In this document: piece by piece, positions 1 to 64,000 of the stretch
How positions within the stretch are numbered: position 1 is the stretch's first letter
How the letters are laid out: each line of letters opens with the position of its first letter
Virus record (IMG/VR): IMGVR_UViG_3300022602_000036
Coordinates: 85,160 to 149,159 of that record
Length of the DNA: 64,000 nucleotides
Direction: 5' to 3' (one strand)
Origin: a virus
The notes under the pieces: model-generated
The model's database searches: none
Told to the model about the DNA's origin: nothing
Seen by the model: the letters and a program-made list of their open reading frames with translations, nothing else
Position numbers and translations under genes: made by a program

Positions 1-1
1 C

Positions 2-217
2 GGATTCAGTATCATACAAAAGAAAAATATTCTATGGATGCGAGATCTAGCTGGTAAAAAATCCACAGTAACAGTAGATCCAGACTATCAGCAGTGGACT
101 GTCAAAGGGTCAAAAGGCAATGAATATCTTGTAATTCGTCAAAAAGGCCAGTATAATTGTACATGTCCAGGCTTTACATATCGCCATAATTGTCGTCACA
201 TCACGGAGGTCCAATGA
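2..217 (+). CDS. SWIM zinc-finger protein, C-terminal fragment
   Basis: An open frame enters from the left edge and stops at 215-217, giving about 71 residues. Its end carries C-T-C-P-G-F-x4-N-C-R-H, a match to the SWIM zinc-finger pattern CxCx(n)CxH, which in other proteins binds DNA or protein partners. The stop overlaps the ATG of the DNA ligase gene (ATGA), so the two are probably translationally coupled. SWIM fingers next to ligase would fit a role in DNA replication or repair, but that is inference. The N-terminal part lies outside the window, so any fused domain is unknown. Confidence 0.75.
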   Translation, partial: GFSIIQKKNILWMRDLAGKKSTVTVDPDYQQWTVKGSKGNEYLVIRQKGQYNCTCPGFTYRHNCRHITEVQ

Positions 218-1527
218 ATAATCCTTGGGATATAATCCAAGAACTAGAATCAGATAACAGTCGCTTGGCTAAAGAAGCAGTCATTGAGCACGAAGCACTA
301 GCAGACAATGTAGAATTCTTTGCTGGCTGTCGTTTGGCATTAGATGCTATGATTACCTTTGGTGTTAAAAAGGTAGACGAAACTGACTCAGATGGATTTG
401 GATTAACTTGGGCAGAGTTCGCTCAACTAGCTGATGCACTGGCCAATCGTGAACTAACAGGCAACAATGCACAGTCAGCTATAGAACAAGCACGCAAAAG
501 TTCTACTAAGCTACAATGGAATCTTTGGTATCGTCGTATCTTAATCAAAGACCTACGCTGTGGAGTCAGTGAAAAAACTGTAAACACTGTGATCAAACGA
601 GCTAAGAAACCTGCTTATGAGATTCCTGTATTCAGTTGTCAACTAGCGCATGACTCAGCTAATCATGATGGTAAACTTGCCGGTGCTAAATTAATTGAAG
701 TTAAACTAGATGGTGTTCGTGTAATTACCATTGTTTACCCAAATGGACAAGTAGATCAATACAGTCGCAATGGTAAAGAGCTGGTAAACTTTCCACACAT
801 CAAACAACAGATTGCTTTGCACGCTGATTCATTTAAGGAACCTATGGTGCTTGATGGCGAAGTCATGTCAGCTAGTTTCCAAGATCTAATGAAAATGGTA
901 CATCGTAAGAGTGATGTTAAAAGCAATGATGCTGTGCTGAATTTGTTTGATGTTATTACTCTTAAAGAGTTCCAAGCAGGACAAGGCATTCATAGACAAA
1001 TTGATCGTAGCATAAGTTTGGCCGCTTGGTATAGTCAAGTAGCTGATGATATGCCTAATGTTACTGTAGTAGGTCAAGAGCAGGTTAACCTAGATATACC
1101 AGCTGGGCAAGCTCGTTTCCTACAGATCAATCAAGAAGCTATTGATGGTGGGTACGAAGGTATTATGGTTAAGAATCCATTAGGGATTTATGAATGTAAA
1201 CGCACTATCAATTGGTTAAAATTAAAACCATTTATTGAAGTAAGTTTGGAGGTAACAGATGTCGAAGAAGGTACAGGCCGTAACCAAGGCCGTTTGGGGG
1301 CTTTGGTATGTAGTGGCCAAGACAATGGCCGTAATATTACTGTTAACTGCGGTAGCGGGTTTACTGATAACGATCGCGGAGTATTTTGGGCCAACCGTGA
1401 CAAGTTGGTTGGGCAAGTAGTTGAGGTACGTGCTGATGCTGTTACGCAAAATCAAGACGGTTCTTACTCCTTACGCTTTCCTAGGTTCTTGCGTTTTAGG
1501 GGGTTTGAAGTTGGCGAAAAACTATAA
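214..1527 (+). CDS. ATP-dependent DNA ligase (T4 gp30-like)
   Basis: This 437-residue protein seals nicks in DNA using ATP, as in Okazaki-fragment joining. The adenylation motif K-L-D-G-V-R is visible, with the nucleophilic lysine at about residue 164, and further nucleotidyltransferase motifs follow: D-G-E-V near residue 217, E-G-I-M-V-K near residue 317 and W-L-K-L-K near residue 335. A C-terminal OB-fold stretch completes a normal-length phage ligase. I chose the ATG at 214 over the upstream in-frame TTG at 190 because GGAGG sits about 7 bases before 214 and the ATG overlaps the preceding stop. Assignment to ATP-dependent ligases is firm; orthology to T4 gp30 is likely. Confidence 0.93.
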   Translation: MNNPWDIIQELESDNSRLAKEAVIEHEALADNVEFFAGCRLALDAMITFGVKKVDETDSDGFGLTWAEFAQLADALANRELTGNNAQSAIEQARKSSTKLQWNLWYRRILIKDLRCGVSEKTVNTVIKRAKKPAYEIPVFSCQLAHDSANHDGKLAGAKLIEVKLDGVRVITIVYPNGQVDQYSRNGKELVNFPHIKQQIALHADSFKEPMVLDGEVMSASFQDLMKMVHRKSDVKSNDAVLNLFDVITLKEFQAGQGIHRQIDRSISLAAWYSQVADDMPNVTVVGQEQVNLDIPAGQARFLQINQEAIDGGYEGIMVKNPLGIYECKRTINWLKLKPFIEVSLEVTDVEEGTGRNQGRLGALVCSGQDNGRNITVNCGSGFTDNDRGVFWANRDKLVGQVVEVRADAVTQNQDGSYSLRFPRFLRFRGFEVGEKL

Positions 1528-1771
1528 GTTAGCTCAAGAAGCTGACAAAGATAAAGTCTACGGTGCTCTTAAAGAGTTCACTCGCAACTCTCGTCTATGG
1601 CGTTCAAGTCCAGTTGGTCGTGAATATTGCCACTTGACAGAAGAAGGCAGAGAAGTTATCATAGACATGATGCAGGATATGTTGCGTACTATTGATATAT
1701 TAGAACGTAAGGCATTTGATCAACGTGCTAAAGAAATTGTGTTTGAAACACTGAAAGGTAAAGGTGAATAA
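1511..1771 (+). CDS. Conserved small phage protein
   Basis: This 86-residue soluble, mostly helical protein has no motif that I recognise. I prefer the TTG at 1511, which has AGGGGG about 8 bases upstream and overlaps the ligase end by 17 bases. The upstream in-frame ATG at 1421 lies deep within ligase. The next gene starts on its stop codon (TAATG). Tight coupling to ligase suggests joint expression but reveals no function. Confidence 0.6.
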   Translation: MAKNYKLAQEADKDKVYGALKEFTRNSRLWRSSPVGREYCHLTEEGREVIIDMMQDMLRTIDILERKAFDQRAKEIVFETLKGKGE

Positions 1772-2109
1772 TGGTTGCTGGTATGCGGCGTGATTTCGTA
1801 GAAGAACAGAGCGATACTAATCCTGTGGTATACTGTAAGGACTGCAAATATTACTATCGTACGTTTGGTATGTGGATGGCTCAAACGGAAGCACGATGTA
1901 CTCGCGGTCGTCAACCTAAAGTCAATCTTGTCACAGGTAAAATAGGGCCGCTTGATTACTATAACTTAGAACGTTGTCAACGTGAGCGGACTAATGAGTA
2001 TATTGTTAATTGCGGCGAAGAAGGCAAATTTTGGTCTCCTCGCAAGCCTTCGCCAGAAACCACAATGTTAATGTTAAAAAGAAAGGTACCAAATGATTCT
2101 AACTCGTAA
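1771..2109 (+). CDS. Small cysteine-containing (zinc-ribbon-like) protein
   Basis: This 112-residue protein has a C-x-x-C pair at residues 22-25 (Y-C-K-D-C-K-Y-Y) and further cysteines at about residues 43, 69 and 81. The spacing could form a small zinc-binding site. The start ATG overlaps the upstream stop by one base. I do not recognise a named family, and no catalytic motif is visible. Metal binding is inferred only from the cysteine pattern. Confidence 0.6.
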   Translation: MVAGMRRDFVEEQSDTNPVVYCKDCKYYYRTFGMWMAQTEARCTRGRQPKVNLVTGKIGPLDYYNLERCQRERTNEYIVNCGEEGKFWSPRKPSPETTMLMLKRKVPNDSNS

Positions 2110-2365
2110 TGAACTTATTGAATCACTACAAGATGGTATTGTAACTGTAACTTTTACCAAAGTAAATGGTGAGGTTCGTACTATGCCTTGTACTCTGCGT
2201 GAAGATATTGTTCCACCTAGGCCTACACCTGCTGAAGGTGCAGAAACTAAAACTAAGAAAAAGAATGATGGTGTAATTAGTGCGTGGTGCATTGATAAAG
2301 GTGCATGGCGCAGTTTTCGCTATGATAGTATTGTTAGTCTACAGTTTGATGGCAGTGGACAGTAA
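2093..2365 (+). CDS. WYL_2 / Sm-like SH3-barrel phage protein
   Basis: This 90-residue protein resembles the small SH3-barrel 'WYL_2' proteins common in T4-like phages. The familiar elements are V-x-V-x-F-x-K-x-x-G-x-x-R-x-M-x-C-T-L near the start and W-C-I-D-K-G-A-W-R-S-F-R-Y-D-S-I near the end. A charged linker (about residues 48-60) separates the two halves. Family members are thought to be small ligand- or protein-binding modules, but their role in phages is unknown. The gene overlaps the previous one by 17 bases and ends just before a strong sigma70-type promoter. Confidence 0.65.
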   Translation: MILTRNELIESLQDGIVTVTFTKVNGEVRTMPCTLREDIVPPRPTPAEGAETKTKKKNDGVISAWCIDKGAWRSFRYDSIVSLQFDGSGQ

Positions 2366-2380
2366 TTTAACCAAAATAGG

Positions 2381-2409
2381 TTGACATGTGCGTATTTTTC
2401 CGCTATTAT
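2381..2409 (+). promoter_or_regulatory. Sigma70-type promoter
   Basis: TTGACA at 2381-2386 and TATTAT at 2404-2409 are separated by 17 bases. It lies 57 bases before the ATG of the AKAP-repeat DNA-binding protein gene and should drive early transcription by host RNA polymerase. Confidence 0.75.
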
Positions 2410-2465
2410 ATATGTTCATGCTGTATTTTAAATAGCAAACTTTTAACTCTATGGAGAAGTAACAA

Positions 2466-2852
2466 ATGGCAAAAACTACTAAAGTAACAATGGCAACAGC
2501 ACCAGCTAAGAAAGCACCTGCTAAGGCTCCAGCAAAAGCACCTGCTAAGGCTCCAGCAAAAGCACCTGCTAAGGCACCAGCTAAGGCTCCTAAAAAAGCT
2601 TCAGTTAACCTAGCTAAGGTAACTAACCAAAAAGCGTTCTTAGAAAAATACCTACGTGGTACAGGTCGTACCTTATCAGTAGCGCAAGCAAAAGCTAACT
2701 ACGGTATTGCAAAATTGTCAGCACGTATTAGTGAAATGCGCGATGCTGGTTTAGTAATCTACACAGATGAAAACACCTCAGGTAAAGCAACTTACCGTAT
2801 CGTTGCTCGTGACGTTGCAGGTTCACGTGCTAAAGTGTTTTCAGCAAACTAA
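2466..2852 (+). CDS. AKAP-repeat DNA-binding protein with C-terminal HTH
   Basis: This 128-residue basic protein has two parts. Residues 12-42 are repeats of A-P-A-K/A-K-A-P, a flexible, lysine-rich tail like that of histone H1 and of some bacterial nucleoid proteins. Residues about 50-115 resemble the phage HTH_39-type winged helix, with L-S-V-A-Q-A, then Y-G-I-A-K-L-S-A-R-I-S-E-M-R-D-A-G. It probably binds DNA non-specifically or acts as a regulator in infected cells. It has its own sigma70-type promoter, a good SD (GGAGAAG) and a strong terminator, so it is a monocistronic, probably early and highly expressed gene. Confidence 0.75.
   Translation: MAKTTKVTMATAPAKKAPAKAPAKAPAKAPAKAPAKAPAKAPKKASVNLAKVTNQKAFLEKYLRGTGRTLSVAQAKANYGIAKLSARISEMRDAGLVIYTDENTSGKATYRIVARDVAGSRAKVFSAN
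2493..2592 (+). repeat. Tandem in-frame coding repeat (APAK unit)
   Basis: Units reading roughly gcacctgctaaggctcca are repeated head to tail inside the AKAP-repeat gene and encode the lysine/alanine/proline tail. Such arrays expand and contract by slippage, so length may vary between strains. Confidence 0.8.
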
Positions 2853-2877
2853 TATCTAGGTAGATTTACCAAAGATA

Positions 2878-2903
2878 AAAAAAGCCCCGTTTGGGGCTTT
2901 TTT
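2878..2903 (+). terminator. Rho-independent terminator, probably bidirectional
   Basis: An A-rich arm followed by GCCCC, loop GTTT, then GGGGC and six T residues forms a long perfect stem with a U-tract on both strands. It sits between the convergent genes ending at 2852 (+) and 2918 (-) and can stop transcription from both sides. Confidence 0.9.
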
Positions 2904-2917
2904 GTTGGCTATAGATG

Positions 2918-3238
2918 TTAATTAACAATAGTGGCTAAATCAATAACGGTTTCATTAGTCCAATTAGTGGTATATGTTATACTGTGTGCTGATTTCCATG
3001 CATTGATATCTGCTATTAGCCCTGCGTCTGTTAAAGTATAAGTTGATACAAAAGAATTAGCTGCATCTGTATTGCTAAAAATCAAAATAGTTTTAGTAGT
3101 TGTGCCTGTTTTTTGGTTTAAAGAATTTGCTTCTAAGTAGGTTGCGATATTTTTAGCCCAATCACTAGCAGTGACTGATGGTGGAAATGGTCCAACGTTA
3201 TTTGGATCTTCTACTGTAAAAGTATATACTACTGACAT
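2918..3238 (-). CDS. Hypothetical protein, possibly virion-associated
   Basis: This 106-residue protein, rich in threonine, asparagine and serine, has no recognised domain. It begins M-S-V-V-Y-T-F-T-V-E-D and looks beta-rich with two helical stretches. The composition is similar to that of the small tail/decoration proteins elsewhere in the window. It is alone on the minus strand, with AAGGAA upstream of the ATG and a GATAAATA late-type octamer further upstream (3267-3274), which suggests late expression and a possible structural role. Confidence 0.6.
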   Translation of the reverse strand: MSVVYTFTVEDPNNVGPFPPSVTASDWAKNIATYLEANSLNQKTGTTTKTILIFSNTDAANSFVSTYTLTDAGLIADINAWKSAHSITYTTNWTNETVIDLATIVN

Positions 3239-3266
3239 ATGGTATTCCTTATTAAACTGTTATAGT

Positions 3267-3274
3267 TATTTATC
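3267..3274 (-). promoter_or_regulatory. T4-like late promoter octamer
   Basis: GATAAATA on the minus strand lies about 29 bases before the ATG at 3238. It matches the [N]ATAAATA late -10 element used by T4-like phages with a gp55-type sigma factor. Confidence 0.5.
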
Positions 3275-3277
3275 TGA

Positions 3278-3306
3278 TTGACAAACAAATCAAAAGATGT
3301 TATAAT
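3278..3306 (+). promoter_or_regulatory. Consensus sigma70 promoter
   Basis: TTGACA (3278-3283), a 17-base spacer and TATAAT (3301-3306) form a perfect consensus promoter 32 bases before the SleB-type hydrolase gene. The spacer end CAAAAGATGT resembles that of the promoter at 6163. Confidence 0.85.
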
Positions 3307-3338
3307 ATACGCATATTAAACAATAAAGAAAGCGAACA

Positions 3339-3917
3339 ATGAGTACTCGTTTATACGTAGGACTTGGGGCAGCAATTTTTGTAGGTAATATAATCTATGC
3401 TCAATATGAAGATAGTCGTATTAGTAGCATAGAAGATAGTGTTATCCAAATTGGCAGTGATGTAGCAGAAATCAAACAGGCAGTGTTAGAACAACAAACA
3501 ACGTCAATCAAATACACTAAAAAAGATGTTGAATGCCTAGCACGCAATATCTACTACGAAGCAGGTGTAGAGCCGTTAATGGGCAAATATGCTGTGGCCA
3601 ATGTAACTATTAACCGTGTTAAAAGCGGCTATTGGGGCTCGCATGTATGTGATGTAGTCTACGCCAAAGACCAGTTTAGTTGGACCAAAGAGAAAAAGCG
3701 TGCTTGGATACAACTAAAAGGCAGTAATTGGGCAACTAGCCGTGCAGTGGCAGAGTCTGCACTAACACAGGGCATTCGTGTTAAGCAATTGAAGCACGCA
3801 TTATTCTATCACGCAGATTACGTTAGTCCTACTTGGCGTGATCGTACTAAACAAGTACTTAAAGTAGGGCAACATATTTTTTACTCACAAGCAAAGGGCA
3901 GTAATTTATCAATATGA
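3339..3917 (+). CDS. SleB-type cell wall hydrolase with N-terminal anchor
   Basis: This 192-residue protein is a predicted peptidoglycan hydrolase (Hydrolase_2/SleB family, lytic transglycosylase type). Residues 5-22 form a hydrophobic N-terminal signal or membrane anchor, followed by a short coiled-coil-like linker. The catalytic domain starts near residue 63, with L-A-R-N-I-Y-Y-E-A-G (probable catalytic Glu74), then V-A-N-V-T-I-N-R-V and D-Q-F-S-W-T. It has a consensus early promoter and lies far from the lysis cassette at 28-31 kb. It may therefore remodel the wall during infection or exclude superinfecting phage rather than drive final lysis; this is inference. Its stop overlaps the next start (ATGA). 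Confidence 0.85.
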   Translation: MSTRLYVGLGAAIFVGNIIYAQYEDSRISSIEDSVIQIGSDVAEIKQAVLEQQTTSIKYTKKDVECLARNIYYEAGVEPLMGKYAVANVTINRVKSGYWGSHVCDVVYAKDQFSWTKEKKRAWIQLKGSNWATSRAVAESALTQGIRVKQLKHALFYHADYVSPTWRDRTKQVLKVGQHIFYSQAKGSNLSI

Positions 3918-4378
3918 AATATTTTAGTTATGGTATGAACACAAACTTGGCCAGTATGGCAGTACGCTGCCCAAGTGCTCAGAGTCTAGGAGCTGCTGTT
4001 CTACCGCATTATGAATTTGAATTCAAATCATTTGCTACAATCTCACCTAAAATGGGCGCAGAAACCCACGGAGTTCTTTGGGAAATCACCCCCGAGTGCG
4101 AAAAGAGTTTGGACCGCTTAGAAGGATATCCCGTATACTACGGTAAAATTATTGTATGGGTTGAACACAATGGTATGTTGACTCCGGCAATGACCTACCT
4201 AATGTATCCAGAAGAAGAACCTAACTATCCAAGTAATAGCTATGTGCGTATGTTAGAGGAAGGTTACACAGCACACGGCGTCAGCACAGATCAAATTAAT
4301 CAAGCATTAGATCATTTAAATAACCACTTTGGTTTGACATCTGGTCTCAATGACACTACACTATACTCATACACCTAA
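3914..4378 (+). CDS. Gamma-glutamylcyclotransferase-like (AIG2/GGCT fold) protein
   Basis: This 154-residue protein starts with Y-F-S-Y-G-M-N-T-N, the substrate-loop motif of the GGCT/AIG2 fold (usually Y-G-S-N-x). A later segment, G-V-L-W-E-I-T, and the L-D-R-L-E-G-Y-P block are also typical. Family members cyclise gamma-glutamyl amines or dipeptides to 5-oxoproline. Which substrate the phage enzyme uses cannot be told from sequence. It overlaps the upstream hydrolase by 4 bases, so both are made from the same early transcript. Confidence 0.8.
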   Translation: MKYFSYGMNTNLASMAVRCPSAQSLGAAVLPHYEFEFKSFATISPKMGAETHGVLWEITPECEKSLDRLEGYPVYYGKIIVWVEHNGMLTPAMTYLMYPEEEPNYPSNSYVRMLEEGYTAHGVSTDQINQALDHLNNHFGLTSGLNDTTLYSYT

Positions 4379-4389
4379 GGAGAAGCAAC

Positions 4390-4893
4390 ATGGCAATTTG
4401 GACCGTTAGTACCTATCATAAAAAATCTTGTCAAGAAACTGAACATTGGGTTCAGGACGAAGGCGAAGGCAGCATCACTGTTAGGAATGGTTTCCGTTAT
4501 GGCGAGTGGACTGTAGAAACAGATGACGACAACCCTCCAGAATTTGAATTTACAGAAGTACCTGGTGGTGATGGTCGTAAAGACAGTATCAATATGTTGG
4601 ACTGCGAAGTCAATAATATTGAAAGCGTTGAGCTTGTTGAAATGTTTGATGGCGGTTGCTGGTATGATATTACCATTGAAGGGCTTGACGAGGAAGCTGA
4701 GGAAGAACTACAAGAGTTTATTGATGAAAACAGCATTTATGATCTAGAAGGCCGTGAAGACGACTCTTGGAGCCAAGATGATAGCGAATGGTGGATCTGG
4801 GGTCCAATTGAAATTAAAAACGAAGCTGGTGAACGTGTACGTATTATCTGTGCAGATGATGCTGGTAATACCGTTGACTTTGTGGAAGAATAA
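4390..4893 (+). CDS. Acidic conserved phage protein
   Basis: This 167-residue protein is strikingly acidic, with clusters of D/E such as D-E-E-A-E-E-E-L-Q-E and D-D-S-W-S-Q-D-D-S-E-W-W. It has no membrane segment or recognised catalytic motif. AAGGAG lies 6 bases before the ATG, and the stop overlaps the following gene start (TAATG). DNA-mimic proteins are often this acidic, but nothing else supports that role. Confidence 0.6.
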   Translation: MAIWTVSTYHKKSCQETEHWVQDEGEGSITVRNGFRYGEWTVETDDDNPPEFEFTEVPGGDGRKDSINMLDCEVNNIESVELVEMFDGGCWYDITIEGLDEEAEEELQEFIDENSIYDLEGREDDSWSQDDSEWWIWGPIEIKNEAGERVRIICADDAGNTVDFVEE

Positions 4894-5060
4894 TGTCCAA
4901 TAATAGTTCTTACGTTGGCATAAAAGTAGAATGCCCAAATGGCATTATTGGTACAGTTACTCACGAAAACGACGAGTGGATTATTATCCAAGATGATGCT
5001 GGTACTGGTGAATATATGTTTACCAAACTTGGTTGCAAAGTATTAAAGGATACAGAATAA
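4893..5060 (+). CDS. Small conserved protein (55 aa)
   Basis: The ATG at 4893 overlaps the preceding stop and the stop at 5058-5060 overlaps the next ATG, so the frame is fixed by coupling on both sides. The product looks like a compact beta-barrel (V-G-I-K-V-E-C-P-N-G-I-I-G-T-V, then W-I-I-I-Q-D-D-A-G). No family is recognised. Confidence 0.6.
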   Translation: MSNNSSYVGIKVECPNGIIGTVTHENDEWIIIQDDAGTGEYMFTKLGCKVLKDTE

Positions 5061-5476
5061 TGTCAGTCCACGTACCTAGTCAAGGTAATTACGGTAATAT
5101 TACTATAGGTGCTGGTGTTATGTCTACTGCTGGGTCAGCTGGGTCAGGCACACATACTATCAGTATAACCAATGGTGGTAGTGGGTATCCAAATAGTGTG
5201 CTAACCGCCACTGGTACAGGAGCCACTACTTGGGCCAATAACACCAGTACTAAAATGAATGTAAAAGGTCAGCTTAACCTAGATGGAGAAGGTGCTGACA
5301 TTGTTATGAATGGTGTTAGCCTTAAAGGTATCTTAAATGGTATCACTGATCGTTTAAGTATCCTACAGCCCAAACCAGATATGTTGGAAAAATATGACAA
5401 CCTACGTCAGGCCTACGAACACTATAAAACTTTAGAAGCATTATTATACGATGATCAAGAACCTAGCAACAAGTAG
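5060..5476 (+). CDS. Small virion-like protein with conserved C-terminal helix
   Basis: The product has 138 residues. The N-terminal half is glycine/threonine/asparagine-rich like tail-fibre repeats. The C-terminus, L-R-Q-A-Y-E-H-Y-K-T-L-E-A-L-L, is a helix shared with the next two genes. I chose the ATG at 5060, which overlaps the upstream stop, over an in-frame ATG at 5033. The three consecutive genes 5060-5982 overlap each other by 17-26 bases. They probably encode related minor structural or assembly proteins. Confidence 0.6.
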   Translation: MSVHVPSQGNYGNITIGAGVMSTAGSAGSGTHTISITNGGSGYPNSVLTATGTGATTWANNTSTKMNVKGQLNLDGEGADIVMNGVSLKGILNGITDRLSILQPKPDMLEKYDNLRQAYEHYKTLEALLYDDQEPSNK

Positions 5477-5795
5477 TGCCTATGTAACAGTAACAGGAAA
5501 CTATCCTCCAAACATTTACAATAATGGTATGTTAAATGTTGGGCAGATAAGATACAATCCTACCAATCAAAACATGGAAGTCTATGATGGCAGCATGTGG
5601 CAAGTAATGAGTCAGGGCGTGACTGTTGGCTTAAGTTGGGACGCTGATAGTGCTATTCGTTGGGCCATTGAAAAACAGCGAGAAGAAGCTACTCTTAAAG
5701 AGCGCATGGAAAAACATCCTGGGCTTAAAGATGCTTATGAGAAATTTCAAGTGATGGATATTCTTACCAGGGAAGAAGATGGCAAACCCGCGTAA
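5451..5795 (+). CDS. Small virion-like protein with conserved C-terminal helix
   Basis: This 114-residue protein contains V-G-Q-I-R-Y-N-P-T-N-Q-N-M-E-V-Y-D-G, a motif common in phage tail-fibre and neck-associated proteins. It is followed by a helix ending P-G-L-K-D-A-Y-E-K-F-Q-V-M-D-I-L. The final helix is paralogous to the ends of the flanking genes. It overlaps the upstream gene by 26 bases and the downstream one by 17. A structural role is likely but the exact location in the virion is unknown. Confidence 0.65.
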   Translation: MIKNLATSSAYVTVTGNYPPNIYNNGMLNVGQIRYNPTNQNMEVYDGSMWQVMSQGVTVGLSWDADSAIRWAIEKQREEATLKERMEKHPGLKDAYEKFQVMDILTREEDGKPA

Positions 5796-5982
5796 TGGAT
5801 CATACAATACTGTTGGCCCTGCTGGTTCAGGTGGCAGTGTTCATCCCACTAACTTTAAGCTAGTAGCAGAAAAACTAGTAGAGTGGGAATGGTACGAACG
5901 ATTTATAGCACAAAATCCAGATCTTAAACTTCGTTGGGAACAACATAAAACATATGAGATATTAAACAATGAGCAAGAGTAA
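5779..5982 (+). CDS. Small protein with the shared C-terminal helix motif
   Basis: This 67-residue protein has a glycine/serine-rich start and ends N-P-D-L-K-L-R-W-E-Q-H-K-T-Y-E-I-L. It is the third and shortest member of the overlapping gene set. It seems to be the C-terminal module with little else attached, which supports the view that the module is the functional part. Confidence 0.6.
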   Translation: MANPRNGSYNTVGPAGSGGSVHPTNFKLVAEKLVEWEWYERFIAQNPDLKLRWEQHKTYEILNNEQE

Positions 5983-6157
5983 ACTAACTATTCGCGTCAC
6001 AAATCTTGACAAGATCAACAGCATTGCCAATTGGTGCAAGGCCAATTTAGACCATCACGAATGGGATATGACTCCTATACATATATTCAAACCAGACTAT
6101 AAATTCCACTTTGAATGTGAGCAAACTCGCTTACAAGTAATACTTCAACACCTATAA
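5969..6157 (+). CDS. Small conserved protein (62 aa)
   Basis: This basic, cysteine-containing 62-residue protein overlaps the previous gene by 14 bases. It looks like a small alpha/beta fold (L-T-I-R-V-T-N-L-D-K-I at the start). No family is recognised. A consensus promoter follows directly, so it closes this transcription unit. Confidence 0.5.
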   Translation: MSKSKLTIRVTNLDKINSIANWCKANLDHHEWDMTPIHIFKPDYKFHFECEQTRLQVILQHL

Positions 6158-6162
6158 ACCAC

Positions 6163-6191
6163 TTGACAATTTAACCAAAAGATGCTATAAT
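6163..6191 (+). promoter_or_regulatory. Consensus sigma70 promoter
   Basis: TTGACA (6163-6168), a 17-base spacer and TATAAT (6186-6191) lie 33 bases before the ATG at 6225. The spacer contains AACCAAAAGATGC, similar to the promoter at 3278. Confidence 0.85.
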
Positions 6192-6224
6192 TATACATAT
6201 AATAACAATTTAGGCATAGATTAT

Positions 6225-6527
6225 ATGGAAATTTTAAAAGCATTTTTAACGGTTTACTGTATTATATCAGTTACGTTTACTACCTTTTTCCTAATTAATT
6301 TATTTAGAAATATTCGCAAAGAACTTGACATTGCCAAAGGTGTAGACACTGTTAAGAAAACTATGAAGTTAGTCTATGTAGAAGAAGTATGCGGTATGTT
6401 TCATATGTATGATATTGCCACCCATACATTTATCTGTCAAGCATACACTGAAGAAGAATTGTGGACTACGGCAAAAACTAAATTTCCAGACATGAAAGTA
6501 GTTAGTTTAGAAAAGGACAGCAAATGA
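6225..6527 (+). CDS. Small membrane protein
   Basis: This 100-residue protein has one strong membrane segment (about residues 5-27) followed by a basic flank R-N-I-R-K, so the C-terminal 70 residues probably face the cytoplasm. No domain is recognised. It is the first gene after a consensus early promoter, and its stop overlaps the next gene (ATGA). It may be an early inner-membrane protein, for example one acting on the host envelope, but no direct evidence exists. Confidence 0.6.
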   Translation: MEILKAFLTVYCIISVTFTTFFLINLFRNIRKELDIAKGVDTVKKTMKLVYVEEVCGMFHMYDIATHTFICQAYTEEELWTTAKTKFPDMKVVSLEKDSK

Positions 6528-6937
6528 CCATGCACATGTTACCGCCTATGTATTCAACAACAGGCAAGAAAAAAGGTAAACAGAAATTCCGTACAGCAGA
6601 ACAGGCTAACAAAGCTCGTCGTAACGCAGAATCGTGGCAACAATTATTGGAGAAATATGATGCTAAAGTGGTGGTGGACAAATCTAAGTCCAACAGAAAA
6701 AATACTAGTAAAAGTGTGGTTACTAGTGGGAGTGATTGGCGTAGCCGTGTTGACCCTAGCCGCCTTACTGATCATATACCAAGTCGTGACACAGGTGTCG
6801 CTGTAGCCGCTCGCCCAGCAGACAAAGTCTACACAGGTGATGCTATGATTGGTATTGGACAACTACATAAGTCAAACGGTATTCCTGTATTCCGTCAAGA
6901 AGATGCTGTCGATGTTAGTAAAATGAGAAGAGGATAA
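6524..6937 (+). CDS. Conserved T4-like phage protein (HIPSRDTG / YTGDAMIGIG family)
   Basis: This 137-residue protein has a basic N-terminal half and a conserved C-terminal part, D-H-I-P-S-R-D-T-G, then Y-T-G-D-A-M-I-G-I-G and H-K-S-N-G-I-P-V-F, ending D-V-S-K-M-R-R. I recall this block as widespread in phage proteins without known function. The N-terminus (K-K-K-G-K-Q-K-F-R-T-A-E-Q-A) could bind nucleic acid. It overlaps the membrane protein gene by 4 bases. Confidence 0.6.
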   Translation: MTMHMLPPMYSTTGKKKGKQKFRTAEQANKARRNAESWQQLLEKYDAKVVVDKSKSNRKNTSKSVVTSGSDWRSRVDPSRLTDHIPSRDTGVAVAARPADKVYTGDAMIGIGQLHKSNGIPVFRQEDAVDVSKMRRG

Positions 6938-6938
6938 T

Positions 6939-7433
6939 ATGAACCAAGAATTAATTAATATGGCATTTACTCGTAATCAACTTAGTAAGACTATGACGTT
7001 AAATGAAGCATTTTTTCTTTTTCATAAGGAGAATCTTTTAAACGTAGGAGAATTAACTGAACGTGCTATTGTAAAACAAGGCAAATTAACACAGCATTCA
7101 AAAAACTTTAAAGGTAGTGATTTTAAAGAAGACAACAGCGATAGTAAATATGTTCAGGTTCGCTATTATTCTACAGCTTATGCTACTATTGCCGGAATTC
7201 AAAATAAAATAGGAACATTGCGGGTTTTGTGTTTTGAACCTAAACAAAATAAAAATTATTATTTCTTAATTCCTTACAAAGTGTATGCTCCTTACACTTC
7301 AGCCAATGATTCATTAAAAATCTATTTTGATATGGAAGGCAATCCTAGAAGTCCTAAACGGTCGAATCGTCGATACGATTTATGGGATTATGTATGTACT
7401 AAAAAAGAATGGTATAAAAAATTAGCAAAATGA
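6939..7433 (+). CDS. Hypothetical protein
   Basis: This 164-residue basic protein is rich in lysine and tyrosine. A central beta-rich stretch (Y-V-Q-V-R-Y-Y-S-T-A-Y-A-T-I) and a C-terminal W-D-Y-V-C-T-K-K-E-W-Y-K-K are visible. It has no membrane segment and no motif I recognise. The base composition is more AT-rich than its neighbours. Its stop overlaps the next start by ATGA. Confidence 0.5.
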   Translation: MNQELINMAFTRNQLSKTMTLNEAFFLFHKENLLNVGELTERAIVKQGKLTQHSKNFKGSDFKEDNSDSKYVQVRYYSTAYATIAGIQNKIGTLRVLCFEPKQNKNYYFLIPYKVYAPYTSANDSLKIYFDMEGNPRSPKRSNRRYDLWDYVCTKKEWYKKLAK

Positions 7434-7615
7434 AAAAAATAATTGGATATATTCTAAGTTGGACATTATATTGGCTAGGTGACTTTACTAGTAAACCTAT
7501 GCACTACTTTGATTGGGGTTGGTTATATCCTGTGTATAATCATCTAATGATTTGGAGCACTGACGTACAAGATTGGTCAGGGTGTGATGGCCCGTGGGGA
7601 GAAGTCAATGGGTGA
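7430..7615 (+). CDS. Small tryptophan-rich protein
   Basis: This 61-residue aromatic protein has a hydrophobic N-terminus (residues 3-18) and the pattern D-W-G-W-L-Y-P-V-Y-N-H-L-M-I-W-S. I believe similar short proteins occur in other T4-like phages. It could be a small membrane protein. Its 3' end overlaps the next gene. Confidence 0.5.
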   Translation: MKKIIGYILSWTLYWLGDFTSKPMHYFDWGWLYPVYNHLMIWSTDVQDWSGCDGPWGEVNG

Positions 7616-7892
7616 TGAAAGTCAATGGTATTGGAATGATTGGAAAGACTACCAATACGCAGTTAAAAAAGACCTTAACGTCGAGTATGAACTTTGGGAA
7701 AATACACCTAAAAATAACACTGTTATCTTTAATGCTGGCACAGATGACGAAATGCTTAAAATTACTCCTGATGGTTTTTATGTTCGTGGAGTAAAGGTAG
7801 AACAAGGCCCAGAGGAAGCAGAAGCAGTATACAAAGCGTTTAAAGAGTTTATGACTTGGGCTATTATCAGCAGGCCCGAAGAAGAGCAATAA
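7608..7892 (+). CDS. Conserved phage protein (94 aa)
   Basis: This 94-residue acidic protein contains I-T-P-D-G-F-Y-V-R-G-V-K-V and ends with a helix. I chose the ATG at 7608, preceded by GGGGAG, over an in-frame ATG at 7584. It overlaps the previous gene by 8 bases. Proteins with the I-x-x-D-G-F-Y-x-R-G-x-x-V block are common small phage proteins of unknown function. Confidence 0.6.
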   Translation: MGDESQWYWNDWKDYQYAVKKDLNVEYELWENTPKNNTVIFNAGTDDEMLKITPDGFYVRGVKVEQGPEEAEAVYKAFKEFMTWAIISRPEEEQ

Positions 7893-7895
7893 ATA
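7888..7895 (+). promoter_or_regulatory. T4-like late promoter octamer
   Basis: AATAAATA overlaps the stop of the preceding gene and lies 22 bases before the TTG start of the IF-1 gene, with AAAGGAAAGGA in between as SD. Confidence 0.45.
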
Positions 7896-7917
7896 GTATA
7901 TTAAAGGAAAGGATCAA

Positions 7918-8133
7918 TTGGCAAAAGAAGACGTTATAAAACTATCAGGAACCGTAGAAGAAGTCTTAGGTAACAGTATGTTCCGTGTGAAATTAGAAAA
8001 CAATCACATTGTTACCGCATATATTGGAGGTAAACTCCGTATGCACACAATTAAGATTATCATGGGTGACGTAGTTGACGTTGAAATGACGCCATATGAT
8101 TTAACCAAAGCCCGTATTACTTACAGACGATAA
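7918..8133 (+). CDS. infA: Translation initiation factor IF-1
   Basis: This 71-residue protein aligns along its full length with bacterial IF-1, which is about 72 residues. It has the start M-A-K-E-D, then [24 protein letters not shown] and [12 protein letters not shown]-1 is a single OB-fold that occupies the 30S A-site and aids IF-2 and IF-3 at initiation. The start is TTG with a strong SD (AAAGGAAAGGA). An ATAAATA late octamer precedes it. The phage copy could bias initiation toward phage mRNAs, but it could also be a neutral host-derived gene. The identification is firm; the role is inferred. Confidence 0.93.
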
Positions 8134-8255
8134 GCGTCCAGCACCAATTTACCTTTAAGCCACATTGGCTGTGCTGTGCAAAAACAAGGAAAGTTCACAA
8201 CTAGGGGTCCTTGGTAGCCTTGTTGACGACTGGACATAGATATTTATGGAAAATT
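8134..8255 (+). other. Structured intergenic region (two stem-loops)
   Basis: No coding frame is convincing here. CAGCAC-CAAT (8139-8148) can pair with ATTG-GCT-GTGCTG (8164-8176), leaving a three-base bulge. AACAAGG (8183-8189) can pair with CCTTGTT (8218-8224). No T-run follows, so neither is a typical terminator. The region may be a structured 5' leader of the superoxide dismutase mRNA or a small RNA. Confidence 0.4.
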
Positions 8256-8801
8256 ATGTATAACTTTATTAAATGGACATTAAACGAAGGCAAGGAGCCT
8301 AAAACACTTACCCAAACTCCACTGCCTTATGATCGTGGTGCTCTAGGTAAAAGTCTAAGCAAGGCCACATTAGACTATCACTATGGTAGCCTATACAAAG
8401 GCTATGTTGATCGCTACAACAAGGGCGAAGGTGATGCAGACTTCAACGAAGCAGGCGCTTTCTTACATGACTTATACTTCACACAATTCCGTGCGCCAAA
8501 AAGCTCAAATCTACCCGTAGGTAAAAGTCTAGAGTTAATCAATGAACATTTTACAAGTTTTGATAAATTCAAAGAAGCTTTTGAAAAAGAAGCTATGAAG
8601 ATACAGGGTTCAGGGTGGATCTATCTTTCATACCGTGGCGAGATTAAAACAATTAAAAATCACGAAGTTAGACGAGATATCGCACTGTTAGTTGACTGGT
8701 GGGAGCATGCATGGGCTCTTGACTATAAAGCAGATAAAAAAGGCTACTTAACTAATCAATGGAAAATCATTGATTGGGACATTATTAATCAAAGGATCTA
8801 A
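8256..8801 (+). CDS. Fe/Mn superoxide dismutase
   Basis: This 181-residue enzyme converts superoxide to oxygen and hydrogen peroxide. All four metal ligands are visible: His42, His71, Asp147 and His151, the last two in the D-W-W-E-H-A-W-A-L-D-Y signature. I chose the ATG at 8256; upstream in-frame codons would add residues that do not align with the family. Residues 1-12 precede the dismutase fold and end L-N-E-G, resembling a T4 capsid-targeting peptide with an L-x-E cleavage site. The enzyme may therefore be packaged in the virion. Its stop is adjacent to the next start (TAAATG). Fe versus Mn cannot be decided. Confidence 0.92.
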   Translation: MYNFIKWTLNEGKEPKTLTQTPLPYDRGALGKSLSKATLDYHYGSLYKGYVDRYNKGEGDADFNEAGAFLHDLYFTQFRAPKSSNLPVGKSLELINEHFTSFDKFKEAFEKEAMKIQGSGWIYLSYRGEIKTIKNHEVRRDIALLVDWWEHAWALDYKADKKGYLTNQWKIIDWDIINQRI

Positions 8802-9560
8802 ATGCGAACTCCTCTTGTACTAGTTGGTACACGATACAACATCTTACCTTTATTAGAAATAGCTGAAGCAACTAATTACGAAGTAATTGGAATTTTAGAT
8901 CGTTTTTATGTAGGACAGAAATTTGAAGGTATAGATGTTATAGGATCTGATCTAGATCTACTAGACAAAGAAAATCAAACCATACAGGATCTTATTAGCA
9001 CAGCTGAATTTTTTGTCTGTACCTATTTTCCAGGTTATACCAATACCGATAATCCCAACGAAAACACATTCTTATTAAGATTGCAACGCATTGATTTAGT
9101 TAAGCGTGCTGGATGTCAGTTGGCGAATCTAATACACCCCAAAGCAGATATCAGCAAATATGCCACTGTTGGTAAAAATACGCTAGCACTGTTAAACTCG
9201 TATGTTGAGCCTAGATCCACCGTTGAGGATTTTTGTACCCTTATGCAAGGAGTTGGTATTGGGCACAACAGTATTGTAGGGGAAAATTGTTCATTCTCTG
9301 GTGATGGTGGAGTCGCAGGCAGTGTGACCATGGGCAAAAATGTCTACGTAGGTGTTAACGTTCGTATATTAAATACCATGGAAAAGAATGTCACAGTAGG
9401 TGACAATGTTATTATTGGCCCAGGACTAATAATTATGAAAGACATACCTGCAGATACTATTGTGTATCCAAATGGTAAAATGGTTCCTAACTGTGATTTT
9501 GATCCAAAAAAATACGAAGGGAACGGAATATTCCCTTCGTACCAGCGACTAACTTCTTAA
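8802..9560 (+). CDS. NeuD/PglD-type sugar O-/N-acyltransferase
   Basis: This 252-residue protein has an N-terminal Rossmann-like subdomain (L-V-L-V-G-T-R-Y-N) and a C-terminal left-handed beta-helix built of hexapeptide repeats (about residues 105-225). This is the architecture of NeuD/PglD acetyltransferases that use acetyl-CoA to modify nucleotide sugars or surface glycans. It starts directly after the dismutase stop and probably shares its transcript. It could modify host surface polysaccharide or a virion glycan; the substrate is unknown. Confidence 0.8.
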   Translation: MRTPLVLVGTRYNILPLLEIAEATNYEVIGILDRFYVGQKFEGIDVIGSDLDLLDKENQTIQDLISTAEFFVCTYFPGYTNTDNPNENTFLLRLQRIDLVKRAGCQLANLIHPKADISKYATVGKNTLALLNSYVEPRSTVEDFCTLMQGVGIGHNSIVGENCSFSGDGGVAGSVTMGKNVYVGVNVRILNTMEKNVTVGDNVIIGPGLIIMKDIPADTIVYPNGKMVPNCDFDPKKYEGNGIFPSYQRLTS

Positions 9561-9562
9561 AC

Positions 9563-10609
9563 TTACATCACTTCAATATCAGCAGTGGCAATAGGGAATA
9601 GATCAACTCTATGCTTGCGTTCTTGATTGTATTCGTCTTGTGCAAATGGTAGGTATTCACCTGCTAGTTTATCATAATCAAATTGTAAACGTAGACCTAC
9701 TCTGTCAGGTAAACGTCCCTTTGCAGGTTCAATTAGTCTACGATGTAAGGTAATTGAATTATCAAATATCATAAGGTCACGATCACCTTTGTACCAATGA
9801 TCATACATGTACTCTGGAACAAAAATACCTTTTTTAATAGTTTCAAATATCTTTGTGCTTTCTTCTCTAGACATGCCCTCAATATAGTCAAGCGTGGTGA
9901 TGCCTAAGTGAATACCTTTTACCCCACCAGGGCTAGTAATAACCAACGGTACTTTCATATCTGGCTCAGGGCATTGGTTTTCTTTATAAAATGCTTCTTG
10001 ATCTGGTACTACTTCTGGGTGAACTCCTTTTTCGTGATAGTTATGTACTACTACCATTTCATCTAGTTCACTGCGGAAACTTTCACTAAGTGATTCATAA
10101 TAGTCAGTGGTTGTACAAAACCCTGTAGCAGATCCTACGAAGTTTTCCCATCCCATCAAAGACACTCCAGGAGCAAAACTAACATCTGAACAGGCATTGC
10201 TGTGCCAATTCAACTCACCATCTCCAAAGATGCCAATAGATTGTCCACGACGATTTTTCTTAGGTGTTACGCGAACTAGTTGCATGTGCTTGTCAATTAA
10301 CCAACGGCGAGCATTTTGAACTGATTCCATTTCTTCTGCATTGAGCTCATTGTTGAATATTAATTCTTTCAATGGCTTTCCATATTTTAAATATAGATTC
10401 ACTGGACGCGGAAATCTTGGCGTGCCCCATTTTAACATTAGTTCATTATAACGTGGATAGTCAAGAGTATTACCGCGAATAATAGTAACTAATCCCTGAA
10501 GATGTAAATTGCCAATTTCCATCCATTCTTCGTCAGAAATGGTATTTAAATCTACATCATCAATAAAATGGCCAAACCTTCCCAGGCCAGGAATTTTAGT
10601 AATTTTCAT
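9563..10609 (-). CDS. TauD/TfdA-family Fe(II)/2-oxoglutarate oxygenase
   Basis: This 348-residue protein has the TauD/TfdA pattern. Residues 134-144 read N-W-H-S-N-A-C-S-D-V-S, where the family normally has W-H-x-D. A distal histidine lies in S-I-T-L-H289-R-R-L, and arginines in R-V-G-L-R-L-Q-F could bind 2-oxoglutarate. The usual Asp ligand is replaced by Asn138, so the metal site is altered or Asp142 compensates. TauD-like genes are known from T4-like marine phages, but their substrates are not established. GAGGAAA precedes the ATG. The 3' end is two bases from the convergent acyltransferase gene. Confidence 0.8.
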   Translation of the reverse strand: MKITKIPGLGRFGHFIDDVDLNTISDEEWMEIGNLHLQGLVTIIRGNTLDYPRYNELMLKWGTPRFPRPVNLYLKYGKPLKELIFNNELNAEEMESVQNARRWLIDKHMQLVRVTPKKNRRGQSIGIFGDGELNWHSNACSDVSFAPGVSLMGWENFVGSATGFCTTTDYYESLSESFRSELDEMVVVHNYHEKGVHPEVVPDQEAFYKENQCPEPDMKVPLVITSPGGVKGIHLGITTLDYIEGMSREESTKIFETIKKGIFVPEYMYDHWYKGDRDLMIFDNSITLHRRLIEPAKGRLPDRVGLRLQFDYDKLAGEYLPFAQDEYNQERKHRVDLFPIATADIEVM

Positions 10610-10755
10610 AAATTTTCCTCAAATAAATTTTAATTAGATTTTATTGCTAGTGAGAAATCACACACGGAAGGCGTTCTAATTTAACAAATTAGTAAAAGGA
10701 TTATTATCCCAGGCGTCTTAGTTTTCCGACGTCGATGAATATCGGCGCTGCATAA
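10610..10755. other. Intergenic palindrome cluster
   Basis: This 146-base gap between two minus-strand genes contains several short inverted repeats: CTAATTT-AAC-AAATTAG (10676-10692), GGAT-TATT-ATCC (10699-10710), GGCGTC with GACGTC (10712-10733) and CGAT-GAAT-ATCG (10733-10744). It may form a folded transcript end or leader between the two oxygenase-like genes. No clear promoter or coding frame was seen. Confidence 0.4.
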
Positions 10756-11358
10756 TTATTTATGTTGTTTATAAACGCCAGCTAAATTATACATAGGTTC
10801 TGTGCCTAAGTTAAGCATAGCATAGTCATGTACACCTTCGTTTAGGCAATATGCATGACCCATTTTAGGTTCAAAGTATCCGCGGTTCTCAACAGCAAAA
10901 TACCTTTCAGCAACATAATTCAAAGGAATCCAAAATATATTAAATCCTGCATTGATAGAATCTGTAGGCATGTGATATCTATCTTCAATCCTGGTGTGAT
11001 TGTCAAAGAATCCCAAAGGATTCATTTTAATAATGCGTAGCCCCAGGGGAGTAATACCTAATTTTTCAATTGTTTCTTTAAAAATTACAGTACTACTATC
11101 CCACTCAACAGTACAGGGATCTTGGTCAAAACTAAAACTACCATTATGTGAATAAATTAATTTATACTCCATATTACCAATGCTGTTTTCTTTAGGACGA
11201 GTAAATACTGATAACTCAATAGTCTGACAGAGTTGATATAACATACTGGTTGTATCAGCATCAATGTCTGCTATAGGGCGCATGAAATCATTTTCAACTA
11301 ATGATTGATCTATTTCAGATAGCTTAGAAAAGAAATTATAAGTAGCAAGGCTAGGCAT
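10756..11358 (-). CDS. Putative aspartyl/asparaginyl hydroxylase-like oxygenase
   Basis: This 200-residue protein ends with a beta-barrel-like region. It holds N-P-L-G-F-F-D-N-H-T-R (a possible first His/Asp pair), F-N-I-F-W-I-P-L-N and G-V-H-D-Y-A-M-L-N-L-G (a possible distal His followed by the N-x-G turn). This arrangement resembles aspartyl/asparaginyl beta-hydroxylases, which are Fe(II)/2-oxoglutarate enzymes. The match is by pattern only, so the family is tentative. It lies next to the TauD-like gene on the same strand, and both are probably co-regulated accessory genes. Confidence 0.5.
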   Translation of the reverse strand: MPSLATYNFFSKLSEIDQSLVENDFMRPIADIDADTTSMLYQLCQTIELSVFTRPKENSIGNMEYKLIYSHNGSFSFDQDPCTVEWDSSTVIFKETIEKLGITPLGLRIIKMNPLGFFDNHTRIEDRYHMPTDSINAGFNIFWIPLNYVAERYFAVENRGYFEPKMGHAYCLNEGVHDYAMLNLGTEPMYNLAGVYKQHK

Positions 11359-11391
11359 ACTTGATATTTATTCTAATATATGCTATTATAA

Positions 11392-11399
11392 TATAAATA
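11392..11399 (+). promoter_or_regulatory. T4 late promoter, exact consensus
   Basis: TATAAATA, identical to the T4 late consensus, lies 16 bases before the ATG of the Fe-S carrier gene, with AAAGGA in between. Confidence 0.6.
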
Positions 11400-11415
11400 T
11401 CTTAAAGGACCTAAT

Positions 11416-11748
11416 ATGGACTCATTTGTAACTGTAAAACCTGGTGCTATTGCTAAAGTTAAAGAACTCATAGCAGAAGAAAACAATCCTAATCTCAAAT
11501 TGCGTATGTTTGTTAGCGGTGGTGGATGCAGTGGATTCCAATATGGTTTTACTTTTGAAGAAGAAACCAATGACGATGATTGGAGTTTTGACTTTGATGG
11601 TGTTACACTAGTAATAGACAGCATGAGCAGTCAATATCTGCAAGGCGCTGAAGTAGACTATACAGAAAGTCTACACGGTAGTCAATTTAGTATTAAAAAT
11701 CCAAATGCGCAAACTACCTGTGGATGTGGTAGTAGTTTTTCAATTTAA
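11416..11748 (+). CDS. A-type iron-sulfur carrier (ErpA/IscA/HesB family)
   Basis: This 110-residue protein has all three conserved cysteines of A-type carriers: Cys38 in S-G-G-G-C-S-G-F and Cys102/Cys104 in T-T-C-G-C-G-S-S-F. Such proteins receive Fe-S clusters from the scaffold and deliver them to apo-enzymes. Length and spacing are normal for the family. Acidic residues in the middle (E-E-E-T-N-D-D-D-W) resemble ErpA. In this genome it could help mature Fe-S enzymes such as the radical SAM protein at 23.6 kb; that is inference. An exact late promoter precedes it. Confidence 0.92.
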
Positions 11749-11757
11749 AGGGTTTCA

Positions 11758-12621
11758 ATGAGAATAGCACTTTGTTTTAGCGGGCAGAACCGCACAGGAC
11801 ATGTCACAGCAGAAAATATCAAACGTTATGTAGGCGACCTACTACCCGACTGTGATGTATTTGCACACTTTTGGGACAGCGAAACCCGCGGTACCAACTT
11901 TGCTAACCGTGAAGGTGCGGCCAGTACAGGTAATGATTGGCATGATGCACAACTGTCCAGCAAAGACAAATTTGTCAAATTCTACAGTGAATGGATGCCA
12001 CGTACTATCATGGTAGAAGAGTATGACCTACAGCCTAGCAAAAAACTTTGGGGTGGTCGTCGTTGGGATCCTGTAGCAGGCAAATATCAAGTCAGCATGT
12101 GGCGCAGTGTTTACGAAGCCAACAAGCTAAAAATGGACTACGCTCAAAAGAATCAGATTGTGTACGACTACGCAGTGCGATTACGTAGCGACATTGTATT
12201 TGATTCAAGCAAAAGTCTAGCAGAAGACCTAAAAGAAATTCCTAATAATCAAACCATGTTACACGGAGATCATTATCATGTTTGGGATTATGATGGACAT
12301 ACCAGAGTAGAAGATATCTTTTGGTTAGGATCTAGTTCTTTAATGGATCAAGTATCAACTTATTGTTTTGCTCATTCTAACACTGTAGCTAATATAGACG
12401 ACCCTACACAACCTGGATATGAAGATTGGCAATGGCATAGCTGTGCGTGGATTACCAAAACCCTAGGCTATAAAATCAACGCATTAACCAACAACATGAT
12501 GCGTATCTACACAGAACAGGATATAACTTCTGGCACTGATCCTTTAAACCCAGGATGGGGTCGTGCACCACTCTACGGTGCTTACAACGATAAAAACATA
12601 GAGAAAATCCGCCGTTGGTAA
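11758..12621 (+). CDS. Glycosyltransferase-like protein
   Basis: This 287-residue protein begins M-R-I-A-L-C-F-S-G-Q-N-R-T, a start shared by a group of phage and bacterial proteins with a nucleotide-sugar-transferase-like fold. R-L-R-S-D-I-V-F-D (about residues 141-149) is likely the metal-binding acidic site, analogous to DXD. No membrane segment is present. It may modify host surface or virion carbohydrate, but the substrate is unknown. It follows the Fe-S carrier by 9 bases and is followed by a late promoter. Confidence 0.55.
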   Translation: MRIALCFSGQNRTGHVTAENIKRYVGDLLPDCDVFAHFWDSETRGTNFANREGAASTGNDWHDAQLSSKDKFVKFYSEWMPRTIMVEEYDLQPSKKLWGGRRWDPVAGKYQVSMWRSVYEANKLKMDYAQKNQIVYDYAVRLRSDIVFDSSKSLAEDLKEIPNNQTMLHGDHYHVWDYDGHTRVEDIFWLGSSSLMDQVSTYCFAHSNTVANIDDPTQPGYEDWQWHSCAWITKTLGYKINALTNNMMRIYTEQDITSGTDPLNPGWGRAPLYGAYNDKNIEKIRRW

Positions 12622-12629
12622 GATAAATA
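12622..12629 (+). promoter_or_regulatory. T4-like late promoter octamer
   Basis: GATAAATA directly follows the upstream stop and lies 22 bases before the ATG at 12652, with AAGAGG as SD. Confidence 0.5.
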
Positions 12630-12651
12630 CTAGATAATTAAGAGGTCTAGT

Positions 12652-12930
12652 ATGTCAATAACATTAGCAAACGTAAACTTAGGTACAGGTCCTGGTGCAG
12701 GCAATGGTGATCCATTACGTACCGCATTCAGCACCATCAACAATAATTTTGCTGTCATACAGGCCAATATCAACAGTCCAGGAGTAACACCAGTAACACT
12801 AGTTAGCCCAGGACCAACACACAGCAACAGTTCAGGATCTTCAGGACAAGTAGCCGTAACTGGCGGTAATTTATACCTTTGCATTGCTCCTAACACCTGG
12901 GTCAAAACTTCAGTTATCACGTCATTCTAG
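12652..12930 (+). CDS. Small tail-fibre-type virion protein
   Basis: This 92-residue protein starts with N-L-G-T-G-P-G-A-G-N-G-D-P-L-R-T-A-F, then I-N-N-N-F. This is a widespread motif at the start of marine phage structural proteins. The C-terminal half holds G-G-N-L-Y-L-C-I-A-P-N-T-W-V-K, a typical fibre-tip strand pair. It has its own late promoter. It is the first of a run of structural genes ending at 19127. Confidence 0.7.
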   Translation: MSITLANVNLGTGPGAGNGDPLRTAFSTINNNFAVIQANINSPGVTPVTLVSPGPTHSNSSGSSGQVAVTGGNLYLCIAPNTWVKTSVITSF

Positions 12931-12943
12931 TTTCTTAACCCTA

Positions 12944-12951
12944 GATAAATA
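12944..12951 (+). promoter_or_regulatory. T4-like late promoter octamer
   Basis: GATAAATA lies 31 bases before the ATG at 12983. Confidence 0.5.
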
Positions 12952-12982
12952 CTACAATATAGGATTCTTCTAGGTTACAATT

Positions 12983-13657
12983 ATGACTATTACCACAGTA
13001 TCATTTAATACAGTAAACGTAGGTGCCGCGCCAAACGATGGCACAGGTGATGATCTACGTGATGCCTTTATCAAGGTAAACACTAACTTTTCAGACATTT
13101 CAACCATCGGGTTTAATGCGGCCAACATTTATGCTCCTTCAGGTACTGTGCAAGCTAGATACTTTATAGGCGATGGTAGCCAATTAACTAACTTACTAGC
13201 TAGTCCTAGCGCATACAGTAACGTCAACGTAGCCGCATACCTAACCACTGGACTGGTTACTACTGTTAATACATCAGGTAACATCCTAAGTGCTGGTGCA
13301 ACCCATAATTTATTAACTGTTAATGGGCCATTGATCACCGCAGGTGCTAGAATTGTTGCAGGATACCAATACAGCAACGTATTAGCTAACGTTGGTATTA
13401 CTATTGGTAACAGTGTAGAACGTTTGGTTTTAGATCCAACACAGGTTATCAGCGATTATGTTACGGTAATTTTACCAAGTGCTAACGTTGATGCTACTTT
13501 GGTCACAGTCAGCACAACACAGACAATCCAATTCCTAAATGTTGTAGCTAACCCAGGAACAACATTACTTAACAGTGGTAATATCACATTAGCAGCAGGA
13601 ACCAAAGCAGAATACTTCTATCATGCGGTAGAAAGTAAATGGTATAAAGTAGGATAA
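12983..13657 (+). CDS. Tail-fibre-like virion protein
   Basis: This 224-residue protein has the G-D-D-L-R-D-A-F-I-K-V-N-T-N-F N-terminal module and F-I-G-D-G-S-Q-L-T-N-L, a motif common in phage fibre repeats. The last ~95 residues (from G-Y-Q-Y-S-N) are paralogous to the end of the 17970-19127 protein, including S-A-N-V-D-A-T-L-V-T-V and F-Y-H-x2-E-S-x-W-Y. The shared end is probably a trimerisation or tip domain. It is transcribed from a late promoter. Confidence 0.75.
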   Translation: MTITTVSFNTVNVGAAPNDGTGDDLRDAFIKVNTNFSDISTIGFNAANIYAPSGTVQARYFIGDGSQLTNLLASPSAYSNVNVAAYLTTGLVTTVNTSGNILSAGATHNLLTVNGPLITAGARIVAGYQYSNVLANVGITIGNSVERLVLDPTQVISDYVTVILPSANVDATLVTVSTTQTIQFLNVVANPGTTLLNSGNITLAAGTKAEYFYHAVESKWYKVG

Positions 13658-13660
13658 CAC

Positions 13661-16600
13661 ATGGCATATCCAGTCTGGATAACACCTGCAGGTAATTTAG
13701 GCATAGTACCTGAAGAAGAGTTCTATCAACTGCCTCTTGACGCATTTGATGCCGCAGGTGGGCAACTAAAATTTTTCCAAGTGTCAGGTACTCTTCCGCC
13801 AGGTATGCAGGTAGTATCTGATACGGCCAATTCTAAAGGATACGTACAGGGTATTCCAGTAAGCACAGCAGGCCCTGATCAAAATCAAGAATACTCATTT
13901 ACTGTGCGTGTACAGAATCTCAGTGATGGTGGCCTAGCTGATCGAAGTTTTACTTTAACAATCACCAACGTTGCTCCTCCTATTATTGTTCCACGTAATG
14001 TTGATCTTGGCACATACTTTGATGGTAGTTACGTCAACATACAATTAGAAGCACCAGAATATATTGTAGGTGCAATAGAAACTTGGACTGTTAAAACTGG
14101 TACACTACCTCCAGGGTTAACTTTAACAACATCAGGCCTATTGTCAGGATATCTGCAACCAATTCCAGCAAATGGCTACGCAGGTGAGCCAGGTTGGGAC
14201 GACACACCCTGGGATGATCTAGGCTGGCAATTTCCTCTAGGGTCAATTAGTAAAAACTTTGACTTTAGTATAGAAGTATTTGATGGTGCTAACTATGATC
14301 TAAGCACTTATAAGATGTTAGTAGAGCCACGTGCTTATCTGACAGATGACAGCACATTGCTGACAGTTGATGCTACAACAGTCAATGGTAAACCACTAAC
14401 CGTGGATACTGGTGCTAGACATTTTCCAATTATCACAACTACACAAGCTGACTTTGTTCCAGAACGTCAGGGTGGTTGGTTTAGCCAACAGATACAGGCC
14501 ATTGACCTTGACAGTGATGTTTTGCAGTATGTTATCCCAACACTAGACGCTGGGTCGTTTGATGAACAGAATATAGTCAGTGAACCATCATATATCGATG
14601 CAGTGGTTACTAATAACAGTATCACTGTGGGTACTAGCTCATTGGTTACTCCTACTATTGCACCATTGACCAACGGCACACAAATACAGGTCTTACAAAA
14701 CTACACAGACCCAGACTCAGAGCAAACTAGTCTAGTTTGGTACAATGCCACTGTTAATAATTATACCACAGTCCAATTGACTGGTAATACTATTGTTCGC
14801 GGTAATGTTGGTGACTACATCACACAGGCCAGCAGTGGCGCTAATGCCACTATCAGTAATGTTAGTACAACTACAGGTTTTATGACCTTGGGCGGAGCCA
14901 GCTTAACAGGAACTATTGCTCTAGCAGGCGGGGTACTAACAGCGACCAAAGGCAGTTATATCACACAAACTATCAGTGGTAATACTGCTAATGCTGTAGT
15001 AACTGGTAACGTAACCAATACCCTTGTTGTACCTGTGCAGTTTTTAACTGGCGGGTTTGTAACTACAACCAATAGCTATCTACAATTAAACGGCAGCAAT
15101 CTTACAGTTTGGCCATTAACAGTGACTATTTCACCAACTAGCGTAACATTCAATGCTAATATTGGTGACTATATCACACAACCTAGCACTGGTGCCAATG
15201 CTACTGTAATTGATCCGCATGGCACAATTGACACTGACGGATGGAGTTCAAATGTTGTAAACCCATTTGTTCTAGCTGTACAATATACGTCAGGCACGTT
15301 TAACGTTGGTGCAGGTAACATACAGATCAATGGTAGTAATGTCAGCATATATCCAACCAGCGTGAGCTGTGTAACATCAGTAGCGGCACAGTACAACTCA
15401 GCAAATGCGTTTAGATTAATCAGTGGCAGTTATGCTTATATTAAAGGTGCCAATACCCGTAGTATCCCAACTAGTATCACTAGCGTAGGGGTAACTGTTG
15501 ATGGTAGTCCAAATACACAAGGTGCAGGCTTTGACGCAGGATATTTTGATCAAGGTAGTTTACAACTACCATCAACCTTATCTTGCGATGTTAATTCAGG
15601 GTGGATCACTGGATCTTTACCTGTGCAGATAGCCAATGAAACAACTTATAATTTCTCAATTGAAGTTTACAAACGAGATTATCCAGGATACATTACCAAA
15701 CAACTATATACACTGACTATCTTAGGCGATTTGTACAACAACATTGAATGGCTAACCCCTAGTTATTTGGGCACTATTGAAAATGGTGCAGTCAGTGATC
15801 TTAGCATCACAGCACTCAGCAGTGAAGGTAAGTCAGTTTACTATACCTATACACCAGGAGCATATCTCAGCTTACCACAGGGACTAGAACTACAACCAGA
15901 CGGATTAATTTCAGGTCGTGTGAGTTTTGAGCTGTTTAGTTTAGACAATGGATACACTACATTTGATGTTAATAATGTTGCTGTAGCGAATCCCACTACA
16001 TTTGACCACACATTTAACTTTAGTGTTGATGCTATTGCCTTTGATCAAACTGCACGTGCTACGCAGACATTTAGTATTGTAGTCAGAGAAAGAAATACTA
16101 AACCATATGAGAATCTGTATCTCAAAGCATACTTAACTCCATACCAACGCAGAGAATTCCAAACTATCATGTTAGATTCTAGCGTGTTTCCGCCTGATGC
16201 AATCTACAGACACACTGACCCTTGGTTTGGTCGTAGTAAAGACATTAAAACTCTATTCCTAGCTGGGCTTAACCCTAGCACTGCTGCAGAATATGCTAAC
16301 GCAGTTAAAACCAATCACTTTGGTAAACGCCTGCTGTTTGGTAATGTAAAAAGCGCCGTGGCTAGAACTGACAACGTCTATGACGTAACAGACAATAACA
16401 CAGGCGCAGTAGTTGGTACTTGGAATCAAACTACTTTGGTTTTTGTGCCTACTGATTATAGTTTAGGCTACACTGTATCTAATCAAATTCCAAACGGCAC
16501 TACCATTGGTCAACAGCATATCAAGTATGATGTTGTTTATGTTGAAATCCAAGACGAAAATACTCCTCCTGTAGGACAAAATCGCGACAGTATCAACCTA

Positions 16601-17908
16601 ACAGGTGTTATTGCTAATCCTTACTATGACACAGCCGGTAACGCATTTATCATTGCTACACCCAATTCATTTACTAACCTAGATGATGCTGTGGTCAATA
16701 ACATTGGCTATGCTAACAAGGGTGCTTTGCCAGACTGGATGACCAGTGTGCAACCAAACGGCAAACAACTAGGATTTGTTCGCGCAGTGGTCTTGGCTTA
16801 TGTAGAACCAGGCATGGGCGACACTGTAGCTTGGCGTTTCCAACAACAGGGATATGACCTAAATGATCTCAACTTTGTTGTTGATCGCTACTTACTTGAC
16901 AACAATTACACTGCTAACTACGATATTACAGCCAATGCATTTATACCTAGCCGTGAAACTACATTTGATCGCTACCCAGCACTGAATACTATATTCACTG
17001 ACGTTGGCACAGTTGACTATGCAGTTAACACATCGTTTGAAATTATCAATGAACGCAGTGTGTTAGAAATCAACAGTAGTGGTGGCCTTGACGGTATTAC
17101 TTCATACTCTAGCGGACAAACCTTAGTGTTCTACCGTCAAGAATTTGGCACAACTGGTACTAACTCATACAATCAAGGCTGGAGTGATAGCCTAGCACCG
17201 TGGGATGGCCCAACGCCAGCCAGTGAGTGGGACTATCAAGGTTCAGAAGGTTGGGATGCTTCAACTTATGTACCAGGATACAAAGAATGGATTGACAATA
17301 GAGTTACCTCTGGAGTTACACACTATCCTACCTTAAACCAACGCATTGGCATTTGGACTGTGAACATTGACAGCAATGACTATGTGACTCTAACACCTAC
17401 ACTATTCCCTAGCTCAACTAGTAGCAGTATCACAGGCAATGTGTTGACTGTTGGTGGTACAGTTACAGCAACATTCTATGTAGGTATGGAAATATACGGT
17501 AATGCTATTGCAGGTGGCACTAGCGTGATCACAACTAATACATATATCACTAGTCAATTGACATCTGCTGAACCTGGTGGTTCCCTAGGAAAACGTGGTA
17601 CTTATCGTGTTAGCCAATACTACACTGTACCAACAGGCAGTATACAGATCTATCAAGATATGATCTATAACAATGCACTGTATGTACGCCAAGGGTACAC
17701 ACATGGTGGTACACACATTTATTATGACCCTGTGATTAAAACTGGTGCAACTTTACCAAATTACAGTGTTATTCCGCAACAGATTAAAACAGTCAATACA
17801 GAATTTGACGGAAATGGTACTAAATTCTATGACTACAGAGACAAATACAGCATACCAGAATCTGGTGATAGTTACGTAATATTCCCGCATCAGAATGTTT
17901 TTAACTAG
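13661..17908 (+). CDS. Large tail fibre protein with Ig-like repeats
   Basis: This 1415-residue protein is the largest product of the window. It carries several putative Ig (He_PIG-type) modules recognisable by L-P-P-G-L-x-L followed by G-x-I/L-S-G, near residues 42, 150 and 730. The remainder is rich in G/S/T/N beta repeats such as D-Y-I-T-Q-x-S-x-G-A-N-A-T, which recurs about three times between residues 385 and 510. The architecture suggests a long adhesive fibre. Late expression with its neighbours and the start 3 bases after the upstream stop support a virion role. Receptor specificity cannot be predicted. Confidence 0.8.
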   Translation: MAYPVWITPAGNLGIVPEEEFYQLPLDAFDAAGGQLKFFQVSGTLPPGMQVVSDTANSKGYVQGIPVSTAGPDQNQEYSFTVRVQNLSDGGLADRSFTLTITNVAPPIIVPRNVDLGTYFDGSYVNIQLEAPEYIVGAIETWTVKTGTLPPGLTLTTSGLLSGYLQPIPANGYAGEPGWDDTPWDDLGWQFPLGSISKNFDFSIEVFDGANYDLSTYKMLVEPRAYLTDDSTLLTVDATTVNGKPLTVDTGARHFPIITTTQADFVPERQGGWFSQQIQAIDLDSDVLQYVIPTLDAGSFDEQNIVSEPSYIDAVVTNNSITVGTSSLVTPTIAPLTNGTQIQVLQNYTDPDSEQTSLVWYNATVNNYTTVQLTGNTIVRGNVGDYITQASSGANATISNVSTTTGFMTLGGASLTGTIALAGGVLTATKGSYITQTISGNTANAVVTGNVTNTLVVPVQFLTGGFVTTTNSYLQLNGSNLTVWPLTVTISPTSVTFNANIGDYITQPSTGANATVIDPHGTIDTDGWSSNVVNPFVLAVQYTSGTFNVGAGNIQINGSNVSIYPTSVSCVTSVAAQYNSANAFRLISGSYAYIKGANTRSIPTSITSVGVTVDGSPNTQGAGFDAGYFDQGSLQLPSTLSCDVNSGWITGSLPVQIANETTYNFSIEVYKRDYPGYITKQLYTLTILGDLYNNIEWLTPSYLGTIENGAVSDLSITALSSEGKSVYYTYTPGAYLSLPQGLELQPDGLISGRVSFELFSLDNGYTTFDVNNVAVANPTTFDHTFNFSVDAIAFDQTARATQTFSIVVRERNTKPYENLYLKAYLTPYQRREFQTIMLDSSVFPPDAIYRHTDPWFGRSKDIKTLFLAGLNPSTAAEYANAVKTNHFGKRLLFGNVKSAVARTDNVYDVTDNNTGAVVGTWNQTTLVFVPTDYSLGYTVSNQIPNGTTIGQQHIKYDVVYVEIQDENTPPVGQNRDSINLTGVIANPYYDTAGNAFIIATPNSFTNLDDAVVNNIGYANKGALPDWMTSVQPNGKQLGFVRAVVLAYVEPGMGDTVAWRFQQQGYDLNDLNFVVDRYLLDNNYTANYDITANAFIPSRETTFDRYPALNTIFTDVGTVDYAVNTSFEIINERSVLEINSSGGLDGITSYSSGQTLVFYRQEFGTTGTNSYNQGWSDSLAPWDGPTPASEWDYQGSEGWDASTYVPGYKEWIDNRVTSGVTHYPTLNQRIGIWTVNIDSNDYVTLTPTLFPSSTSSSITGNVLTVGGTVTATFYVGMEIYGNAIAGGTSVITTNTYITSQLTSAEPGGSLGKRGTYRVSQYYTVPTGSIQIYQDMIYNNALYVRQGYTHGGTHIYYDPVIKTGATLPNYSVIPQQIKTVNTEFDGNGTKFYDYRDKYSIPESGDSYVIFPHQNVFN

Positions 17909-17919
17909 GTACAAAATGC

Positions 17920-17947
17920 TATAAATACACTTGTAGTCTGATAAATA
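17920..17947 (+). promoter_or_regulatory. Tandem late promoter octamers
   Basis: TATAAATA (17920-17927) and GATAAATA (17940-17947) lie 12 bases apart, 42 and 22 bases before the fibre gene at 17970. The first is the exact T4 late consensus. AACGAGAG serves as SD. Confidence 0.6.
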
Positions 17948-17969
17948 AACACATAACGAGAGATTTTAA

Positions 17970-19127
17970 ATGAGTAATATTAATCCACAAAATATTGACG
18001 GAACATACCCAATAGCTGGGCAGGACAACAACAGCCAAGGTTTCCGCGATAATTTTACTAATACTGTCAATAACTTTACTTTTGCGGCTGCAGAATTAAC
18101 AGATTTACAGACTTATGCTGTGTTAAAAGGACCATTAGGTTCAGTAGGTCAAAGCGGTACACCTACTAACACAATGAACTATACCTATATTACACAACCA
18201 CAACTATTACAAGCTGTTGAAACCAAATATGATTTTGGTACTATTTCAACAGGTGCAAGTTTTACAGTTGATTGGACTCAAGGACATTTCCAAACAGTAG
18301 CAGTCAGTGGTACAGCTACAATGGCATTTGCGGCTACTTGGCCAACAACTAATTTATACACACGACTAAGATTACAAGTTACTACAGCTAACACTACAGT
18401 ATTGACCTTACCAAGCTCAATTACCAACGTTAGCACATTACAAGGTTATACAAGTGGCACATCAGTTTCGTTGCCAGCTAGCACATACGTATTTGAATTT
18501 AGCACATACAACGCTGGCAGCACAGTGTTAATTAACGATGTACTACGTAACTATAACGTAGAAATTGCAGGTAACGTAGGCAACTTTACTACTGCTAATA
18601 TTACTGGTAATCTAAGTGTCAATGGTAGTATTATTACCTGGGCAGGCAGTGGTGCTAATATCACACTTGATCCAGATGGCACAGCAGATGTTGTATTAAC
18701 CAATAACACAGCATTATGGCTATTAGACACAACACCAACAACGGGCCCAAATACAGGTACATTGATCAACTACGGTGGTGCAAGTATTGGTGGTAACTTA
18801 TACACAGGTGGTGCTAGAATTATTGGTGGATATCAATATAGCTCACCAACTAGCGGATTTAGTGTTACTATTAACAACAACGTTGAACGTTTGATTATTG
18901 ATCCAAGTACAAACAACGTACTAGCAACTGGTACTATTACACTACCAAGTGCTAACGTTGATGCTACATTGGTTACTGTCAGCTCAACATATGGTATTAC
19001 GGCATTGACTGTAAATCCAAATCCTGGCACAGTAGTTAAACCAAGTGGTACTATTACCTTAGCTAATAGCACTACTATTTCGTTCTTCTACCATTCAAGT
19101 GAATCAACTTGGTATAGATTAAGTTAA
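17970..19127 (+). CDS. Tail-fibre-like virion protein
   Basis: This 385-residue protein begins with a variant of the shared N-terminal module (P-I-A-G-Q-D-N-N-S-Q-G-F-R-D-N-F, then V-N-N-F). Its C-terminal ~95 residues are paralogous to the 12983-13657 protein. The middle consists of threonine-rich beta repeats. The module likely attaches the fibre to the tail while the C-terminus folds the tip. Two late promoters precede it, so high late expression is expected. Confidence 0.75.
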   Translation: MSNINPQNIDGTYPIAGQDNNSQGFRDNFTNTVNNFTFAAAELTDLQTYAVLKGPLGSVGQSGTPTNTMNYTYITQPQLLQAVETKYDFGTISTGASFTVDWTQGHFQTVAVSGTATMAFAATWPTTNLYTRLRLQVTTANTTVLTLPSSITNVSTLQGYTSGTSVSLPASTYVFEFSTYNAGSTVLINDVLRNYNVEIAGNVGNFTTANITGNLSVNGSIITWAGSGANITLDPDGTADVVLTNNTALWLLDTTPTTGPNTGTLINYGGASIGGNLYTGGARIIGGYQYSSPTSGFSVTINNNVERLIIDPSTNNVLATGTITLPSANVDATLVTVSSTYGITALTVNPNPGTVVKPSGTITLANSTTISFFYHSSESTWYRLS

Positions 19128-19142
19128 TATCTACCAAAATCA

Positions 19143-19172
19143 TTGACTCCTTATGCTGCATTAATATATAAT
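19143..19172 (+). promoter_or_regulatory. Sigma70-type promoter
   Basis: TTGACT (19143-19148), an 18-base spacer and TATAAT (19167-19172) lie 22 bases before the ATG at 19195; AAGGAG is the SD. It starts a new, probably early, operon after the fibre genes. Confidence 0.7.
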
Positions 19173-19194
19173 GTAGTATAAGGAGTTTTCTTTT

Positions 19195-19437
19195 ATGCAT
19201 CCATTAAGTCCAGATTTATCAAAATTATCAGATGAAGAGTTACACAGTAAACGAGCTGAGCTGCAGAATCGTCTAGGCTATGCTTACCGTATTGGTAGCG
19301 CAGACATGGTAAATCAATTAAATTTATTAATTCAAGACTATGCCCTAGAAGTAGAAGCACGTAATAAAAAAATGATGCAGGACGCTCAAAAATCAGGCAG
19401 ACTAGGACCAGATGGTCCTAAGGATATTACCTACTAA
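19195..19437 (+). CDS. Small helical conserved protein
   Basis: This 80-residue, mostly helical protein (L-S-D-E-E-L-H-S-K-R-A-E-L-Q-N-R) ends with a glycine/proline tail. It is the first gene after a sigma70-type promoter and overlaps the DnaE-like fragment gene by one base (TAATG). I believe relatives occur in other T4-like phages, but no function is known. Confidence 0.6.
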   Translation: MHPLSPDLSKLSDEELHSKRAELQNRLGYAYRIGSADMVNQLNLLIQDYALEVEARNKKMMQDAQKSGRLGPDGPKDITY

Positions 19438-19949
19438 TGAAGTACGATCAATACGGCAGAAGGTATACGGATAGTAACGAATTGTGTAACTTACTGTATA
19501 GTAATCCCAACTTGGATTTGAGTCTCTTTCAGGTCGAAGATCCGCAAGAGTACAATAAAAGTCGTGATGAATTACACGCAGAAGTTCCTTGGCTACGTGG
19601 ATATGTTGAGCTTGGCGAAACAGTTAGTTTCTTTGACAATCGTTGGCAAAGCCACTGGCGCATGCCAGATGAATACAAAGAACTAGACATTGCTGCTTAT
19701 GTTCTAGGCCTATGTACACAAGACTATGAACTACAGCGAGTGGGCGAAGAATTACTGTTATTCCAAGAACGTGATGCTTTTAATTTGTTACGTTATATGA
19801 AATATCTAGTAGACACCTTACGTAAGAATAATGTAGTCTGGGGAGTAGGACGTGGGTCAAGTGTAGCAAGTTACGTATTGTTCTTATTAGGTGTACATAA
19901 AATCAACAGTATCTATTATAATTTAGACATAGAAGAATTCCTCAAATAA
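19437..19949 (+). CDS. DnaE-like (family C polymerase) fragment protein
   Basis: The last 40 residues of this 170-residue protein read V-G-R-G-S-S-V-A-S-Y (137-146), then L-L-G-V-H-K-I-N-S-I-Y-Y-N-L and E-E-F-L. This matches the palm segment of bacterial DNA polymerase III alpha (G-P-G-R-G-S-A-A-G-S-L). The protein stops just before the D-x-D catalytic aspartates would occur, so it cannot polymerise alone. It may bind nucleotide or DNA or act as a regulator. The gene is intact with normal codon use and sits upstream of the replication genes, so it does not look like decay. Confidence 0.65.
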   Translation: MKYDQYGRRYTDSNELCNLLYSNPNLDLSLFQVEDPQEYNKSRDELHAEVPWLRGYVELGETVSFFDNRWQSHWRMPDEYKELDIAAYVLGLCTQDYELQRVGEELLLFQERDAFNLLRYMKYLVDTLRKNNVVWGVGRGSSVASYVLFLLGVHKINSIYYNLDIEEFLK

Positions 19950-19952
19950 ATA
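19945..19952 (+). promoter_or_regulatory. T4-like late promoter octamer
   Basis: AATAAATA overlaps the stop of the DnaE-like gene and lies 24 bases before the ATG at 19977; TTAGGAGAAA is the SD. Confidence 0.5.
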
Positions 19953-19976
19953 CGCATATATTAGGAGAAACAAAAG

Positions 19977-20417
19977 ATGGCAACAAATCACAGAACAGCC
20001 AGAGGTGTGCCAATTGACATGGATAGAATTCGTTTGTCAAACGAAACTACCATTGCTGTAGGCAATATGAATGTTAATGCCCGCGGTGATCAATTAGGAC
20101 CAGGTGGCAAAATTATCAAAACTCGCGCACAGATCATGGCTGACGCAAATAAATTACACAACAGCCCTTTGGCAGATGAAACTCCAATAAGTGAATCTGC
20201 TGATGCTGATCCAACTACACCACAACCAGCAGTACTACAACCCACAGTAGATCACGACACCCCAGTTGTAGAGTCAAATGATCCTCCTGCGTATGTTAAA
20301 CCTCGTGGCAGTTTTGCTGACAGCGTGGCTAATCAAGCAGATGTTACTCAAGAACTATTAGATCCAAGTGTTATTGGATTGGGTGATAAAAAATCTAACG
20401 GACCACAAAGGCTATAA
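19977..20417 (+). CDS. Conserved phage protein, probably virion-associated
   Basis: This 146-residue protein has a conserved N-terminal block (R-G-V-P-I-D-M-D-R-I-R-L, then N-V-N-A-R-G-D-Q-L-G and R-A-Q-I-M-A-D-A). A proline/threonine/aspartate-rich low-complexity middle is followed by a short conserved end. I believe the N-terminal block recurs in marine T4-like phages. A late octamer suggests a structural or assembly role. The function is unknown. Confidence 0.6.
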   Translation: MATNHRTARGVPIDMDRIRLSNETTIAVGNMNVNARGDQLGPGGKIIKTRAQIMADANKLHNSPLADETPISESADADPTTPQPAVLQPTVDHDTPVVESNDPPAYVKPRGSFADSVANQADVTQELLDPSVIGLGDKKSNGPQRL

Positions 20418-20418
20418 C

Positions 20419-20772
20419 ATGAGTGTATATGACGCAAAGAAAATTACCAAGTTTACTGCAATAAAAAATTATGTTGTTGTAACTGACATGAATTTCAAAG
20501 AAAAAATATCGCACGGTGGAATCATTATTCCACACAGTGACGGTAAACTAGAAGGTGTTCACCCACGCTGGGGTAAGGTCTATGCTATTGGCCCTAACCA
20601 AAAAGATGTCAAGGTTGGCCAATATGTTCTAGTCAAACACGGTCGTTGGACCAGAGGTATATTAATTGAAGATACAGAAGGTGAGAAAACCATCCGCCGT
20701 ATTGACGATGCAGACATTCTAATGGTCAGCGATGAACCTATGCAAGACGAAACAATTGGTCGCGGCTTGTAA
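20419..20772 (+). CDS. GroES-like co-chaperonin (T4 gp31-like)
   Basis: This 117-residue protein resembles the GroES/Cpn10 barrel, with V-V-V-T-D near the start, G-G-I-I-I-P at the mobile loop, G-K-V-Y-A-I-G-P, V-K-V-G-Q-Y-V-L-V and D-D-A-D-I-L-M-V. In T4, gp31 replaces GroES on host GroEL to allow folding of the large capsid protein. I chose the ATG at 20419, which fits the family start. It is followed directly by a TTG-start gene, so it belongs to an operon that runs into the clamp loader. Confidence 0.8.
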   Translation: MSVYDAKKITKFTAIKNYVVVTDMNFKEKISHGGIIIPHSDGKLEGVHPRWGKVYAIGPNQKDVKVGQYVLVKHGRWTRGILIEDTEGEKTIRRIDDADILMVSDEPMQDETIGRGL

Positions 20773-21000
20773 TTGGAAGACACACCCTTTATCCCCCACG
20801 AAGTAGTAAGCGCAATCAGGAAGCTGGCTCGTATGGCCAGCGATCCTCATTCTGACGGATTTACTCAATGCACTTACAAACATGATCTTTATGTGTTAAA
20901 ATGTTTTATAGAAGATGAATATAAACGCTGTCCAGACTTCCCACAGCAAGAAGCAGAGTGGGAGCGAGATCGTTTAATGGAGATACTCAAAAGAAAATGA
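20773..21000 (+). CDS. Conserved small phage protein
   Basis: This 75-residue acidic helical protein begins at a TTG directly after the GroES-like stop and overlaps the next start (ATGA). It has two cysteines and no recognised motif. Tight packing between co-chaperonin and clamp loader genes argues that it is expressed, but not what it does. Confidence 0.55.
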   Translation: MEDTPFIPHEVVSAIRKLARMASDPHSDGFTQCTYKHDLYVLKCFIEDEYKRCPDFPQQEAEWERDRLMEILKRK

Positions 21001-21128
21001 TGATATTGACCTTGATTGTTTTGTTAGCATTTGTTATACTAGTACTATTAAACATTGGCAAGGACCGCAGTTGCTCAGGCAGTTGCTGTCAAGGCCGTAA
21101 ACCATGTGATTGCAAGGATAACAAATGA
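20997..21128 (+). CDS. Small membrane protein with cysteine-rich tail (43 aa)
   Basis: An ATG at 20997 overlaps the upstream stop, and the TGA at 21126-21128 overlaps the clamp loader ATG. The product has one membrane helix (residues 3-20) followed by a tail with five cysteines, C-S-G-S-C-C-Q-G and C-D-C. The tail could bind metal or be disulfide-linked. Coupling on both sides supports the gene. Confidence 0.6.
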   Translation: MMILTLIVLLAFVILVLLNIGKDRSCSGSCCQGRKPCDCKDNK

Positions 21129-22048
21129 AAGATTTATGGGTAGAAAAGTATAGACCAAAAACACTAGATGGCTATGTGTTTGTGGATAATCATCAACGTG
21201 ACCAAGTTGCTAGCTGGATCAAAGCTGGGACCATTCCGCACTTGATGTTTCACGGTGGTCCAGGAACAGGCAAGACCACACTGGCACGTATGCTGATTAA
21301 TGAACTTGGTGTAGATGACTATGACGTACTTACTGCTAACGGAAGTAAAGAAGCACGTAAAGTAGAATGGATTGACAAACTTATTAATTTTTGTCAGACT
21401 ATGCCATATGGTGCTTTTAAGGTAGTATTAATTGACGAAGCTGACTATATGAATCCTGTGTCAGTACAACCAGCACTGCGTAATCTAATGGAAGAATACA
21501 GTCAAAGTGTACGCTTTATCTTAACCTGTAACTATCCTAACAAGATTCTTCCTCCAATACACAGTCGTTGTCAAACCTTACAGATTGCCAAGGCAGATCA
21601 TACAGAGTTCACAGCCAGAGTTGCTACAGTATTGGTCACAGAAGGCGTTGAATTTGATTTAGATAACCTAGACAGCTATGTCAAAGCTACCTATCCAGAC
21701 CTACGTAAATGTTTGAATCTAGTGCAACAAAATAGCCAAGTTGGAGTACTACGTAAACCTAGCGATGGTGATGGTGCAGTAGGTGATTGGCGATTAGATG
21801 CTGTAGATTTATTCAAAGCAGGTAAAATCAAAGAAGCTCGTACACTGATCTGTAGTCAAGCAGCCGCAGAAGACATGGACGGTATGTATCGTTGGATGTA
21901 TGACAATCTTGACATTTGGGGTAAAACCCCAGAGCAACAAGATGAAGCTATTGTTATTATTCGCAAAGGTCTAGTAAATGTACCTTTGGTTGCTGATCAA
22001 GAAATCAATTTAAGTGCAACACTTGTGGAGTTAACACAAATTGCTTAA
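21125..22048 (+). CDS. Sliding clamp loader ATPase (T4 gp44-like)
   Basis: This 307-residue AAA+ protein loads the sliding clamp onto primed DNA using ATP. Walker A is G-G-P-G-T-G-K-T (44-51), Walker B is L-I-D-E-A-D (D104-E-A-D107) and the arginine-finger motif S-R-C lies near residue 148. The RFC-type start W-V-E-K-Y-R-P and typical length support gp44/RFC small subunit. No obvious gp62 partner follows. Clamp (59.3 kb) and polymerase (55.6 kb) are far away, so replication genes are dispersed. It overlaps both neighbours. Confidence 0.93.
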   Translation: MKDLWVEKYRPKTLDGYVFVDNHQRDQVASWIKAGTIPHLMFHGGPGTGKTTLARMLINELGVDDYDVLTANGSKEARKVEWIDKLINFCQTMPYGAFKVVLIDEADYMNPVSVQPALRNLMEEYSQSVRFILTCNYPNKILPPIHSRCQTLQIAKADHTEFTARVATVLVTEGVEFDLDNLDSYVKATYPDLRKCLNLVQQNSQVGVLRKPSDGDGAVGDWRLDAVDLFKAGKIKEARTLICSQAAAEDMDGMYRWMYDNLDIWGKTPEQQDEAIVIIRKGLVNVPLVADQEINLSATLVELTQIA

Positions 22049-23051
22049 TTACTCTGGAAGACTGTTTACCTTTGGGTGCAGTTTTACAAATTATGATTGG
22101 CCCACATGGGCAGATATCTTAGGGCGCAAATTTTCATATTACGAAAATTGGGGGCATGCTGGAGGTGGAAACCAATATATTTTTAATTCAGTAATAGAAG
22201 CTAATTTAAGAAATAAATTTACTGCCGACGATACCATCATCATTATGTGGACATCTGTTACTAGGAATGACAGTTATTCAAAAGGTAATTGGATTTTCGA
22301 CCCTGATCATATGGGAGATACTGCTGATTATCGTGGATTACTTATAAGAGATCTAGCATCAATTACTGCTATTAGTAATCTTCTTGAATCATTGGGCGTG
22401 TGTTATGAGTTCTTATCAATGCTTCCATTGACATTAAGTCCGAATTTTGATCTATCCACTAGTAATTTCGAATTAACTGAATTTAATGACGAAGTTACTG
22501 ATGTTATTGCATTATACTCCGAGACCGTAGATAAAATAAAACCAAGCTATTATGAGTTGGTAGCAAAGTTTGACTGGTTTAGTGGGCAAGGATTAACTCT
22601 AGATTACTTACCAACAGACCTTGAATTAACTAGATTAGTCAAGGATACTGTAGATCTTCCTGGAGAATATTATAAATTTGTAGGAACTAATTTTCCTTCG
22701 TTTGAAGAATACTATTTTAATAATTATGATCATTACCCAGATTTCGTTAAAAAAGAAATTAAAAAGTTTGACAAAATTAAAAAATCAATTTATGATCAAA
22801 ACAAAAAAGAATTATTAAAATTAATCGATTATCGGACTGGATTAGTTCTAAAAAAACTTAAAAAATATCCCCGAGATCCACATCCTACCCCCAGTGAACA
22901 TTTACGATATTTAGAAATGGTATTCCCTAAATTACATGTCGACTCTGAAACCAGATATTGGGTTAGTGAATATAACACAAAAGTATTAAGTTATGAAATA
23001 GTTAGTATTTGGCAACAGTGGCAATCTCAAATACCAAAAATTAGATTATAG
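22041..23051 (+). CDS. SGNH/GDSL hydrolase-like protein
   Basis: This 336-residue protein starts with L-F-T-F-G-C-S-F-T-N-Y, resembling block I of SGNH hydrolases (G-D-S) with Cys before the nucleophilic Ser. W-G-H-A-G-G-G-N (about residues 38-45) supplies the Gly/Asn elements. I-I-M-W-T-S-V-T-R resembles block III. Such phage proteins may be esterases acting on surface glycans. The C-terminal half is rich in lysine and tyrosine and unassigned. The start is a TTG overlapping the clamp loader end, without a strong SD. Confidence 0.6.
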   Translation: MLNYSGRLFTFGCSFTNYDWPTWADILGRKFSYYENWGHAGGGNQYIFNSVIEANLRNKFTADDTIIIMWTSVTRNDSYSKGNWIFDPDHMGDTADYRGLLIRDLASITAISNLLESLGVCYEFLSMLPLTLSPNFDLSTSNFELTEFNDEVTDVIALYSETVDKIKPSYYELVAKFDWFSGQGLTLDYLPTDLELTRLVKDTVDLPGEYYKFVGTNFPSFEEYYFNNYDHYPDFVKKEIKKFDKIKKSIYDQNKKELLKLIDYRTGLVLKKLKKYPRDPHPTPSEHLRYLEMVFPKLHVDSETRYWVSEYNTKVLSYEIVSIWQQWQSQIPKIRL

Positions 23052-23061
23052 GAATTTTACC

Positions 23062-23376
23062 ATGGCAAATTTAAACATTTATCTAGTAGCTCAATATGTA
23101 GCTAGACCTAAAGACTCCACTAAAACAGCTCAACCTGGTTATATGACAAATCCTGAGAATATTGAGTGGGATGAGCGTATGTATATCACGCAAGGTATAC
23201 GTAAAAAAGATGAACAAATGAACGTGATTTTAGACCTAACCGAAGAGAAAATCATTAAAAATAGCTTCGAAAGTGGCAAGAAATTTAATGAGATGTTTGA
23301 ATACTTCTACGAGGCTTATGGCAATTATATCGACGAGTGCATAACTACTATCAATGAAACGAACAACCTTAAATAA
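23062..23376 (+). CDS. Hypothetical protein (104 aa)
   Basis: This 104-residue protein has a beta-rich N-terminal half (I-Y-L-V-A-Q-Y-V-A-R-P) and a helical C-terminal half. The N-terminal A-R-P-K-D and W-D-E-R-M-Y-I-T lines look like a small phage core protein, but no family is recognised. It overlaps the cupin gene by 23 bases. Confidence 0.5.
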   Translation: MANLNIYLVAQYVARPKDSTKTAQPGYMTNPENIEWDERMYITQGIRKKDEQMNVILDLTEEKIIKNSFESGKKFNEMFEYFYEAYGNYIDECITTINETNNLK

Positions 23377-23674
23377 TTGCGGAGCCCGTGGTTGGTTTAT
23401 AGGCAACTTCGATGGTGCTGTGCATCGGACCACTGATTTCGAAATATGTTACCAAAAGAATCCACGTGGGCAAACTGCTAGCCATATTCATAAACTGGCT
23501 TACGAAATAACTCTGGTTATTAGTGGTCGACAAATTTGCAATGGGCAAATGTTCACTGCCGGAGAAATTTGCGTGTTAGAGCCCGGTGATATTAGTCAAA
23601 TCGAATACCTTGAAGAAACTGAAGTAGTTACTATTAAAACTCCTAGCATACCTACTGACAAGCATTATCTATAA
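23354..23674 (+). CDS. Cupin-domain protein
   Basis: This 106-residue single-domain cupin has the metal-binding set H44-I-H46-x4-E51 and a second motif near L-E-P-G-D-I-S-Q-I. Small cupins act as sugar-nucleotide epimerases/isomerases, dioxygenases or metal-dependent binding proteins. The next gene, convergent and overlapping by 23 bases, is a radical SAM enzyme, and a second oxygenase-like gene is nearby. The three could share a pathway; this is inference. Confidence 0.75.
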   Translation: MKRTTLNNCGARGWFIGNFDGAVHRTTDFEICYQKNPRGQTASHIHKLAYEITLVISGRQICNGQMFTAGEICVLEPGDISQIEYLEETEVVTIKTPSIPTDKHYL

Positions 23675-25631
23675 CTATTTCTATGACTTTGTTTTTAACT
23701 AGAATATTCTTATAGAAAGCAGATCGTTTAGCCGAACTTCGATTTTTTAAACTATCCATTCCTTGAAATTTTATATACAACGGGCGAGTTATAGTTAATT
23801 CTTTTTGTTTTGCGTTTATAGTTATTCTATTGTCTGTAAATGATAAGTTTGATCGATAATCGACTGATTCAGTTGACCCCGGTAGTGCTAAACATCCAAT
23901 CGTAATAGCCTGTTCCATATGTTCATGCATATGACCTACCATTGATAATAGATCTGAAACTAAACTGCCTTGATTAAATTTACTAATTACTCGTTCTATC
24001 AAAACCTCATCGGCAGTAATGTGTGACTTGCCCACTGAATTATACATAGCACCATGCATAATCCAATCAGTAACTGATTTTCTAGATATATCAACATTTA
24101 ACCAAGATCTATCTGTTAAGAATCGATTAACTATGGGTTGATAAAATTCATAAGCAGTATATCCGTTAAGTTTTGCTAATTGCCTAGCCATTTTAAGCAC
24201 ATAAAATTCTTCTAAGAATTTTAAGAAATTATGCATAACTATTTGATTTATTAAATCATCAACAGTAAAAGAACTACAACTTTTAATATATCTAATTTGA
24301 CTTGTATATTTTGGAGTAATACCAGCTTCACCACCAAACTCTAAAAAACTTCTTTTACTATAAAACCATTCAATTGAATTGTCGTTGACAAATGCAGGTT
24401 CACTCATTGGCGCCTGTGGGCTGACTTCTAACATATGACATTGTGTATGTCCTTCAACATCGTAGTATCTACAATGACTGGTTAATTCTATAGAAGAATT
24501 GCTACCTGGAAGACCTAGAATAATTTGGAACTTTATTGGCCAAGGTTCGTTTTCATAATCATAATAGCCAGCAAGTTTTTCTGGACTTAATTGTACTCGT
24601 TTGATTGCTTGTAAAACTCCTTCGTCAGCATTCTGCATAGGAATATATTTTTGATTATTGTCTGCTATGTCGTGATCAAACTCACTGGCCTGATATTTGT
24701 TAAAAATATCTAAGATTTTTTTGACTCTGTCAGGGTTATTTTTTGCAAAACTACCGTAAATTAAGTAAGATTTCTTGTTGTACTTGTTTAATAGTTGATC
24801 CAATGTACAGGTAATTTGATAGTCTTCTTCAAAAATACCAAAATTTGCATCACTTAAAAATAATCCTGGCCAATACTTGACTATGAGTTCAATTTCTTGT
24901 TCTAGATGCTGATGATTTCTACGTCTGACTTTTTGTTGTATACCACCACCCCAGTCACAGAAAACACAACCATATGGACATCCACGTGCAGTTTGCCAAT
25001 AAAACATGGTATGTGTAAATGTTGGCGATTGTTTTTCTTTGTCTACATCAGTTAATATTTCATTGATGTTTTCCAATAAACAACTGTAAGAAACATAAGT
25101 GAATCCCAACATATTCTTAGAACCTTTTCCGTTTGAATATGCAATTCTACTGGCTAAATTTGTTGGTTTAATAAAAGAATCATTTTTTCTTAGCCATAGT
25201 CCATCTATGTTATCAATTGGCAAATGGTCATGATATCTGTCAATTAACTCTGTGATTGGGACTTCACCTTCACCTTCAATTATTCCCAAGACGTTTGAAA
25301 GAGATAACATTTCTGAATGGTCATTTAAATCAATATCAGGTCCACCACAGAATACAGGAACGTTAGGCCAAACACTATGGCATAGATTAATGAGATCTAA
25401 CATAAATGCCTTGTTCCACACATATAGGCTTAAGAAGATAATATCAGGCGGAGTATCACATAAATTAATAATATCTTGTGGCGATTCGTGATAAAGAGGA
25501 CAGATTTTCATCCAATTTATGTCGTCAGGGTATTGACCGTAATGTTTGTAGTGAGTTTTAAAAAGGTAATATATTTCACTAAACCCTTGATGATCTGTAC
25601 ACAAAGGGCGGCCATAAATTAATACATTCAT
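23652..25631 (-). CDS. B12-binding radical SAM enzyme
   Basis: This 659-residue protein has an N-terminal cobalamin-binding-like Rossmann domain (about residues 1-150, with P-D-I-I-F-L-S-L-Y and V-F-C-G-G-P-D). A radical SAM core follows with C218-x3-C222-x2-C225 (R-G-C-P-Y-G-C-V-F-C-D-W-G), the ligands for the 4Fe-4S cluster that cleaves S-adenosylmethionine. The ~250 C-terminal residues are unassigned. Members methylate or rearrange unactivated carbons in natural products, lipids or cofactors. A phage example this large is uncommon. The DNA is more AT-rich than its neighbours, compatible with acquisition. It diverges from the 2OG-oxygenase-like gene. Confidence 0.85.
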   Translation of the reverse strand: MNVLIYGRPLCTDHQGFSEIYYLFKTHYKHYGQYPDDINWMKICPLYHESPQDIINLCDTPPDIIFLSLYVWNKAFMLDLINLCHSVWPNVPVFCGGPDIDLNDHSEMLSLSNVLGIIEGEGEVPITELIDRYHDHLPIDNIDGLWLRKNDSFIKPTNLASRIAYSNGKGSKNMLGFTYVSYSCLLENINEILTDVDKEKQSPTFTHTMFYWQTARGCPYGCVFCDWGGGIQQKVRRRNHQHLEQEIELIVKYWPGLFLSDANFGIFEEDYQITCTLDQLLNKYNKKSYLIYGSFAKNNPDRVKKILDIFNKYQASEFDHDIADNNQKYIPMQNADEGVLQAIKRVQLSPEKLAGYYDYENEPWPIKFQIILGLPGSNSSIELTSHCRYYDVEGHTQCHMLEVSPQAPMSEPAFVNDNSIEWFYSKRSFLEFGGEAGITPKYTSQIRYIKSCSSFTVDDLINQIVMHNFLKFLEEFYVLKMARQLAKLNGYTAYEFYQPIVNRFLTDRSWLNVDISRKSVTDWIMHGAMYNSVGKSHITADEVLIERVISKFNQGSLVSDLLSMVGHMHEHMEQAITIGCLALPGSTESVDYRSNLSFTDNRITINAKQKELTITRPLYIKFQGMDSLKNRSSAKRSAFYKNILVKNKVIEIVIDNACQ

Positions 25632-25658
25632 ATTTTTATTTAACGATAATACCGCTCC

Positions 25659-25666
25659 TATAAATA
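25659..25666 (+). promoter_or_regulatory. T4 late promoter, exact consensus, close to ATG
   Basis: TATAAATA ends 6 bases before the ATG at 25673, with no SD between. Transcription would start at or next to the start codon. Confidence 0.6.
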
Positions 25667-25672
25667 ATTTAT

Positions 25673-26281
25673 ATGACTCCTAACAGACCCTCATGGTTTT
25701 TTAAACCAATTAACATCCCAGAACTAGATGCTATTCAACAAGAATTTATAAAGTTGTTTGATCAACATTATTCACATATATTTGATGAACACAAAGCAAA
25801 TTTTGTACACATAGATGTGGAACTAATCAAACAAAACTGCCCTACATTTATTAGTTTACTTACACGTTTAAATCTATTAGATCGTTGGTATAGTATTATC
25901 TGGGCTGGAACAAATAAAGCAGGTGCAGAAGCCTGTATACATGTTGACGAAATTAAATGGTGGGAAAGATGTATGGCCTTGAACATTCCTATACAAAACT
26001 ACCATGATAGCTATACTGTATGGTACGATGCTGATATTGAAGCTGGAATCCCTGGGTATAGTACCAGTGCTAGATATCCTGGATCATTAGGATGGCCTGA
26101 AGAAATAACTAGGGGAGAAGCGGCACGATTGCCAGTATCACAACCAGCATTTGTTAATAATGGTTTACCTCATCGCCCAATAACTAACCACAATGAACCT
26201 AGGCTGATAATTTCAGCCCGGTTCAGTCCTGAATTATTTGATTACGATTTTGATCGTTTAGATTTCGCCATAGATCGATAG
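25673..26281 (+). CDS. 2OG-Fe(II) oxygenase-like protein
   Basis: This 202-residue protein has the elements of an Fe(II)/2-oxoglutarate oxygenase: I-H90-V-D92-E supplies the proximal His/Asp, N-N-G-L-P-H167-R-P the distal His, and R-L-I-I-S-A-R-F an arginine for 2-oxoglutarate. It is divergent from the radical SAM gene and probably acts in the same accessory pathway. The late octamer immediately upstream and the lack of SD suggest a leaderless mRNA. The last 24 bases overlap the convergent phoH gene. Confidence 0.65.
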   Translation: MTPNRPSWFFKPINIPELDAIQQEFIKLFDQHYSHIFDEHKANFVHIDVELIKQNCPTFISLLTRLNLLDRWYSIIWAGTNKAGAEACIHVDEIKWWERCMALNIPIQNYHDSYTVWYDADIEAGIPGYSTSARYPGSLGWPEEITRGEAARLPVSQPAFVNNGLPHRPITNHNEPRLIISARFSPELFDYDFDRLDFAIDR

Positions 26282-26992
26282 AATCTCCTTTACAGCTGGG
26301 TGACGAGCTATGTCTCTAGATTGGAATTCAACACCGGCCACGTACTTACTTTGTTGGTATCGTTCAACAAGATGTTTGAAATCTAGTAATCCGTTGTCAC
26401 TATCACTACGGTCTGCCTGACGTGTATCACCTGTTACTACTATTTTAGAACCTTCACCGAGTCGCGTTAGGAGCATCTTTATCTGTCCAGGGGTGGCGTT
26501 TTGCATTTCATCTGCAACGACCCAACTTCCCTTAAATGTGCGACCTCTCATGAATGCTAGTGGAGAAATCTCAATTATCTGTTCTTCTAGCATACGGGCT
26601 ACTTCTCTAGGACTATAGTACTCTTGTATAACATCAAACAAGGGTTTAGTCCATGGTTCCATCTTAGCATTAATATTACCTGGTAGGAAGCCGTGCTTTT
26701 CATCGTCCACTCCTACCGCTGGACGTGTTAGAATTAGTTTGCTTACTGATCCTTCTTTGTAGGCTTTAATACCAGCCAGCATGGCCAGCATGGTTTTACC
26801 TGTGCCCGCAGGGCCTGTAGCAAATACTATGTGTTTGGTTTCGTCTGTGAGTAATTCTATATATGTTTCTTGATTGAGGCTTTTGGGTATTAAATGTACT
26901 GTCTTTCTCTGTTGAACGTATTGGTTAAAACTAAGTGTATTGTTTGTTTCTACTGCTGCTAGGTGTCTACTGCTAGTTCTACGTTTTGGCAT
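26258..26992 (-). CDS. phoH: PhoH-like P-loop ATPase
   Basis: This 244-residue protein is a PhoH-family ATPase. Walker A is G60-P-A-G-T-G-K-T67, with the family's L-T-R-P-A-V block, and V-V-A-D-E-M-Q-N (Walker B), V-V-T-G-D-T-R-Q downstream. PhoH genes are common in marine phages. The protein is thought to be an RNA/nucleotide-related ATPase; its role in infection is unsettled. GGGAG precedes the ATG. The upstream region holds a repeated TAGTGACTA motif. Confidence 0.92.
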   Translation of the reverse strand: MPKRRTSSRHLAAVETNNTLSFNQYVQQRKTVHLIPKSLNQETYIELLTDETKHIVFATGPAGTGKTMLAMLAGIKAYKEGSVSKLILTRPAVGVDDEKHGFLPGNINAKMEPWTKPLFDVIQEYYSPREVARMLEEQIIEISPLAFMRGRTFKGSWVVADEMQNATPGQIKMLLTRLGEGSKIVVTGDTRQADRSDSDNGLLDFKHLVERYQQSKYVAGVEFQSRDIARHPAVKEILSIYGEI

Positions 26993-27064
26993 AATGCTCC
27001 CTGTTGAAGTGTCGGTAGATTAAAGGCATCTACAAAGGTATTTAAGAGAAGGTTTTTTGTTTTT

Positions 27065-27097
27065 TAGTGACTAGTTAAATTTTATTTCTAGTGACTA
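27065..27097. repeat. Direct repeat TAGTGACTA in phoH upstream region
   Basis: The 185-base gap between phoH (-) and the gene at 27178 (+) holds two copies of TAGTGACTA (27065-27073 and 27089-27097), starting 24 bases apart, in AT-rich DNA. They could be an operator for the divergent genes. No other coding content was seen in this gap. Confidence 0.4.
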
Positions 27098-27149
27098 AAT
27101 ATTAAGCTGTCTTCACAACTATCCTTTCATAACTCAATCCTATAATCTG

Positions 27150-27157
27150 CATAAATA
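27150..27157 (+). promoter_or_regulatory. T4-like late promoter octamer
   Basis: CATAAATA lies 20 bases before the ATG at 27178, with AGCAGGA as SD. Confidence 0.45.
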
Positions 27158-27177
27158 ATACAAAAGAGCAGGATCAT

Positions 27178-27720
27178 ATGAGTAAAGCCATACACGACGT
27201 AATAGAAAACACTAAAGAAATCTTTATGACAGATTCAAGTCTTAGCACCCTCTGTGACTTTGAGCGTGTGTTAGATGAACTTGATACCTATGTTTTTGCC
27301 CACTGGAAAGAAGGCGAACTAGTAGAAGGCCCAATTTACGAAAAATACTTTGTAACCTGTACTTTTATGTGGCCTTATAAAATGATGCCAGATCCACGCG
27401 GCGGTGAACGTCTACTAGACTATGACTGCGAAGTATACTACAGTAAAGATATTTTAGAATATCCTATGAAAGTAGAAAAGCCAGAAGATTTTGAACCAGG
27501 CACTAAGATGCCTAAACTAAAGAAAACTCCTGTTTGGTTAGTTAAAATTGTAATGCCTAAAAAGCTCATGCAAGAAATTCAACAGGGTAGTTTGGAACTA
27601 GAAGGTGAAAACCTAGACCTAGAAGACATCAACAACGCCTATGAAGAAGGCGATGATCAAGCACAATTTAATCAAGACGAACAACAAGAACAATCACAAA
27701 ATGCCGAACCACAATTCTAG
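27178..27720 (+). CDS. Conserved T4-like phage protein
   Basis: This 180-residue protein has a conserved central part (C-E-V-Y-Y-S-K-D, then V-W-L-V-K-I-V-M-P-K-K-L-M-Q-E-I) and a glutamine/glutamate-rich low-complexity tail. Similar proteins occur next to the following gene in other T4-like phages, as I recall. A late octamer suggests virion assembly or structure. No enzymatic motif is present. Confidence 0.65.
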   Translation: MSKAIHDVIENTKEIFMTDSSLSTLCDFERVLDELDTYVFAHWKEGELVEGPIYEKYFVTCTFMWPYKMMPDPRGGERLLDYDCEVYYSKDILEYPMKVEKPEDFEPGTKMPKLKKTPVWLVKIVMPKKLMQEIQQGSLELEGENLDLEDINNAYEEGDDQAQFNQDEQQEQSQNAEPQF

Positions 27721-28267
27721 ACTATTAAGAGAAAATCTTGAAATGGGCGATTTAAAACGCCTAGTTCACAACGAACTGCACATTGACGAATACAAAAGTA
27801 AAATGGGCAGTGATGCTGACGTTGTTGTAGTCAGTTTCAAAGTTGCAGGCAAAGAGCCAAGTGCTGACTTGGTTAGTTTTGTAGAAAAAGGCTATGACTA
27901 CGTATTAGACGCAGACGTTAGCTCAGGTGAAAAAGAAGGTGGTGACTATCTGGTGTTCATTGAAGTAGAACGTACAGCAGAACTTCCAGAACAACTAGTG
28001 CAGATGATGGAAGATCTAATGAACCTAACAGAACAAAAGATTGAAGATTGGCGTGTTAGATATCAAAAATCAAGCAAGGATCATCCTATGACTGTTGATA
28101 CTATAAAAAGTATTGTACCACTAACTCCAGAAGAGTATGAAAAGAAATACGGTGACATCCATGCTGAACTTGACAGTATGAAAGCCATAGCCGGAGTACC
28201 AGTAACAACTAAAGCACCTAAGAATGAATACACGGAGAGCTTAAGAGTAGCCGCAGGCATTAAATAG
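27701..28267 (+). CDS. Conserved T4-like phage protein (partner of upstream gene)
   Basis: This 188-residue protein contains L-V-H-N-E-L-H-I-D-E-Y-K-S-K-M-G and V-V-V-V-S-F-K-V near the N-terminus, followed by Y-D-Y-V-L-D-A-D-V-S. This block is familiar from T4-like phages, where the function is not established. I chose the ATG at 27701, overlapping the previous gene by 20 bases; an ATG at 27743 is possible. No domain with known activity is seen. Confidence 0.65.
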   Translation: MPNHNSRLLRENLEMGDLKRLVHNELHIDEYKSKMGSDADVVVVSFKVAGKEPSADLVSFVEKGYDYVLDADVSSGEKEGGDYLVFIEVERTAELPEQLVQMMEDLMNLTEQKIEDWRVRYQKSSKDHPMTVDTIKSIVPLTPEEYEKKYGDIHAELDSMKAIAGVPVTTKAPKNEYTESLRVAAGIK

Positions 28268-28291
28268 TAATATAATTGAAAGGAATCAACA

Positions 28292-28903
28292 ATGGAAATC
28301 ACAGCAGACTTAATCAAATCACTTTACCCGCAGTACAAATATCCACAAGACCTTGCAGAGGTCCTAACAGAACAATTTCAAAAATATGAAATCAACACTG
28401 TTAATCGTGCCGCAGGATTCCTAGCACAATGTGGACATGAATCAAACGGATTTACAGTATTAAAAGAAAACCTAAACTATTCAGCAGAAGGACTTAACAA
28501 GATATTCCATAAGTACTTCCCAACTGTAGCAGATGCTCAACCATATGCACGTAATCCTGAAAAGATTGCTAACCGAGTCTATGCTAACCGCATGGGCAAT
28601 GGTCCAGAATCATCAGGTGATGGTTACAAATTCCGTGGACGTGGTGCTATCCAATTAACAGGTCATGACAACTACAGCAAATTTGCTGCCAGTGTTGGTT
28701 ATAGCCTAGATGACTGTGTTGCTGACTTAGAAACACTTGACGGTGCAATTGAATCAGCCTGTTGGTTTTGGGAAACCAACGGGTTAAATGCTATCTGTGA
28801 TGCAGATGATATTGTACACATGACTAAAAAGATCAATGGTGGTACTATTGGCCTAGATGATCGCAAAGCACACTATGAAAAAGCCAAAGGACTATTAGGA
28901 TAA
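28292..28903 (+). CDS. GH19-type endolysin
   Basis: This 203-residue enzyme is a glycoside hydrolase family 19 (chitinase-like) endolysin that cleaves peptidoglycan for host lysis. The candidate catalytic glutamates are Glu50 in Q-C-G-H-E-S-N-G and Glu59 in L-K-E-N-L-N-Y-S. R-G-R-G-A-I-Q-L-T-G-H-D-N-Y is the family signature. No signal peptide is present, so export depends on the holin. It starts the lysis cassette, overlapping the spanin gene by one base. Confidence 0.92.
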   Translation: MEITADLIKSLYPQYKYPQDLAEVLTEQFQKYEINTVNRAAGFLAQCGHESNGFTVLKENLNYSAEGLNKIFHKYFPTVADAQPYARNPEKIANRVYANRMGNGPESSGDGYKFRGRGAIQLTGHDNYSKFAASVGYSLDDCVADLETLDGAIESACWFWETNGLNAICDADDIVHMTKKINGGTIGLDDRKAHYEKAKGLLG

Positions 28904-29361
28904 TGTGGTTATTACATTTTATCCCTGACAGCCTAATAGTACTAGTTATCAATGTTATATTATTAGGTGGCGTCGGCCTTACTGTTGGCAGTTTGTTTAT
29001 GGGATTTATTCCATTTATTAAACAATACAAATTCCCATTGGAAGCCATTGGTATATCATTATTAGTAGTAGGTGCTTACCTCAAAGGTGGGTTTGGCGTA
29101 GATGCAGAAATGCGTGAGCAGGTCAAAGAACTAGAAGCCAAAATAGCAGTCGCTGAACAAAAATCTAATGCTGCTAATGCGCAAGTGCAGACTAAAATTG
29201 TCACTAAAATTCTTAAAATACATGACAAGGCCAATGCTGCTAAAGAAACAATACGCAGAAATAAAGACACAATTAATGCAGGATGCACTTTATCTGACGA
29301 AGCAATTGATGCTTACAATTACAGTATTACAAAAACTAAAACACCAACGGAGACAAAATAA
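28903..29361 (+). CDS. Inner-membrane spanin-like protein
   Basis: This 152-residue protein has two hydrophobic segments (about residues 8-35 and 45-65) and a long coiled coil (about 68-120) ending in a cysteine-containing periplasmic tail. The arrangement fits an i-spanin (Rz-like) subunit, although two membrane segments are unusual for Rz and a holin role is possible. The following gene encodes an outer-membrane lipoprotein, as expected for a spanin pair. It overlaps both neighbours by one base. Confidence 0.65.
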   Translation: MWLLHFIPDSLIVLVINVILLGGVGLTVGSLFMGFIPFIKQYKFPLEAIGISLLVVGAYLKGGFGVDAEMREQVKELEAKIAVAEQKSNAANAQVQTKIVTKILKIHDKANAAKETIRRNKDTINAGCTLSDEAIDAYNYSITKTKTPTETK

Positions 29362-29627
29362 TGCGCAAACTATTATTAATCTCTATACTGGCATTAACTG
29401 GATGTGCTACTAGCATTCCGGTCAAAATGAGTTTTCCACAAATTCCAGAGGCATTAAGTAAACCATGTGATCGTTTATTGCCCTTAGAACAAGGCAAGAA
29501 ACAGCTCACAGACCTATTAGAAAATACAGTTGATAACTATGCCAAGGCAAAAGAATGTTATGCTAAAGATCAAGCATGGCAAGAATGGTATGCAACACAG
29601 AAACAAATTTTTGAGGAAGTCAAATGA
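29361..29627 (+). CDS. Outer-membrane spanin-like lipoprotein
   Basis: This 88-residue protein has a lipoprotein signal ending L-T-G-C, with the lipidated Cys at residue 15, and a mature part with a proline-containing segment and a helix. This is the form of o-spanins (Rz1-like), which join the i-spanin to fuse the two membranes at lysis. Position directly after the i-spanin-like gene supports this. It overlaps the next gene by 4 bases. Confidence 0.7.
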   Translation: MRKLLLISILALTGCATSIPVKMSFPQIPEALSKPCDRLLPLEQGKKQLTDLLENTVDNYAKAKECYAKDQAWQEWYATQKQIFEEVK

Positions 29628-30043
29628 AAAAATTACTAATTGCATTGGCTATTGTATCACTGACTGGCTGTGCTACTATTCAACAAACTACTATCTACAA
29701 AGCTATTGTTATGGCTAAGTTTGACAACAATGAATACAGTCAAATCAACAGCATTCGTACACAGGCTAATCTAGGTGCAGCTAAATGCGGCACGCCAGAG
29801 GTAGTACCTGTAGTAGAAAACTTATACTATAAATCAGTAGAATTAAAAAATTACTCAGCTAGTATTCCGCATAATGAAGAAGCAACCAAGATGGGCGCAG
29901 AACTTGCTGAAATAGTCAAAGGACTAAATGAAAGATATCACGGCACAGAACCTGTAAGCTCTGGCTATTGTACTCTTAAATTTGGTACTATTGAGAAAAA
30001 TGCAGTAACCATTCAAAATGTTATAGGAGCGAAACCAAGATGA
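29624..30043 (+). CDS. Lipoprotein of the lysis cassette
   Basis: This 139-residue protein has a second lipobox, S-L-T-G-C with Cys16, and a mature helical domain with three more cysteines. It may be an envelope protein that assists lysis or blocks superinfection. No family is recognised. Two consecutive lipoprotein genes are unusual for a simple Rz/Rz1 cassette. The stop overlaps the next ATG. Confidence 0.65.
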   Translation: MKKLLIALAIVSLTGCATIQQTTIYKAIVMAKFDNNEYSQINSIRTQANLGAAKCGTPEVVPVVENLYYKSVELKNYSASIPHNEEATKMGAELAEIVKGLNERYHGTEPVSSGYCTLKFGTIEKNAVTIQNVIGAKPR

Positions 30044-30234
30044 GTACCATAGCACAAGCACAGGAATTAGAAGCACAACACAATGCTGGACAATTATCAT
30101 CCAGTGAATATAAAGAATTATTAGAAGACTTACAACACACTGCCGCTGTAGAAGAAGCCGCAGGTGACATGGCAAAATTAACTCAGATACACCAAGTAAT
30201 AGAAGGATTAAAAGTAGCCGCTGGTCTAGTTTAA
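30040..30234 (+). CDS. Small helical protein of the lysis cassette
   Basis: This 64-residue acidic protein is fully helical (Q-E-L-E-A-Q-H-N-A-G-Q-L-S-S-S-E-Y) with no membrane segment or signal peptide. It overlaps the upstream lipoprotein gene by 4 bases. It could be a cytoplasmic lysis regulator, but there is no direct evidence. Confidence 0.5.
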   Translation: MSTIAQAQELEAQHNAGQLSSSEYKELLEDLQHTAAVEEAAGDMAKLTQIHQVIEGLKVAAGLV

Positions 30235-30243
30235 TCCAAAATC

Positions 30244-30251
30244 AATAAATA
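30244..30251 (+). promoter_or_regulatory. T4-like late promoter octamer
   Basis: AATAAATA lies 31 bases before the holin ATG at 30283, giving the holin its own late promoter; TTAGGAG is the SD. Confidence 0.5.
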
Positions 30252-30282
30252 CTATTATAATCAAGCATTAGGAGCTTAGACA

Positions 30283-30858
30283 ATGACAACAAAAGTAGAA
30301 AAACCAAAAGAAGATTTTATGACCAGCAAGTGGCGCCCAATGATGGCTATGACATACATGGCTACTATTTGGTTTGACTTTATCTTAGGTCCAATTTTAT
30401 TCAACATTTTACAGTATTACAATCCAGGACAAGCAGTTACTAGTTGGACACCGTTGACCTTACAAGGTGGTGGCCTATATCACTTGGCAATGGGTACTAT
30501 TTTAGGTATCTCAGCATACACACGTGGTAAAGAAAAAGTAGCGGCTATTGAGAACGAAAAACCTTTTAGTGAAGGGTTTGGAGGCACCCCAGTAGCAAGT
30601 CCTTCAGCAGAGCCACAATGGGTTAGTGCTCCGCCGCAACAAGGCATTACTCCACAACAAACATGGGCTCAGCCAGCAGCACCTGTAGCAGATCCAACAC
30701 CTGCTCCAGTGGTTCCAGCACCAACAACACCAACACCTGCTCCAGTAGACACTGGTCCTGCTCCAGTAGACAACAGTGTAGTTAGTGATGCACCAGCAGC
30801 TGCACCAGCAGTAGATCCAACAGACCCAGATCGTCCACTACGTCGCGTAAAAAAATAA
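30283..30858 (+). CDS. Holin (GTA-type multi-TM family) with Pro/Ala-rich tail
   Basis: This 191-residue protein begins with a short charged segment and S-K-W-R-P-M-M-A-M-T-Y-M, followed by membrane segments (about residues 20-45 and 62-82) and G-G-G-L-Y-H-L-A-M-G-T-I-L-G. This is the pattern of phage 3TM-type holins, which form lethal holes in the inner membrane. The tail after residue 95 is a long proline/alanine/threonine-rich stretch of P-A-P-V type repeats, odd for a holin. It could reach into the cytoplasm and time lysis. Confidence 0.75.
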   Translation: MTTKVEKPKEDFMTSKWRPMMAMTYMATIWFDFILGPILFNILQYYNPGQAVTSWTPLTLQGGGLYHLAMGTILGISAYTRGKEKVAAIENEKPFSEGFGGTPVASPSAEPQWVSAPPQQGITPQQTWAQPAAPVADPTPAPVVPAPTTPTPAPVDTGPAPVDNSVVSDAPAAAPAVDPTDPDRPLRRVKK

Positions 30859-30870
30859 ACTAGACATTAG

Positions 30871-30899
30871 TTGACATTAAATAAAAGGTAAGCTATAAT
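30871..30899 (+). promoter_or_regulatory. Consensus sigma70 promoter
   Basis: TTGACA (30871-30876), a 17-base spacer and TATAAT (30894-30899) lie 40 bases before the methyltransferase ATG at 30940. Confidence 0.85.
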
Positions 30900-30939
30900 A
30901 ACATATAGTTTACCTTTTTTTATCAATCAGGAGTTTGGA

Positions 30940-31656
30940 ATGTTACAAGGCGAAGAGCAAGGACCTCTATTAGAAAGTCTAATCTATTTAAATCAAAGTA
31001 AAGTTATCGTAGAGGTAGGCGTTGCTGAAGCTAAATCTACACACTTCTTATGCGAAGGTGCTAAGGCAGTTGGTGGATTTGTATATGGTTATGATCTATG
31101 GGACACACATGGATTAAACAATCAATTTGAACATTGGTCTAGCAAAGAAAAATGTGAAGATTACCTAAAATCAAAAGGTCATGTAAATTTTGAACTCACT
31201 AAGATCAACAGCAAAACTCCTGAGTTTCATGAATTAATTAAGTCAAAGCATCCACGTATTGATCTAGCATTCATTGATGGATGTCACAGCTATGAAGGTA
31301 TCTTAAATGACTTTAATGCAATCTACCCACAACTAAGTGAAACTGGTGTTATTGTATTCCATGATACTATGAGTATTGACGGTTGCAGAGAATTAATGAT
31401 TGACCTACGTACTAAATTCTTTGATGGTACATTTGATTTAATCACATTCCCGTATGGTAGTATGGTCTATGGGGATGGCAACAAAGTTGATCGCCGCACA
31501 GGCATCAGCGTACTGGCCAAACGTGGATTTGCTACAATACCACAGGCCTGTGACGAAATCTGTAACCTAGATGATCATACACAAGATATCTATGTTAAAG
31601 AAGAAGAGTGGTATGAGTCAGAGCTTAAAAAAGCTAAAAAAGTAAAAACTAAATAA
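30940..31656 (+). CDS. Class I SAM-dependent methyltransferase-like protein
   Basis: This 238-residue protein has a class I methyltransferase fold of the Methyltransf_24/cephalosporin-hydroxylase type. The elements are V-E-V-G-V-A-E-A-K-S-T (motif I), D-L-A-F-I-D-G-C-H-S-Y and G-V-I-V-F-H-D-T. These enzymes modify sugars or natural products. The gene has its own consensus early promoter, so it acts early in infection. The substrate is unknown. Confidence 0.7.
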   Translation: MLQGEEQGPLLESLIYLNQSKVIVEVGVAEAKSTHFLCEGAKAVGGFVYGYDLWDTHGLNNQFEHWSSKEKCEDYLKSKGHVNFELTKINSKTPEFHELIKSKHPRIDLAFIDGCHSYEGILNDFNAIYPQLSETGVIVFHDTMSIDGCRELMIDLRTKFFDGTFDLITFPYGSMVYGDGNKVDRRTGISVLAKRGFATIPQACDEICNLDDHTQDIYVKEEEWYESELKKAKKVKTK

Positions 31657-31658
31657 TA

Positions 31659-31687
31659 TTGACAAAACCTTAATTTTATTGTAATAT
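31659..31687 (+). promoter_or_regulatory. Sigma70-type promoter directly before dnaJ
   Basis: TTGACA (31659-31664), a 17-base spacer and TAATAT (31682-31687) end 6 bases before the ATG at 31694. There is no room for an SD, so the transcript should be leaderless. Confidence 0.7.
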
Positions 31688-31693
31688 AATAAT

Positions 31694-32551
31694 ATGGCAA
31701 ACGCATATGAAATATTAGGAGTGCCTAAAGGGGCTTCTGATTCAGACATTAAAAAGGCTTACCGCAGGCTTGCGGGCCAACATCACCCTGACAAAGGTGG
31801 TGATACAGCCAAATTCCAAGAAATACAAAATGCTTATGAAACCCTAAGCGATCCTCAAAAACGTGCTCAACATGATAATCCAAATCCATTTGGGCACGGA
31901 TTCCAAGGGCATCCAGGTGGCAGTCATTTTGAATTCCACTTTGGTGGAGGTGGTCCAGAAGACATATTCCAACAGTTTTTTAACCAAGGATTTGGCGGAC
32001 ATAACCCATTTCAAAGACATCAACAACCCCGTCGTAATAAAGATCTACGTGTGCAATTGACTATTAGTCTAGCCAGCACCTTAGAACAACAAAAGAAAAC
32101 AATCTCAGTACAGACTACCAAAGGCGATCGTTACAATGTAGATGTTGATATCCCTAGAGGTATTAACAATGGCACTACTATCAAGTACACTCAATTGGGT
32201 GATAACATGTTTGATACCTTGACAAGAGGTGATTTATATGTTATAATTAACGTAGAAAATGACAGTCGCTTTGAGATACATGGTATCAACCTAGTAGCTA
32301 ATTTGGAAATAAACAGCATAGAAGCTATGCTAGGTGTAGATAAAATTGTCCAAGGCGTTGATGGAAAAGAGTACGCAGTTAAAATTCCACAAGGCTGTCA
32401 ATACGGTACTAAATTTGGCCTACAAGGTCAAGGCTTATATCAAATGAACACACAACATCGTGGGGATTTGATTGTTAACGTTGTAGTTAAGACTCCAGTA
32501 TTATCTGAACTACAATTAAACATGCTTAGAAACATTAACATCATTCAATAA
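31694..32551 (+). CDS. dnaJ: DnaJ-like co-chaperone (type II, no zinc fingers)
   Basis: This 285-residue protein has an N-terminal J-domain with H31-P-D, a glycine/phenylalanine-rich linker (about residues 66-118) and C-terminal substrate-binding beta domains. The CxxCxGxG zinc-finger repeats of DnaJ are absent, so it is of the CbpA/type II kind. It would stimulate host DnaK and could direct it to phage proteins. The promoter is so close that the mRNA is probably leaderless. The ClpA-like gene follows with a late octamer between. Confidence 0.92.
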
Positions 32552-32554
32552 ATA
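32547..32554 (+). promoter_or_regulatory. T4-like late promoter octamer
   Basis: AATAAATA overlaps the dnaJ stop and lies 20 bases before the TTG start of the ClpA-like gene, with TATAGGA as SD. Confidence 0.45.
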
Positions 32555-32574
32555 TTTTTATATAGGACATAATC

Positions 32575-34878
32575 TTGGCTGACATGCAAAACAATCCTGA
32601 GATAGAACACATCATTAACACTGCCTGTGTTCTAGCCAAAGACTACAAACATGAATATGTTACACTAGAACATCTATTAATTGCCTTAATAGAATCTAAA
32701 AACTTTAACAAGTTAGTCACTGACTATGGTGTTGATGTAGAAAATCTTCTACGCGACTTATATGATTATATTGGTCGTCAAACACATCTAGTCAACGAAA
32801 TTAAACCAGATCTAACCCCAATGCGTACACACAGCCTAGAGCGTGTGTTTAATCGTGCATTTACACAGGTCTTGTTTAGTGCTCGTGATCAAATGGAACC
32901 TATTGATTTATTCTTGAGCATTAGTCAAGAACCTAATAGCCATGCAGCATACTTTATGCTCAAATGGGGTATTAACCGCAAACAACTAATTGACTTTTTT
33001 GCAGAACAAAACAGCGATCGTTTTAATCGTGCTAAGAAAGTTGAAAGTACTAAGAAAGACTTTGCTGATAAGATTCTAGCAGAATACTGCACAGACTTAA
33101 ACGCACAGGTCGTAGAAGGTAAGATTGATCCCGTAATTGGTCGTGCTTATGAATTAGAAGAAATTGCACAGGTTCTAGCACGTCGTAATAAATCCAATGT
33201 ACTTATGATTGGTGATCCTGGTGTGGGCAAGACTGCTATTGCAGAAGGCCTAGCATATAAGATTGTCAATGGTGAAGTACCAGAATATTTAAAACCTTAC
33301 ACAGTATTCAACTTAGAAATTGGCAGTTTACTAGCTGGTAGTAAGTATCGTGGCGAGTTTGAAGAAAAACTCAAAGATGTACTACACGCCCTAGGTCAAA
33401 AAGGCAACTCAATCTTGTTTATTGATGAAGCACATCAAATGCAAGGTGCTGGGTCAGGTGGCTCTAGTCAAGTAGACTTTGCTAATATGCTTAAACCAGC
33501 ATTGGCCAAGGGCAAGATTAAAGTTATTGCATCAACTACGTTTGAAGAGTATACTCAATCGTTTGAAAAAGATCGTGCGCTAATGCGCAGATTCTACAAA
33601 CTAAATGTAGATGAACCTACGCCAGCTGTGGCCAAAGATATCTTGTACGGATTAAGAACACACTTTGAAAAATTCCACGGCGGGGTTATCACAGATGATG
33701 CTATTGAAGCCGCAGTGGATCTAAGTGTACGTTATCAAACAGACAAACGTTTGCCAGACAAGGCCATTGATTTGATTGACATGAGTTCAGCTAAACTTAA
33801 GATTCAAAATCCAGACTTTGTAGTTACTAAACTAGACATTGTTGATACTATCAGCAAAGCCACTAAGATTCCTAAAGAGAATTTGTTAAGTGAAAAAGCC
33901 ACAGAAAGTCTAGTTAACCTTGAAGCTACAATCAAGGACAAACTATACGGCCAAGATAGTGCTGTAGATCAAGTATTAGAAAAGATCTATGTTGCCAAAG
34001 CTGGTATGAAATCACACAACAAGCCTGTAGGTAACTTCTTGTTCCTAGGACCAACTGGTACTGGTAAAACAGAACTATGTAAACTACTCAGCGAATCGTT
34101 GAGCATGAAACTCTTACGCTTTGATATGAGTGAATATCAAGAGAAGCATGCTATGGCTAAACTTATTGGTGCTCCCCCAGGCTATGTTGGCTATGAAGAC
34201 GGCAATCTAGGTGGTGGCTTATTGATCAGTGAAATTGAACGTAACCCACATGCTATTATCTTGTTAGATGAAATTGAAAAAGCACACCCAGATATCAGTA
34301 ACTTATTGTTACAGATCATGGATGAGGGCTACATTACAGGATCTAACGGTAAGAAAGCAGATGCACGTCACTGTATCCTTATCCTTACTTCAAATCTAGG
34401 TGCTGCAGATGGTGAACAAAATGCTATTGGTTTTGGTAGATCATTGCAAAAAGAAGGCACAGATGACGAAGCGGCTAAGAAGTTCTTTAAACCAGAATTC
34501 CGTAACAGACTTGATGCTGTAGTTAAGTTTGGTAAACTTGATAAATTGGCTATGAAGAAAATTGTTGTCAAATTCTTAAATGAATTAAATGACCTACTAG
34601 AAGAAAAGAATATCAAAGTTCGTTCATCAGAAGCCCTAGTAGATCACTTAACAGAAGTTGGATTTGATCCTGCAATGGGCGCACGCCCGCTAGCACGTAA
34701 GATTAACGAACTTATCAAAGTACCGCTAAGTAAGAAAATCTTATTTGAGCACATAGAATCTGGTAGTGTAGTTACCGCTGATTACAGTGAAGATGTTGTT
34801 AAATTTATTGTAATTCCGCCTGCACTTGATCTATTAGAAAACAAAACCGTTGACGAAAACGGCTACATTGTAGCATAA
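32575..34878 (+). CDS. ClpA-like AAA+ unfoldase
   Basis: This 767-residue protein has an N-terminal Clp domain (1-145), a first AAA+ module (Walker A G213-D-P-G-V-G-K-T) and a second (G492-P-T-G-T-G-K-T). It lacks the coiled-coil M-domain of ClpB. In the second module, I618-G-F-G sits where ClpA carries its IGL ClpP-binding loop, so the protein could dock on host ClpP and redirect proteolysis. The length equals ClpA (~758). The start is TTG. Whether the phage also encodes ClpP is not visible in this window. Confidence 0.9.
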
Positions 34879-34938
34879 TAATTTTAGCCGTGAATTTTGC
34901 CCTGGTAAATAATAGCATATTATTTAGGAATTATAATC

Positions 34939-35103
34939 GTGGCAAAATTACATGAAGAAACCGTAGTAATCACAGTGAGTAAACTGCTAAAGAATGACGA
35001 AGATGCTTCAGAAATCTTAACCAGTGACACTGTAGCAAGTCTAGAGGCAGTAGTAGCAGAACTCGCTGGCGCAGGTGCGTTAGTAGAAATAACAGTAGCA
35101 TAA
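34939..35103 (+). CDS. Small conserved protein (54 aa)
   Basis: A GTG start at 34939, with TTTAGGAATT upstream, opens a 54-residue frame rich in valine, glutamate and alanine that ends at 35103. The product is acidic and helical (S-L-E-A-V-V-A-E-L-A-G-A-G-A-L-V-E). It fills the gap between ClpA-like and glycosyltransferase genes. No family is recognised. Confidence 0.55.
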   Translation: MAKLHEETVVITVSKLLKNDEDASEILTSDTVASLEAVVAELAGAGALVEITVA

Positions 35104-35127
35104 TTCAATTTAAAAGAGAGATTTTCA

Positions 35128-35970
35128 ATGAGCAAACAATCAAAACGTATCAAACCTAACTCACCTAAAATGATGCAGGTTAATGTTCCAGCAGCAAATG
35201 CACAATCACAAGCGCAATCTGGACAATTTGACTTTAGTAAAGTACATGTCCACTTTGGTATCCCAGCATATGGCGGTATGATTACAGAACCTTGCTTTAC
35301 TAGTTTCTTACGTTTTATCTTAATGGCAAGTAAGATGAACCTACAATGGTCATTAGACACTATGGTTAATGAGTCATTGGTTACACGTGCTCGTAACAAC
35401 TTGATGGCTAAGATGATGACCAACACTGCGGCCACACACTTTATGTTCATTGACGCAGACATCCGCTTCCAACCAGAAGCTATCTTTATGATGCTGGCCA
35501 CTGATAAAGATGTTATTGGTGGATTGTATCCTAAGAAAGCACTACCAATTAGCTATGTAATTAACGTTAAACCTGGTACAATGATTCAAAATGATATTTT
35601 CCCAGTAGACACAATGGGCACAGGCTTTATGATGTTCAAACGTCATGTATATGAAAAACTATGTGCTGCACATCCAGAAACAAAATACGTGGATGATGTG
35701 GGTCTAGGTAAACAATACGAGCCAACCATGTATGCTATCTTTGACTGTGAGATTGATGAAAAAGGTCACTATCTAAGTGAAGATTGGACATTCTGTCGTC
35801 GTTGGGCTAAACTAGGTGGTGAGATCTATGCTCACGCTAAAGTGTTACTAAACCACAGTGGTCACTATGAGTTTGCAGGTGATCTAAGTGTGTTAACTGG
35901 TGGTAAACCAACAATGCCTGATATTACTCCAGACCAAATAGCTGCAAAACAAGCACAACAAGCAGCCTAA
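35128..35970 (+). CDS. GT-A-fold glycosyltransferase
   Basis: This 280-residue protein has the A-N-N-L/R-x-x-L and F-I-D109-A-D111-I DXD pattern of GT-A glycosyltransferases, with V-I-G-G-L-Y-P and a later E-D-W-T-F-C-R-R block (acceptor-site acidic residues). The N-terminal 30 residues are lysine/glutamine-rich and look disordered. It could glycosylate DNA, a virion protein or host surface. It overlaps the next gene by one base. Confidence 0.8.
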   Translation: MSKQSKRIKPNSPKMMQVNVPAANAQSQAQSGQFDFSKVHVHFGIPAYGGMITEPCFTSFLRFILMASKMNLQWSLDTMVNESLVTRARNNLMAKMMTNTAATHFMFIDADIRFQPEAIFMMLATDKDVIGGLYPKKALPISYVINVKPGTMIQNDIFPVDTMGTGFMMFKRHVYEKLCAAHPETKYVDDVGLGKQYEPTMYAIFDCEIDEKGHYLSEDWTFCRRWAKLGGEIYAHAKVLLNHSGHYEFAGDLSVLTGGKPTMPDITPDQIAAKQAQQAA

Positions 35971-36416
35971 TGACCGAAGAAAAACTGAGTTTCGTAGTAA
36001 CCCTTAGTGGTACATTTTGGGAGAAACGACCTCAGTTTTCTATTTGGCTTGATGATCACATTGTCATACAGAGTGAAATTCCTGATTCTGCTCAACACCT
36101 TATAAAGTTTGAGCATACAATTGGTGAAGGCCCACATAGTCTTAAAATTCGTTTAGAAAACAAGACCAATGATGACACTGTAATTGAGAATGGTGAAGTC
36201 ATTAAAGATATGTTGCTGAACATAGATGACATTACCATTGATGATATTAGCCTTGGCAATCTATTATGGACTGCTGAATACAAATTAGACAAACCCCAAC
36301 AATATAATAATCAAACTATTGATCATTTAGATAGCTGTGTTAATCTAGGGTGGAATGGTACTTACATTCTTAATTTTAGTAGTCCGTTTTACATCTGGTT
36401 ACTTGAGAAACTCTAA
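35970..36416 (+). CDS. Beta-sandwich (carbohydrate-binding-like) protein
   Basis: This 148-residue protein looks like a jelly-roll. It has F-S-I-W-L-D-D-H-I-V, then G-P-H-S-L-K-I-R-L-E-N-K-T and I-D-D-I-T-I-D-D-I-S, resembling calcium-dependent xylan-binding (CBM60-like) modules. A similar protein is encoded at 37241. Phage homologues might be tail or capsid decoration proteins. The match is by pattern only. Confidence 0.5.
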   Translation: MTEEKLSFVVTLSGTFWEKRPQFSIWLDDHIVIQSEIPDSAQHLIKFEHTIGEGPHSLKIRLENKTNDDTVIENGEVIKDMLLNIDDITIDDISLGNLLWTAEYKLDKPQQYNNQTIDHLDSCVNLGWNGTYILNFSSPFYIWLLEKL

Positions 36417-36424
36417 GATAAATA
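36417..36424 (+). promoter_or_regulatory. T4-like late promoter octamer
   Basis: GATAAATA directly follows the upstream stop and lies 22 bases before the ATG at 36447. Confidence 0.5.
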
Positions 36425-36446
36425 TAGTAACATCTACGGATTTACT

Positions 36447-37238
36447 ATGTTATTAACTGAATTATACGAAACTAAACAACCCAAGCATGCAGCATTTTGT
36501 TTTGGCCGCATGAACCCGCCTACCATTGGTCACGCTCAACTAATGGCCACCACACAAAAAGCTGGTAAAGGTGGTGACTATTACATATTCCTTAGTCACA
36601 CACAAGATCGCAAAGACAATCCCCTAGACTACGATACTAAAATCAAATTTATTAAACAGATGTTTCCTAAATATGCTGGCCATGTTAGCACAACTGAGTT
36701 ACGCACTATCATAGAAATAGCTGGATTTTTATATGATCATGGATACACACATGTTACCTTTGTAGCGGGTAGTGATAGACTAGAAGCATTCCAAAAACTA
36801 CTCACCAGTTATAATGGTGTAGAAGGCAAGAAAACCTACTATAAATTTGCTAATATTGATTTTGTATCAAGTGGCGAACGTGAAGACGGTGCAGAAGGCG
36901 TAGAAGGCGTTAGTGCTAGTCAAGCACGTGCGGCCGCAATGGCCAATAATATGCAGGCTTTTTCACAGGCCACAGGTGCAGGTAAATTTGCACAGTCACT
37001 ATTCCAAGCAGTTAGAGCTGGTATGGGTCTAACTGAAAATATTGCTGAAGCAGGTGGAGTGGGTGTAGTTAAAGGTGGCGATCGTAGATATAATAACAGT
37101 CTAACAGTAGATGTAAAACCTAACACACTTGGTAAAGAAATGAAAGCATTTGGTCTAGTAGGCCGCAAAAATCCAGGTGCACCAACACGACAAATTCCAG
37201 TTGGTAAGAATGTAGGCAAAGGCAAGAAACCTGTTTAA
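36447..37238 (+). CDS. Nucleotidyltransferase (cytidylyltransferase-like) with capsid-targeting-like start
   Basis: This 263-residue protein has the nucleotidyltransferase signature G-R-M-N-P-P-T26-I-G-H29, which binds the nucleotide phosphates. V-S-A-S-Q-A-R-A-A near residue 158 corresponds to the second (ISSTxxR-like) motif. Family members are NMN or pantetheine adenylyltransferases or cytidylyltransferases. The start M-L-L-T-E-L-Y-E-T-K resembles a T4 capsid-targeting peptide with an L-Y-E site. A second such site, I-A-E, precedes the basic, glycine-rich tail (about 197-263). It could be injected with the DNA; that is inference. Confidence 0.75.
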   Translation: MLLTELYETKQPKHAAFCFGRMNPPTIGHAQLMATTQKAGKGGDYYIFLSHTQDRKDNPLDYDTKIKFIKQMFPKYAGHVSTTELRTIIEIAGFLYDHGYTHVTFVAGSDRLEAFQKLLTSYNGVEGKKTYYKFANIDFVSSGEREDGAEGVEGVSASQARAAAMANNMQAFSQATGAGKFAQSLFQAVRAGMGLTENIAEAGGVGVVKGGDRRYNNSLTVDVKPNTLGKEMKAFGLVGRKNPGAPTRQIPVGKNVGKGKKPV

Positions 37239-37240
37239 TC

Positions 37241-37555
37241 ATGGCAGAAGTTAGTCTGAGTGTACAAGTGCAGGTACTGCAGCCTAGATGGATTGATCAT
37301 GAACGTAATCGTTATCGCTTGTATGTCAATGATGATCTAATTACAGAACGTACTTGGATTTGGAACATAGACACTGTAATTGAAGAAAATATACTAGTTG
37401 ATGTTCCCCCACACCTATCACATACTGTTAGAATAGAACCTATCCTAGAACCTAGGTCTATAGCACAATTTGGCCTACGTAATTTCAAAGTAAACAATTG
37501 GCCTAAACCAGATTGGGGTGGTGCGAAGACTCAACTAAGTTTTATTATAGAATAA
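37241..37555 (+). CDS. Beta-sandwich protein, related to the 35970 gene
   Basis: This 104-residue protein resembles the beta-sandwich of the 35970 gene: Y-R-L-Y-V-N-D-D-L-I, then H-T-V-R-I-E-P-I. It starts just after the nucleotidyltransferase stop and its stop overlaps a late octamer. Its likely role is in virion structure or carbohydrate binding. No enzymatic motif is seen. Confidence 0.5.
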   Translation: MAEVSLSVQVQVLQPRWIDHERNRYRLYVNDDLITERTWIWNIDTVIEENILVDVPPHLSHTVRIEPILEPRSIAQFGLRNFKVNNWPKPDWGGAKTQLSFIIE

Positions 37556-37558
37556 ATA
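37551..37558 (+). promoter_or_regulatory. T4-like late promoter octamer
   Basis: AATAAATA overlaps the upstream stop and lies 20 bases before the ATG at 37579; TTAGGAA is the SD. Confidence 0.5.
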
Positions 37559-37578
37559 CACTATATTAGGAAATTATT

Positions 37579-37974
37579 ATGAAACCATCAGAATTTATTA
37601 AAGAAGAATTTGACAGCAAAGAATACAATGATGAAGCAGGTATGGTAGAAAACAACCTTGTAACTATCATGCGTTCATTAGTAGACTTGGCCAATCACAT
37701 CAAACACGATGACAATCTACCTGAATGGTGCCAAGAAAAAATCGCCGCAGTTAAGGGTATGATGGTTAGTGTTAGTGATTATATTGTCAGTCAAAAATCA
37801 TTAGGTATTGATCCTAAAGTAGACCAAGTATCAGAAGATGCCAGTGGCGGTGGTACATCAAGCGGTGGTATTGCTACTACTCCTATGGGTGGCATGGCTA
37901 AACGTAGCCAAGTAGGTAGCTTGTTTGGTGGCACTTACCAACAACCTAAAAAAAGCAAGGCTAAAAAGAAATAA
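37579..37974 (+). CDS. Small protein with capsid-targeting-like N-terminus
   Basis: This 131-residue protein starts M-K-P-S-E-F-I-K-E-E, close to the T4 capsid-targeting sequence M-K-T-Y-Q-E-F-I-A-E. A helical domain (residues 18-75) follows, then a glycine/serine linker and a lysine-rich tail (K-K-S-K-A-K-K-K). The basic tail could bind DNA, as T4 internal proteins do. A late promoter precedes it. It is a strong candidate for an internal head protein. Confidence 0.65.
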   Translation: MKPSEFIKEEFDSKEYNDEAGMVENNLVTIMRSLVDLANHIKHDDNLPEWCQEKIAAVKGMMVSVSDYIVSQKSLGIDPKVDQVSEDASGGGTSSGGIATTPMGGMAKRSQVGSLFGGTYQQPKKSKAKKK

Positions 37975-38414
37975 TGGATAAGTTTTCAACGCAGTTAAAG
38001 ATTGCTTTTGCTAGCCAATATGCGTTTGCTATCAAAGCACAGAACTTTCACTGGAACGTGGAAGGTCCAGAGTTCTATCAACTGCATTTGTTGTTTGAAA
38101 CAATCTACAACGAAGTCTACGGTGCCGTGGATGATTTTGCAGAAAATATCCGTAAGATCAAAGCCTATACTCCAGCAAGCCTAGAACGTTTTTCATCATT
38201 GACCGCAGTTGATGATGAACTAGCAGTTTTAGATCCACAGGCTATGGTAGCAGAATTATTGGGCGATGCTGAAAAAATGCAAGAAATTATGAAAGTGTTG
38301 TTTGTTGAAGCTGAAAGTCTTGGGCATCACGGCCTAAGCAACTTCCTAGCAGATCGTCAAGATGCATTTGCTAAACACGCTTGGTTCTTACGTGCAACAC
38401 TTAAAGGTAACTAA
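37974..38414 (+). CDS. Dps/ferritin-like protein
   Basis: This 146-residue four-helix protein has the Dps pattern: A-F-A-I-K-A-Q-N-F-H26-W-N-V-E-G, then V-D-D-F-A-E-N-I-R-K, which supply the ferroxidase ligands His, Asp and Glu. Dps proteins form dodecameric shells that oxidise and store iron and protect DNA. It lacks the basic N-terminal tail of DNA-binding E. coli Dps. The start overlaps the previous stop (TAATG). Similar Dps-like proteins are known in T4-like phages, possibly as virion or stress-protection proteins. Confidence 0.85.
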   Translation: MDKFSTQLKIAFASQYAFAIKAQNFHWNVEGPEFYQLHLLFETIYNEVYGAVDDFAENIRKIKAYTPASLERFSSLTAVDDELAVLDPQAMVAELLGDAEKMQEIMKVLFVEAESLGHHGLSNFLADRQDAFAKHAWFLRATLKGN

Positions 38415-38416
38415 TT

Positions 38417-40369
38417 ATGGACATGAAAAAACTTTTAGAATCAATTACTAGACTAGAAGGCAAAGAGTCTATGAAGGGTGCCGAAAAGGCGCCTACAGGC
38501 CCTAAGTTTACAGGCTATTGGAAAGGCACAGACTCAGCAACACCAGGTAACAAAATGGTAGGCGGTGGTGCAGAAGAATATGACGAAAGTATTCTAAAAG
38601 ACCTAAGCAAAGGTCCTAAGGCCAAAACCGTTGAAGAAGAACTAGCAGAAGCCTATGCACAGTTTATGGAAGATGACCTAGGTGTAGAACCTAAACGTCC
38701 AAGTCGCAAAGGCAGTCGCCCGGAACGTGAATATACTAAACACGGTAAACCAAGTAAACGTTATAAAGAAGTTAGCGTAAATGAACATGGAGATCAAGAA
38801 GATTACAAACCATGGGGATCACAGGATTTAGAGCCAGGACAAAAAGCTGTTCAAGGTAAACCTGTAAAAGATACTAAAAAATTTACTAAAGATCTAGCTA
38901 AAGATTTTGGCAAACATTTAGGTCAAGATGACGACGACTTAGAAGAAGGTGTTGCTGATCGTGTTTATACTGTAAACATTGTGCGCCGCAGTAGTTTTGG
39001 TGGCGAAGATAGAACACGTTCAACATCAGGTACTATTCCAGAATTGCTAGACTATTTTGGCTACACATTAGAAACAGGCAAATCATACGAACACGAACGT
39101 GGTCGTTACAAAATCAACATGGCACCTAAGAACATTAAGAGTCTAGTTGACAACTTAAACAAAGCCGCAAGTAACGCTGCCAGAAATGGACACAGTAGTA
39201 CATATTACGAAGTAGGCAGTGAAGAACAACAAGTCACAGAAGGTCGTGTTAAAGACGTTGCCATTGACCTCAAAGAACTATCTGACGAAGAATTTCTTAA
39301 AAAATACAAAAAAACCAAAGCAGAAATGCGTTCAGCACTAAGTGAAGCAATCAATCCAGCACAGCAAGCGGCTATTGCTATTTCAATGAAGAAAGCTCAT
39401 AAGAAACCTAAAAATGAAGGTTGGGGTGCTGATGCGGCCAATGCTCGTCACGCAGAACAACAAAGTGACTGGGACAAAACTTTAGAAAAATACAAAAACG
39501 ATCCTAAAATGACCAGTAGATTAAAACATCTACGTAGTTGGAAAGCTAGTGAAGCTGAAAAAGCCGCACACGCTGGCGAATACGTTGTTCGTGGTCGTGG
39601 ACATAAATTCCCAGGTGAAGACTTAGATGAAGCTACATCTACTGTAAAATACGGTGTGTTTGCCAAAGGTGGTAGCGTTGGTAGTGATAACAGCAAACCA
39701 TACAAGGTATTTGACACTAAAGAAGAAGCCCTTGCTTGTGCTAAAAGATATCGTTCACAGTTAACACCAGGTGAACGTGACTACTATAAAATGGGCTTTG
39801 TAACCAAGGCTATTAAAGAAAGTAGCGGACATAAAGTAATTGATAAGAAATTAAAGGATCGTGACAGTTGGCAACGTTTCTTAGATCAAACTCCAGAAGA
39901 ACGTGCTGCTCACGAAAAGAAAAATGCAGAGATTGCAAAAAAATTAGCCAAAGACTACAAAAGTCCATTCAAACATTCAATCTGGAAAGATGAAGTAGAA
40001 GAAGACATTGTGCCAATGGCTAATCCACAGTCTACTGGTTCTGTTAATCCAGCCAATCAACCTACAGATCAACAAGCTGAACAAGATCCTAAAACAGCGG
40101 CACAGACTGCTATTGCATTAAACACTCTTAAATCTGCTGCAGGAATCACAGCACAGCCAAAAGATATTGCCAAAGCACTAGATGATGTTAGCCAAGGTAA
40201 ACAGGTTAATCAACAGGATATGACTAAACTTAAACCTATGATGGATGTGATGAAAACTGCTGGCACTGACCCAAAGGTTGCACAACAGTTTAAAAATCTA
40301 TCAACACAGGCCAAGCAAACACAGCTACAACAACAGCAACAACAGGCCAAACAACAACCTAAGACTTAG
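38417..40369 (+). CDS. Polyprotein-like internal protein with capsid-targeting-like start
   Basis: This 650-residue hydrophilic, lysine/glutamate-rich protein starts M-D-M-K-K-L-L-E-S-I, with an L-x-E-type site. It seems to consist of several small modules: about 1-177 (basic linker), 178-275 (beta/alpha, starting V-A-D-R-V-Y-T-V), 276-405 (helical) and 406-530 (starts S-T-V-K-Y-G-V-F). A Q-rich tail ends in a long glutamine/lysine run. Possible prohead-protease sites L-E-E|G (177), V-T-E|G (275) and L-D-E|A (405) sit at the module borders. It could be cut into several internal head proteins. Function of the modules is unknown. Confidence 0.6.
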   Translation: MDMKKLLESITRLEGKESMKGAEKAPTGPKFTGYWKGTDSATPGNKMVGGGAEEYDESILKDLSKGPKAKTVEEELAEAYAQFMEDDLGVEPKRPSRKGSRPEREYTKHGKPSKRYKEVSVNEHGDQEDYKPWGSQDLEPGQKAVQGKPVKDTKKFTKDLAKDFGKHLGQDDDDLEEGVADRVYTVNIVRRSSFGGEDRTRSTSGTIPELLDYFGYTLETGKSYEHERGRYKINMAPKNIKSLVDNLNKAASNAARNGHSSTYYEVGSEEQQVTEGRVKDVAIDLKELSDEEFLKKYKKTKAEMRSALSEAINPAQQAAIAISMKKAHKKPKNEGWGADAANARHAEQQSDWDKTLEKYKNDPKMTSRLKHLRSWKASEAEKAAHAGEYVVRGRGHKFPGEDLDEATSTVKYGVFAKGGSVGSDNSKPYKVFDTKEEALACAKRYRSQLTPGERDYYKMGFVTKAIKESSGHKVIDKKLKDRDSWQRFLDQTPEERAAHEKKNAEIAKKLAKDYKSPFKHSIWKDEVEEDIVPMANPQSTGSVNPANQPTDQQAEQDPKTAAQTAIALNTLKSAAGITAQPKDIAKALDDVSQGKQVNQQDMTKLKPMMDVMKTAGTDPKVAQQFKNLSTQAKQTQLQQQQQQAKQQPKT

Positions 40370-40812
40370 TCATCTAGGTCTTCTGGTTCTTGCCCAGCTG
40401 ATTGCAGTTCCTTGTCTAGCTTTTTAATTGCTGATTTTACACTTGCTAGTTTATTAAACAGTTTAGCACCGCGTTTACCATTGATGTACAAGCAGAACTT
40501 ACCAGTTAGGTCTGCTTTGACTTCTGCTAGCATATCACCTTTAAATCCAATCTTAGCAGTGTATACTGGAGCAACATCAGCTAGAGTGTCAAACCCTAGT
40601 AGAATACTGTCACCTTGAGCACCAATCTTAACTAATCGTTGATCAAATACGCCACTTGAATTAGCTTTACGCATGATCATAGCAGCTACTCGAACATTGT
40701 TTTCTGCTACTTGAATAGTACCATCATCGTCAATCCAAAAATCTTCACCTTCAAATGGCCCGTCAAACGGATCTGAAATAATGTTGGTTAACTGTTTGTT
40801 GAATGTAGTCAT
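40366..40812 (-). CDS. Hypothetical protein on the minus strand
   Basis: This 148-residue protein has an N-terminal beta part (F-W-I-D-D-D-G-T-I-Q-V) and a helical, lysine-rich end with an acidic tail E-P-E-D-L-D-D. I chose the ATG at 40812; a GTG at 40824 lies upstream. A consensus minus-strand promoter at 40846-40874 drives it, so it is probably early. The 3' end overlaps the convergent polyprotein-like gene by 4 bases. The function is unknown. Confidence 0.55.
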   Translation of the reverse strand: MTTFNKQLTNIISDPFDGPFEGEDFWIDDDGTIQVAENNVRVAAMIMRKANSSGVFDQRLVKIGAQGDSILLGFDTLADVAPVYTAKIGFKGDMLAEVKADLTGKFCLYINGKRGAKLFNKLASVKSAIKKLDKELQSAGQEPEDLDD

Positions 40813-40845
40813 TGTTGGGTTCACCTAATGGTTAATAATACGTCT

Positions 40846-40874
40846 ATTATACACTCAAAATCTAAAGTTGTCAA
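40846..40874 (-). promoter_or_regulatory. Consensus sigma70 promoter on minus strand
   Basis: On the minus strand TTGACA (40874-40869), a 17-base spacer and TATAAT (40851-40846) precede the gene starting at 40812. It is divergent from the late octamer at 40887. Confidence 0.85.
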
Positions 40875-40886
40875 GTGTTAAATCAT

Positions 40887-40894
40887 GATAAATA
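40887..40894 (+). promoter_or_regulatory. Late promoter octamer close to ATG
   Basis: GATAAATA ends 5 bases before the ATG at 40900, leaving no room for an SD. Confidence 0.55.
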
Positions 40895-40899
40895 CTCTT

Positions 40900-41364
40900 A
40901 TGCTGATTACAGAATTTTTCTTTGAAACTAAACGTAAACAATCTCAAACCAATGAGTTTAAAGATTGTATAGTCCCAGTTCCTCGCCCGCTTAAAAGCAA
41001 GACCCCTGTAGCTGAAGACCAGTGGACTAACCAGGACAATACCTATCACACAGGCAACGGGCAATGGCACGAAAATGGTGGTGAATGGTCGGGTGGTAGC
41101 AACAGTACCTATCACACAGGTCAGGGCATGTGGGAAGACCTAGCCACAAGTAACTATATCACCAATGAAAATGAACATGTAGATTTTGGTGACATTATCA
41201 CAGCACGCAACCTAATAGGATTGTCCTTAGATAATCCAAAAGAACACAAGCACAAGTATTTTGAATTTTTAAAACATCTTAGAAATAAAGCAGGTGAAGA
41301 ATACAGTACACAAGTACATCAACTTGCGGCCAAACTAGCCAAATCAGCTAAGGACTCAGACTAA
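40900..41364 (+). CDS. Protein with capsid-targeting-like start and repeated YHTG motif
   Basis: This 154-residue protein starts M-L-I-T-E-F-F-F-E-T-K, like the other putative capsid-targeted proteins. A duplicated motif, N-T-Y-H-T-G-N-G-Q-W and S-T-Y-H-T-G-Q-G-M-W, lies at about residues 43-52 and 64-73. A helical C-terminus follows. I chose the ATG at 40900 over one at 40885, which lies inside the late octamer. The stop overlaps the adhesin gene start. Confidence 0.6.
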   Translation: MLITEFFFETKRKQSQTNEFKDCIVPVPRPLKSKTPVAEDQWTNQDNTYHTGNGQWHENGGEWSGGSNSTYHTGQGMWEDLATSNYITNENEHVDFGDIITARNLIGLSLDNPKEHKHKYFEFLKHLRNKAGEEYSTQVHQLAAKLAKSAKDSD

Positions 41365-43280
41365 TGGCATCATTACAGTATTATTATATATCAAGCACAC
41401 CAGGCCCAAAGGCGTTTACTATGCCCAAAGGATTCCAAGCTAATGTAGAAGTACATTGCTGGGGAGCAGGTGGTGGTGACGGCACTGGCGGAGTTGGTGG
41501 CGGTGGTGGATATGTTAAATCTCTGGTTACTATCAATCCAGGCGATATTGTTGAAATTGGCGTTGGCCTACAGGGTGCGGCTGCTAGTGGGCAAAGTGCA
41601 GGCGCAGGTGGCGGTAGTAGTATTGGTTTTAGCTATGCCGGCGGTTCAGGCGGCGGTAGTGGCGACGAAGATGCAGACATGGGCGCAGGTGGTGGTGGTG
41701 GTGGAGCTACCGTAGTAGAAGTTAACGGAATACCTGTAGCTGTAGCCGCTGGTGGCGGTGGTGGTGGTGGTAACGGAGACGATGGTGGCGCCGGTGGAGC
41801 GGGATTACCTGGCGGAGTGCAGGCAAGTGCCACTGGGTGGTATCCAGTATCACTAAGCTGGGCTTGGAATAGTTTTATGAATAGCTATGCTATTTGGACT
41901 GGTGGTAGTCAAGATGTTACTACTAATGTCTATACTACTATTGTAAATTTCCCTACATCAGGCACATATACATTTAATCTATCAACAGACAACTATGGTA
42001 GTCTAACTTTAGATTCAACATTGATAATAAGTTATAGCGATTTTACCACAACTGGAACTACTACACACGCAGTTACCGCAGGCAATCATACTATAACATT
42101 AAGTATCACTAACCAAGGTGGCCCAGCAGGTATTGCAGCACAGATTTTAAATCCAGACAGTTCAGAACTATGGGATACTAGAAATCCGCAGAACTTCCCA
42201 CAACTAAATTCAACCACACAAGGCGCAGCAGGTGCTTATGGATCAGCTGGTGGCGGCGGAGGAGGCGGTGGTGTATTTGGAGGCCTTGGCGGCACTGCCA
42301 CAGGCGATGACCAGGGAGGTGCTCCAGGCGGTAGCGGCGGACTTCAACTAGGCGATACTAAACTGCCAGGATCAGGAGAATTTGCAGGTGGCCGTACAAC
42401 CACTTATGCGCCAACTGCACCATATGGTAATGCTGGATATGGTGGGTATGCTATATTGGTGTTGACACGTAGATTCCAGCTTTGGAATAAAGTAACTGGT
42501 GCGTGGAATCAAATTACCAATGCTTGGCAAAAAGTAAATGGCCAATGGCAAAGTATCTCTCAAATTTATATAAAAAATAATGGTGCTTGGAATCCACTAC
42601 TAAGTACTACTGTAATTAACGACAAACGTAGTGTACAATATACTACACAGGGCACTTATAGTTGGATCTGTCCAGCGGATATTATTCGTGTTAAAGCCAG
42701 AGTATATGGTGCAGGCGGAGCAGGAACAGGTGGTGCTGGTGGCGCAGGTGGATATGCAGAAAAGTATCTAACAGTTACCCCAGGTGCAACCTATACCGCA
42801 GTAGTTGGTGCAGGAACTAGTGCCACAGGACAGGACAGTAGTTTTAATAGTACTATAATTGCACACGGTGGCGGAGCAGGTGCTAGCCAAACTGGCGGAA
42901 CAGATGCTGGTGGTAGTGGTGGTACAGCCACAGGTGGCGATACAAACTTAACTGGTGCCGCAGGTACCAGTGGGCAAGCTGTTTATTCTTACTACTACTG
43001 GTGGTGGGGCTGGGGCGGCTGGGGCTGGAACGGCTACTATAATGGGTACTGGAACGGCTATTATGGCAATGCATACTATAATAATGGTTACTATGGGTAT
43101 GGTTACTATAATTATGGTTGGGGTTGGGGTGGTTACTGGAATTGGGGATGGCCATATTATGGTACATACCAAACAGGATATACCTACGGTGTACCTGGTA
43201 CAGGCTATGACAACATAGGCAGTGGTGCTGTTGGTCCTGGTTCTACAGGAGCACCAGGCGCAGTATTTTTAATTTATTAA
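41364..43280 (+). CDS. Glycine-rich tail adhesin with aromatic W/Y/G region
   Basis: This 638-residue protein has a glycine-rich start (G-G-G-D-G-T-G-G-V-G-G-G-G-G), typical of phage adhesins whose loops form polyglycine helices. A PA14-like beta domain follows at about 150-275 (F-P-T-S-G-T-Y-T-F-N-L-S-T-D-N-Y-G-S-L-T-L-D). A second glycine-rich part, W-N-x-V-T-G-A-W repeats and a third adhesin-like block follow. Residues ~541-606 are almost only W, Y, G and N. It probably recognises the host receptor at the fibre tip. It starts on the upstream stop (TAATG). Confidence 0.75.
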   Translation: MASLQYYYISSTPGPKAFTMPKGFQANVEVHCWGAGGGDGTGGVGGGGGYVKSLVTINPGDIVEIGVGLQGAAASGQSAGAGGGSSIGFSYAGGSGGGSGDEDADMGAGGGGGGATVVEVNGIPVAVAAGGGGGGGNGDDGGAGGAGLPGGVQASATGWYPVSLSWAWNSFMNSYAIWTGGSQDVTTNVYTTIVNFPTSGTYTFNLSTDNYGSLTLDSTLIISYSDFTTTGTTTHAVTAGNHTITLSITNQGGPAGIAAQILNPDSSELWDTRNPQNFPQLNSTTQGAAGAYGSAGGGGGGGGVFGGLGGTATGDDQGGAPGGSGGLQLGDTKLPGSGEFAGGRTTTYAPTAPYGNAGYGGYAILVLTRRFQLWNKVTGAWNQITNAWQKVNGQWQSISQIYIKNNGAWNPLLSTTVINDKRSVQYTTQGTYSWICPADIIRVKARVYGAGGAGTGGAGGAGGYAEKYLTVTPGATYTAVVGAGTSATGQDSSFNSTIIAHGGGAGASQTGGTDAGGSGGTATGGDTNLTGAAGTSGQAVYSYYYWWWGWGGWGWNGYYNGYWNGYYGNAYYNNGYYGYGYYNYGWGWGGYWNWGWPYYGTYQTGYTYGVPGTGYDNIGSGAVGPGSTGAPGAVFLIY

Positions 43281-43294
43281 TAAAGGAAAGTTCA

Positions 43295-44005
43295 ATGAAA
43301 AAACTATTAGTAGCAGTAGCATTATTAGCAACATCAATGTCAGCATTTGCTGGCCTTAAAGATTGTAGTCAGTTTGAAGTAGCATTACCAACATACACAG
43401 CTAAACCAGGTGACCAAGAACTATGTCACATGAACTACGCTGTTATTCATCGTTGCGATGTTAAAGCACCAGAAGCAGTATTTGAGCATTTAACACCAGC
43501 AGCAATTAGTGGTCCAGCAAAACGCAAGGACAATTTCCACCCAGACACAAGTGTAACACCAGCATGTTCAGCTAGCCTAGCAGATTATGCTATTGTTGGT
43601 AAAACACATGATCGTGGTCATATGGCTCCAGCAGGTAACAACACACAAAGTGATGCTATCATGAGTGAAAGTTTTAACTTGTCAAATATGGTTCCACAAG
43701 TAGCTAACAACAACCGTGGTATTTGGAAACAAGCAGAAACATTTGAACGTCAATGGGCTCTAACACCAAACACAGACTACTATGTTATCAGTGGTGGTAT
43801 TTGGGATCAAGGTTATCAAAAGATTGGTAGCGGTTTAGGTATTCCTACACGTTTATACAAAATTGTATACGAAAAGAAAAGCAAAAAAGTTACAGCATGG
43901 TTAATGCCAAACGCAGCACTACCAGTAGCAGACTTACCTAAGTATGCAACTACAGTGGCTAACATTGAAGCGGCTACAGGTATCAAATTTAACTTACCAC
44001 AGTAA
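43295..44005 (+). CDS. Secreted DNA/RNA non-specific endonuclease
   Basis: This 236-residue protein is a NUC1-type (beta-beta-alpha metal) nuclease with the D106-R-G-H109-M motif, His being the general base, and N-x3-N-x2-P (about 127-133) for magnesium. Residues 1-19 form a Sec signal peptide (K-K-L-L-V-A-V-A-L-L-A ... A-F-A), so the mature enzyme acts in the periplasm or medium. Cysteines in the mature part may form disulfides. It could degrade DNA of superinfecting phages or outside nucleic acids. AAAGGAAA is the SD. Confidence 0.88.
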   Translation: MKKLLVAVALLATSMSAFAGLKDCSQFEVALPTYTAKPGDQELCHMNYAVIHRCDVKAPEAVFEHLTPAAISGPAKRKDNFHPDTSVTPACSASLADYAIVGKTHDRGHMAPAGNNTQSDAIMSESFNLSNMVPQVANNNRGIWKQAETFERQWALTPNTDYYVISGGIWDQGYQKIGSGLGIPTRLYKIVYEKKSKKVTAWLMPNAALPVADLPKYATTVANIEAATGIKFNLPQ

Positions 44006-44029
44006 TCAAATTTAAAAGGATTTTCAATT

Positions 44030-44446
44030 ATGGTAGATACCGTCCAAGTACAGGTTCCAGCACCACAATCAGTGGTGCCTTGGGGCTTTCATGGAATCTT
44101 TGATTGCAGTGGATGTGATCTAGATAAAATTCAAAGTGCAGACAACATCAAGTCTTGGTTATCATCATTGCTGACCGCTATTGATATGACCGCAGTAGGT
44201 GATCCTATTGTGACTATGACTGGTGTTGGCATGCCTGATAAAGAAGGCTACACTGCTATACAGATCATTGTAACCAGCAGTATTGTAGCACATTTTATTG
44301 ACAGCACACAGCATATCTACATTGATGTGTTTAGCTGTAAAGAATTTGATCCTACAAAAGTAGAAGCTAGTATTAGCTCATTCTTTGGCGCAAACACCAA
44401 GATTAACAAGATGTTAATTCCACGGAACGCGGCCTTACAAGTTTAA
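44030..44446 (+). CDS. S-adenosylmethionine decarboxylase-like (SpeD family) protein
   Basis: This 138-residue protein resembles prokaryotic AdoMet decarboxylase (SpeD), a pyruvoyl enzyme of spermidine synthesis. The elements are F-H-G-I-F-D-C-S-G-C-D near residue 20, the self-cleavage region I-V-T-S-S-I-V-A-H (81-88), and Y-I-D-V-F-S-C103-K. The usual E-S-H at the cleavage site is replaced by T-S-S-x3-H, so processing or substrate may differ; some phage SpeD homologues are reported to act on other amino acids. A terminator follows, so it ends the unit. Confidence 0.75.
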   Translation: MVDTVQVQVPAPQSVVPWGFHGIFDCSGCDLDKIQSADNIKSWLSSLLTAIDMTAVGDPIVTMTGVGMPDKEGYTAIQIIVTSSIVAHFIDSTQHIYIDVFSCKEFDPTKVEASISSFFGANTKINKMLIPRNAALQV

Positions 44447-44462
44447 CATAACTTAACAAACA

Positions 44463-44485
44463 ACCACTCGCAAGGGTGGTTTTTT
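44463..44485 (+). terminator. Rho-independent terminator
   Basis: ACCACTC (44463-44469), loop GCAA, GGGTGGT (44474-44480) and a run of T form a stem with U-tract after the SpeD-like gene. Confidence 0.85.
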
Positions 44486-44486
44486 A

Positions 44487-44515
44487 TTGACTTTTTTACC
44501 AAATTCGTGTATAAT
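44487..44515 (+). promoter_or_regulatory. Sigma70-type promoter
   Basis: TTGACT (44487-44492), a 17-base spacer and TATAAT (44510-44515) lie just after the terminator and 33 bases before the ATG at 44549. Together with the late octamer, this gives the HAD gene both early and late promoters. Confidence 0.75.
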
Positions 44516-44533
44516 GCTTGTATCTTAAATCAC

Positions 44534-44541
44534 GATAAATA
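44534..44541 (+). promoter_or_regulatory. Late promoter octamer close to ATG
   Basis: GATAAATA ends 7 bases before the ATG at 44549, with no SD between. Confidence 0.55.
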
Positions 44542-44548
44542 CTACATC

Positions 44549-45088
44549 ATGCAAGCAAAAGACCTAATTAGAGCAACAGACAACACTAAAATTTACCTAG
44601 ACATGGATGGAGTCCTTGCAGACTTTTTTGCAGAATATGCAAAACTAGCTGGGGTTACTAGCGGTAGCTACAGAGATATACCACCAGCTAAAGCTGATCC
44701 TACCCTAGACAAAATGATTGGCACTGATTTCTTTGCTCGCTTGCCTATGTTTAGCACAGCGCCAAACTTAATACAACTAGTATTGAGTTACGTACCACAC
44801 TATAACATCTGTTCAAGTCCTTTACGTGGGGATCACGAGAATAGCAGTAAATGGAAACGTGTATGGATCGCTAAACATCTAAGCCCACAACCCAGTGACG
44901 TTGTTATCACAGGGCAAAAAGAACGTCATGCAGTAAACCCAGATGGTAGCCCAAATATCTTAATTGATGATCGCGGCACTAACATTGTTGCTTGGCGTGC
45001 CCGTGGTGGTATTGGCATTAAGTATCAAGCAGATGAAGACAGTTTAGACGTAGTAGCAAAAGGACTAGCACACGCATATGGCTATTAA
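44549..45088 (+). CDS. HAD-family 5'(3')-deoxyribonucleotidase-like phosphatase
   Basis: This 179-residue protein has the HAD nucleophile motif Y-L-D18-M-D20-G-V-L-A-D, an S/T motif (I-C-S-S-P-L) and a late acidic motif (I-L-I-D-D-R). This is the pattern of 5'(3')-deoxyribonucleotidases, which dephosphorylate nucleoside monophosphates. The N-terminus M-Q-A-K-D-L-I-R resembles the capsid-targeting-like starts of its neighbours but lacks the glutamate of the cleavage site. I chose the ATG at 44549. It overlaps the next gene by 11 bases. Confidence 0.8.
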   Translation: MQAKDLIRATDNTKIYLDMDGVLADFFAEYAKLAGVTSGSYRDIPPAKADPTLDKMIGTDFFARLPMFSTAPNLIQLVLSYVPHYNICSSPLRGDHENSSKWKRVWIAKHLSPQPSDVVITGQKERHAVNPDGSPNILIDDRGTNIVAWRARGGIGIKYQADEDSLDVVAKGLAHAYGY

Positions 45089-45818
45089 TTTATATGAAGG
45101 CGGTAATGTTTTTAAAGACGAAAAGGGTCAACCCGCAACTATTCGTATCACTCGCAACAATGTGGTTCCAACAGTACAATGGTTAGAGAAGCTAACTGGA
45201 CTGAATCTAGTAGACAATATGCTAGGCAGTACAGGTTACAAAGAAACTTCAGGTGATCTAGACCTAGGTGTAGATGTTAGTAAAATCTCAAAAGAAACGT
45301 TAATAAATCAGCTGATTAAGAAGGGAATTGACCCAAAAGACATCAGAAAAACAGGCGATAGTGTGCATTTAAAGACACCTATCCTAGGTGATGCAGCTAA
45401 CGGTTATGTACAAACTGATTTTATGTTTGGCGAGCCTAGTTGGCAGAAATTTAGTCTAACTGGTAGCCCAGAAGGTAGCCCATACAAAGGACTACATCGC
45501 CATATTTTACTCAGCAGTATTGCTAAAGCTCAGGGACTAAAATGGAGTCAAAAATACGGCCTAGTTGATCGTGCTACCAATGAAGTTATTACACAAGATC
45601 CTAAAGAAATTGCTGCACGCCTAGTAGACGGAGTTCCAGCAGACTTAGCCAGCGTTGAAAGTATTATTAAAAAAATCAAAGGTCGTCAAGACTACGACCA
45701 ACTAACAGCAGATGCACGCGAATCATTTGCTAAAGATCAGTTAGTATTACCAGAATCTGCACCACTTCCAGGTACAGGTGCTTGGTTCCGTCAGTTTGTA
45801 AACATGGATCATATATGA
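45078..45818 (+). CDS. Pol-beta-type nucleotidyltransferase-like protein 1
   Basis: This 246-residue protein has L-G50-S51-T-G-Y-K-E-T-S-G-D60-L-D62-L-G-V, the G-S-x(n)-D-x-D motif of pol-beta-like nucleotidyltransferases. A third acidic residue may lie in Q-T-D-F-M (about residue 116). The start M-A-I-N-L-Y-E-G-G contains an L-Y-E site, as in capsid-targeted proteins. The stop overlaps the next gene, which encodes a second nucleotidyltransferase. The substrate is not predictable; tRNA, protein or nucleotide are possible. Confidence 0.75.
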   Translation: MAINLYEGGNVFKDEKGQPATIRITRNNVVPTVQWLEKLTGLNLVDNMLGSTGYKETSGDLDLGVDVSKISKETLINQLIKKGIDPKDIRKTGDSVHLKTPILGDAANGYVQTDFMFGEPSWQKFSLTGSPEGSPYKGLHRHILLSSIAKAQGLKWSQKYGLVDRATNEVITQDPKEIAARLVDGVPADLASVESIIKKIKGRQDYDQLTADARESFAKDQLVLPESAPLPGTGAWFRQFVNMDHI

Positions 45819-47002
45819 GAGCAAAAGATCTAGTCAAAGGTAACATTGCTTACCATGAAGAATTAAATCCAGAAGTATGGGATGATGTATTTGGCAAAGG
45901 TTATAAACTTCGTATTGACGTGCGCTATAGGCTATTAGAAATAGCACATCGTTTTATTGAATACTTAGAAGTACCCGACTTTAAACTATCAGGTATCTTA
46001 TTACGTGGTAGTCTAGCTAACTATAACTATACTCCCTACAGTGACTTTGATCTACACCTAGTTACCAACTATGCTGATCTAGGCTGTGATATCACAGAAC
46101 AGTTTTACATGGCCAAGAAAAAGATATGGAACGACGAACATGACATTACTATCAAAGGCTATGAAGTAGAACTTTATGTAGAAGACGTTGATGCTAAAAA
46201 CGTCAGCTCAGGCACATACGATATCTTAGATGATAAATGGGTAAGTGTGCCTAAACACGAAGAGCCTACTATAGATGACCGTGCTGTTAATGCCAAAGCC
46301 CGTGACCTAATGACCCAGGTCAATCGCGCAGTTAAATCAGGTAGTGTAGAAGACCTAGACAGACTAAAAGACAAAATTAAAACAATGCGTCAAGCTGGTT
46401 TAGATGCTAACGGTGAGTTTAGTACAGAAAATCTAGCATTTAAAATCCTGCGTAACAAAGGTTACATGGATAAACTATACAAAGCCAAAAATCAAAAGTT
46501 TGATCAGGAATTGAGCTTAGATGAACAAGTTATTAACGAACTAAGAAACAAGTTGCAGGATTATCTACAGCAACAGTTTCCTACATGGCCACCGTATGTG
46601 GTAAATGATCTACTGTATAAAAATGCCAAAGGTATAACTGATTCTGCAGAGTTAGAAGATTGGATCGCTGGCATTAAGAAAGACTACAAAGTTAAACGTT
46701 GGGAGTTGATTAATGACATGCCTATTACGTTTAAGATGTTTCATCCAGAAACCAGAAAACAATTAATAGCACGTGGGGTAGGTACAGATACTATTCAAAA
46801 TCCTTATAATGTACCAAAAGACGACGAACGTCATGCTCAACAGGCCGCAATGATACAACAGCGTGGTATCAGTCCAGAGCCTATTGTGTTAATGAAGGGT
46901 CGTCACCAATACTATTTAATAGAAGGCTGGCACAGAACTATACAGCACTTCAAAGCAAACCCACAAGGATATAAAGGCCCAGCTTGGGTTGGATATCTAT
47001 GA
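45815..47002 (+). CDS. Pol-beta-type nucleotidyltransferase with ParB-like C-terminus
   Basis: This 395-residue protein has R-G65-S66-L-A-N-Y-N-Y-T-P-Y-S-D77-F-D79-L-H-L-V, a clear minimal-nucleotidyltransferase motif, with E-V-E-L-Y-V-E (about 113-119) as the third acidic element. The C-terminal third (P-E-P-I-V-L-M-K-G-R, Y-Y-L-I-E-G-W-H-R) resembles a ParB/sulfiredoxin-type nuclease fold. The start M-R-A-K-D-L-V-K is like the other targeting-type starts but without Glu. I chose the ATG at 45815, which overlaps the previous stop. A two-domain enzyme like this could modify a host macromolecule. Confidence 0.75.
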   Translation: MRAKDLVKGNIAYHEELNPEVWDDVFGKGYKLRIDVRYRLLEIAHRFIEYLEVPDFKLSGILLRGSLANYNYTPYSDFDLHLVTNYADLGCDITEQFYMAKKKIWNDEHDITIKGYEVELYVEDVDAKNVSSGTYDILDDKWVSVPKHEEPTIDDRAVNAKARDLMTQVNRAVKSGSVEDLDRLKDKIKTMRQAGLDANGEFSTENLAFKILRNKGYMDKLYKAKNQKFDQELSLDEQVINELRNKLQDYLQQQFPTWPPYVVNDLLYKNAKGITDSAELEDWIAGIKKDYKVKRWELINDMPITFKMFHPETRKQLIARGVGTDTIQNPYNVPKDDERHAQQAAMIQQRGISPEPIVLMKGRHQYYLIEGWHRTIQHFKANPQGYKGPAWVGYL

Positions 47003-47097
47003 AAGAATATTTTACATTTGAGAACTTACCACTGACTATAGTAGTTGGATTAGTTGCTTGGTCATGGGCTATTGTTTTTACTGTGATCTTATCATGA
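46999..47097 (+). CDS. Small membrane protein (32 aa)
   Basis: The ATG at 46999 overlaps the upstream stop and the TGA at 47095-47097 overlaps the next ATG. The product is a single membrane helix (I-V-V-G-L-V-A-W-S-W-A-I-V-F-T-V). It may be a coupling peptide or a short membrane effector. Confidence 0.5.
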   Translation: MKEYFTFENLPLTIVVGLVAWSWAIVFTVILS

Positions 47098-47498
47098 GAG
47101 CAAACGAATTCTTAAAAGAAGACTCCCATATACCGCGTTATCTATATAAATGGGTGAACGGTCAACAATTCCAGAAGTATATTGATGCAGGCAAGCTGCC
47201 GGTTAAACGTAAGTATGCTCACTATATTGATGCTGTTGATAGGTTAGTTCCAGGCAATAGTTTTACAGATGAAGCACATATTGGCAGATGGACTGGTGAT
47301 ACATTAATTAGAATTGACGCGAGCAAACTGTCTAATAACATATATCCCATTGCTGGTAATAGAACATATCTAAAAACAATGGGGATGACACACAGTGAGT
47401 ACGATCCAAATGCGTGGGAATACGAGCCGGAAGAAATAGACGAATATTGGATTGAAGGCCCTGTTGATATTAGTTCAGCGGAAATAATTAAGAAGTAA
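47094..47498 (+). CDS. Small protein with capsid-targeting-like start, possible ADP-ribosyltransferase-like fold
   Basis: This 134-residue protein starts M-R-A-N-E-F-L-K-E-D, very close to the T4 capsid-targeting peptide. The remainder has L-Y-K-W-V, G-N-S-F-T-D-E and E-Y-W-I-E-G-P-V, an arrangement loosely like the S-T-x and E-x-x-E strands of ADP-ribosyltransferases. T4 Alt is an injected ADP-ribosyltransferase with such a leader, so the analogy is attractive but weak. I chose the ATG at 47094. No other family is recognised. Confidence 0.55.
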   Translation: MRANEFLKEDSHIPRYLYKWVNGQQFQKYIDAGKLPVKRKYAHYIDAVDRLVPGNSFTDEAHIGRWTGDTLIRIDASKLSNNIYPIAGNRTYLKTMGMTHSEYDPNAWEYEPEEIDEYWIEGPVDISSAEIIKK

Positions 47499-47587
47499 AG
47501 AACACCCTGCCTTAGGACTGTTAGGTGTGGCCGGCTGCTGGCCTGGAGGGATGCCAAAAGTGAGCAACTATTTAGAAAGTAAAAACA
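47499..47587 (+). other. GC-richer structured intergenic region
   Basis: This 89-base gap stands out as GC-rich against the AT-rich genome. ACACC (47502-47506) can pair with GGTGT (47524-47528), and GGCC (47529-47532) with GGCC (47540-47543), suggesting a folded leader for the glycosyltransferase mRNA or a small RNA. No SD-like motif is obvious right before the ATG at 47588. Confidence 0.4.
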
Positions 47588-48361
47588 ATGAAAACAGTAA
47601 TTTGCCATTTCTATAACGAAGAACATCTATTACCCTGGTGGCTAGAACATCATAAACGTATCTTTGATCATGGTATTATGATTGACTATCATAGCACTGA
47701 TCGCAGTATGGAAATCATCAGAGAGATATGCCCTAATTGGGAATTACGTTACACTCGTAATAAATTTTTTGACAGTGGACCTATTGATCAAGAAGTAATG
47801 AACATAGAAAAGGTTCTAGGTGGTTGGCGCATGGCATTAAATGTCACAGAGTTCTTATATGGTAACACTGACCATTTGCGTGACTTACCTGACCCAACAC
47901 AGTATTTTATTGGCAACTATGTGTTTGTTGACATGGAAAATCCTGAACAAGGACAAACGCTATTAGATCACAGACATCCCCTACACCAACAACGCTATTG
48001 GGGCTATGATGACTTTGCTAATACTGGTGCTCCTAGACATGGACCAATAATGAGTCGCATGAGTCGTAGCATACACAACTATCCTGTAACCTATACAGGT
48101 GGGCGTCATTGGAATGGACACGAAAAATCATTTAATGATCTGGTGATATTTTACTATGGTTGGGCTGACTTTAGTGAAGCTGGGATTAAACGTAAAGATC
48201 AAATCAAAACTAAAATCAGTGAGGGTGCTACAGTGCATCATCACTCCGCAGATGACTTTAGAAATTGGGGTCGTGCTAGGAAAGTAGACAGTAGAGATCT
48301 ACGCCCAGAGATTGCTACGATCCTAGAACACAATCGTAGAATAACTGGATCTGAGTGGTAA
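47588..48361 (+). CDS. Glycosyltransferase (GT2/GT92-like)
   Basis: This 257-residue protein begins V-I-C-H-F-Y-N-E-E-H-L-L-P-W-W-L-E-H-H, followed by I-D-Y-H-S-T-D-R-S. This is typical of the Glyco_tranf_2_4 family (DXD-like I-D-Y-H-S-T-D). It may decorate surface glycans or virion proteins. The following late octamer overlaps its end. The substrate is not known. Confidence 0.75.
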   Translation: MKTVICHFYNEEHLLPWWLEHHKRIFDHGIMIDYHSTDRSMEIIREICPNWELRYTRNKFFDSGPIDQEVMNIEKVLGGWRMALNVTEFLYGNTDHLRDLPDPTQYFIGNYVFVDMENPEQGQTLLDHRHPLHQQRYWGYDDFANTGAPRHGPIMSRMSRSIHNYPVTYTGGRHWNGHEKSFNDLVIFYYGWADFSEAGIKRKDQIKTKISEGATVHHHSADDFRNWGRARKVDSRDLRPEIATILEHNRRITGSEW

Positions 48362-48369
48362 GATAAATA
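48362..48369 (+). promoter_or_regulatory. T4-like late promoter octamer
   Basis: GATAAATA lies 31 bases before the ATG at 48401. Confidence 0.5.
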
Positions 48370-48400
48370 CATAAAGACAGGAATTTGTTAAAAGTTAATC

Positions 48401-51400
48401 ATGCGTTACAGTCAAATTAAAAAAGCCCTACGAGAAGCAGAGATCATTGATGAAGTATCAATGAGTCCAACCAGCCTTGAAAAATTTGCCAATAGTCCAG
48501 AAGCAGAAGGCATGCTTATGGGCATTGAATTTGAAATGTGCGTACCTAATGCATCATCAGGCGATGACGAACCTGAATGGGAATACGACTGGGACGCTAA
48601 CGAAAGTGCCTACGACATTGACGAAATTATTAACTTCTTCCGTATGGGCGAATTTAGTAACATGAGTCGCAGTGATGCTGATCGCCTACGCAGTCAGTTA
48701 TACGATGAATACCTAGAATGGCAGTACGAAGCTGCACAAAACTACGTAGACGAAAATACTACTGATGTTATTGAGAAAACTCGTGAGTATTTACAAGATG
48801 ATGCTCGTGATGCCAGCAATGATCATTACGATGAATTTGTCGCAGATGCTAAAGAAGAACTAGGCAAACTATTACCAGACGATGATGCCGCTATAGAAGA
48901 GCGTGTTCGTGCATTAACATTAGCATGGATGGATCGTTGGATAGATGAACAAATAGAAGAAGCAGATAGCCGCGCATACGATAACGCACGTGAAGCTGCT
49001 GAAGAAGAACTACGAGAAGAGTACCGTGACAACTATGCTAGCCAAACAGATTGGCTAGAGTCAATTGGCGTTGATGACATGCAGGATGCACATCGCCATT
49101 GGAACTTAGATTGGCCACACATGTATGATGCTAACTACAGCGACGAAGGTAGTGCTGACGTAGATCAAGTAGCAGATGATTTCTACGGTGCTACAGGTTA
49201 CGAAGCACGTGGTTACAGCAACTACCATGCTGCTAGCCGCAGTGACCAACAAGCAAAAGGTTATTTCATTATTGAACCAGATGGCTCAATTGATGCTGAT
49301 AGTGGTGATGCAGGCTTGGAGTTTATTAGCCCAGCAATGCCACTTAAAGACGGCATTGAAATGATCAAGCGAGTTAAACAATGGGCTAAGGCAGCTGGTT
49401 GTTACACTAACAAGTCAACTGGCCTACACATGAACATCAGTGTTCCTGGAATGACTATTGAGAATCTAGACTATGTTAAACTAGCATTGTTCCTAGGTGA
49501 CGAACACGTACTTAAAGAGTTTGGTCGTCAATACAATAGTTTCTGTAAAAGTGCAATGAAGATTGTTAAAGAAAAGATTGAACAGAATCCAGAAAATGCC
49601 ACAGCCTTATTAAACAAGATGAAAGAACATCTTGGTGCGGCTGCTAGTAAACTAATCCACAGTGGCGTTACACAAAAGTATACAAGTATTAACACCAAAG
49701 ACAAGTATGTAGAATTCCGTGGTCCTGGTGGCGATTATCTAAACGAAGACATACCTAAATTAATCAGCACTGCTCTTCGTCTAGCACAGGCTCTACGCAT
49801 TGCTACAGATGATAATGCTTACAAACAAGAATACGCTAAGAAGTTATACAAATTAGTAAGTCCAAATGAAGGTGATTGGACGGATCCTAACAATTCAGTA
49901 TCTCTATTCAGTCGCTATGCTCTAGGCGAAATTAAGAAAGATGAATTAGTCAGCAATGTACGTCAAGCACAGGTAGCTCGTAAAGAGAAGAAAGGTGAAG
50001 AACAACAGTACTGGGTTATGAACAAAGACGGTACTGGCGGCAAGCAAATGGTCTTTGCTCAAAGTACTACAGATGCTATCATCAAAGGTGGTAAGCAATT
50101 AGGCATGAAGCGTGAGGACAGTATTAGCAAACTTAAGGCCGTGCCGTTTGAACGTACTCCTCCAGGTCCAGCACCAACTAAACCAGCACCAGAATCATTG
50201 ACTGGTGGTTGGATCAATTGGATCAAAGATAAAGCACCAATAGTAGACGCAAATGAACTGTTCAGAATTGAACAAGAACTTAAAGCCGGAAATTTTAGTT
50301 ACCTAGATGATGAGAGTACACAATATCTATTAGACTATATTAATGAACTAATAGAATTCCGTAAAGAATCTAGTACACAAATCCCAGACTCAGTACCCGA
50401 AGGATGGAAAGGTTGGGTTGAAGATACCCTACCACATGTTACATTAGCAATAGCAAACGAAGTTAGAGCGAGAATTAAAGACGGCAGGGATGGTTTAGAT
50501 CAAGCGGCTAATGTTTGGATTATCCAACAAATTGACAAAGAACTACGTCGTAGACAAAGCGGTACAGCAGATAATGGTGGTGTTGTCGACAATAATGAAA
50601 CACGCTGGAAGGTTAATTCTGCAAGTGGTAGTTCAGTATATGTTGATGCTGATAGCCCACGTCAAGCCAAAGTTAAAGCAGTAGAATTGTTTGCAAGAGA
50701 ACATGGATTAAATGTTGATGCTAATGATTTAGAAGCCATTGCTACTACGCAGGATAGTGGTGCGTTACATGCTATTCCACAACAATGGCGTAACTGGGTT
50801 GATACATTACCTAATAGACGCACAGAAGTTATTGCTGACTTTAGACGCCAAATTGAACAAGGTGAACATAATCCTAGTTTAGAATCACAAGCGCAACGCG
50901 ATGCTGTGATTAGAGTTATTGATGATGAACTACGCCGTAGACAAGATGCTGGTGAAACTGGTGAAGAACAAGAATGGTCTATTAGAGATGGATTGGGTAG
51001 ATATGTAGGTACAACAAACGCAAGAACACAGGCCGAAGCACTACATATATACGGTAGTGTTAATAATGTTGATCCTAGAAACTATACAGCAACTTTAACT
51101 GATGATAATCCTCCACATGCGGGCATGTCTACTACCAGCAGAGAAGTGTTTGATAGTTTACCAGAAGGTACTAGATCTTGGCTAGAGCGTGTAGGTGAGC
51201 ATCACGATTTAGAACTACGTCAGGCTCTAGATCATCTTGCGGCAGGTAGAGGTATCGGTAGTGGACTATATAGTAATCAAGTAGCATTTGTTAAAACAGC
51301 TATTGAGACTGAACTACGCCGTCGTAGCAATAATGCTGCTGTAGAAAACGATGATACTACCAGAAATCCAGTGTTTGATACACTACCACAGCACTGGAAA

Positions 51401-51724
51401 GATTACATTGCTAATGATCTAAGTTATAGTGCAGATATGCATCTTATCAATATGTTAAGAAATCTATCGCGTGAGGATGCTGGCCGTAATCTTACTCTAA
51501 GCGATCAACAGTTAGCCTACATTAGAATTTTACTTAAACGTCAATTGCGTGCTAACGGTATTAACCCAGACGATGAATCAACTCCGTCACCAACTACTAC
51601 TTACGCAGATGATGCTGATGAGCGTGAACGTATGCGTCGTGAGCGTGAGCAGATTTCACAGGATATGGCACAACAAACAAACGAAAGTATTAAAGAACTA
51701 CGCAGACTAGCAGGATTACAATAA
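48401..51724 (+). CDS. Large modular amidoligase-like protein with interleaved repeats
   Basis: This 1107-residue protein starts M-R-Y-S-Q-I-K-K-A-L-R-E-A, with an L-R-E capsid-protease-like site. Residues ~35-470 resemble Amidoligase_2 (glutamine-synthetase-like) enzymes: M-G-I-E43-F-E45-M, E-P-D-G-S-I-D, G-L-E-F-I-S-P and G-L-H-M-N-I-S. An acidic helical insertion lies between the first motifs. The C-terminal part holds two interleaved repeats. One is ~55 residues with W-x-x-W/Y ... L-R-R-R (five copies, starting near 601, 665, 792, 920 and 995). The other is ~50 residues with W-x-V ... A-x-S-x-x-x-A (three copies near 533, 732 and 855). The end, N-E-S-I-K-E-L-R-R-L-A-G-L, looks like a conserved tail. 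It could ligate amino acids or peptides. Confidence 0.7.
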   Translation: MRYSQIKKALREAEIIDEVSMSPTSLEKFANSPEAEGMLMGIEFEMCVPNASSGDDEPEWEYDWDANESAYDIDEIINFFRMGEFSNMSRSDADRLRSQLYDEYLEWQYEAAQNYVDENTTDVIEKTREYLQDDARDASNDHYDEFVADAKEELGKLLPDDDAAIEERVRALTLAWMDRWIDEQIEEADSRAYDNAREAAEEELREEYRDNYASQTDWLESIGVDDMQDAHRHWNLDWPHMYDANYSDEGSADVDQVADDFYGATGYEARGYSNYHAASRSDQQAKGYFIIEPDGSIDADSGDAGLEFISPAMPLKDGIEMIKRVKQWAKAAGCYTNKSTGLHMNISVPGMTIENLDYVKLALFLGDEHVLKEFGRQYNSFCKSAMKIVKEKIEQNPENATALLNKMKEHLGAAASKLIHSGVTQKYTSINTKDKYVEFRGPGGDYLNEDIPKLISTALRLAQALRIATDDNAYKQEYAKKLYKLVSPNEGDWTDPNNSVSLFSRYALGEIKKDELVSNVRQAQVARKEKKGEEQQYWVMNKDGTGGKQMVFAQSTTDAIIKGGKQLGMKREDSISKLKAVPFERTPPGPAPTKPAPESLTGGWINWIKDKAPIVDANELFRIEQELKAGNFSYLDDESTQYLLDYINELIEFRKESSTQIPDSVPEGWKGWVEDTLPHVTLAIANEVRARIKDGRDGLDQAANVWIIQQIDKELRRRQSGTADNGGVVDNNETRWKVNSASGSSVYVDADSPRQAKVKAVELFAREHGLNVDANDLEAIATTQDSGALHAIPQQWRNWVDTLPNRRTEVIADFRRQIEQGEHNPSLESQAQRDAVIRVIDDELRRRQDAGETGEEQEWSIRDGLGRYVGTTNARTQAEALHIYGSVNNVDPRNYTATLTDDNPPHAGMSTTSREVFDSLPEGTRSWLERVGEHHDLELRQALDHLAAGRGIGSGLYSNQVAFVKTAIETELRRRSNNAAVENDDTTRNPVFDTLPQHWKDYIANDLSYSADMHLINMLRNLSREDAGRNLTLSDQQLAYIRILLKRQLRANGINPDDESTPSPTTTYADDADERERMRREREQISQDMAQQTNESIKELRRLAGLQ

Positions 51725-52329
51725 TGAATATAATTGATTTGTTTGAAGAAATGGAAGTAAACAATCTAACCCTAATTGATGCACTACGTGACTTCCTGCC
51801 GTTGGCTGTGCGTCATTTAAAACTTCCTGGTATTCCTAAAATTACTTTAGAAAAAAACATAGAAAAATCTAATGTTCCTACCTTTGGTCGCTTTACTAAC
51901 GAAGACGATCATGTATATGTAGCCATTAATAATCGCAACCCCAATGATATTCTACGTACACTAGCACACGAAATGTGCCATTTCAAACAACGTACAGAAC
52001 ATCAACTAAGTGGTGGTAGCTGGCACACAGGTAGCCCAGAAGAAAATCAAGCACACGATCAAGCTGGTATTATCATGCGTGAGTTTAACAGCAAATTTCC
52101 ACAATACCTACGTATGAAACCTATTATTTTACCTAATTCAGCACCTAGCAAGGACTTAGATGAAAACTTTGCAGATGGCAAGGGTCCGGGTCGCCCAGGT
52201 GATAGTCAACGCTATGGCATTCCAAAACATGCTACTATGTCTGAATTAGAACGAGCCAGCCACAGCAAAGGCCGTAAAGGACAGCTAGCTCGTTGGCAAC
52301 TAAATATGCGTAGAGGGCATAAAAAATGA
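51724..52329 (+). CDS. Zinc metallopeptidase-like protein with targeting-like start
   Basis: This 201-residue protein carries L-A-H82-E83-M-C-H86-F-K, a zincin HExxH motif of the SprT-like/WLM type. A conserved tail, G-K-G-P-G-R-P-G-D-S-Q-R, G-I-P-K-H-A-T and K-G-R-K-G-Q-L-A-R-W-Q, is shared among phage proteins. The start M-N-I-I-D-L-F-E-E-M resembles a capsid-targeting peptide. It overlaps the amidoligase gene by one base and the next gene by 4 bases. It could be an injected protease acting on a host protein. Confidence 0.75.
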   Translation: MNIIDLFEEMEVNNLTLIDALRDFLPLAVRHLKLPGIPKITLEKNIEKSNVPTFGRFTNEDDHVYVAINNRNPNDILRTLAHEMCHFKQRTEHQLSGGSWHTGSPEENQAHDQAGIIMREFNSKFPQYLRMKPIILPNSAPSKDLDENFADGKGPGRPGDSQRYGIPKHATMSELERASHSKGRKGQLARWQLNMRRGHKK

Positions 52330-52874
52330 GAGCCATTGAATTTTTAACAGAAGTTAAACAACGTTTAGACGCTAAATGCTGGAAGGGCAAACACAAAGAA
52401 GGTACCAAGATCAAAGGTGGCGTTCGTGTTAATAACTGTGTACCAAATGAAAGCCTAGAACTAGAAGAAGAGTTTAATCTTATTGAGTCTATCATTGACA
52501 ATCTTGCACTACGCAATCAAGTTGATAGTGAAGTGATCTGGGAAGATTTAGAATCCTTGTCAGATGACGAGCTATATGTATTTGCTGTTACACAAGAGCC
52601 AGTGAACGAAGATTGGCAAAAGGTCAACAAGAAAGACAAAACAGATGGTATGAGTAAGAAAGCTGTTAGTGCATACCGCCGTGAACACCCTGGCAGTAAA
52701 TTAAAAACAGCCGTTACTACTAAACCTAGTAAACTAAAGAAAGGTAGCAAGGCCAGCAAGCGTCGTAAGAGCTACTGCTCACGTAGTAAAGGTCAAATGA
52801 AAATGCACAATATCAGCTGTGCTAAAACTCCAGATAAGGCAATTTGTAAAGCACGTCGTCGCTGGAACTGCTAA
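52326..52874 (+). CDS. Basic protein with targeting-like start and DUF6321-like tail
   Basis: This 182-residue protein starts M-R-A-I-E-F-L-T-E-V, with an L-T-E site. The N-terminal half is mixed with an acidic middle. The C-terminal half is very basic with cysteines (K-R-R-K-S-Y-C-S-R, then N-I-S-C and W-N-C) and resembles the DUF6321-type tail of T4-like phage proteins. It could bind DNA inside the capsid. It overlaps the peptidase gene by 4 bases. Confidence 0.65.
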   Translation: MRAIEFLTEVKQRLDAKCWKGKHKEGTKIKGGVRVNNCVPNESLELEEEFNLIESIIDNLALRNQVDSEVIWEDLESLSDDELYVFAVTQEPVNEDWQKVNKKDKTDGMSKKAVSAYRREHPGSKLKTAVTTKPSKLKKGSKASKRRKSYCSRSKGQMKMHNISCAKTPDKAICKARRRWNC

Positions 52875-52876
52875 CA

Positions 52877-53389
52877 ATGTTTCTTGCTGAATTTGGGCCG
52901 CCCAAAAACCTAGACCACTATCTTTACAAACTTTGTAAAGAACTAGTATTTGCACAAAAAGTCAAACCTGAATACTATGGTTGGGTAGCTGCAGGTATCC
53001 TAGATCCACGCAATCGTTTTATATGGGCCATTAACATTCCTGCAGGTGAAGGCGATCGTTTACATGCTGAACCAGCGGCCATGCAGAAATATCAAGCAAC
53101 CTACGGTGATATTCCAAAGGGCAGTATCTTACTTACTACGCTAAGTCCTTGCAGTGAATTTATGAATGATCGTGATGGTCCTAGCTGTACAGAGATTGTT
53201 GATAACAGTCCTATACGCAGAGTCTATTGCGGGTTCATTGATCCTACACAAGGTGAAAGTGCAGCATATCAAAACAAGCAGTTTACTTTAATTGCTACTA
53301 AAAATAAAAAAATACACGAAATGTGCAAGGGCTTTGCAGAAGAGTTTTTGGGCAGTTTAGCCGACACCCACGTTAACAAGGAAAATTAA
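52877..53389 (+). CDS. Cytidine/deoxycytidylate deaminase-like protein
   Basis: This 170-residue protein has the deaminase zinc motif: L-H63-A-E65-P-A-A and S-P-C92-S-E-x8-S-C104. This is the His-Ala-Glu/Cys/Cys set of the cytidine deaminase superfamily. The spacing between cysteines (about 12 residues) is larger than the usual 2, so it may be a divergent subgroup. The start M-F-L-A-E-F is targeting-like with L-A-E. The substrate could be a nucleotide or a protein/nucleic-acid base. Confidence 0.7.
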   Translation: MFLAEFGPPKNLDHYLYKLCKELVFAQKVKPEYYGWVAAGILDPRNRFIWAINIPAGEGDRLHAEPAAMQKYQATYGDIPKGSILLTTLSPCSEFMNDRDGPSCTEIVDNSPIRRVYCGFIDPTQGESAAYQNKQFTLIATKNKKIHEMCKGFAEEFLGSLADTHVNKEN

Positions 53390-53390
53390 C

Positions 53391-53810
53391 ATGACCAATT
53401 GGGAAACCTACGTTAAGGAATCCTATGAATTAGTTCGCAGAGCAGAATGCGAACTCACTGTTAATTTGACACACGAATTAGAAGCCTATGTAGTACACTT
53501 ATTTGCCTATTATCTAGATAAACCTTTGGTCAACACAGTGCCAGTGGGAATTAAACTACTGTCAGCCAGCAATTTGCCTGTTACCACTCGCAAGGAAGTA
53601 TTCAAATCAGTAGGAGACGAATGTCTACTAATCAACGCAATGGAATGGGGTCGTCGTCGCTGGCCCAGTGATAATTACTATGCTGACATGGGGCAAATGG
53701 CCTACTTAAATCGTGCTTACGCAGAACGCCCACCAGAAGATCTATATGATGATTTGGCATTGGAATTTCAAACTGCCACTCGTATACTCAGAAAATGTAG
53801 AGTAAATTAG
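53391..53810 (+). CDS. Conserved protein (139 aa)
   Basis: This 139-residue helical protein contains F-K-S-V-G-D-E-C-L-L-I-N-A and Y-Y-A-D-M-G-Q-M-A-Y. I believe this is a conserved hypothetical shared with bacterial proteins. AAGGAAAAT precedes the ATG. It overlaps the convergent desaturase gene by 4 bases. The function is unknown. Confidence 0.6.
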   Translation: MTNWETYVKESYELVRRAECELTVNLTHELEAYVVHLFAYYLDKPLVNTVPVGIKLLSASNLPVTTRKEVFKSVGDECLLINAMEWGRRRWPSDNYYADMGQMAYLNRAYAERPPEDLYDDLALEFQTATRILRKCRVN

Positions 53811-54925
53811 ACAATATTATTTGTTTGTATATTGTAAAACAATCTGATAAAATAATATTGTATATTAATATATTTTAACAATCTAGGTCCAAGTATCAAT
53901 GCATTTTTTCTATGATGGCTAGCATGATAAGCGTATTCTGGACAAATTAAAAATAGTTTAGGATGATCTTTTTCTGTTTGTCTGGTAGCAGACCCTGGGT
54001 GTGCTACAATTTCACCAAAGAATAAAGAATATATTTTGTTTATCCAAATTTGTAAAAATACAAAAAAGAAGTAATATTTTAATCCCAACAATGCTAATAG
54101 TATTATGTGCAGTGTTAAAAATACCTTTGTATAATTATTTTCAATGAACAAAGAAAATTTATCCAAAGACTTTAAGTAAGTTGGGTTAAGGTCGGCGACA
54201 AATGATTCAGCTAGTTTATTATTTTTATTATTAATTTTCATATTTAAAAACAAATAGACTAACCAATGATTTTCAGCTAGATTTCCCTGTACATCATCTT
54301 CCTCTTTGCGCCACTCTTTATGATGGTATAGATGTCTACAGGTCCAGTGTAGTCTAGCAGATTTAGTAGTTTCGTGCCAAAACACAACACCAATTAAACT
54401 TAGTATCATGCTTATTAATTTATTTTTAGGAGTTACGTATCTGTGTGACCATCCCATGTGCCCAACTACTACTAGACAATTACACACAATGTATGCTTCT
54501 ATCAGCGCATATCCAATCAAATCAAATTGAAAATACAAAAGGCCAGCAATAACACAGACTAACTGTAATGGAATACTGTTAATTAATTCATTAACATATT
54601 TCATTGTTTGAAAATATTTAATTTTTAGTTTTTGCTCTGTTGGCAGTGTTGTGGTATGTGATTGTAAAGATTCTAAGGTAGTTGGAAATTGATTTAAATC
54701 ATAGCAAATCAAATCAATACCACGATTTCTTAATAATTTTTGTACCAAGGCTTCATCTTCTAGTGTTAAATTAGCCCAAGTAGTAATTTTGTTAGCCGCA
54801 ATTTTATTAACTAACTCAAAATTTGGTGAATTGTCTATGTCGGAATATGATAAGATTTCTCTTTGCTCCCAGCGAGCATACTCATCAAATGGCTTTCCGC
54901 CCCAATTAGCTGTGTCTATTTGCAT
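53807..54925 (-). CDS. Membrane fatty acid desaturase-like protein
   Basis: This 372-residue protein has three histidine clusters: G-H-M-G-W-S-H-R, H-W-T-C-R-H-L-Y-H-H and Y-H-A-S-H-H-R-K. These are the di-iron ligands of membrane acyl desaturases/hydroxylases. Four or so membrane segments are visible, with an N-terminal ~110-residue soluble extension that is unusual. I chose the ATG at 54925; an ATG at 55015 would add a hydrophobic leader but lies upstream of the promoter. A TATAAATA octamer on the minus strand ends 7 bases before 54925 without an SD. It may alter membrane lipids during infection. Confidence 0.8.
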   Translation of the reverse strand: MQIDTANWGGKPFDEYARWEQREILSYSDIDNSPNFELVNKIAANKITTWANLTLEDEALVQKLLRNRGIDLICYDLNQFPTTLESLQSHTTTLPTEQKLKIKYFQTMKYVNELINSIPLQLVCVIAGLLYFQFDLIGYALIEAYIVCNCLVVVGHMGWSHRYVTPKNKLISMILSLIGVVFWHETTKSARLHWTCRHLYHHKEWRKEEDDVQGNLAENHWLVYLFLNMKINNKNNKLAESFVADLNPTYLKSLDKFSLFIENNYTKVFLTLHIILLALLGLKYYFFFVFLQIWINKIYSLFFGEIVAHPGSATRQTEKDHPKLFLICPEYAYHASHHRKNALILGPRLLKYINIQYYFIRLFYNIQTNNIV

Positions 54926-54932
54926 GGTTAAA

Positions 54933-54940
54933 TATTTATA
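54933..54940 (-). promoter_or_regulatory. T4 late promoter, exact consensus, close to ATG
   Basis: TATAAATA on the minus strand lies 7 bases before the desaturase ATG at 54925. It is another short-leader late promoter. Confidence 0.6.
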
Positions 54941-55006
54941 GCTAACCACTAGACATGCATATATAATTAATGTATACTTAAATTTTAAACGCAAGAGGAA
55001 TCTTAA

Positions 55007-55264
55007 ATGGCACAAATGTTTTCAAGTGAGCAAAAAGCTAAATTAACTCAAATAGTTAACGAAGGTATTGCAGTATTACAAGAAGTAGAAGATCTGACAG
55101 CAGGCTTAAATGATACTGTTAAAGCTGTTGCAGAAGAACTACAAATCAAACCAGCTATCTTAAAGAAAGCCATTAAGATTGCACAAAAAGCTAAATTTGG
55201 TGAAACTAATCAAGATCACGAAACACTACAAGACATTCTTGAAACTGTTGGCCGTACGCTTTAA
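55007..55264 (+). CDS. DsbA-like dsDNA-binding protein (tentative)
   Basis: This 85-residue helical protein resembles T4 DsbA-type proteins in size and helical pattern. Visible are E-Q-K-A-K-L-T-Q-I-V-N-E-G, L-Q-I-K-P-A-I-L-K-K-A-I-K-I-A and the acidic C-terminus T-L-Q-D-I-L-E-T-V. T4 DsbA binds dsDNA and modulates late transcription. GAGGAA is the SD. The next gene starts on its stop. Similarity is weak, so the name is tentative. Confidence 0.5.
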   Translation: MAQMFSSEQKAKLTQIVNEGIAVLQEVEDLTAGLNDTVKAVAEELQIKPAILKKAIKIAQKAKFGETNQDHETLQDILETVGRTL

Positions 55265-55554
55265 TGCGTATAGATTGGCACGAAACTGTCAATTTTATTA
55301 AGCGAGATTGGCAGAGTAATCCTCTAAGGCTAATACTAGAAACTATAAATTGGTTATTGAATTTAACTATAGGTTTGATATTTGCATTCACGGTGCCTGA
55401 TGTTCCGTTGCTATTATGCTATAGTTTATTTTTAATTTCTATATCAACCAGTATATATACTAGTATTAGCCGTGGGAGCTTTGGGTTATTGGCCACAAGT
55501 CTTACGATTTTTACCATTGACTTAGTCACTTGGATTAAGTTATTATATAGTTAA
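55264..55554 (+). CDS. Small membrane protein upstream of DNA polymerase
   Basis: This 96-residue protein has three hydrophobic stretches (about residues 25-43, 48-66 and 75-94). A basic N-terminus, R-I-D-W-H-E-T-V-N-F-I-K-R-D-W, precedes them. It overlaps the upstream gene by one base and is followed by the DNA polymerase leader hairpins. Similar membrane proteins near polymerase occur in other T4-like phages, as I recall. The function is unknown. Confidence 0.6.
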   Translation: MRIDWHETVNFIKRDWQSNPLRLILETINWLLNLTIGLIFAFTVPDVPLLLCYSLFLISISTSIYTSISRGSFGLLATSLTIFTIDLVTWIKLLYS

Positions 55555-55556
55555 AC

Positions 55557-55600
55557 GCCCATATAGGGCATGTAGAGTGTGTGTGAGCTAGAAGTCGCAC
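55557..55600 (+). promoter_or_regulatory. Tandem hairpins before the DNA polymerase SD
   Basis: GCCC-ATATA-GGGC (55557-55569) and GTGTGA-GCTAGAAG-TCGCAC (55581-55600) precede the SD (AAGGAA, 55605-55609) and ATG 55614. T4 gp43 represses its own translation by binding a hairpin at this place, so these may be an analogous operator; direct evidence is lacking. Confidence 0.5.
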
Positions 55601-55613
55601 AAAAAGGAAAAAT

Positions 55614-58271
55614 ATGAGTTATGTAGACGCACTGTTCGATCGTGCTAAAGATCGTATCTATATTGTAGAAAGAGTTAATGGCCTGAGGGAATATCGCGAA
55701 TATCCTGCCAATTATACTTTTTACTATGATGATCCCCGTGGTAAGTTTCGCACTATTTACGACACACCTGTTAGCCGTTTCAACACACGTAACGGTAAAG
55801 AATTCCACAAAGAACTGAAGATCAATTCAGGCAAGCGTATTTGGGAAAGTGATATTAATCCAGTATTCCGTTGCCTAGAAGACAATTATCTAGGACAAAA
55901 GTCACCTAAACTACAAACAGCGTTCTTTGACATTGAAGTTGACTTTGATCCTGTGCGTGGCTTTAGTCGTCCAGAAGATCCATTTAATCCCATAACTGCG
56001 GTATCAGTATACTTGGACTGGTTAGACAAACTGGTTACTATGGTTATCCCGCCCAAGAGCATGAGCTGGGAAACTGCTGAAGAGATCTGTGCCAAATACG
56101 ACAACTGTTTCCTTATGGCTCGTGAAGAGGACCTATTAAAAACGTTCTTGGATCTAATTGATGATGCAGACATCTTAAGTGGGTGGAACTCAGAGGGCTT
56201 TGATATCCCGTACATGGTACAGCGTACCAATCGTGTGCTGAGCAAAGATGACACACGTAGATTCTGCCTATGGGGACAGTACCCTAAACAGCGTGAGTTT
56301 GAACGGTTTGGTGCTAGCAATATTACCTTTGACCTAATCGGTCGCGTGCATATGGACTATATGCAACTGTATCGCAAGTATACCTATGAAGAACGTCACA
56401 GCTACAGTCTAGATGCTATCGCTGAATATGAACTAGATGAACGCAAAACACAGTATGAAGGCACATTAGATCAACTGTACAATCAAGACTTTCCTAAATT
56501 TATTGAGTATAACCGTCAAGATACCGCACTGTTACACAAACTAGATGCTAAACTGCGTTTCTTAGATCTAGCCAATGAACTAGCACATGATAACACTGTA
56601 TTGTTACAAACAACCATGGGTGCTGTGGCTGTTACAGAGCAGGCGATTATCAACGAAGCACATCAACTTGGTATGATTGTGCCCAATCGCAGTAGAGATG
56701 AACAGTTTGACACACAGGCCGCAGGTGCGTATGTAGCAACTCCCAAAGCAGGTATGCATGACTACATTGGCGCTATTGACATTAACAGTCTATATCCAAG
56801 TGCGATTCGCGCATTAAACATGGGTCCAGAAACTATTGTTGGACAGTTAAGACCTGTGATGACAGAACACTACATCAAAGAAAAACAGCAAGGAGGTTCG
56901 TCATTTGCTGACGCATGGGAAGGTTTGTTTGGATCACTAGAATATACCAGTGTAATGAACATGGAACCAGGCACTGAAATTACCATTGATTGGGCCAATG
57001 GCTCCAGTGATGTAGTTAGTGCCGCAGACTGTTGGAGACTTATATTTGACAGTAATAAACCTTGGATTTTAAGTGCCAATGGTACTATTTTTAGTAATGA
57101 ACGCAAAGGCGTTATACCAGGCCTACTAGAACGTTGGTATGCTGAACGTAAAGAAATGCAGGCTAAGAAAAAGGAATCAACTACAAATGAAGATATTGCA
57201 TTTTGGGACAAAAGACAGCTGGTTAAGAAAATTAATCTTAACAGCTTGTATGGTGCTATTCTTAATCCTGGTTGTCGCTTCTTTGATAAGCGTATTGGAC
57301 AATCCACTACCCTTACCGGTCGTACCATTGCCAAACACATGGATGCCTACATAAATGAATGTATCACAGGCAAATATGATCACGTAGGTGAAGCAATTAT
57401 CTATGGTGATACTGACTCATGTTACTTCTCAGCTTGGCCTGCGGTCAAAGCAGACGTTGAAGCGGGTCGTATGGAATGGAACAAAGACATCGCTGTGGGC
57501 TTGTATGATACTATTGCTGATCAAGTCAATGAAAGTTTTCCAGCATTTTGTGAGCGTGCTTTCCATACTCCACGCAAGCAAGGCGAGCTTATCAAAGGTG
57601 GGCGTGAACTAGTAGCACTTAAAGGCTTGTTTATTAAGAAGAAACGCTATGCTGTACTGATCTATGACATGGAAGGCAAGCGTCTAGATACACACAGTAA
57701 TCCAGGTAAAGTAAAAGCCATGGGACTAGACTTAAAACGCAGTGATACTCCTAAGGTTATTCAAGACTTCTTAAGTGAAATCTTGTTAGATACCTTAACT
57801 GGCGCTACCCGTGAAGCTATTATTGACAAAGTGCGCGAGTTTAAATTGGTATTTACAGAGCGTCCAGCTTGGGAAAAAGGTACACCTAAACGTGTTAACA
57901 ACTTGACCAAGTACAGCAAGGAAGAAGAACGCCTAGGTAAAGCCAACATGCCAGGGCATGTACGTGCAGCAATGAATTGGAACAACCTGCGCCGTATGCA
58001 CAGTGACAACTATTCAATGGCTATTGTTGATGGTATGAAGACTATTGTATGTAAACTTAAAGATAATCCTCTAGGTTATACAAGTATTGGATATCCAACA
58101 GACGAGTCGCATATTCCAGCGTGGTTCAAAGAATTACCATTTGATCAAGATTCAATGGAAGCTGGTATTGTAGACCAAAAGGTAGAAAACTTACTAGGTG
58201 TACTCAATTGGAAGATTGGCGAAAACACACAGATTGCCACAACGTTTGATAATCTATTTACGTTTGAATAA
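55614..58271 (+). CDS. Family-B DNA polymerase (T4 gp43-like)
   Basis: This 885-residue replicative polymerase has an editing exonuclease domain (Exo I F-F-D106-I-E108, Exo II N-S-E-G-F-D-I-P, Exo III Y-N-R-Q-D-T-A) and polymerase motifs. Motif A is D389-I-N-S-L-Y-P-S, motif B K-I-N-L-N-S-L-Y-G-A and motif C Y597-G-D-T-D601-S. The length is close to T4 gp43 (898). All catalytic aspartates are present, so it should be active. Its stop overlaps the next gene (TAATG). A hairpin leader precedes it. Confidence 0.97.
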   Translation: MSYVDALFDRAKDRIYIVERVNGLREYREYPANYTFYYDDPRGKFRTIYDTPVSRFNTRNGKEFHKELKINSGKRIWESDINPVFRCLEDNYLGQKSPKLQTAFFDIEVDFDPVRGFSRPEDPFNPITAVSVYLDWLDKLVTMVIPPKSMSWETAEEICAKYDNCFLMAREEDLLKTFLDLIDDADILSGWNSEGFDIPYMVQRTNRVLSKDDTRRFCLWGQYPKQREFERFGASNITFDLIGRVHMDYMQLYRKYTYEERHSYSLDAIAEYELDERKTQYEGTLDQLYNQDFPKFIEYNRQDTALLHKLDAKLRFLDLANELAHDNTVLLQTTMGAVAVTEQAIINEAHQLGMIVPNRSRDEQFDTQAAGAYVATPKAGMHDYIGAIDINSLYPSAIRALNMGPETIVGQLRPVMTEHYIKEKQQGGSSFADAWEGLFGSLEYTSVMNMEPGTEITIDWANGSSDVVSAADCWRLIFDSNKPWILSANGTIFSNERKGVIPGLLERWYAERKEMQAKKKESTTNEDIAFWDKRQLVKKINLNSLYGAILNPGCRFFDKRIGQSTTLTGRTIAKHMDAYINECITGKYDHVGEAIIYGDTDSCYFSAWPAVKADVEAGRMEWNKDIAVGLYDTIADQVNESFPAFCERAFHTPRKQGELIKGGRELVALKGLFIKKKRYAVLIYDMEGKRLDTHSNPGKVKAMGLDLKRSDTPKVIQDFLSEILLDTLTGATREAIIDKVREFKLVFTERPAWEKGTPKRVNNLTKYSKEEERLGKANMPGHVRAAMNWNNLRRMHSDNYSMAIVDGMKTIVCKLKDNPLGYTSIGYPTDESHIPAWFKELPFDQDSMEAGIVDQKVENLLGVLNWKIGENTQIATTFDNLFTFE

Positions 58272-59242
58272 TGTCAACCTTAAGCGAATTAGTAAAATTT
58301 AAAAATGATCTGTTGGAGTTGATCGCTGATCTATCTTTAGACCGTGCAATCAATGAAAAAATACACTTATTTGATTCATTGCGATTGCGTAACGAATCTG
58401 TAGACTATAATCAACTGATACAGCAACACGTCGGCGACTATCAAAATTTAATTGTTCACAGTAATGATATTATTACTAGAATAAAAAATTCAATTAATAT
58501 TGTTGACAACGACATTACTCAACTGGCTAGTACCGTTGATAATAGTAAATTCACTGAAGAAAACATGTGTTTTCTTTTGCCAACCTCTGATGAAATAGAA
58601 AAGATATTACAGTCTAAAATCAGTGCATCAGGAGATTGGCATTTTCCAGGGCTACAACTTTGTAGATATATTTCAGATGATCATTGGCAATTCTCAGCAA
58701 AATTACAGGAATTTGCAAATGCAAAAACACGCATGGACTATATGATAGCCTGTGATCCCCTGTATATCGTTGGTCAGAATTTCAGCATTTTAGAAAAGAT
58801 TATTGAACCGTTTCCTGATGCATATCAACGTAGATTAAGACTCTATGAGATTAAAAATAGAAACTACAGTGAGTTGCCGCATGATCAATTTGGTCTAATA
58901 CTGTGTTGGGATTATTTTAATTATCTACCAATCGATACCATTGAACAGTATCTTAGATCAATCATTAAATTATTACGTCCAGGTGGCAAACTAGTGTTTA
59001 GTTATACCAATGGAGAAATTGTATCTTCAGCAAAATTGGTTGAGGAACACAAAGCACCTTGGGCCACTGCTAGACTTTTAACAGATATGATTACTGGTCT
59101 AGGATATGAATTTATTGTTGCTGAGAATTTCCCAACTAACGATATGTTTGACTCTTGGATCAGTTGGATGGAAATAAAGAAACCTGGTGAACTAACCACA
59201 GTAAAAAGAGCCCAAGCAGTGGGGGCGGTATTAGCAAAATAA
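58271..59242 (+). CDS. SAM-dependent methyltransferase-like protein
   Basis: This 323-residue protein has a C-terminal region like a class I methyltransferase: F-G-L-I-L-C-W-D-Y-F-N-Y-L-P, then L-L-R-P-G-G-K-L-V-F-S-Y. The N-terminal ~110 residues are helical with coiled-coil character. The usual G-x-G-x-G motif is not clear (Y-I-V-G-Q-N-F at about 163). It overlaps DNA polymerase by one base and may act on DNA or nucleotide precursors; this is inference. Confidence 0.6.
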   Translation: MSTLSELVKFKNDLLELIADLSLDRAINEKIHLFDSLRLRNESVDYNQLIQQHVGDYQNLIVHSNDIITRIKNSINIVDNDITQLASTVDNSKFTEENMCFLLPTSDEIEKILQSKISASGDWHFPGLQLCRYISDDHWQFSAKLQEFANAKTRMDYMIACDPLYIVGQNFSILEKIIEPFPDAYQRRLRLYEIKNRNYSELPHDQFGLILCWDYFNYLPIDTIEQYLRSIIKLLRPGGKLVFSYTNGEIVSSAKLVEEHKAPWATARLLTDMITGLGYEFIVAENFPTNDMFDSWISWMEIKKPGELTTVKRAQAVGAVLAK

Positions 59243-59306
59243 ATTTATCAAAACCATTGCACGATCTAAATAAATCATATACACTATATTATCAAAGGAG
59301 AACTAC

Positions 59307-60038
59307 ATGAGAGACCATCTATTAGACATCGTTAAAAACACTTACGGCTTGGGCGGAATTAGCCTAGTCAAAATTACAGGCACAGCTAAAGACACTACCA
59401 TTGAAGCATTAGCAGAAGATCGTTCAGTGATTGTTCAAGGTAAATTAAACAATCCAGTAGCAGAATTCATTGGCACATTTGGTATGCCAAACTTAGATAA
59501 ACTTAACATTATCTTAGGTATTAGCGAATACAAAGAAAACGCTAAGATCACATTAACCACACAAGATCGCAATGGCGAAACAGTTCCAGTGGGCTTACAT
59601 TTTGAAAATGCCGCAGGCGACTTTAAAAATGACTATCGTTTTATGAGTCAAGAGATTGTCAATGACAAACTAAAAACAGTTAAGATGCGCACAGTAAACT
59701 GGAATGTTGAATTTGAACCAACTGTAGCAAATATCCAACGTTTAAAATTTATGGCGTCAGCTAACGCAGAAGAAAACAATTTTACTGCTAAAACTAACAA
59801 CGGTAACTTAGAATTATCATTTGGTGATCATTCAAGCCACGCAGGTAACTTTGTATTCCAAGCAGGTGTTACAGGCGCACTAAGTAAAGGTTGGTCGTGG
59901 CCAGTAGCGGCATTCAGCGCAATCTTAGGTTTATCTGGTGATAAAACTGTTAAGATTTCAGATGAAGGTGCGGCACAGATCACTGTTAACTCAGGTCTAG
60001 CAACTTACAACTATATTTTACCAGCACAAAGTAAATAA
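59307..60038 (+). CDS. Sliding clamp (T4 gp45-like)
   Basis: This 243-residue protein has the two-domain clamp pattern. F-I-G-T-F-G-M-P-N-L-D-K-L-N-I-I-L-G near residues 54-71 corresponds to the central helix/strand of T4 gp45, with a second domain beginning near residue 125. It makes the DNA polymerase processive and in T4 also activates late transcription. The length is close to gp45 (228). AAAGGAGAA is a strong SD. The assignment rests on pattern and context with polymerase and clamp loader. Confidence 0.8.
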   Translation: MRDHLLDIVKNTYGLGGISLVKITGTAKDTTIEALAEDRSVIVQGKLNNPVAEFIGTFGMPNLDKLNIILGISEYKENAKITLTTQDRNGETVPVGLHFENAAGDFKNDYRFMSQEIVNDKLKTVKMRTVNWNVEFEPTVANIQRLKFMASANAEENNFTAKTNNGNLELSFGDHSSHAGNFVFQAGVTGALSKGWSWPVAAFSAILGLSGDKTVKISDEGAAQITVNSGLATYNYILPAQSK

Positions 60039-60040
60039 CT

Positions 60041-61594
60041 GTGGAAAAAGACAACTTAACCAGTAAGCAAAAAGATTATGCTGTATTCTTGCCTGCATTG
60101 AGTGGCTTCTATGCTACTTATGTAGGCAAACAACGCTACCCTGATGCCAACGGTAACTTGTATGTTGAGTCAACTCGCGTACCAGCAGACTTTGAACATG
60201 GCATTGAAGGACTTAATTGGCTTAATCCAACTGAAGCATACTTTCCCTATCAATGGAGTCTATACTCAGCAGGTCATGCTGAACTAGATATAAACAAGCA
60301 CAGTCCAAAAGAAGATATGGTGCGTAACAGAGATCGTACTAAATCGTTTATCTTGGGTGACAGTGGTGGTTTCCAGATTGGTAAAGGTGTTTGGGAGGGT
60401 GATTGGAAGAATCCTAACTGCCCTAAAGCACAAAAGAAACGTGAGCTAGTTCTTACTTGGATGGATGCATACATGGATTATGGTATGTGTTTAGATATTC
60501 CAGCGTGGGTAGCTCGTAGTCCAGCAGGTGCAAAAGCCACAGGTATCAGCACATATGATGAAGCTGTAGAAGGCACTTACATTAACAATGATTGGTTCAT
60601 TAACAATCGCACAGGTGCTTGTAAGTTCTTAAACGTCTTACAAGGCGAAAATCACGCAGACGCAGACGATTGGTATGATCGTATGAAGAAGTACTGTGAC
60701 CCTAAGCAATATCCAGGTCGTCATTTTAATGGTTGGGCTATGGGTGGACAGAACATGTGTGATGTTCATCTAGTGTTAAAACGTCTGGTGGCTTTACGCT
60801 ATGATAATCTACTACAAGAAGGCATACATGACTGGATGCACTTCTTGGGTACAAGTAAGCTAGAGTGGGCTTGCTTGTTAACTGATATTCAACGTGCTGT
60901 TAGAAAACATGTCAACCCAGCATTTACTATATCATTTGACTGTGCAAGTCCATTCCTAGCTTCAGCTAACGGACAGATTTACATTCAAACTGAAATTGAA
61001 GATCGTAAGAAATGGGTATACCGTATGGTACCTAGCGTAGATGACAAGAAATATGCCAAAGACACACGTAAGTTCAGTGATGCTGTCCTACAAGATGGTA
61101 AGTTTGCTAACTTCACAGACAGTCCTATTAGTAATCGTATTAAGATCAATGATGTGTGTAAGTATGCGCCAGGCGACCTAAATAAGATTGGTAAAGAAGG
61201 CAAAACATCATGGGATAGCTTTAGTTACTGTATTCAAATGGGGCATAACGTTTGGAGCCATATCACAGCCGTACAAGAAGCCAATCGTCAATATGATCAA
61301 GGATTGGTGCCAAACATGCTGGTTCAAGAAACATTTGATCGCGTATACTTTAAAGATGTAGTTAACAGTATATTTGCTGCCAAGGATCGTAGCACAGCAG
61401 AACAGATCATTGAAGATCACAGCAAGTTTTGGCAACAGATTATTGGTACTCGTGGTGCAACAGGTAAGAAAACTGTCAACGCAAGTACTATGTTTAACAA
61501 CTTGTTTGATGTTGAAGAAGAAGAGCATCATATTGATGACAGTGGCCTAGATGAAGGTAGTCTAGATAACTTAGAACTAGGGTTAGGAGAATAG
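60041..61594 (+). CDS. TGT/DpdA-like DNA transglycosylase
   Basis: This 517-residue protein resembles tRNA-guanine transglycosylase and its DNA-acting relatives (DpdA). L-G-D107-S-G-G-F-Q binds the deazaguanine base, W-A-M-G-G lies near residue 235, and I-S-F-D300-C-A-S-P corresponds to the nucleophilic Asp region. DpdA proteins replace guanine in DNA by 7-deazaguanine derivatives, protecting phage DNA from restriction. A QueD-like gene follows within 1 kb, which supports the DNA-modification role. The C-terminal ~30 residues form an acidic tail. The start is GTG, 2 bases after the clamp stop. Confidence 0.8.
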   Translation: MEKDNLTSKQKDYAVFLPALSGFYATYVGKQRYPDANGNLYVESTRVPADFEHGIEGLNWLNPTEAYFPYQWSLYSAGHAELDINKHSPKEDMVRNRDRTKSFILGDSGGFQIGKGVWEGDWKNPNCPKAQKKRELVLTWMDAYMDYGMCLDIPAWVARSPAGAKATGISTYDEAVEGTYINNDWFINNRTGACKFLNVLQGENHADADDWYDRMKKYCDPKQYPGRHFNGWAMGGQNMCDVHLVLKRLVALRYDNLLQEGIHDWMHFLGTSKLEWACLLTDIQRAVRKHVNPAFTISFDCASPFLASANGQIYIQTEIEDRKKWVYRMVPSVDDKKYAKDTRKFSDAVLQDGKFANFTDSPISNRIKINDVCKYAPGDLNKIGKEGKTSWDSFSYCIQMGHNVWSHITAVQEANRQYDQGLVPNMLVQETFDRVYFKDVVNSIFAAKDRSTAEQIIEDHSKFWQQIIGTRGATGKKTVNASTMFNNLFDVEEEEHHIDDSGLDEGSLDNLELGLGE

Positions 61595-61595
61595 C

Positions 61596-61781
61596 TTGGA
61601 TAAATCTAAACTTGAAGGACACTTAGCAGAACTAGTAGAATACCATCACGGACTTGACAAAAAGATCAAAGAAGGTTATACTAACTATATGGATGACGTA
61701 GGCTTGAGTAAAATGAAACAAGAAAAAGCTCATGTTCGTCGCCAAATTGAAGATACTAAACAAAAATTGGATACTCTATGA
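61596..61781 (+). CDS. Small helical DUF465-like protein
   Basis: This 61-residue helical hairpin (L-V-E-Y-H-H-G-L-D-K-K-I, then M-K-Q-E-K-A-H-V-R-R-Q-I-E-D) resembles YdcH/DUF465-type proteins. The start is TTG. It links the DpdA-like gene with the next one and overlaps the latter by 4 bases. The function is unknown. Confidence 0.55.
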   Translation: MDKSKLEGHLAELVEYHHGLDKKIKEGYTNYMDDVGLSKMKQEKAHVRRQIEDTKQKLDTL

Positions 61782-62305
61782 AACGTGAGTACGACACAGG
61801 TACAGCAGAAGCAATTACATTCTTTACAGGCATAGAGATTGAAAAGACTCCAGCATACAACATGCAAACACTATTTGTAGTAGGTGTGCAAAGTACTTTA
61901 AGTATTTTAGAACTAGCAGGTGAACACTACTGTAAACACATTTACTTTGGTGCTAATCAAAGTTTTCCTAAACTAGCTACAGATGATGCAGATGCATGGC
62001 GCCCTTGGGAACAAATGATTAATGCTTGTTTAGAGATGGGCTATTGGTGTACTTTAGATTTTGATGTTAGTGTTGTACAGGGTGTATTAGAAATGCCTGT
62101 AATTGGACATCGTCGTTTTATTCCTCAAGTAAGTGTTAAAATTCCATACTTGACACAGCTTGGATATAATGCTACAATTAAGCTAGACGACTTGGACTTT
62201 GAATACTCTAATCCAGGTGTTTGGTGTCATACACTCAATTCATTGACTACTAGAGAAACATTTACTGATTGGGATCAGTATGGAAAGGATGCAATTATCA
62301 AATGA
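61778..62305 (+). CDS. Conserved phage protein near 7-deazaguanine genes
   Basis: This 175-residue protein contains F-F-T-G-I-E-I-E-K-T-P-A-Y and C-K-H-I-Y-F-G-A-N-Q-S-F, then L-D-F-D-V and P-Q-V-S-V-K-I-P-Y. I recall close relatives in other T4-like phages. It lacks the CxxxCxxC of QueE, so it is not a usual radical SAM enzyme. Its place between DpdA-like and QueD-like genes suggests a role in the same pathway. No catalytic motif is recognised. Confidence 0.6.
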   Translation: MKREYDTGTAEAITFFTGIEIEKTPAYNMQTLFVVGVQSTLSILELAGEHYCKHIYFGANQSFPKLATDDADAWRPWEQMINACLEMGYWCTLDFDVSVVQGVLEMPVIGHRRFIPQVSVKIPYLTQLGYNATIKLDDLDFEYSNPGVWCHTLNSLTTRETFTDWDQYGKDAIIK

Positions 62306-62496
62306 TTAAACTATATAGAGAATGGGTAGAAAGTAAACGTCTAGCTAATCTACAGACTAGAATAGCTATGGTCTCTGAACTAGACAAACTTCCTTATATG
62401 AGCAAACGTTTCATTCTAACTGAATGTTTATTATCTAAAGAACAACTTGGCCGCAACGATGAGTTATGGTCAGAAGAACAGGGTGTCTCAAATTGA
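62302..62496 (+). CDS. Small basic helical protein
   Basis: This 64-residue protein (L-Y-R-E-W-V-E-S-K-R-L-A-N-L) starts at the ATG at 62302, overlapping the previous stop, and ends overlapping the TTG of the next gene. No family is recognised. It belongs to the DpdA/QueD operon by coupling. Confidence 0.5.
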   Translation: MIKLYREWVESKRLANLQTRIAMVSELDKLPYMSKRFILTECLLSKEQLGRNDELWSEEQGVSN

Positions 62497-62942
62497 TTCA
62501 ATCAGAACGCGAAACTATAAATAGAATTATCAAGGCTAGCCAAAAGAAAGTATGGGTCACCTTTCAAAAGGAAGGCATTCACTGCTATCCTGCAGCCTCA
62601 ACTGATCCTAAACTTAATACTGGAGATGAGTATGATGTATCGTTTCTTGCTAGTCCTCATCGTCACATGTTTCATTTCAGGGTGTCAATCGATGTGTACC
62701 ATGATGACAGAGAACTCGAGTTCATCCAATTCAAAAGATGGCTTGAAAACCTGTATGTACGTGGTGGCGCCGTTTTAGATTTAAATAATAAAAGCTGTGA
62801 AATGATTGCAGATGACTTATATCTGCAGATAGCTGCAAAGTATCCCAATCGCGATGTTCACATTGAAGTAAGTGAAGATGGCGAAAATGGGTGTTATGTT
62901 GAGTACAACTGTACTCGTCCTTACCAAAATGTCACTGTATAG
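62493..62942 (+). CDS. QueD-like 6-carboxytetrahydropterin synthase
   Basis: This 149-residue protein resembles the QueD/PTPS family. Zinc ligands are likely His30 (G-I-H-C-Y-P-A-A) and His56/His58 (S-P-H-R-H-M-F-H-F), and S-C-E-M-I-A-D-D-L-Y and V-H-I-E-V-S-E-D match the later conserved P-T-x-E and E-T blocks. QueD makes 6-carboxytetrahydropterin, a precursor of preQ0. With the DpdA-like gene this indicates a 7-deazaguanine DNA-modification pathway; FolE, QueE and QueC are not in the window. The start is a TTG overlapping the previous stop. Confidence 0.7.
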   Translation: MIQSERETINRIIKASQKKVWVTFQKEGIHCYPAASTDPKLNTGDEYDVSFLASPHRHMFHFRVSIDVYHDDRELEFIQFKRWLENLYVRGGAVLDLNNKSCEMIADDLYLQIAAKYPNRDVHIEVSEDGENGCYVEYNCTRPYQNVTV

Positions 62943-62953
62943 GAGATTTAATC

Positions 62954-63190
62954 GTGGCACAACAACCAGCTTGGCTTAAGAAGTATCTACGTATGAGCCC
63001 AGAAGTAAGACAAATCTACAACGACTTAGATGCATGGTTAAACTACTGTCGTTTCCGTATGATCAAGTACGATCCTGCTGATTTATACCGCAGTGTAGAG
63101 TATAAAGAGTGGCAAGAACGCCGCAAGAAACGTCAGCAATGGCAGGCTCGCAATGGTGTTGTTCGTAATAACAACAACCGAGGACAATAA
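62954..63190 (+). CDS. Small basic conserved protein
   Basis: This 78-residue protein has a helical middle (P-E-V-R-Q-I-Y-N-D-L-D-A-W-L-N-Y-C-R) and an arginine/asparagine-rich tail, R-R-K-K-R-Q-Q-W. The tail suggests nucleic acid binding. The start is GTG with TAGGAGAT upstream. Its stop overlaps the next gene (TAATG). Confidence 0.6.
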   Translation: MAQQPAWLKKYLRMSPEVRQIYNDLDAWLNYCRFRMIKYDPADLYRSVEYKEWQERRKKRQQWQARNGVVRNNNNRGQ

Positions 63191-64000
63191 TGACTGTATA
63201 TCTAGTTGATCTAGAAGCAGTTGAAACTAGATACACGGGTCAGTGGAAGACCCATGTACCTAAGTTGCTTGAGGAACATGGACATGAAGTATATGTTATT
63301 ACGGGCCCGACTGATATACCTAGTGCCACTACTCCTGGTGCTTTCCTCAATTTTGGGGGTACTAATATCTATAAATCTGTTCAGGTTGAACGAATGGCAA
63401 GACTCTTCACAGAAGGCAGGGTTAAGTCAGGAGATCACTTTATATTTACTGATGCTTGGCACCCTGGAATTATCAACCTTAGGTATATGTCTGAACTACT
63501 GGGTATTAAAGTAACTATACATGCATTATGGCATGCTGGTAGTTATGATCCACAGGACTTCTTAGGACGTCTTATTGGTGATGCTCCTTGGGTTAGACAT
63601 GCTGAACAAAGTTTCTTTTATGCCATCGATCACAATTACTTTGCCACAGACTTTCATATTGAAATGTTTGTTAACAATCTATTAGGTGATGACATCAGTG
63701 TAAAATCAAACTTTGCTGATGGTGCTATTATACGTAGTGGCTGGCCTATGGAATATATGCCAGAAACTATTACACCTTATAAGACTACAAAGCGTGATTT
63801 AATCTTATTCCCGCATCGTATAGCACCAGAGAAGCAGGTAGAAATTTTTAAAGACCTTGCTCAATCTATGCCTGAATATGAATGGATTATTTGTCAAGAA
63901 CAAAACCTAACTAAAGAAGGCTATCATACTCTACTAGGTGAAGCTAAGATGGTATTCAGTGCTAACCTACAAGAAACACTAGGTATTAGCATGTATGAAG
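63190..64000 (+). CDS. GT-B glycosyltransferase, cut by the window edge
   Basis: An ATG at 63190 opens a frame that runs off the right edge, giving 270 residues. The N-terminal part has H-V-P-K-L-L-E-E-H-G-H-E-V-Y-V-I-T-G-P, typical of GT-B glycosyltransferases. Near the edge it reads F-P-H-R-I-A-P-E-K-Q-V-E-I-F and Q-E-T-L-G-I-S-M-Y-E, matching the E-x7-E motif of GT4-like enzymes. It may glycosylate DNA or surface molecules. The C-terminal end is not in the window. Confidence 0.75.
   Translation, partial: MTVYLVDLEAVETRYTGQWKTHVPKLLEEHGHEVYVITGPTDIPSATTPGAFLNFGGTNIYKSVQVERMARLFTEGRVKSGDHFIFTDAWHPGIINLRYMSELLGIKVTIHALWHAGSYDPQDFLGRLIGDAPWVRHAEQSFFYAIDHNYFATDFHIEMFVNNLLGDDISVKSNFADGAIIRSGWPMEYMPETITPYKTTKRDLILFPHRIAPEKQVEIFKDLAQSMPEYEWIICQEQNLTKEGYHTLLGEAKMVFSANLQETLGISMYE

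Follow-up and report, generated by a model that had tools for sequence, protein, structure and literature searches.

The question raised by this locus is what use a phage has for a protein in which a predicted amide-bond-forming enzyme is joined to long repeat arms, namely, whether it is made for metabolism in the infected cell, for construction of the phage head, or for delivery with the phage DNA into a new host. The gene is located in the analysed stretch of 64,000 nucleotides (the window), which corresponds to bases 85160–149159 of an IMG/VR virus record of 149,159 bases (G000) that is probably a fragment. As a preliminary description of the sequence had it, the gene occupies positions 48401–51724 of the plus strand; it is a complete open reading frame with an ATG start that encodes 1107 amino acids (aa) and is present as a single copy in the record.

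Thirteen and then 80 relatives of this protein were found in IMG/VR, and the family comprises more than 80 members in uncultured phages. One cultured homologue was found, that of phage Atu_ph07, which was the sole source of matches (two records) in the 50,697 phage records searched. This homologue (AUZ94978; gp196, as numbered by accession offset) lies within a cluster of virion-protein genes (CDS 170–215), has an L-T-E ahead of L-K-M, possesses neither the arms nor the C-terminal tail described below, and is among the named amidoligases that gave the best matches in the viral library. The distant members of the family have different C-terminal regions, which in L090 and L102 contain deaminase and GNAT domains.

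The phages that carry the gene belong to a T4-related jumbo-type group. In a 188.8-kb relative (G001) the T4-type gp21 (PF03420) and gp23 (PF07068) were found with gp22 between them, and this gp22 is related to the scaffolds of PA5oct, RaK2-like phages, Vibrio phage 2.275, and Atu_ph07. The gp21-type prohead protease was found in G001, G005, G006, G009, and G013, and neither gp21 nor gp23 was found in the incomplete record G000.

Amidoligase domain and repeat arms

The catalytic domain (aa ~21–490; 48461–49870, plus strand) had been called Amidoligase_2-like from its sequence, and the profile comparison bore this out: the isolated domain (aa 1–504) matched PF12224 (Amidoligase_2) over residues 269–460 with 37.3 bits (E = 3.7e-9) against a curated cut-off of 22 bits, the family being missed in the Pfam scan of the full-length 1107-aa protein. 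PF12224 was also matched by 53 of the 58 relatives, and the PHROGs scan returned phrog_2443 “amidoligase enzyme” (E = 1e-6). The catalytic motifs GxExE, D-x-S...E, G-x-H, and E-x-R are all present and invariant in 58 members, and the residues G41, E43, E45, E292, D294, S296, E307, T340, G341, H343, E438, and R440, which are identical across the 58 relatives, form the active-site pattern expected of the glutamine-synthetase-like amidoligase family. On the plus strand these motifs are represented by GIEFE (G41-x-E43-x-E45; 48521–48535), EPDGS ... GLEFISP (E292, D294, S296, E307, and P311; 49274–49333), TGLHMN (T340, G341, and H343; 49418–49435), and EFRGPG (E438, R440, and G443; 49712–49729). 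This is the only enzymatic domain detected in the window protein.

The AlphaFold2 model of the catalytic domain, built with the 58 relatives, reached a pLDDT of 83.9, and its 50 best PDB matches in Foldseek were nearly all glutamine synthetases, the others being glutamine-synthetase-like enzymes (best E = 3e-3, probability 0.96), which supports a glutamine-synthetase-like fold. The TM-score in Foldseek was only ~0.2, probably due to an acidic, mostly helical insertion of ~150 aa in the catalytic domain (aa ~86–235; 48656–49105, plus strand), which is poorly conserved in sequence and is modelled as helices 90–118, 120–136, 142–155, 162–186, and 191–212.

Two interleaved repeat families were originally described behind this domain, and while the five A repeats and their alternation with B units along the chain (B-A-A-B-A-B-A-A) stood, the B family was not recovered by sequence. 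The A repeats are helical units of ~55 aa with three helices per copy, which are located on the plus strand as A1 (aa 601–657; 50201–50371), A2 (aa 666–720; 50396–50560), A3 (aa 793–849; 50777–50947), A4 (aa 921–977; 51161–51331), and A5 (aa 996–1053; 51386–51559). The held-out profile outscored all 2000 shuffles for A1–A4, and for A5 14 of the 2000 shuffles were equally good; in profile–profile comparison A1–A5 matched each other at >99% probability, A5 reaching >99.5% with A1, A2, A3, and A4. The copy number of A repeats varies from 2 to 6 among relatives, and no A repeats were found among the family members outside the tail-bearing clade.

The B units (B1, aa 535–581, 50003–50143; B2, aa 733–782, 50597–50746; B3, aa 856–899, 50966–51097; all on the plus strand) each have a beta-beta-alpha-beta order in the AlphaFold model, with a mean pLDDT of 69, and may be structural repeats according to this model. 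As a sequence family they are unproven, since B2 and B3 were no better than shuffles under the held-out profile, the similarity of B1 to B2 and B3 was not significant, and hhalign gave B1–B4 a probability of at most 3.2%. The fold search of the arms returned no usable PDB match.

End motifs, late-promoter-like sites, and tagged neighbours

The protein begins with a capsid-targeting-like peptide, MRYSQIKKALREAEIIDE (48401–48454, plus strand), in which L10-x-E12 and I16-x-E18 are candidate gp21 sites. In T4, where the internal proteins IPII and IPIII start with MKTYQEFIAE/A, residues 1–10 have been proven to serve as a capsid targeting sequence (CTS), and gp21 cuts after L/I-x-E (PMC9026906). 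The amidoligase peptide contains the M-R-x-x-Q-I and L/I-x-E elements, being longer and looser than a CTS of the MKTYQEFIAE type. The pattern [LI]xE[IVL]x[MQ] immediately precedes the catalytic domain in all 68 members compared, 47 of which also start with M[RK]xx[DEQ][FILV] at the proper spacing, and the AlphaFold pLDDT is ~55 over aa 1–20 and 89 from aa 21. Conservation of the [LI]xE element might instead reflect its being part of the domain, because members that carry an additional N-terminal domain have it at the junction too; the loose pattern M[RK]x3-9[LI]xE was not enriched at N-terminal Met over internal Met.

At the opposite end the protein bears the tail NESIKELRRLAGLQ (51680–51721, plus strand), which is common to the C-terminus of gp22-type scaffolds. 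The full tail motif was seen at 7 C-termini versus 0.019 expected among 943 ORFs of four genomes, its bearers being gp22, the phrog_13484 family, the amidoligase, and the 376-aa neighbour of the amidoligase in G001. In T4 gp22 is the core scaffold, which is degraded by gp21, and the family of the phrog_13484 protein (10013–12388 in G001) bears the annotation virion structural protein. The gp22-type scaffolds end with ...IKRLAGLK in G001, ...EIKRLAGLK in G006, ...EMKRLAGLN in G009, and ...AIKRLAGL in G013, and, among cultured phages, with ...ELRRLAGIK in PA5oct and ...LKRLAGIKK in Atu_ph07, while in RaK2 the tail of gp22 is merely a degenerate version and T4 gp22 has no such tail. In PA5oct the tail is borne by gp22 alone, which is not MS-flagged, and in Atu_ph07 the matches of the tail scan were no commoner than those of a reversed-pattern control, gp22 being the sole clear one.

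Every relative in the repeat-bearing clade retains both the N-terminus and the tail in conserved form; the tail is limited to this clade, and therefore packaging of the other members would depend on the N-terminus only. Both ends that had drawn attention in the preliminary description gained strong comparative support, the targeting-like start from the L/I-x-E of 68/68 members and from neighbouring genes with T4-CTS-like starts, and the conserved end NESIKELRRLAGL (...LRRLAGL) from the matching end of the gp22 scaffold. A separate observation concerns L074, where the LAGL tail occurs twice, around a second cassette protein; the two tails are identical over 39 nt, which indicates recent recombination or an assembly chimera, and hence they were not used as proof.

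The T4/cyanophage-type late-promoter-like element GATAAATA is located at 48362–48369 (plus strand), 39 nt before the start codon. The motif NATAAATA, known as the late promoter of T4-like cyanophages (PMC2984593), occurs at most 60 nt upstream of 16–69 ORFs per genome, where 1.1–4.8 are expected, and the site with 0–1 mismatch precedes 34 of the 68 family members as compared to 8.4% of random 100-mers.

The amidoligase gene is accompanied by a cassette of genes with starts such as MRAIEFLTE, MRANEFLKE, MRARDFLTE, and similar. The strict pattern M[RK]xx[DEQ][FILV][ILV]xE, drawn from G000–G002 and tested on four other, independent genomes, was found there at 23 of 1870 N-terminal Met versus 1 of 4583 internal Met (p = 6.7e-12); it fits the cassette neighbours but not the amidoligase itself. 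The matches of G005, G006, and G013 lie mostly (15/18, 1.3 expected) less than 9 kb from the amidoligase gene, and those of G009 are not clustered around it.

In the window, where all these genes are on the plus strand, the first cassette gene encodes a nucleotidase that probably starts with MQAKDL at ~44549 and has GATAAATA upstream at 44534–44541. It is followed by a neighbour with the start ...LYE/GG (45078–45818; LKE/GG and LLE/GG in relatives), by an MRAKDL... neighbour (45815–47002), which belongs to phrog_36119, a family of unknown function (E = 1.6e-44), and is weakly nucleotidyltransferase-like (PF22600, E = 0.009, below cut-off), and by MRANEFLKE/D (47094–47498), which gave no family match. 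Downstream of the amidoligase are MNIIDLFEE/M (51724–52329), a metallopeptidase-like HExxH protein (HEMCH; weakly SprT-like, E = 0.08), the C-terminal basic module of which recurs in L095, L096, and L126 as a fusion with the amidoligase, and MRAIEFLTE/V (52326–52874), with a DUF6321 basic C-terminus (PF19846, 36.8 bits). Cassettes of the family also include a Pol-beta-type nucleotidyltransferase and a LysM/tail-lysozyme protein. An ADP-ribosyltransferase identity, suspected by eye for 47094–47498 and for G006 206486 and G013 155690, received no Pfam support and is not claimed. In PA5oct, where the tagged ORFs are too few for the MS flags to test the tags, there are two strict CTS-like ORFs, of which EST35_0150 (MKINDIITE/G) is MS-flagged and EST35_0271 (MKIKEIILE) is not.

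These end motifs can also be understood without the head interior, the tail being a general tag of late proteins for contact with a membrane, the phage tail, or a protease, and [LI]xE being part of the fold. Few non-homologous proteins bear the tail, residues 16–21 could be structural, and the loose motif shows no enrichment at N-termini, all of which agrees with such a general tag; however, gp22 is the core scaffold, another tail bearer falls into a family annotated as virion structural, the model confidence over aa 1–20 is low, and independent genomes show an enrichment of the strict N-terminal motif. We regard this explanation as quite improbable.

Possible roles of the amidoligase

The amidoligase superfamily reportedly acts on peptides and cell-wall precursors (Iyer et al. 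2009), and the window protein could be a metabolic enzyme, made early and modifying precursors of the cell wall or of metabolites during infection, with end motifs unrelated to the head. Phage Amidoligase_2 genes have indeed been described mainly from amidoligase/GATase/ATP-grasp sets, such as those of phiEco32-, LUZ24-, and tf-type phages, and the GATase partner is known from the LUZ24/tf/OM43-phage sets (PMC3890496, PMC3517423, PMC10580990). However, GATase_6 was found in 0 of 7 genomes, several of these records being fragments, while the control was matched in 14 of 14 cases; the search for PF14395 (COOH-NH2 ligase, ATP-grasp partner) gave 0 of 7 as well, but its controls matched nothing either. 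Moreover, the upstream sites are of late and not of early type, the C-terminus is of the same kind as that of gp22, and the gene belongs to a cassette of tagged genes. An early metabolic role is considered unlikely, and the absence of the GATase partner from the seven genomes makes the cell-wall reading less likely.

The explanation that we favour, and which on the sequence evidence we hold to be probable with moderate confidence, is a late-made amidoligase packaged in the virion, which would be sorted to the core of the prohead and trimmed by gp21 and, once ejected together with the DNA, would form an amide bond in the new host; its packaging, cleavage, ejection, and target are what we infer from the features described above. 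Synthesis would occur late from the NATAAATA promoter, and the protein would enter the prohead core by means of one or both tags, i.e., the N-terminal M-R-x-x-Q-I...L/I-x-E peptide, which would act like the T4 capsid targeting sequence, and the C-terminal NES-xxxx-R-R-L-A-G-L tail, which as a copy of the gp22 C-terminus would dock wherever the latter docks. The prohead protease gp21 would cut after L/I-x-E just before the catalytic domain, giving the mature enzyme in the head, and the amidoligase would leave the head with the DNA. In the cytoplasm, with ATP, the glutamine-synthetase-like site would activate a carboxylate and join it to an amine, the most likely target being a protein or peptide of the host that the variable A/B arms would hold in place as binding modules. 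The original suggestion of a packaged ligase acting at injection is retained as to packaging, for which the gp22-like tail, the conserved L/I-x-E, and the tagged neighbours provide comparative support, but not as to cell-wall precursors as its target.

Targeting to the core together with a scaffold-type tail would also suit an enzyme of head assembly or maturation, the substrates of which would be head or core proteins of the phage and not those of the host, or a structural filler; in T4, IPIII contributes to head form as well (PMC9026906), and three family members match PF06810 (Phage_scaffold) weakly. Nevertheless, such an enzyme needs ATP, which would not be expected in the sealed head, the cassette enzymes (Pol-beta-type nucleotidyltransferase, LysM/tail-lysozyme) suggest delivery, and the jumbo phages of PA5oct/RaK2 type gave no tblastn match to the amidoligase, which argues against a general assembly function. 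A role in assembly is distinctly unlikely.

More tentatively, the packaged amidoligase may be one case of a two-ended address for head cargo, in which a gp21-cut N-terminal CTS and a C-terminal copy of the gp22 end would load swappable enzymes, including a ligase that modifies host proteins on entry. If this is true, two short tags would reveal the head cargo of uncultured T4-related jumbo phages from sequence and turn many hypothetical proteins into testable injected effectors, and amide ligation would join ADP-ribosylation and acetylation among the tools of host reprogramming at phage entry. The idea of the gp22 tail also bears on scaffold-cargo docking in T4-type proheads.

Comparison with known phage systems

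Amidoligases of phages, the internal proteins of T4, and polyvalent proteins that are injected have all been described before. The literature searched describes neither an amidoligase carried in the head as cargo, nor a C-terminal tag resembling the end of gp22, nor an amide-ligating attack on host proteins from phage virions; the main text of the polyvalent-protein paper (PMC5512222) does not name the amidoligase, and in a jumbo-phage review it appears only in a reference title.

The T4 internal head proteins Alt, IPI, IPII, and IPIII, which bear a CTS, are processed by gp21, and are ejected, have an N-terminal M-K/R ... E-F/I ... L/I-x-E peptide to which the longer start of the amidoligase bears a resemblance; the amidoligase gene also has a T4-type late-promoter-like site, relatives of its phage have the prohead protease, and the protein would likewise be a dispensable-looking, variable cargo, and Alt is also an enzyme, which is cut at both ends (PMC9026906). 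In contrast to their ADP-ribosylation or anti-restriction activity, the amidoligase would perform amide-bond chemistry; it also has long repeat arms and the gp22-like tail of its own phage group, which is lacking in T4 gp22, and its location in the head is a prediction. With the Amidoligase_2 family (PF12224), represented by Atu_ph07 gp196 and the “Amidoligase enzyme” entries A0A6J5L9S8 and A0A6J5LC14 of uncultured Caudovirales, it shares the fold, motifs, and domain order, but it adds the acidic helical insertion of ~150 aa that separates GxExE from the D-S motif, the A/B arms, and the tail, and has no GATase partner. The LUZ24/tf/phiEco32-type sets of amidoligase and GATase (with or without ATP-grasp) also contain a phage-encoded Amidoligase_2, the gene of which lies beside those of partner enzymes in early or replication blocks, whereas the window gene, lacking GATase, stands among tagged genes in a cassette that has a late-type promoter. 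Finally, the polyvalent proteins (Iyer et al. 2017, PMC5512222) are likewise large, modular phage proteins predicted to be injected; they combine at least two disparate effector domains, while the window protein has one enzymatic domain, and it is the relatives L090 and L102, with amidoligase, deaminase, and GNAT domains, that represent a fusion of the polyvalent type.

Forms of the amidoligase with a doubled tail or fused domains

In the relative at locus L074 a single ORF (L074:5001-8027) encodes the amidoligase, the C-terminal LAGL tail, a second cassette protein of the G-T-R-W-C-T-A type, which elsewhere usually has a tagged gene of its own, and then the LAGL tail again. The two tails are identical over 39 nt, and the ORF represents either a recent recombination between them or an assembly chimera. 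The giant relatives L090:5010-9662 and L102:5052-9920 are fusions that join GNAT domains and a cytidine-deaminase domain to the amidoligase; in the window a deaminase has its own gene (52877-53389), which lies close to that of the amidoligase.

Neighbouring proteins and a recurring basic module

The basic module NFADGKxPGR...L..A....G.K....W..NM..G...K terminates non-homologous cassette proteins (C-termini at L095, L096, and L126 and of window 51724-52329) and is possibly a nucleic-acid-binding packing tail. Beside the amidoligase gene of carrier genome G013, a LysM and phage tail lysozyme protein (151620-152279; PF18013, 104.8 bits) starts with the capsid-targeting-like tag MKSFEFLSE|A. Three similarly tagged cassette proteins (window 47094-47498, G006:206486-207859, and G013:155690-156802) looked ADP-ribosyltransferase-like by eye; Pfam gave no ADP-ribosyltransferase support for them. 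On the strand opposite to the amidoligase, adjoining the DNA polymerase gene, window 53807-55015 (-) encodes a histidine-rich membrane protein resembling acyl-lipid desaturases, its His boxes being spotted by eye.

The head scaffold of Atu_ph07

In the cultured phage Atu_ph07 the product of MF403008.1 171475-172719 (L191:2501-3745) is labelled "DNA double-strand break repair Rad50 ATPase", a label that it also bears in two other phages. This label is wrong: the protein is a gp22-type head scaffold, because its gene immediately precedes that of the major capsid protein and its C-terminus is LKRLAGIKK.
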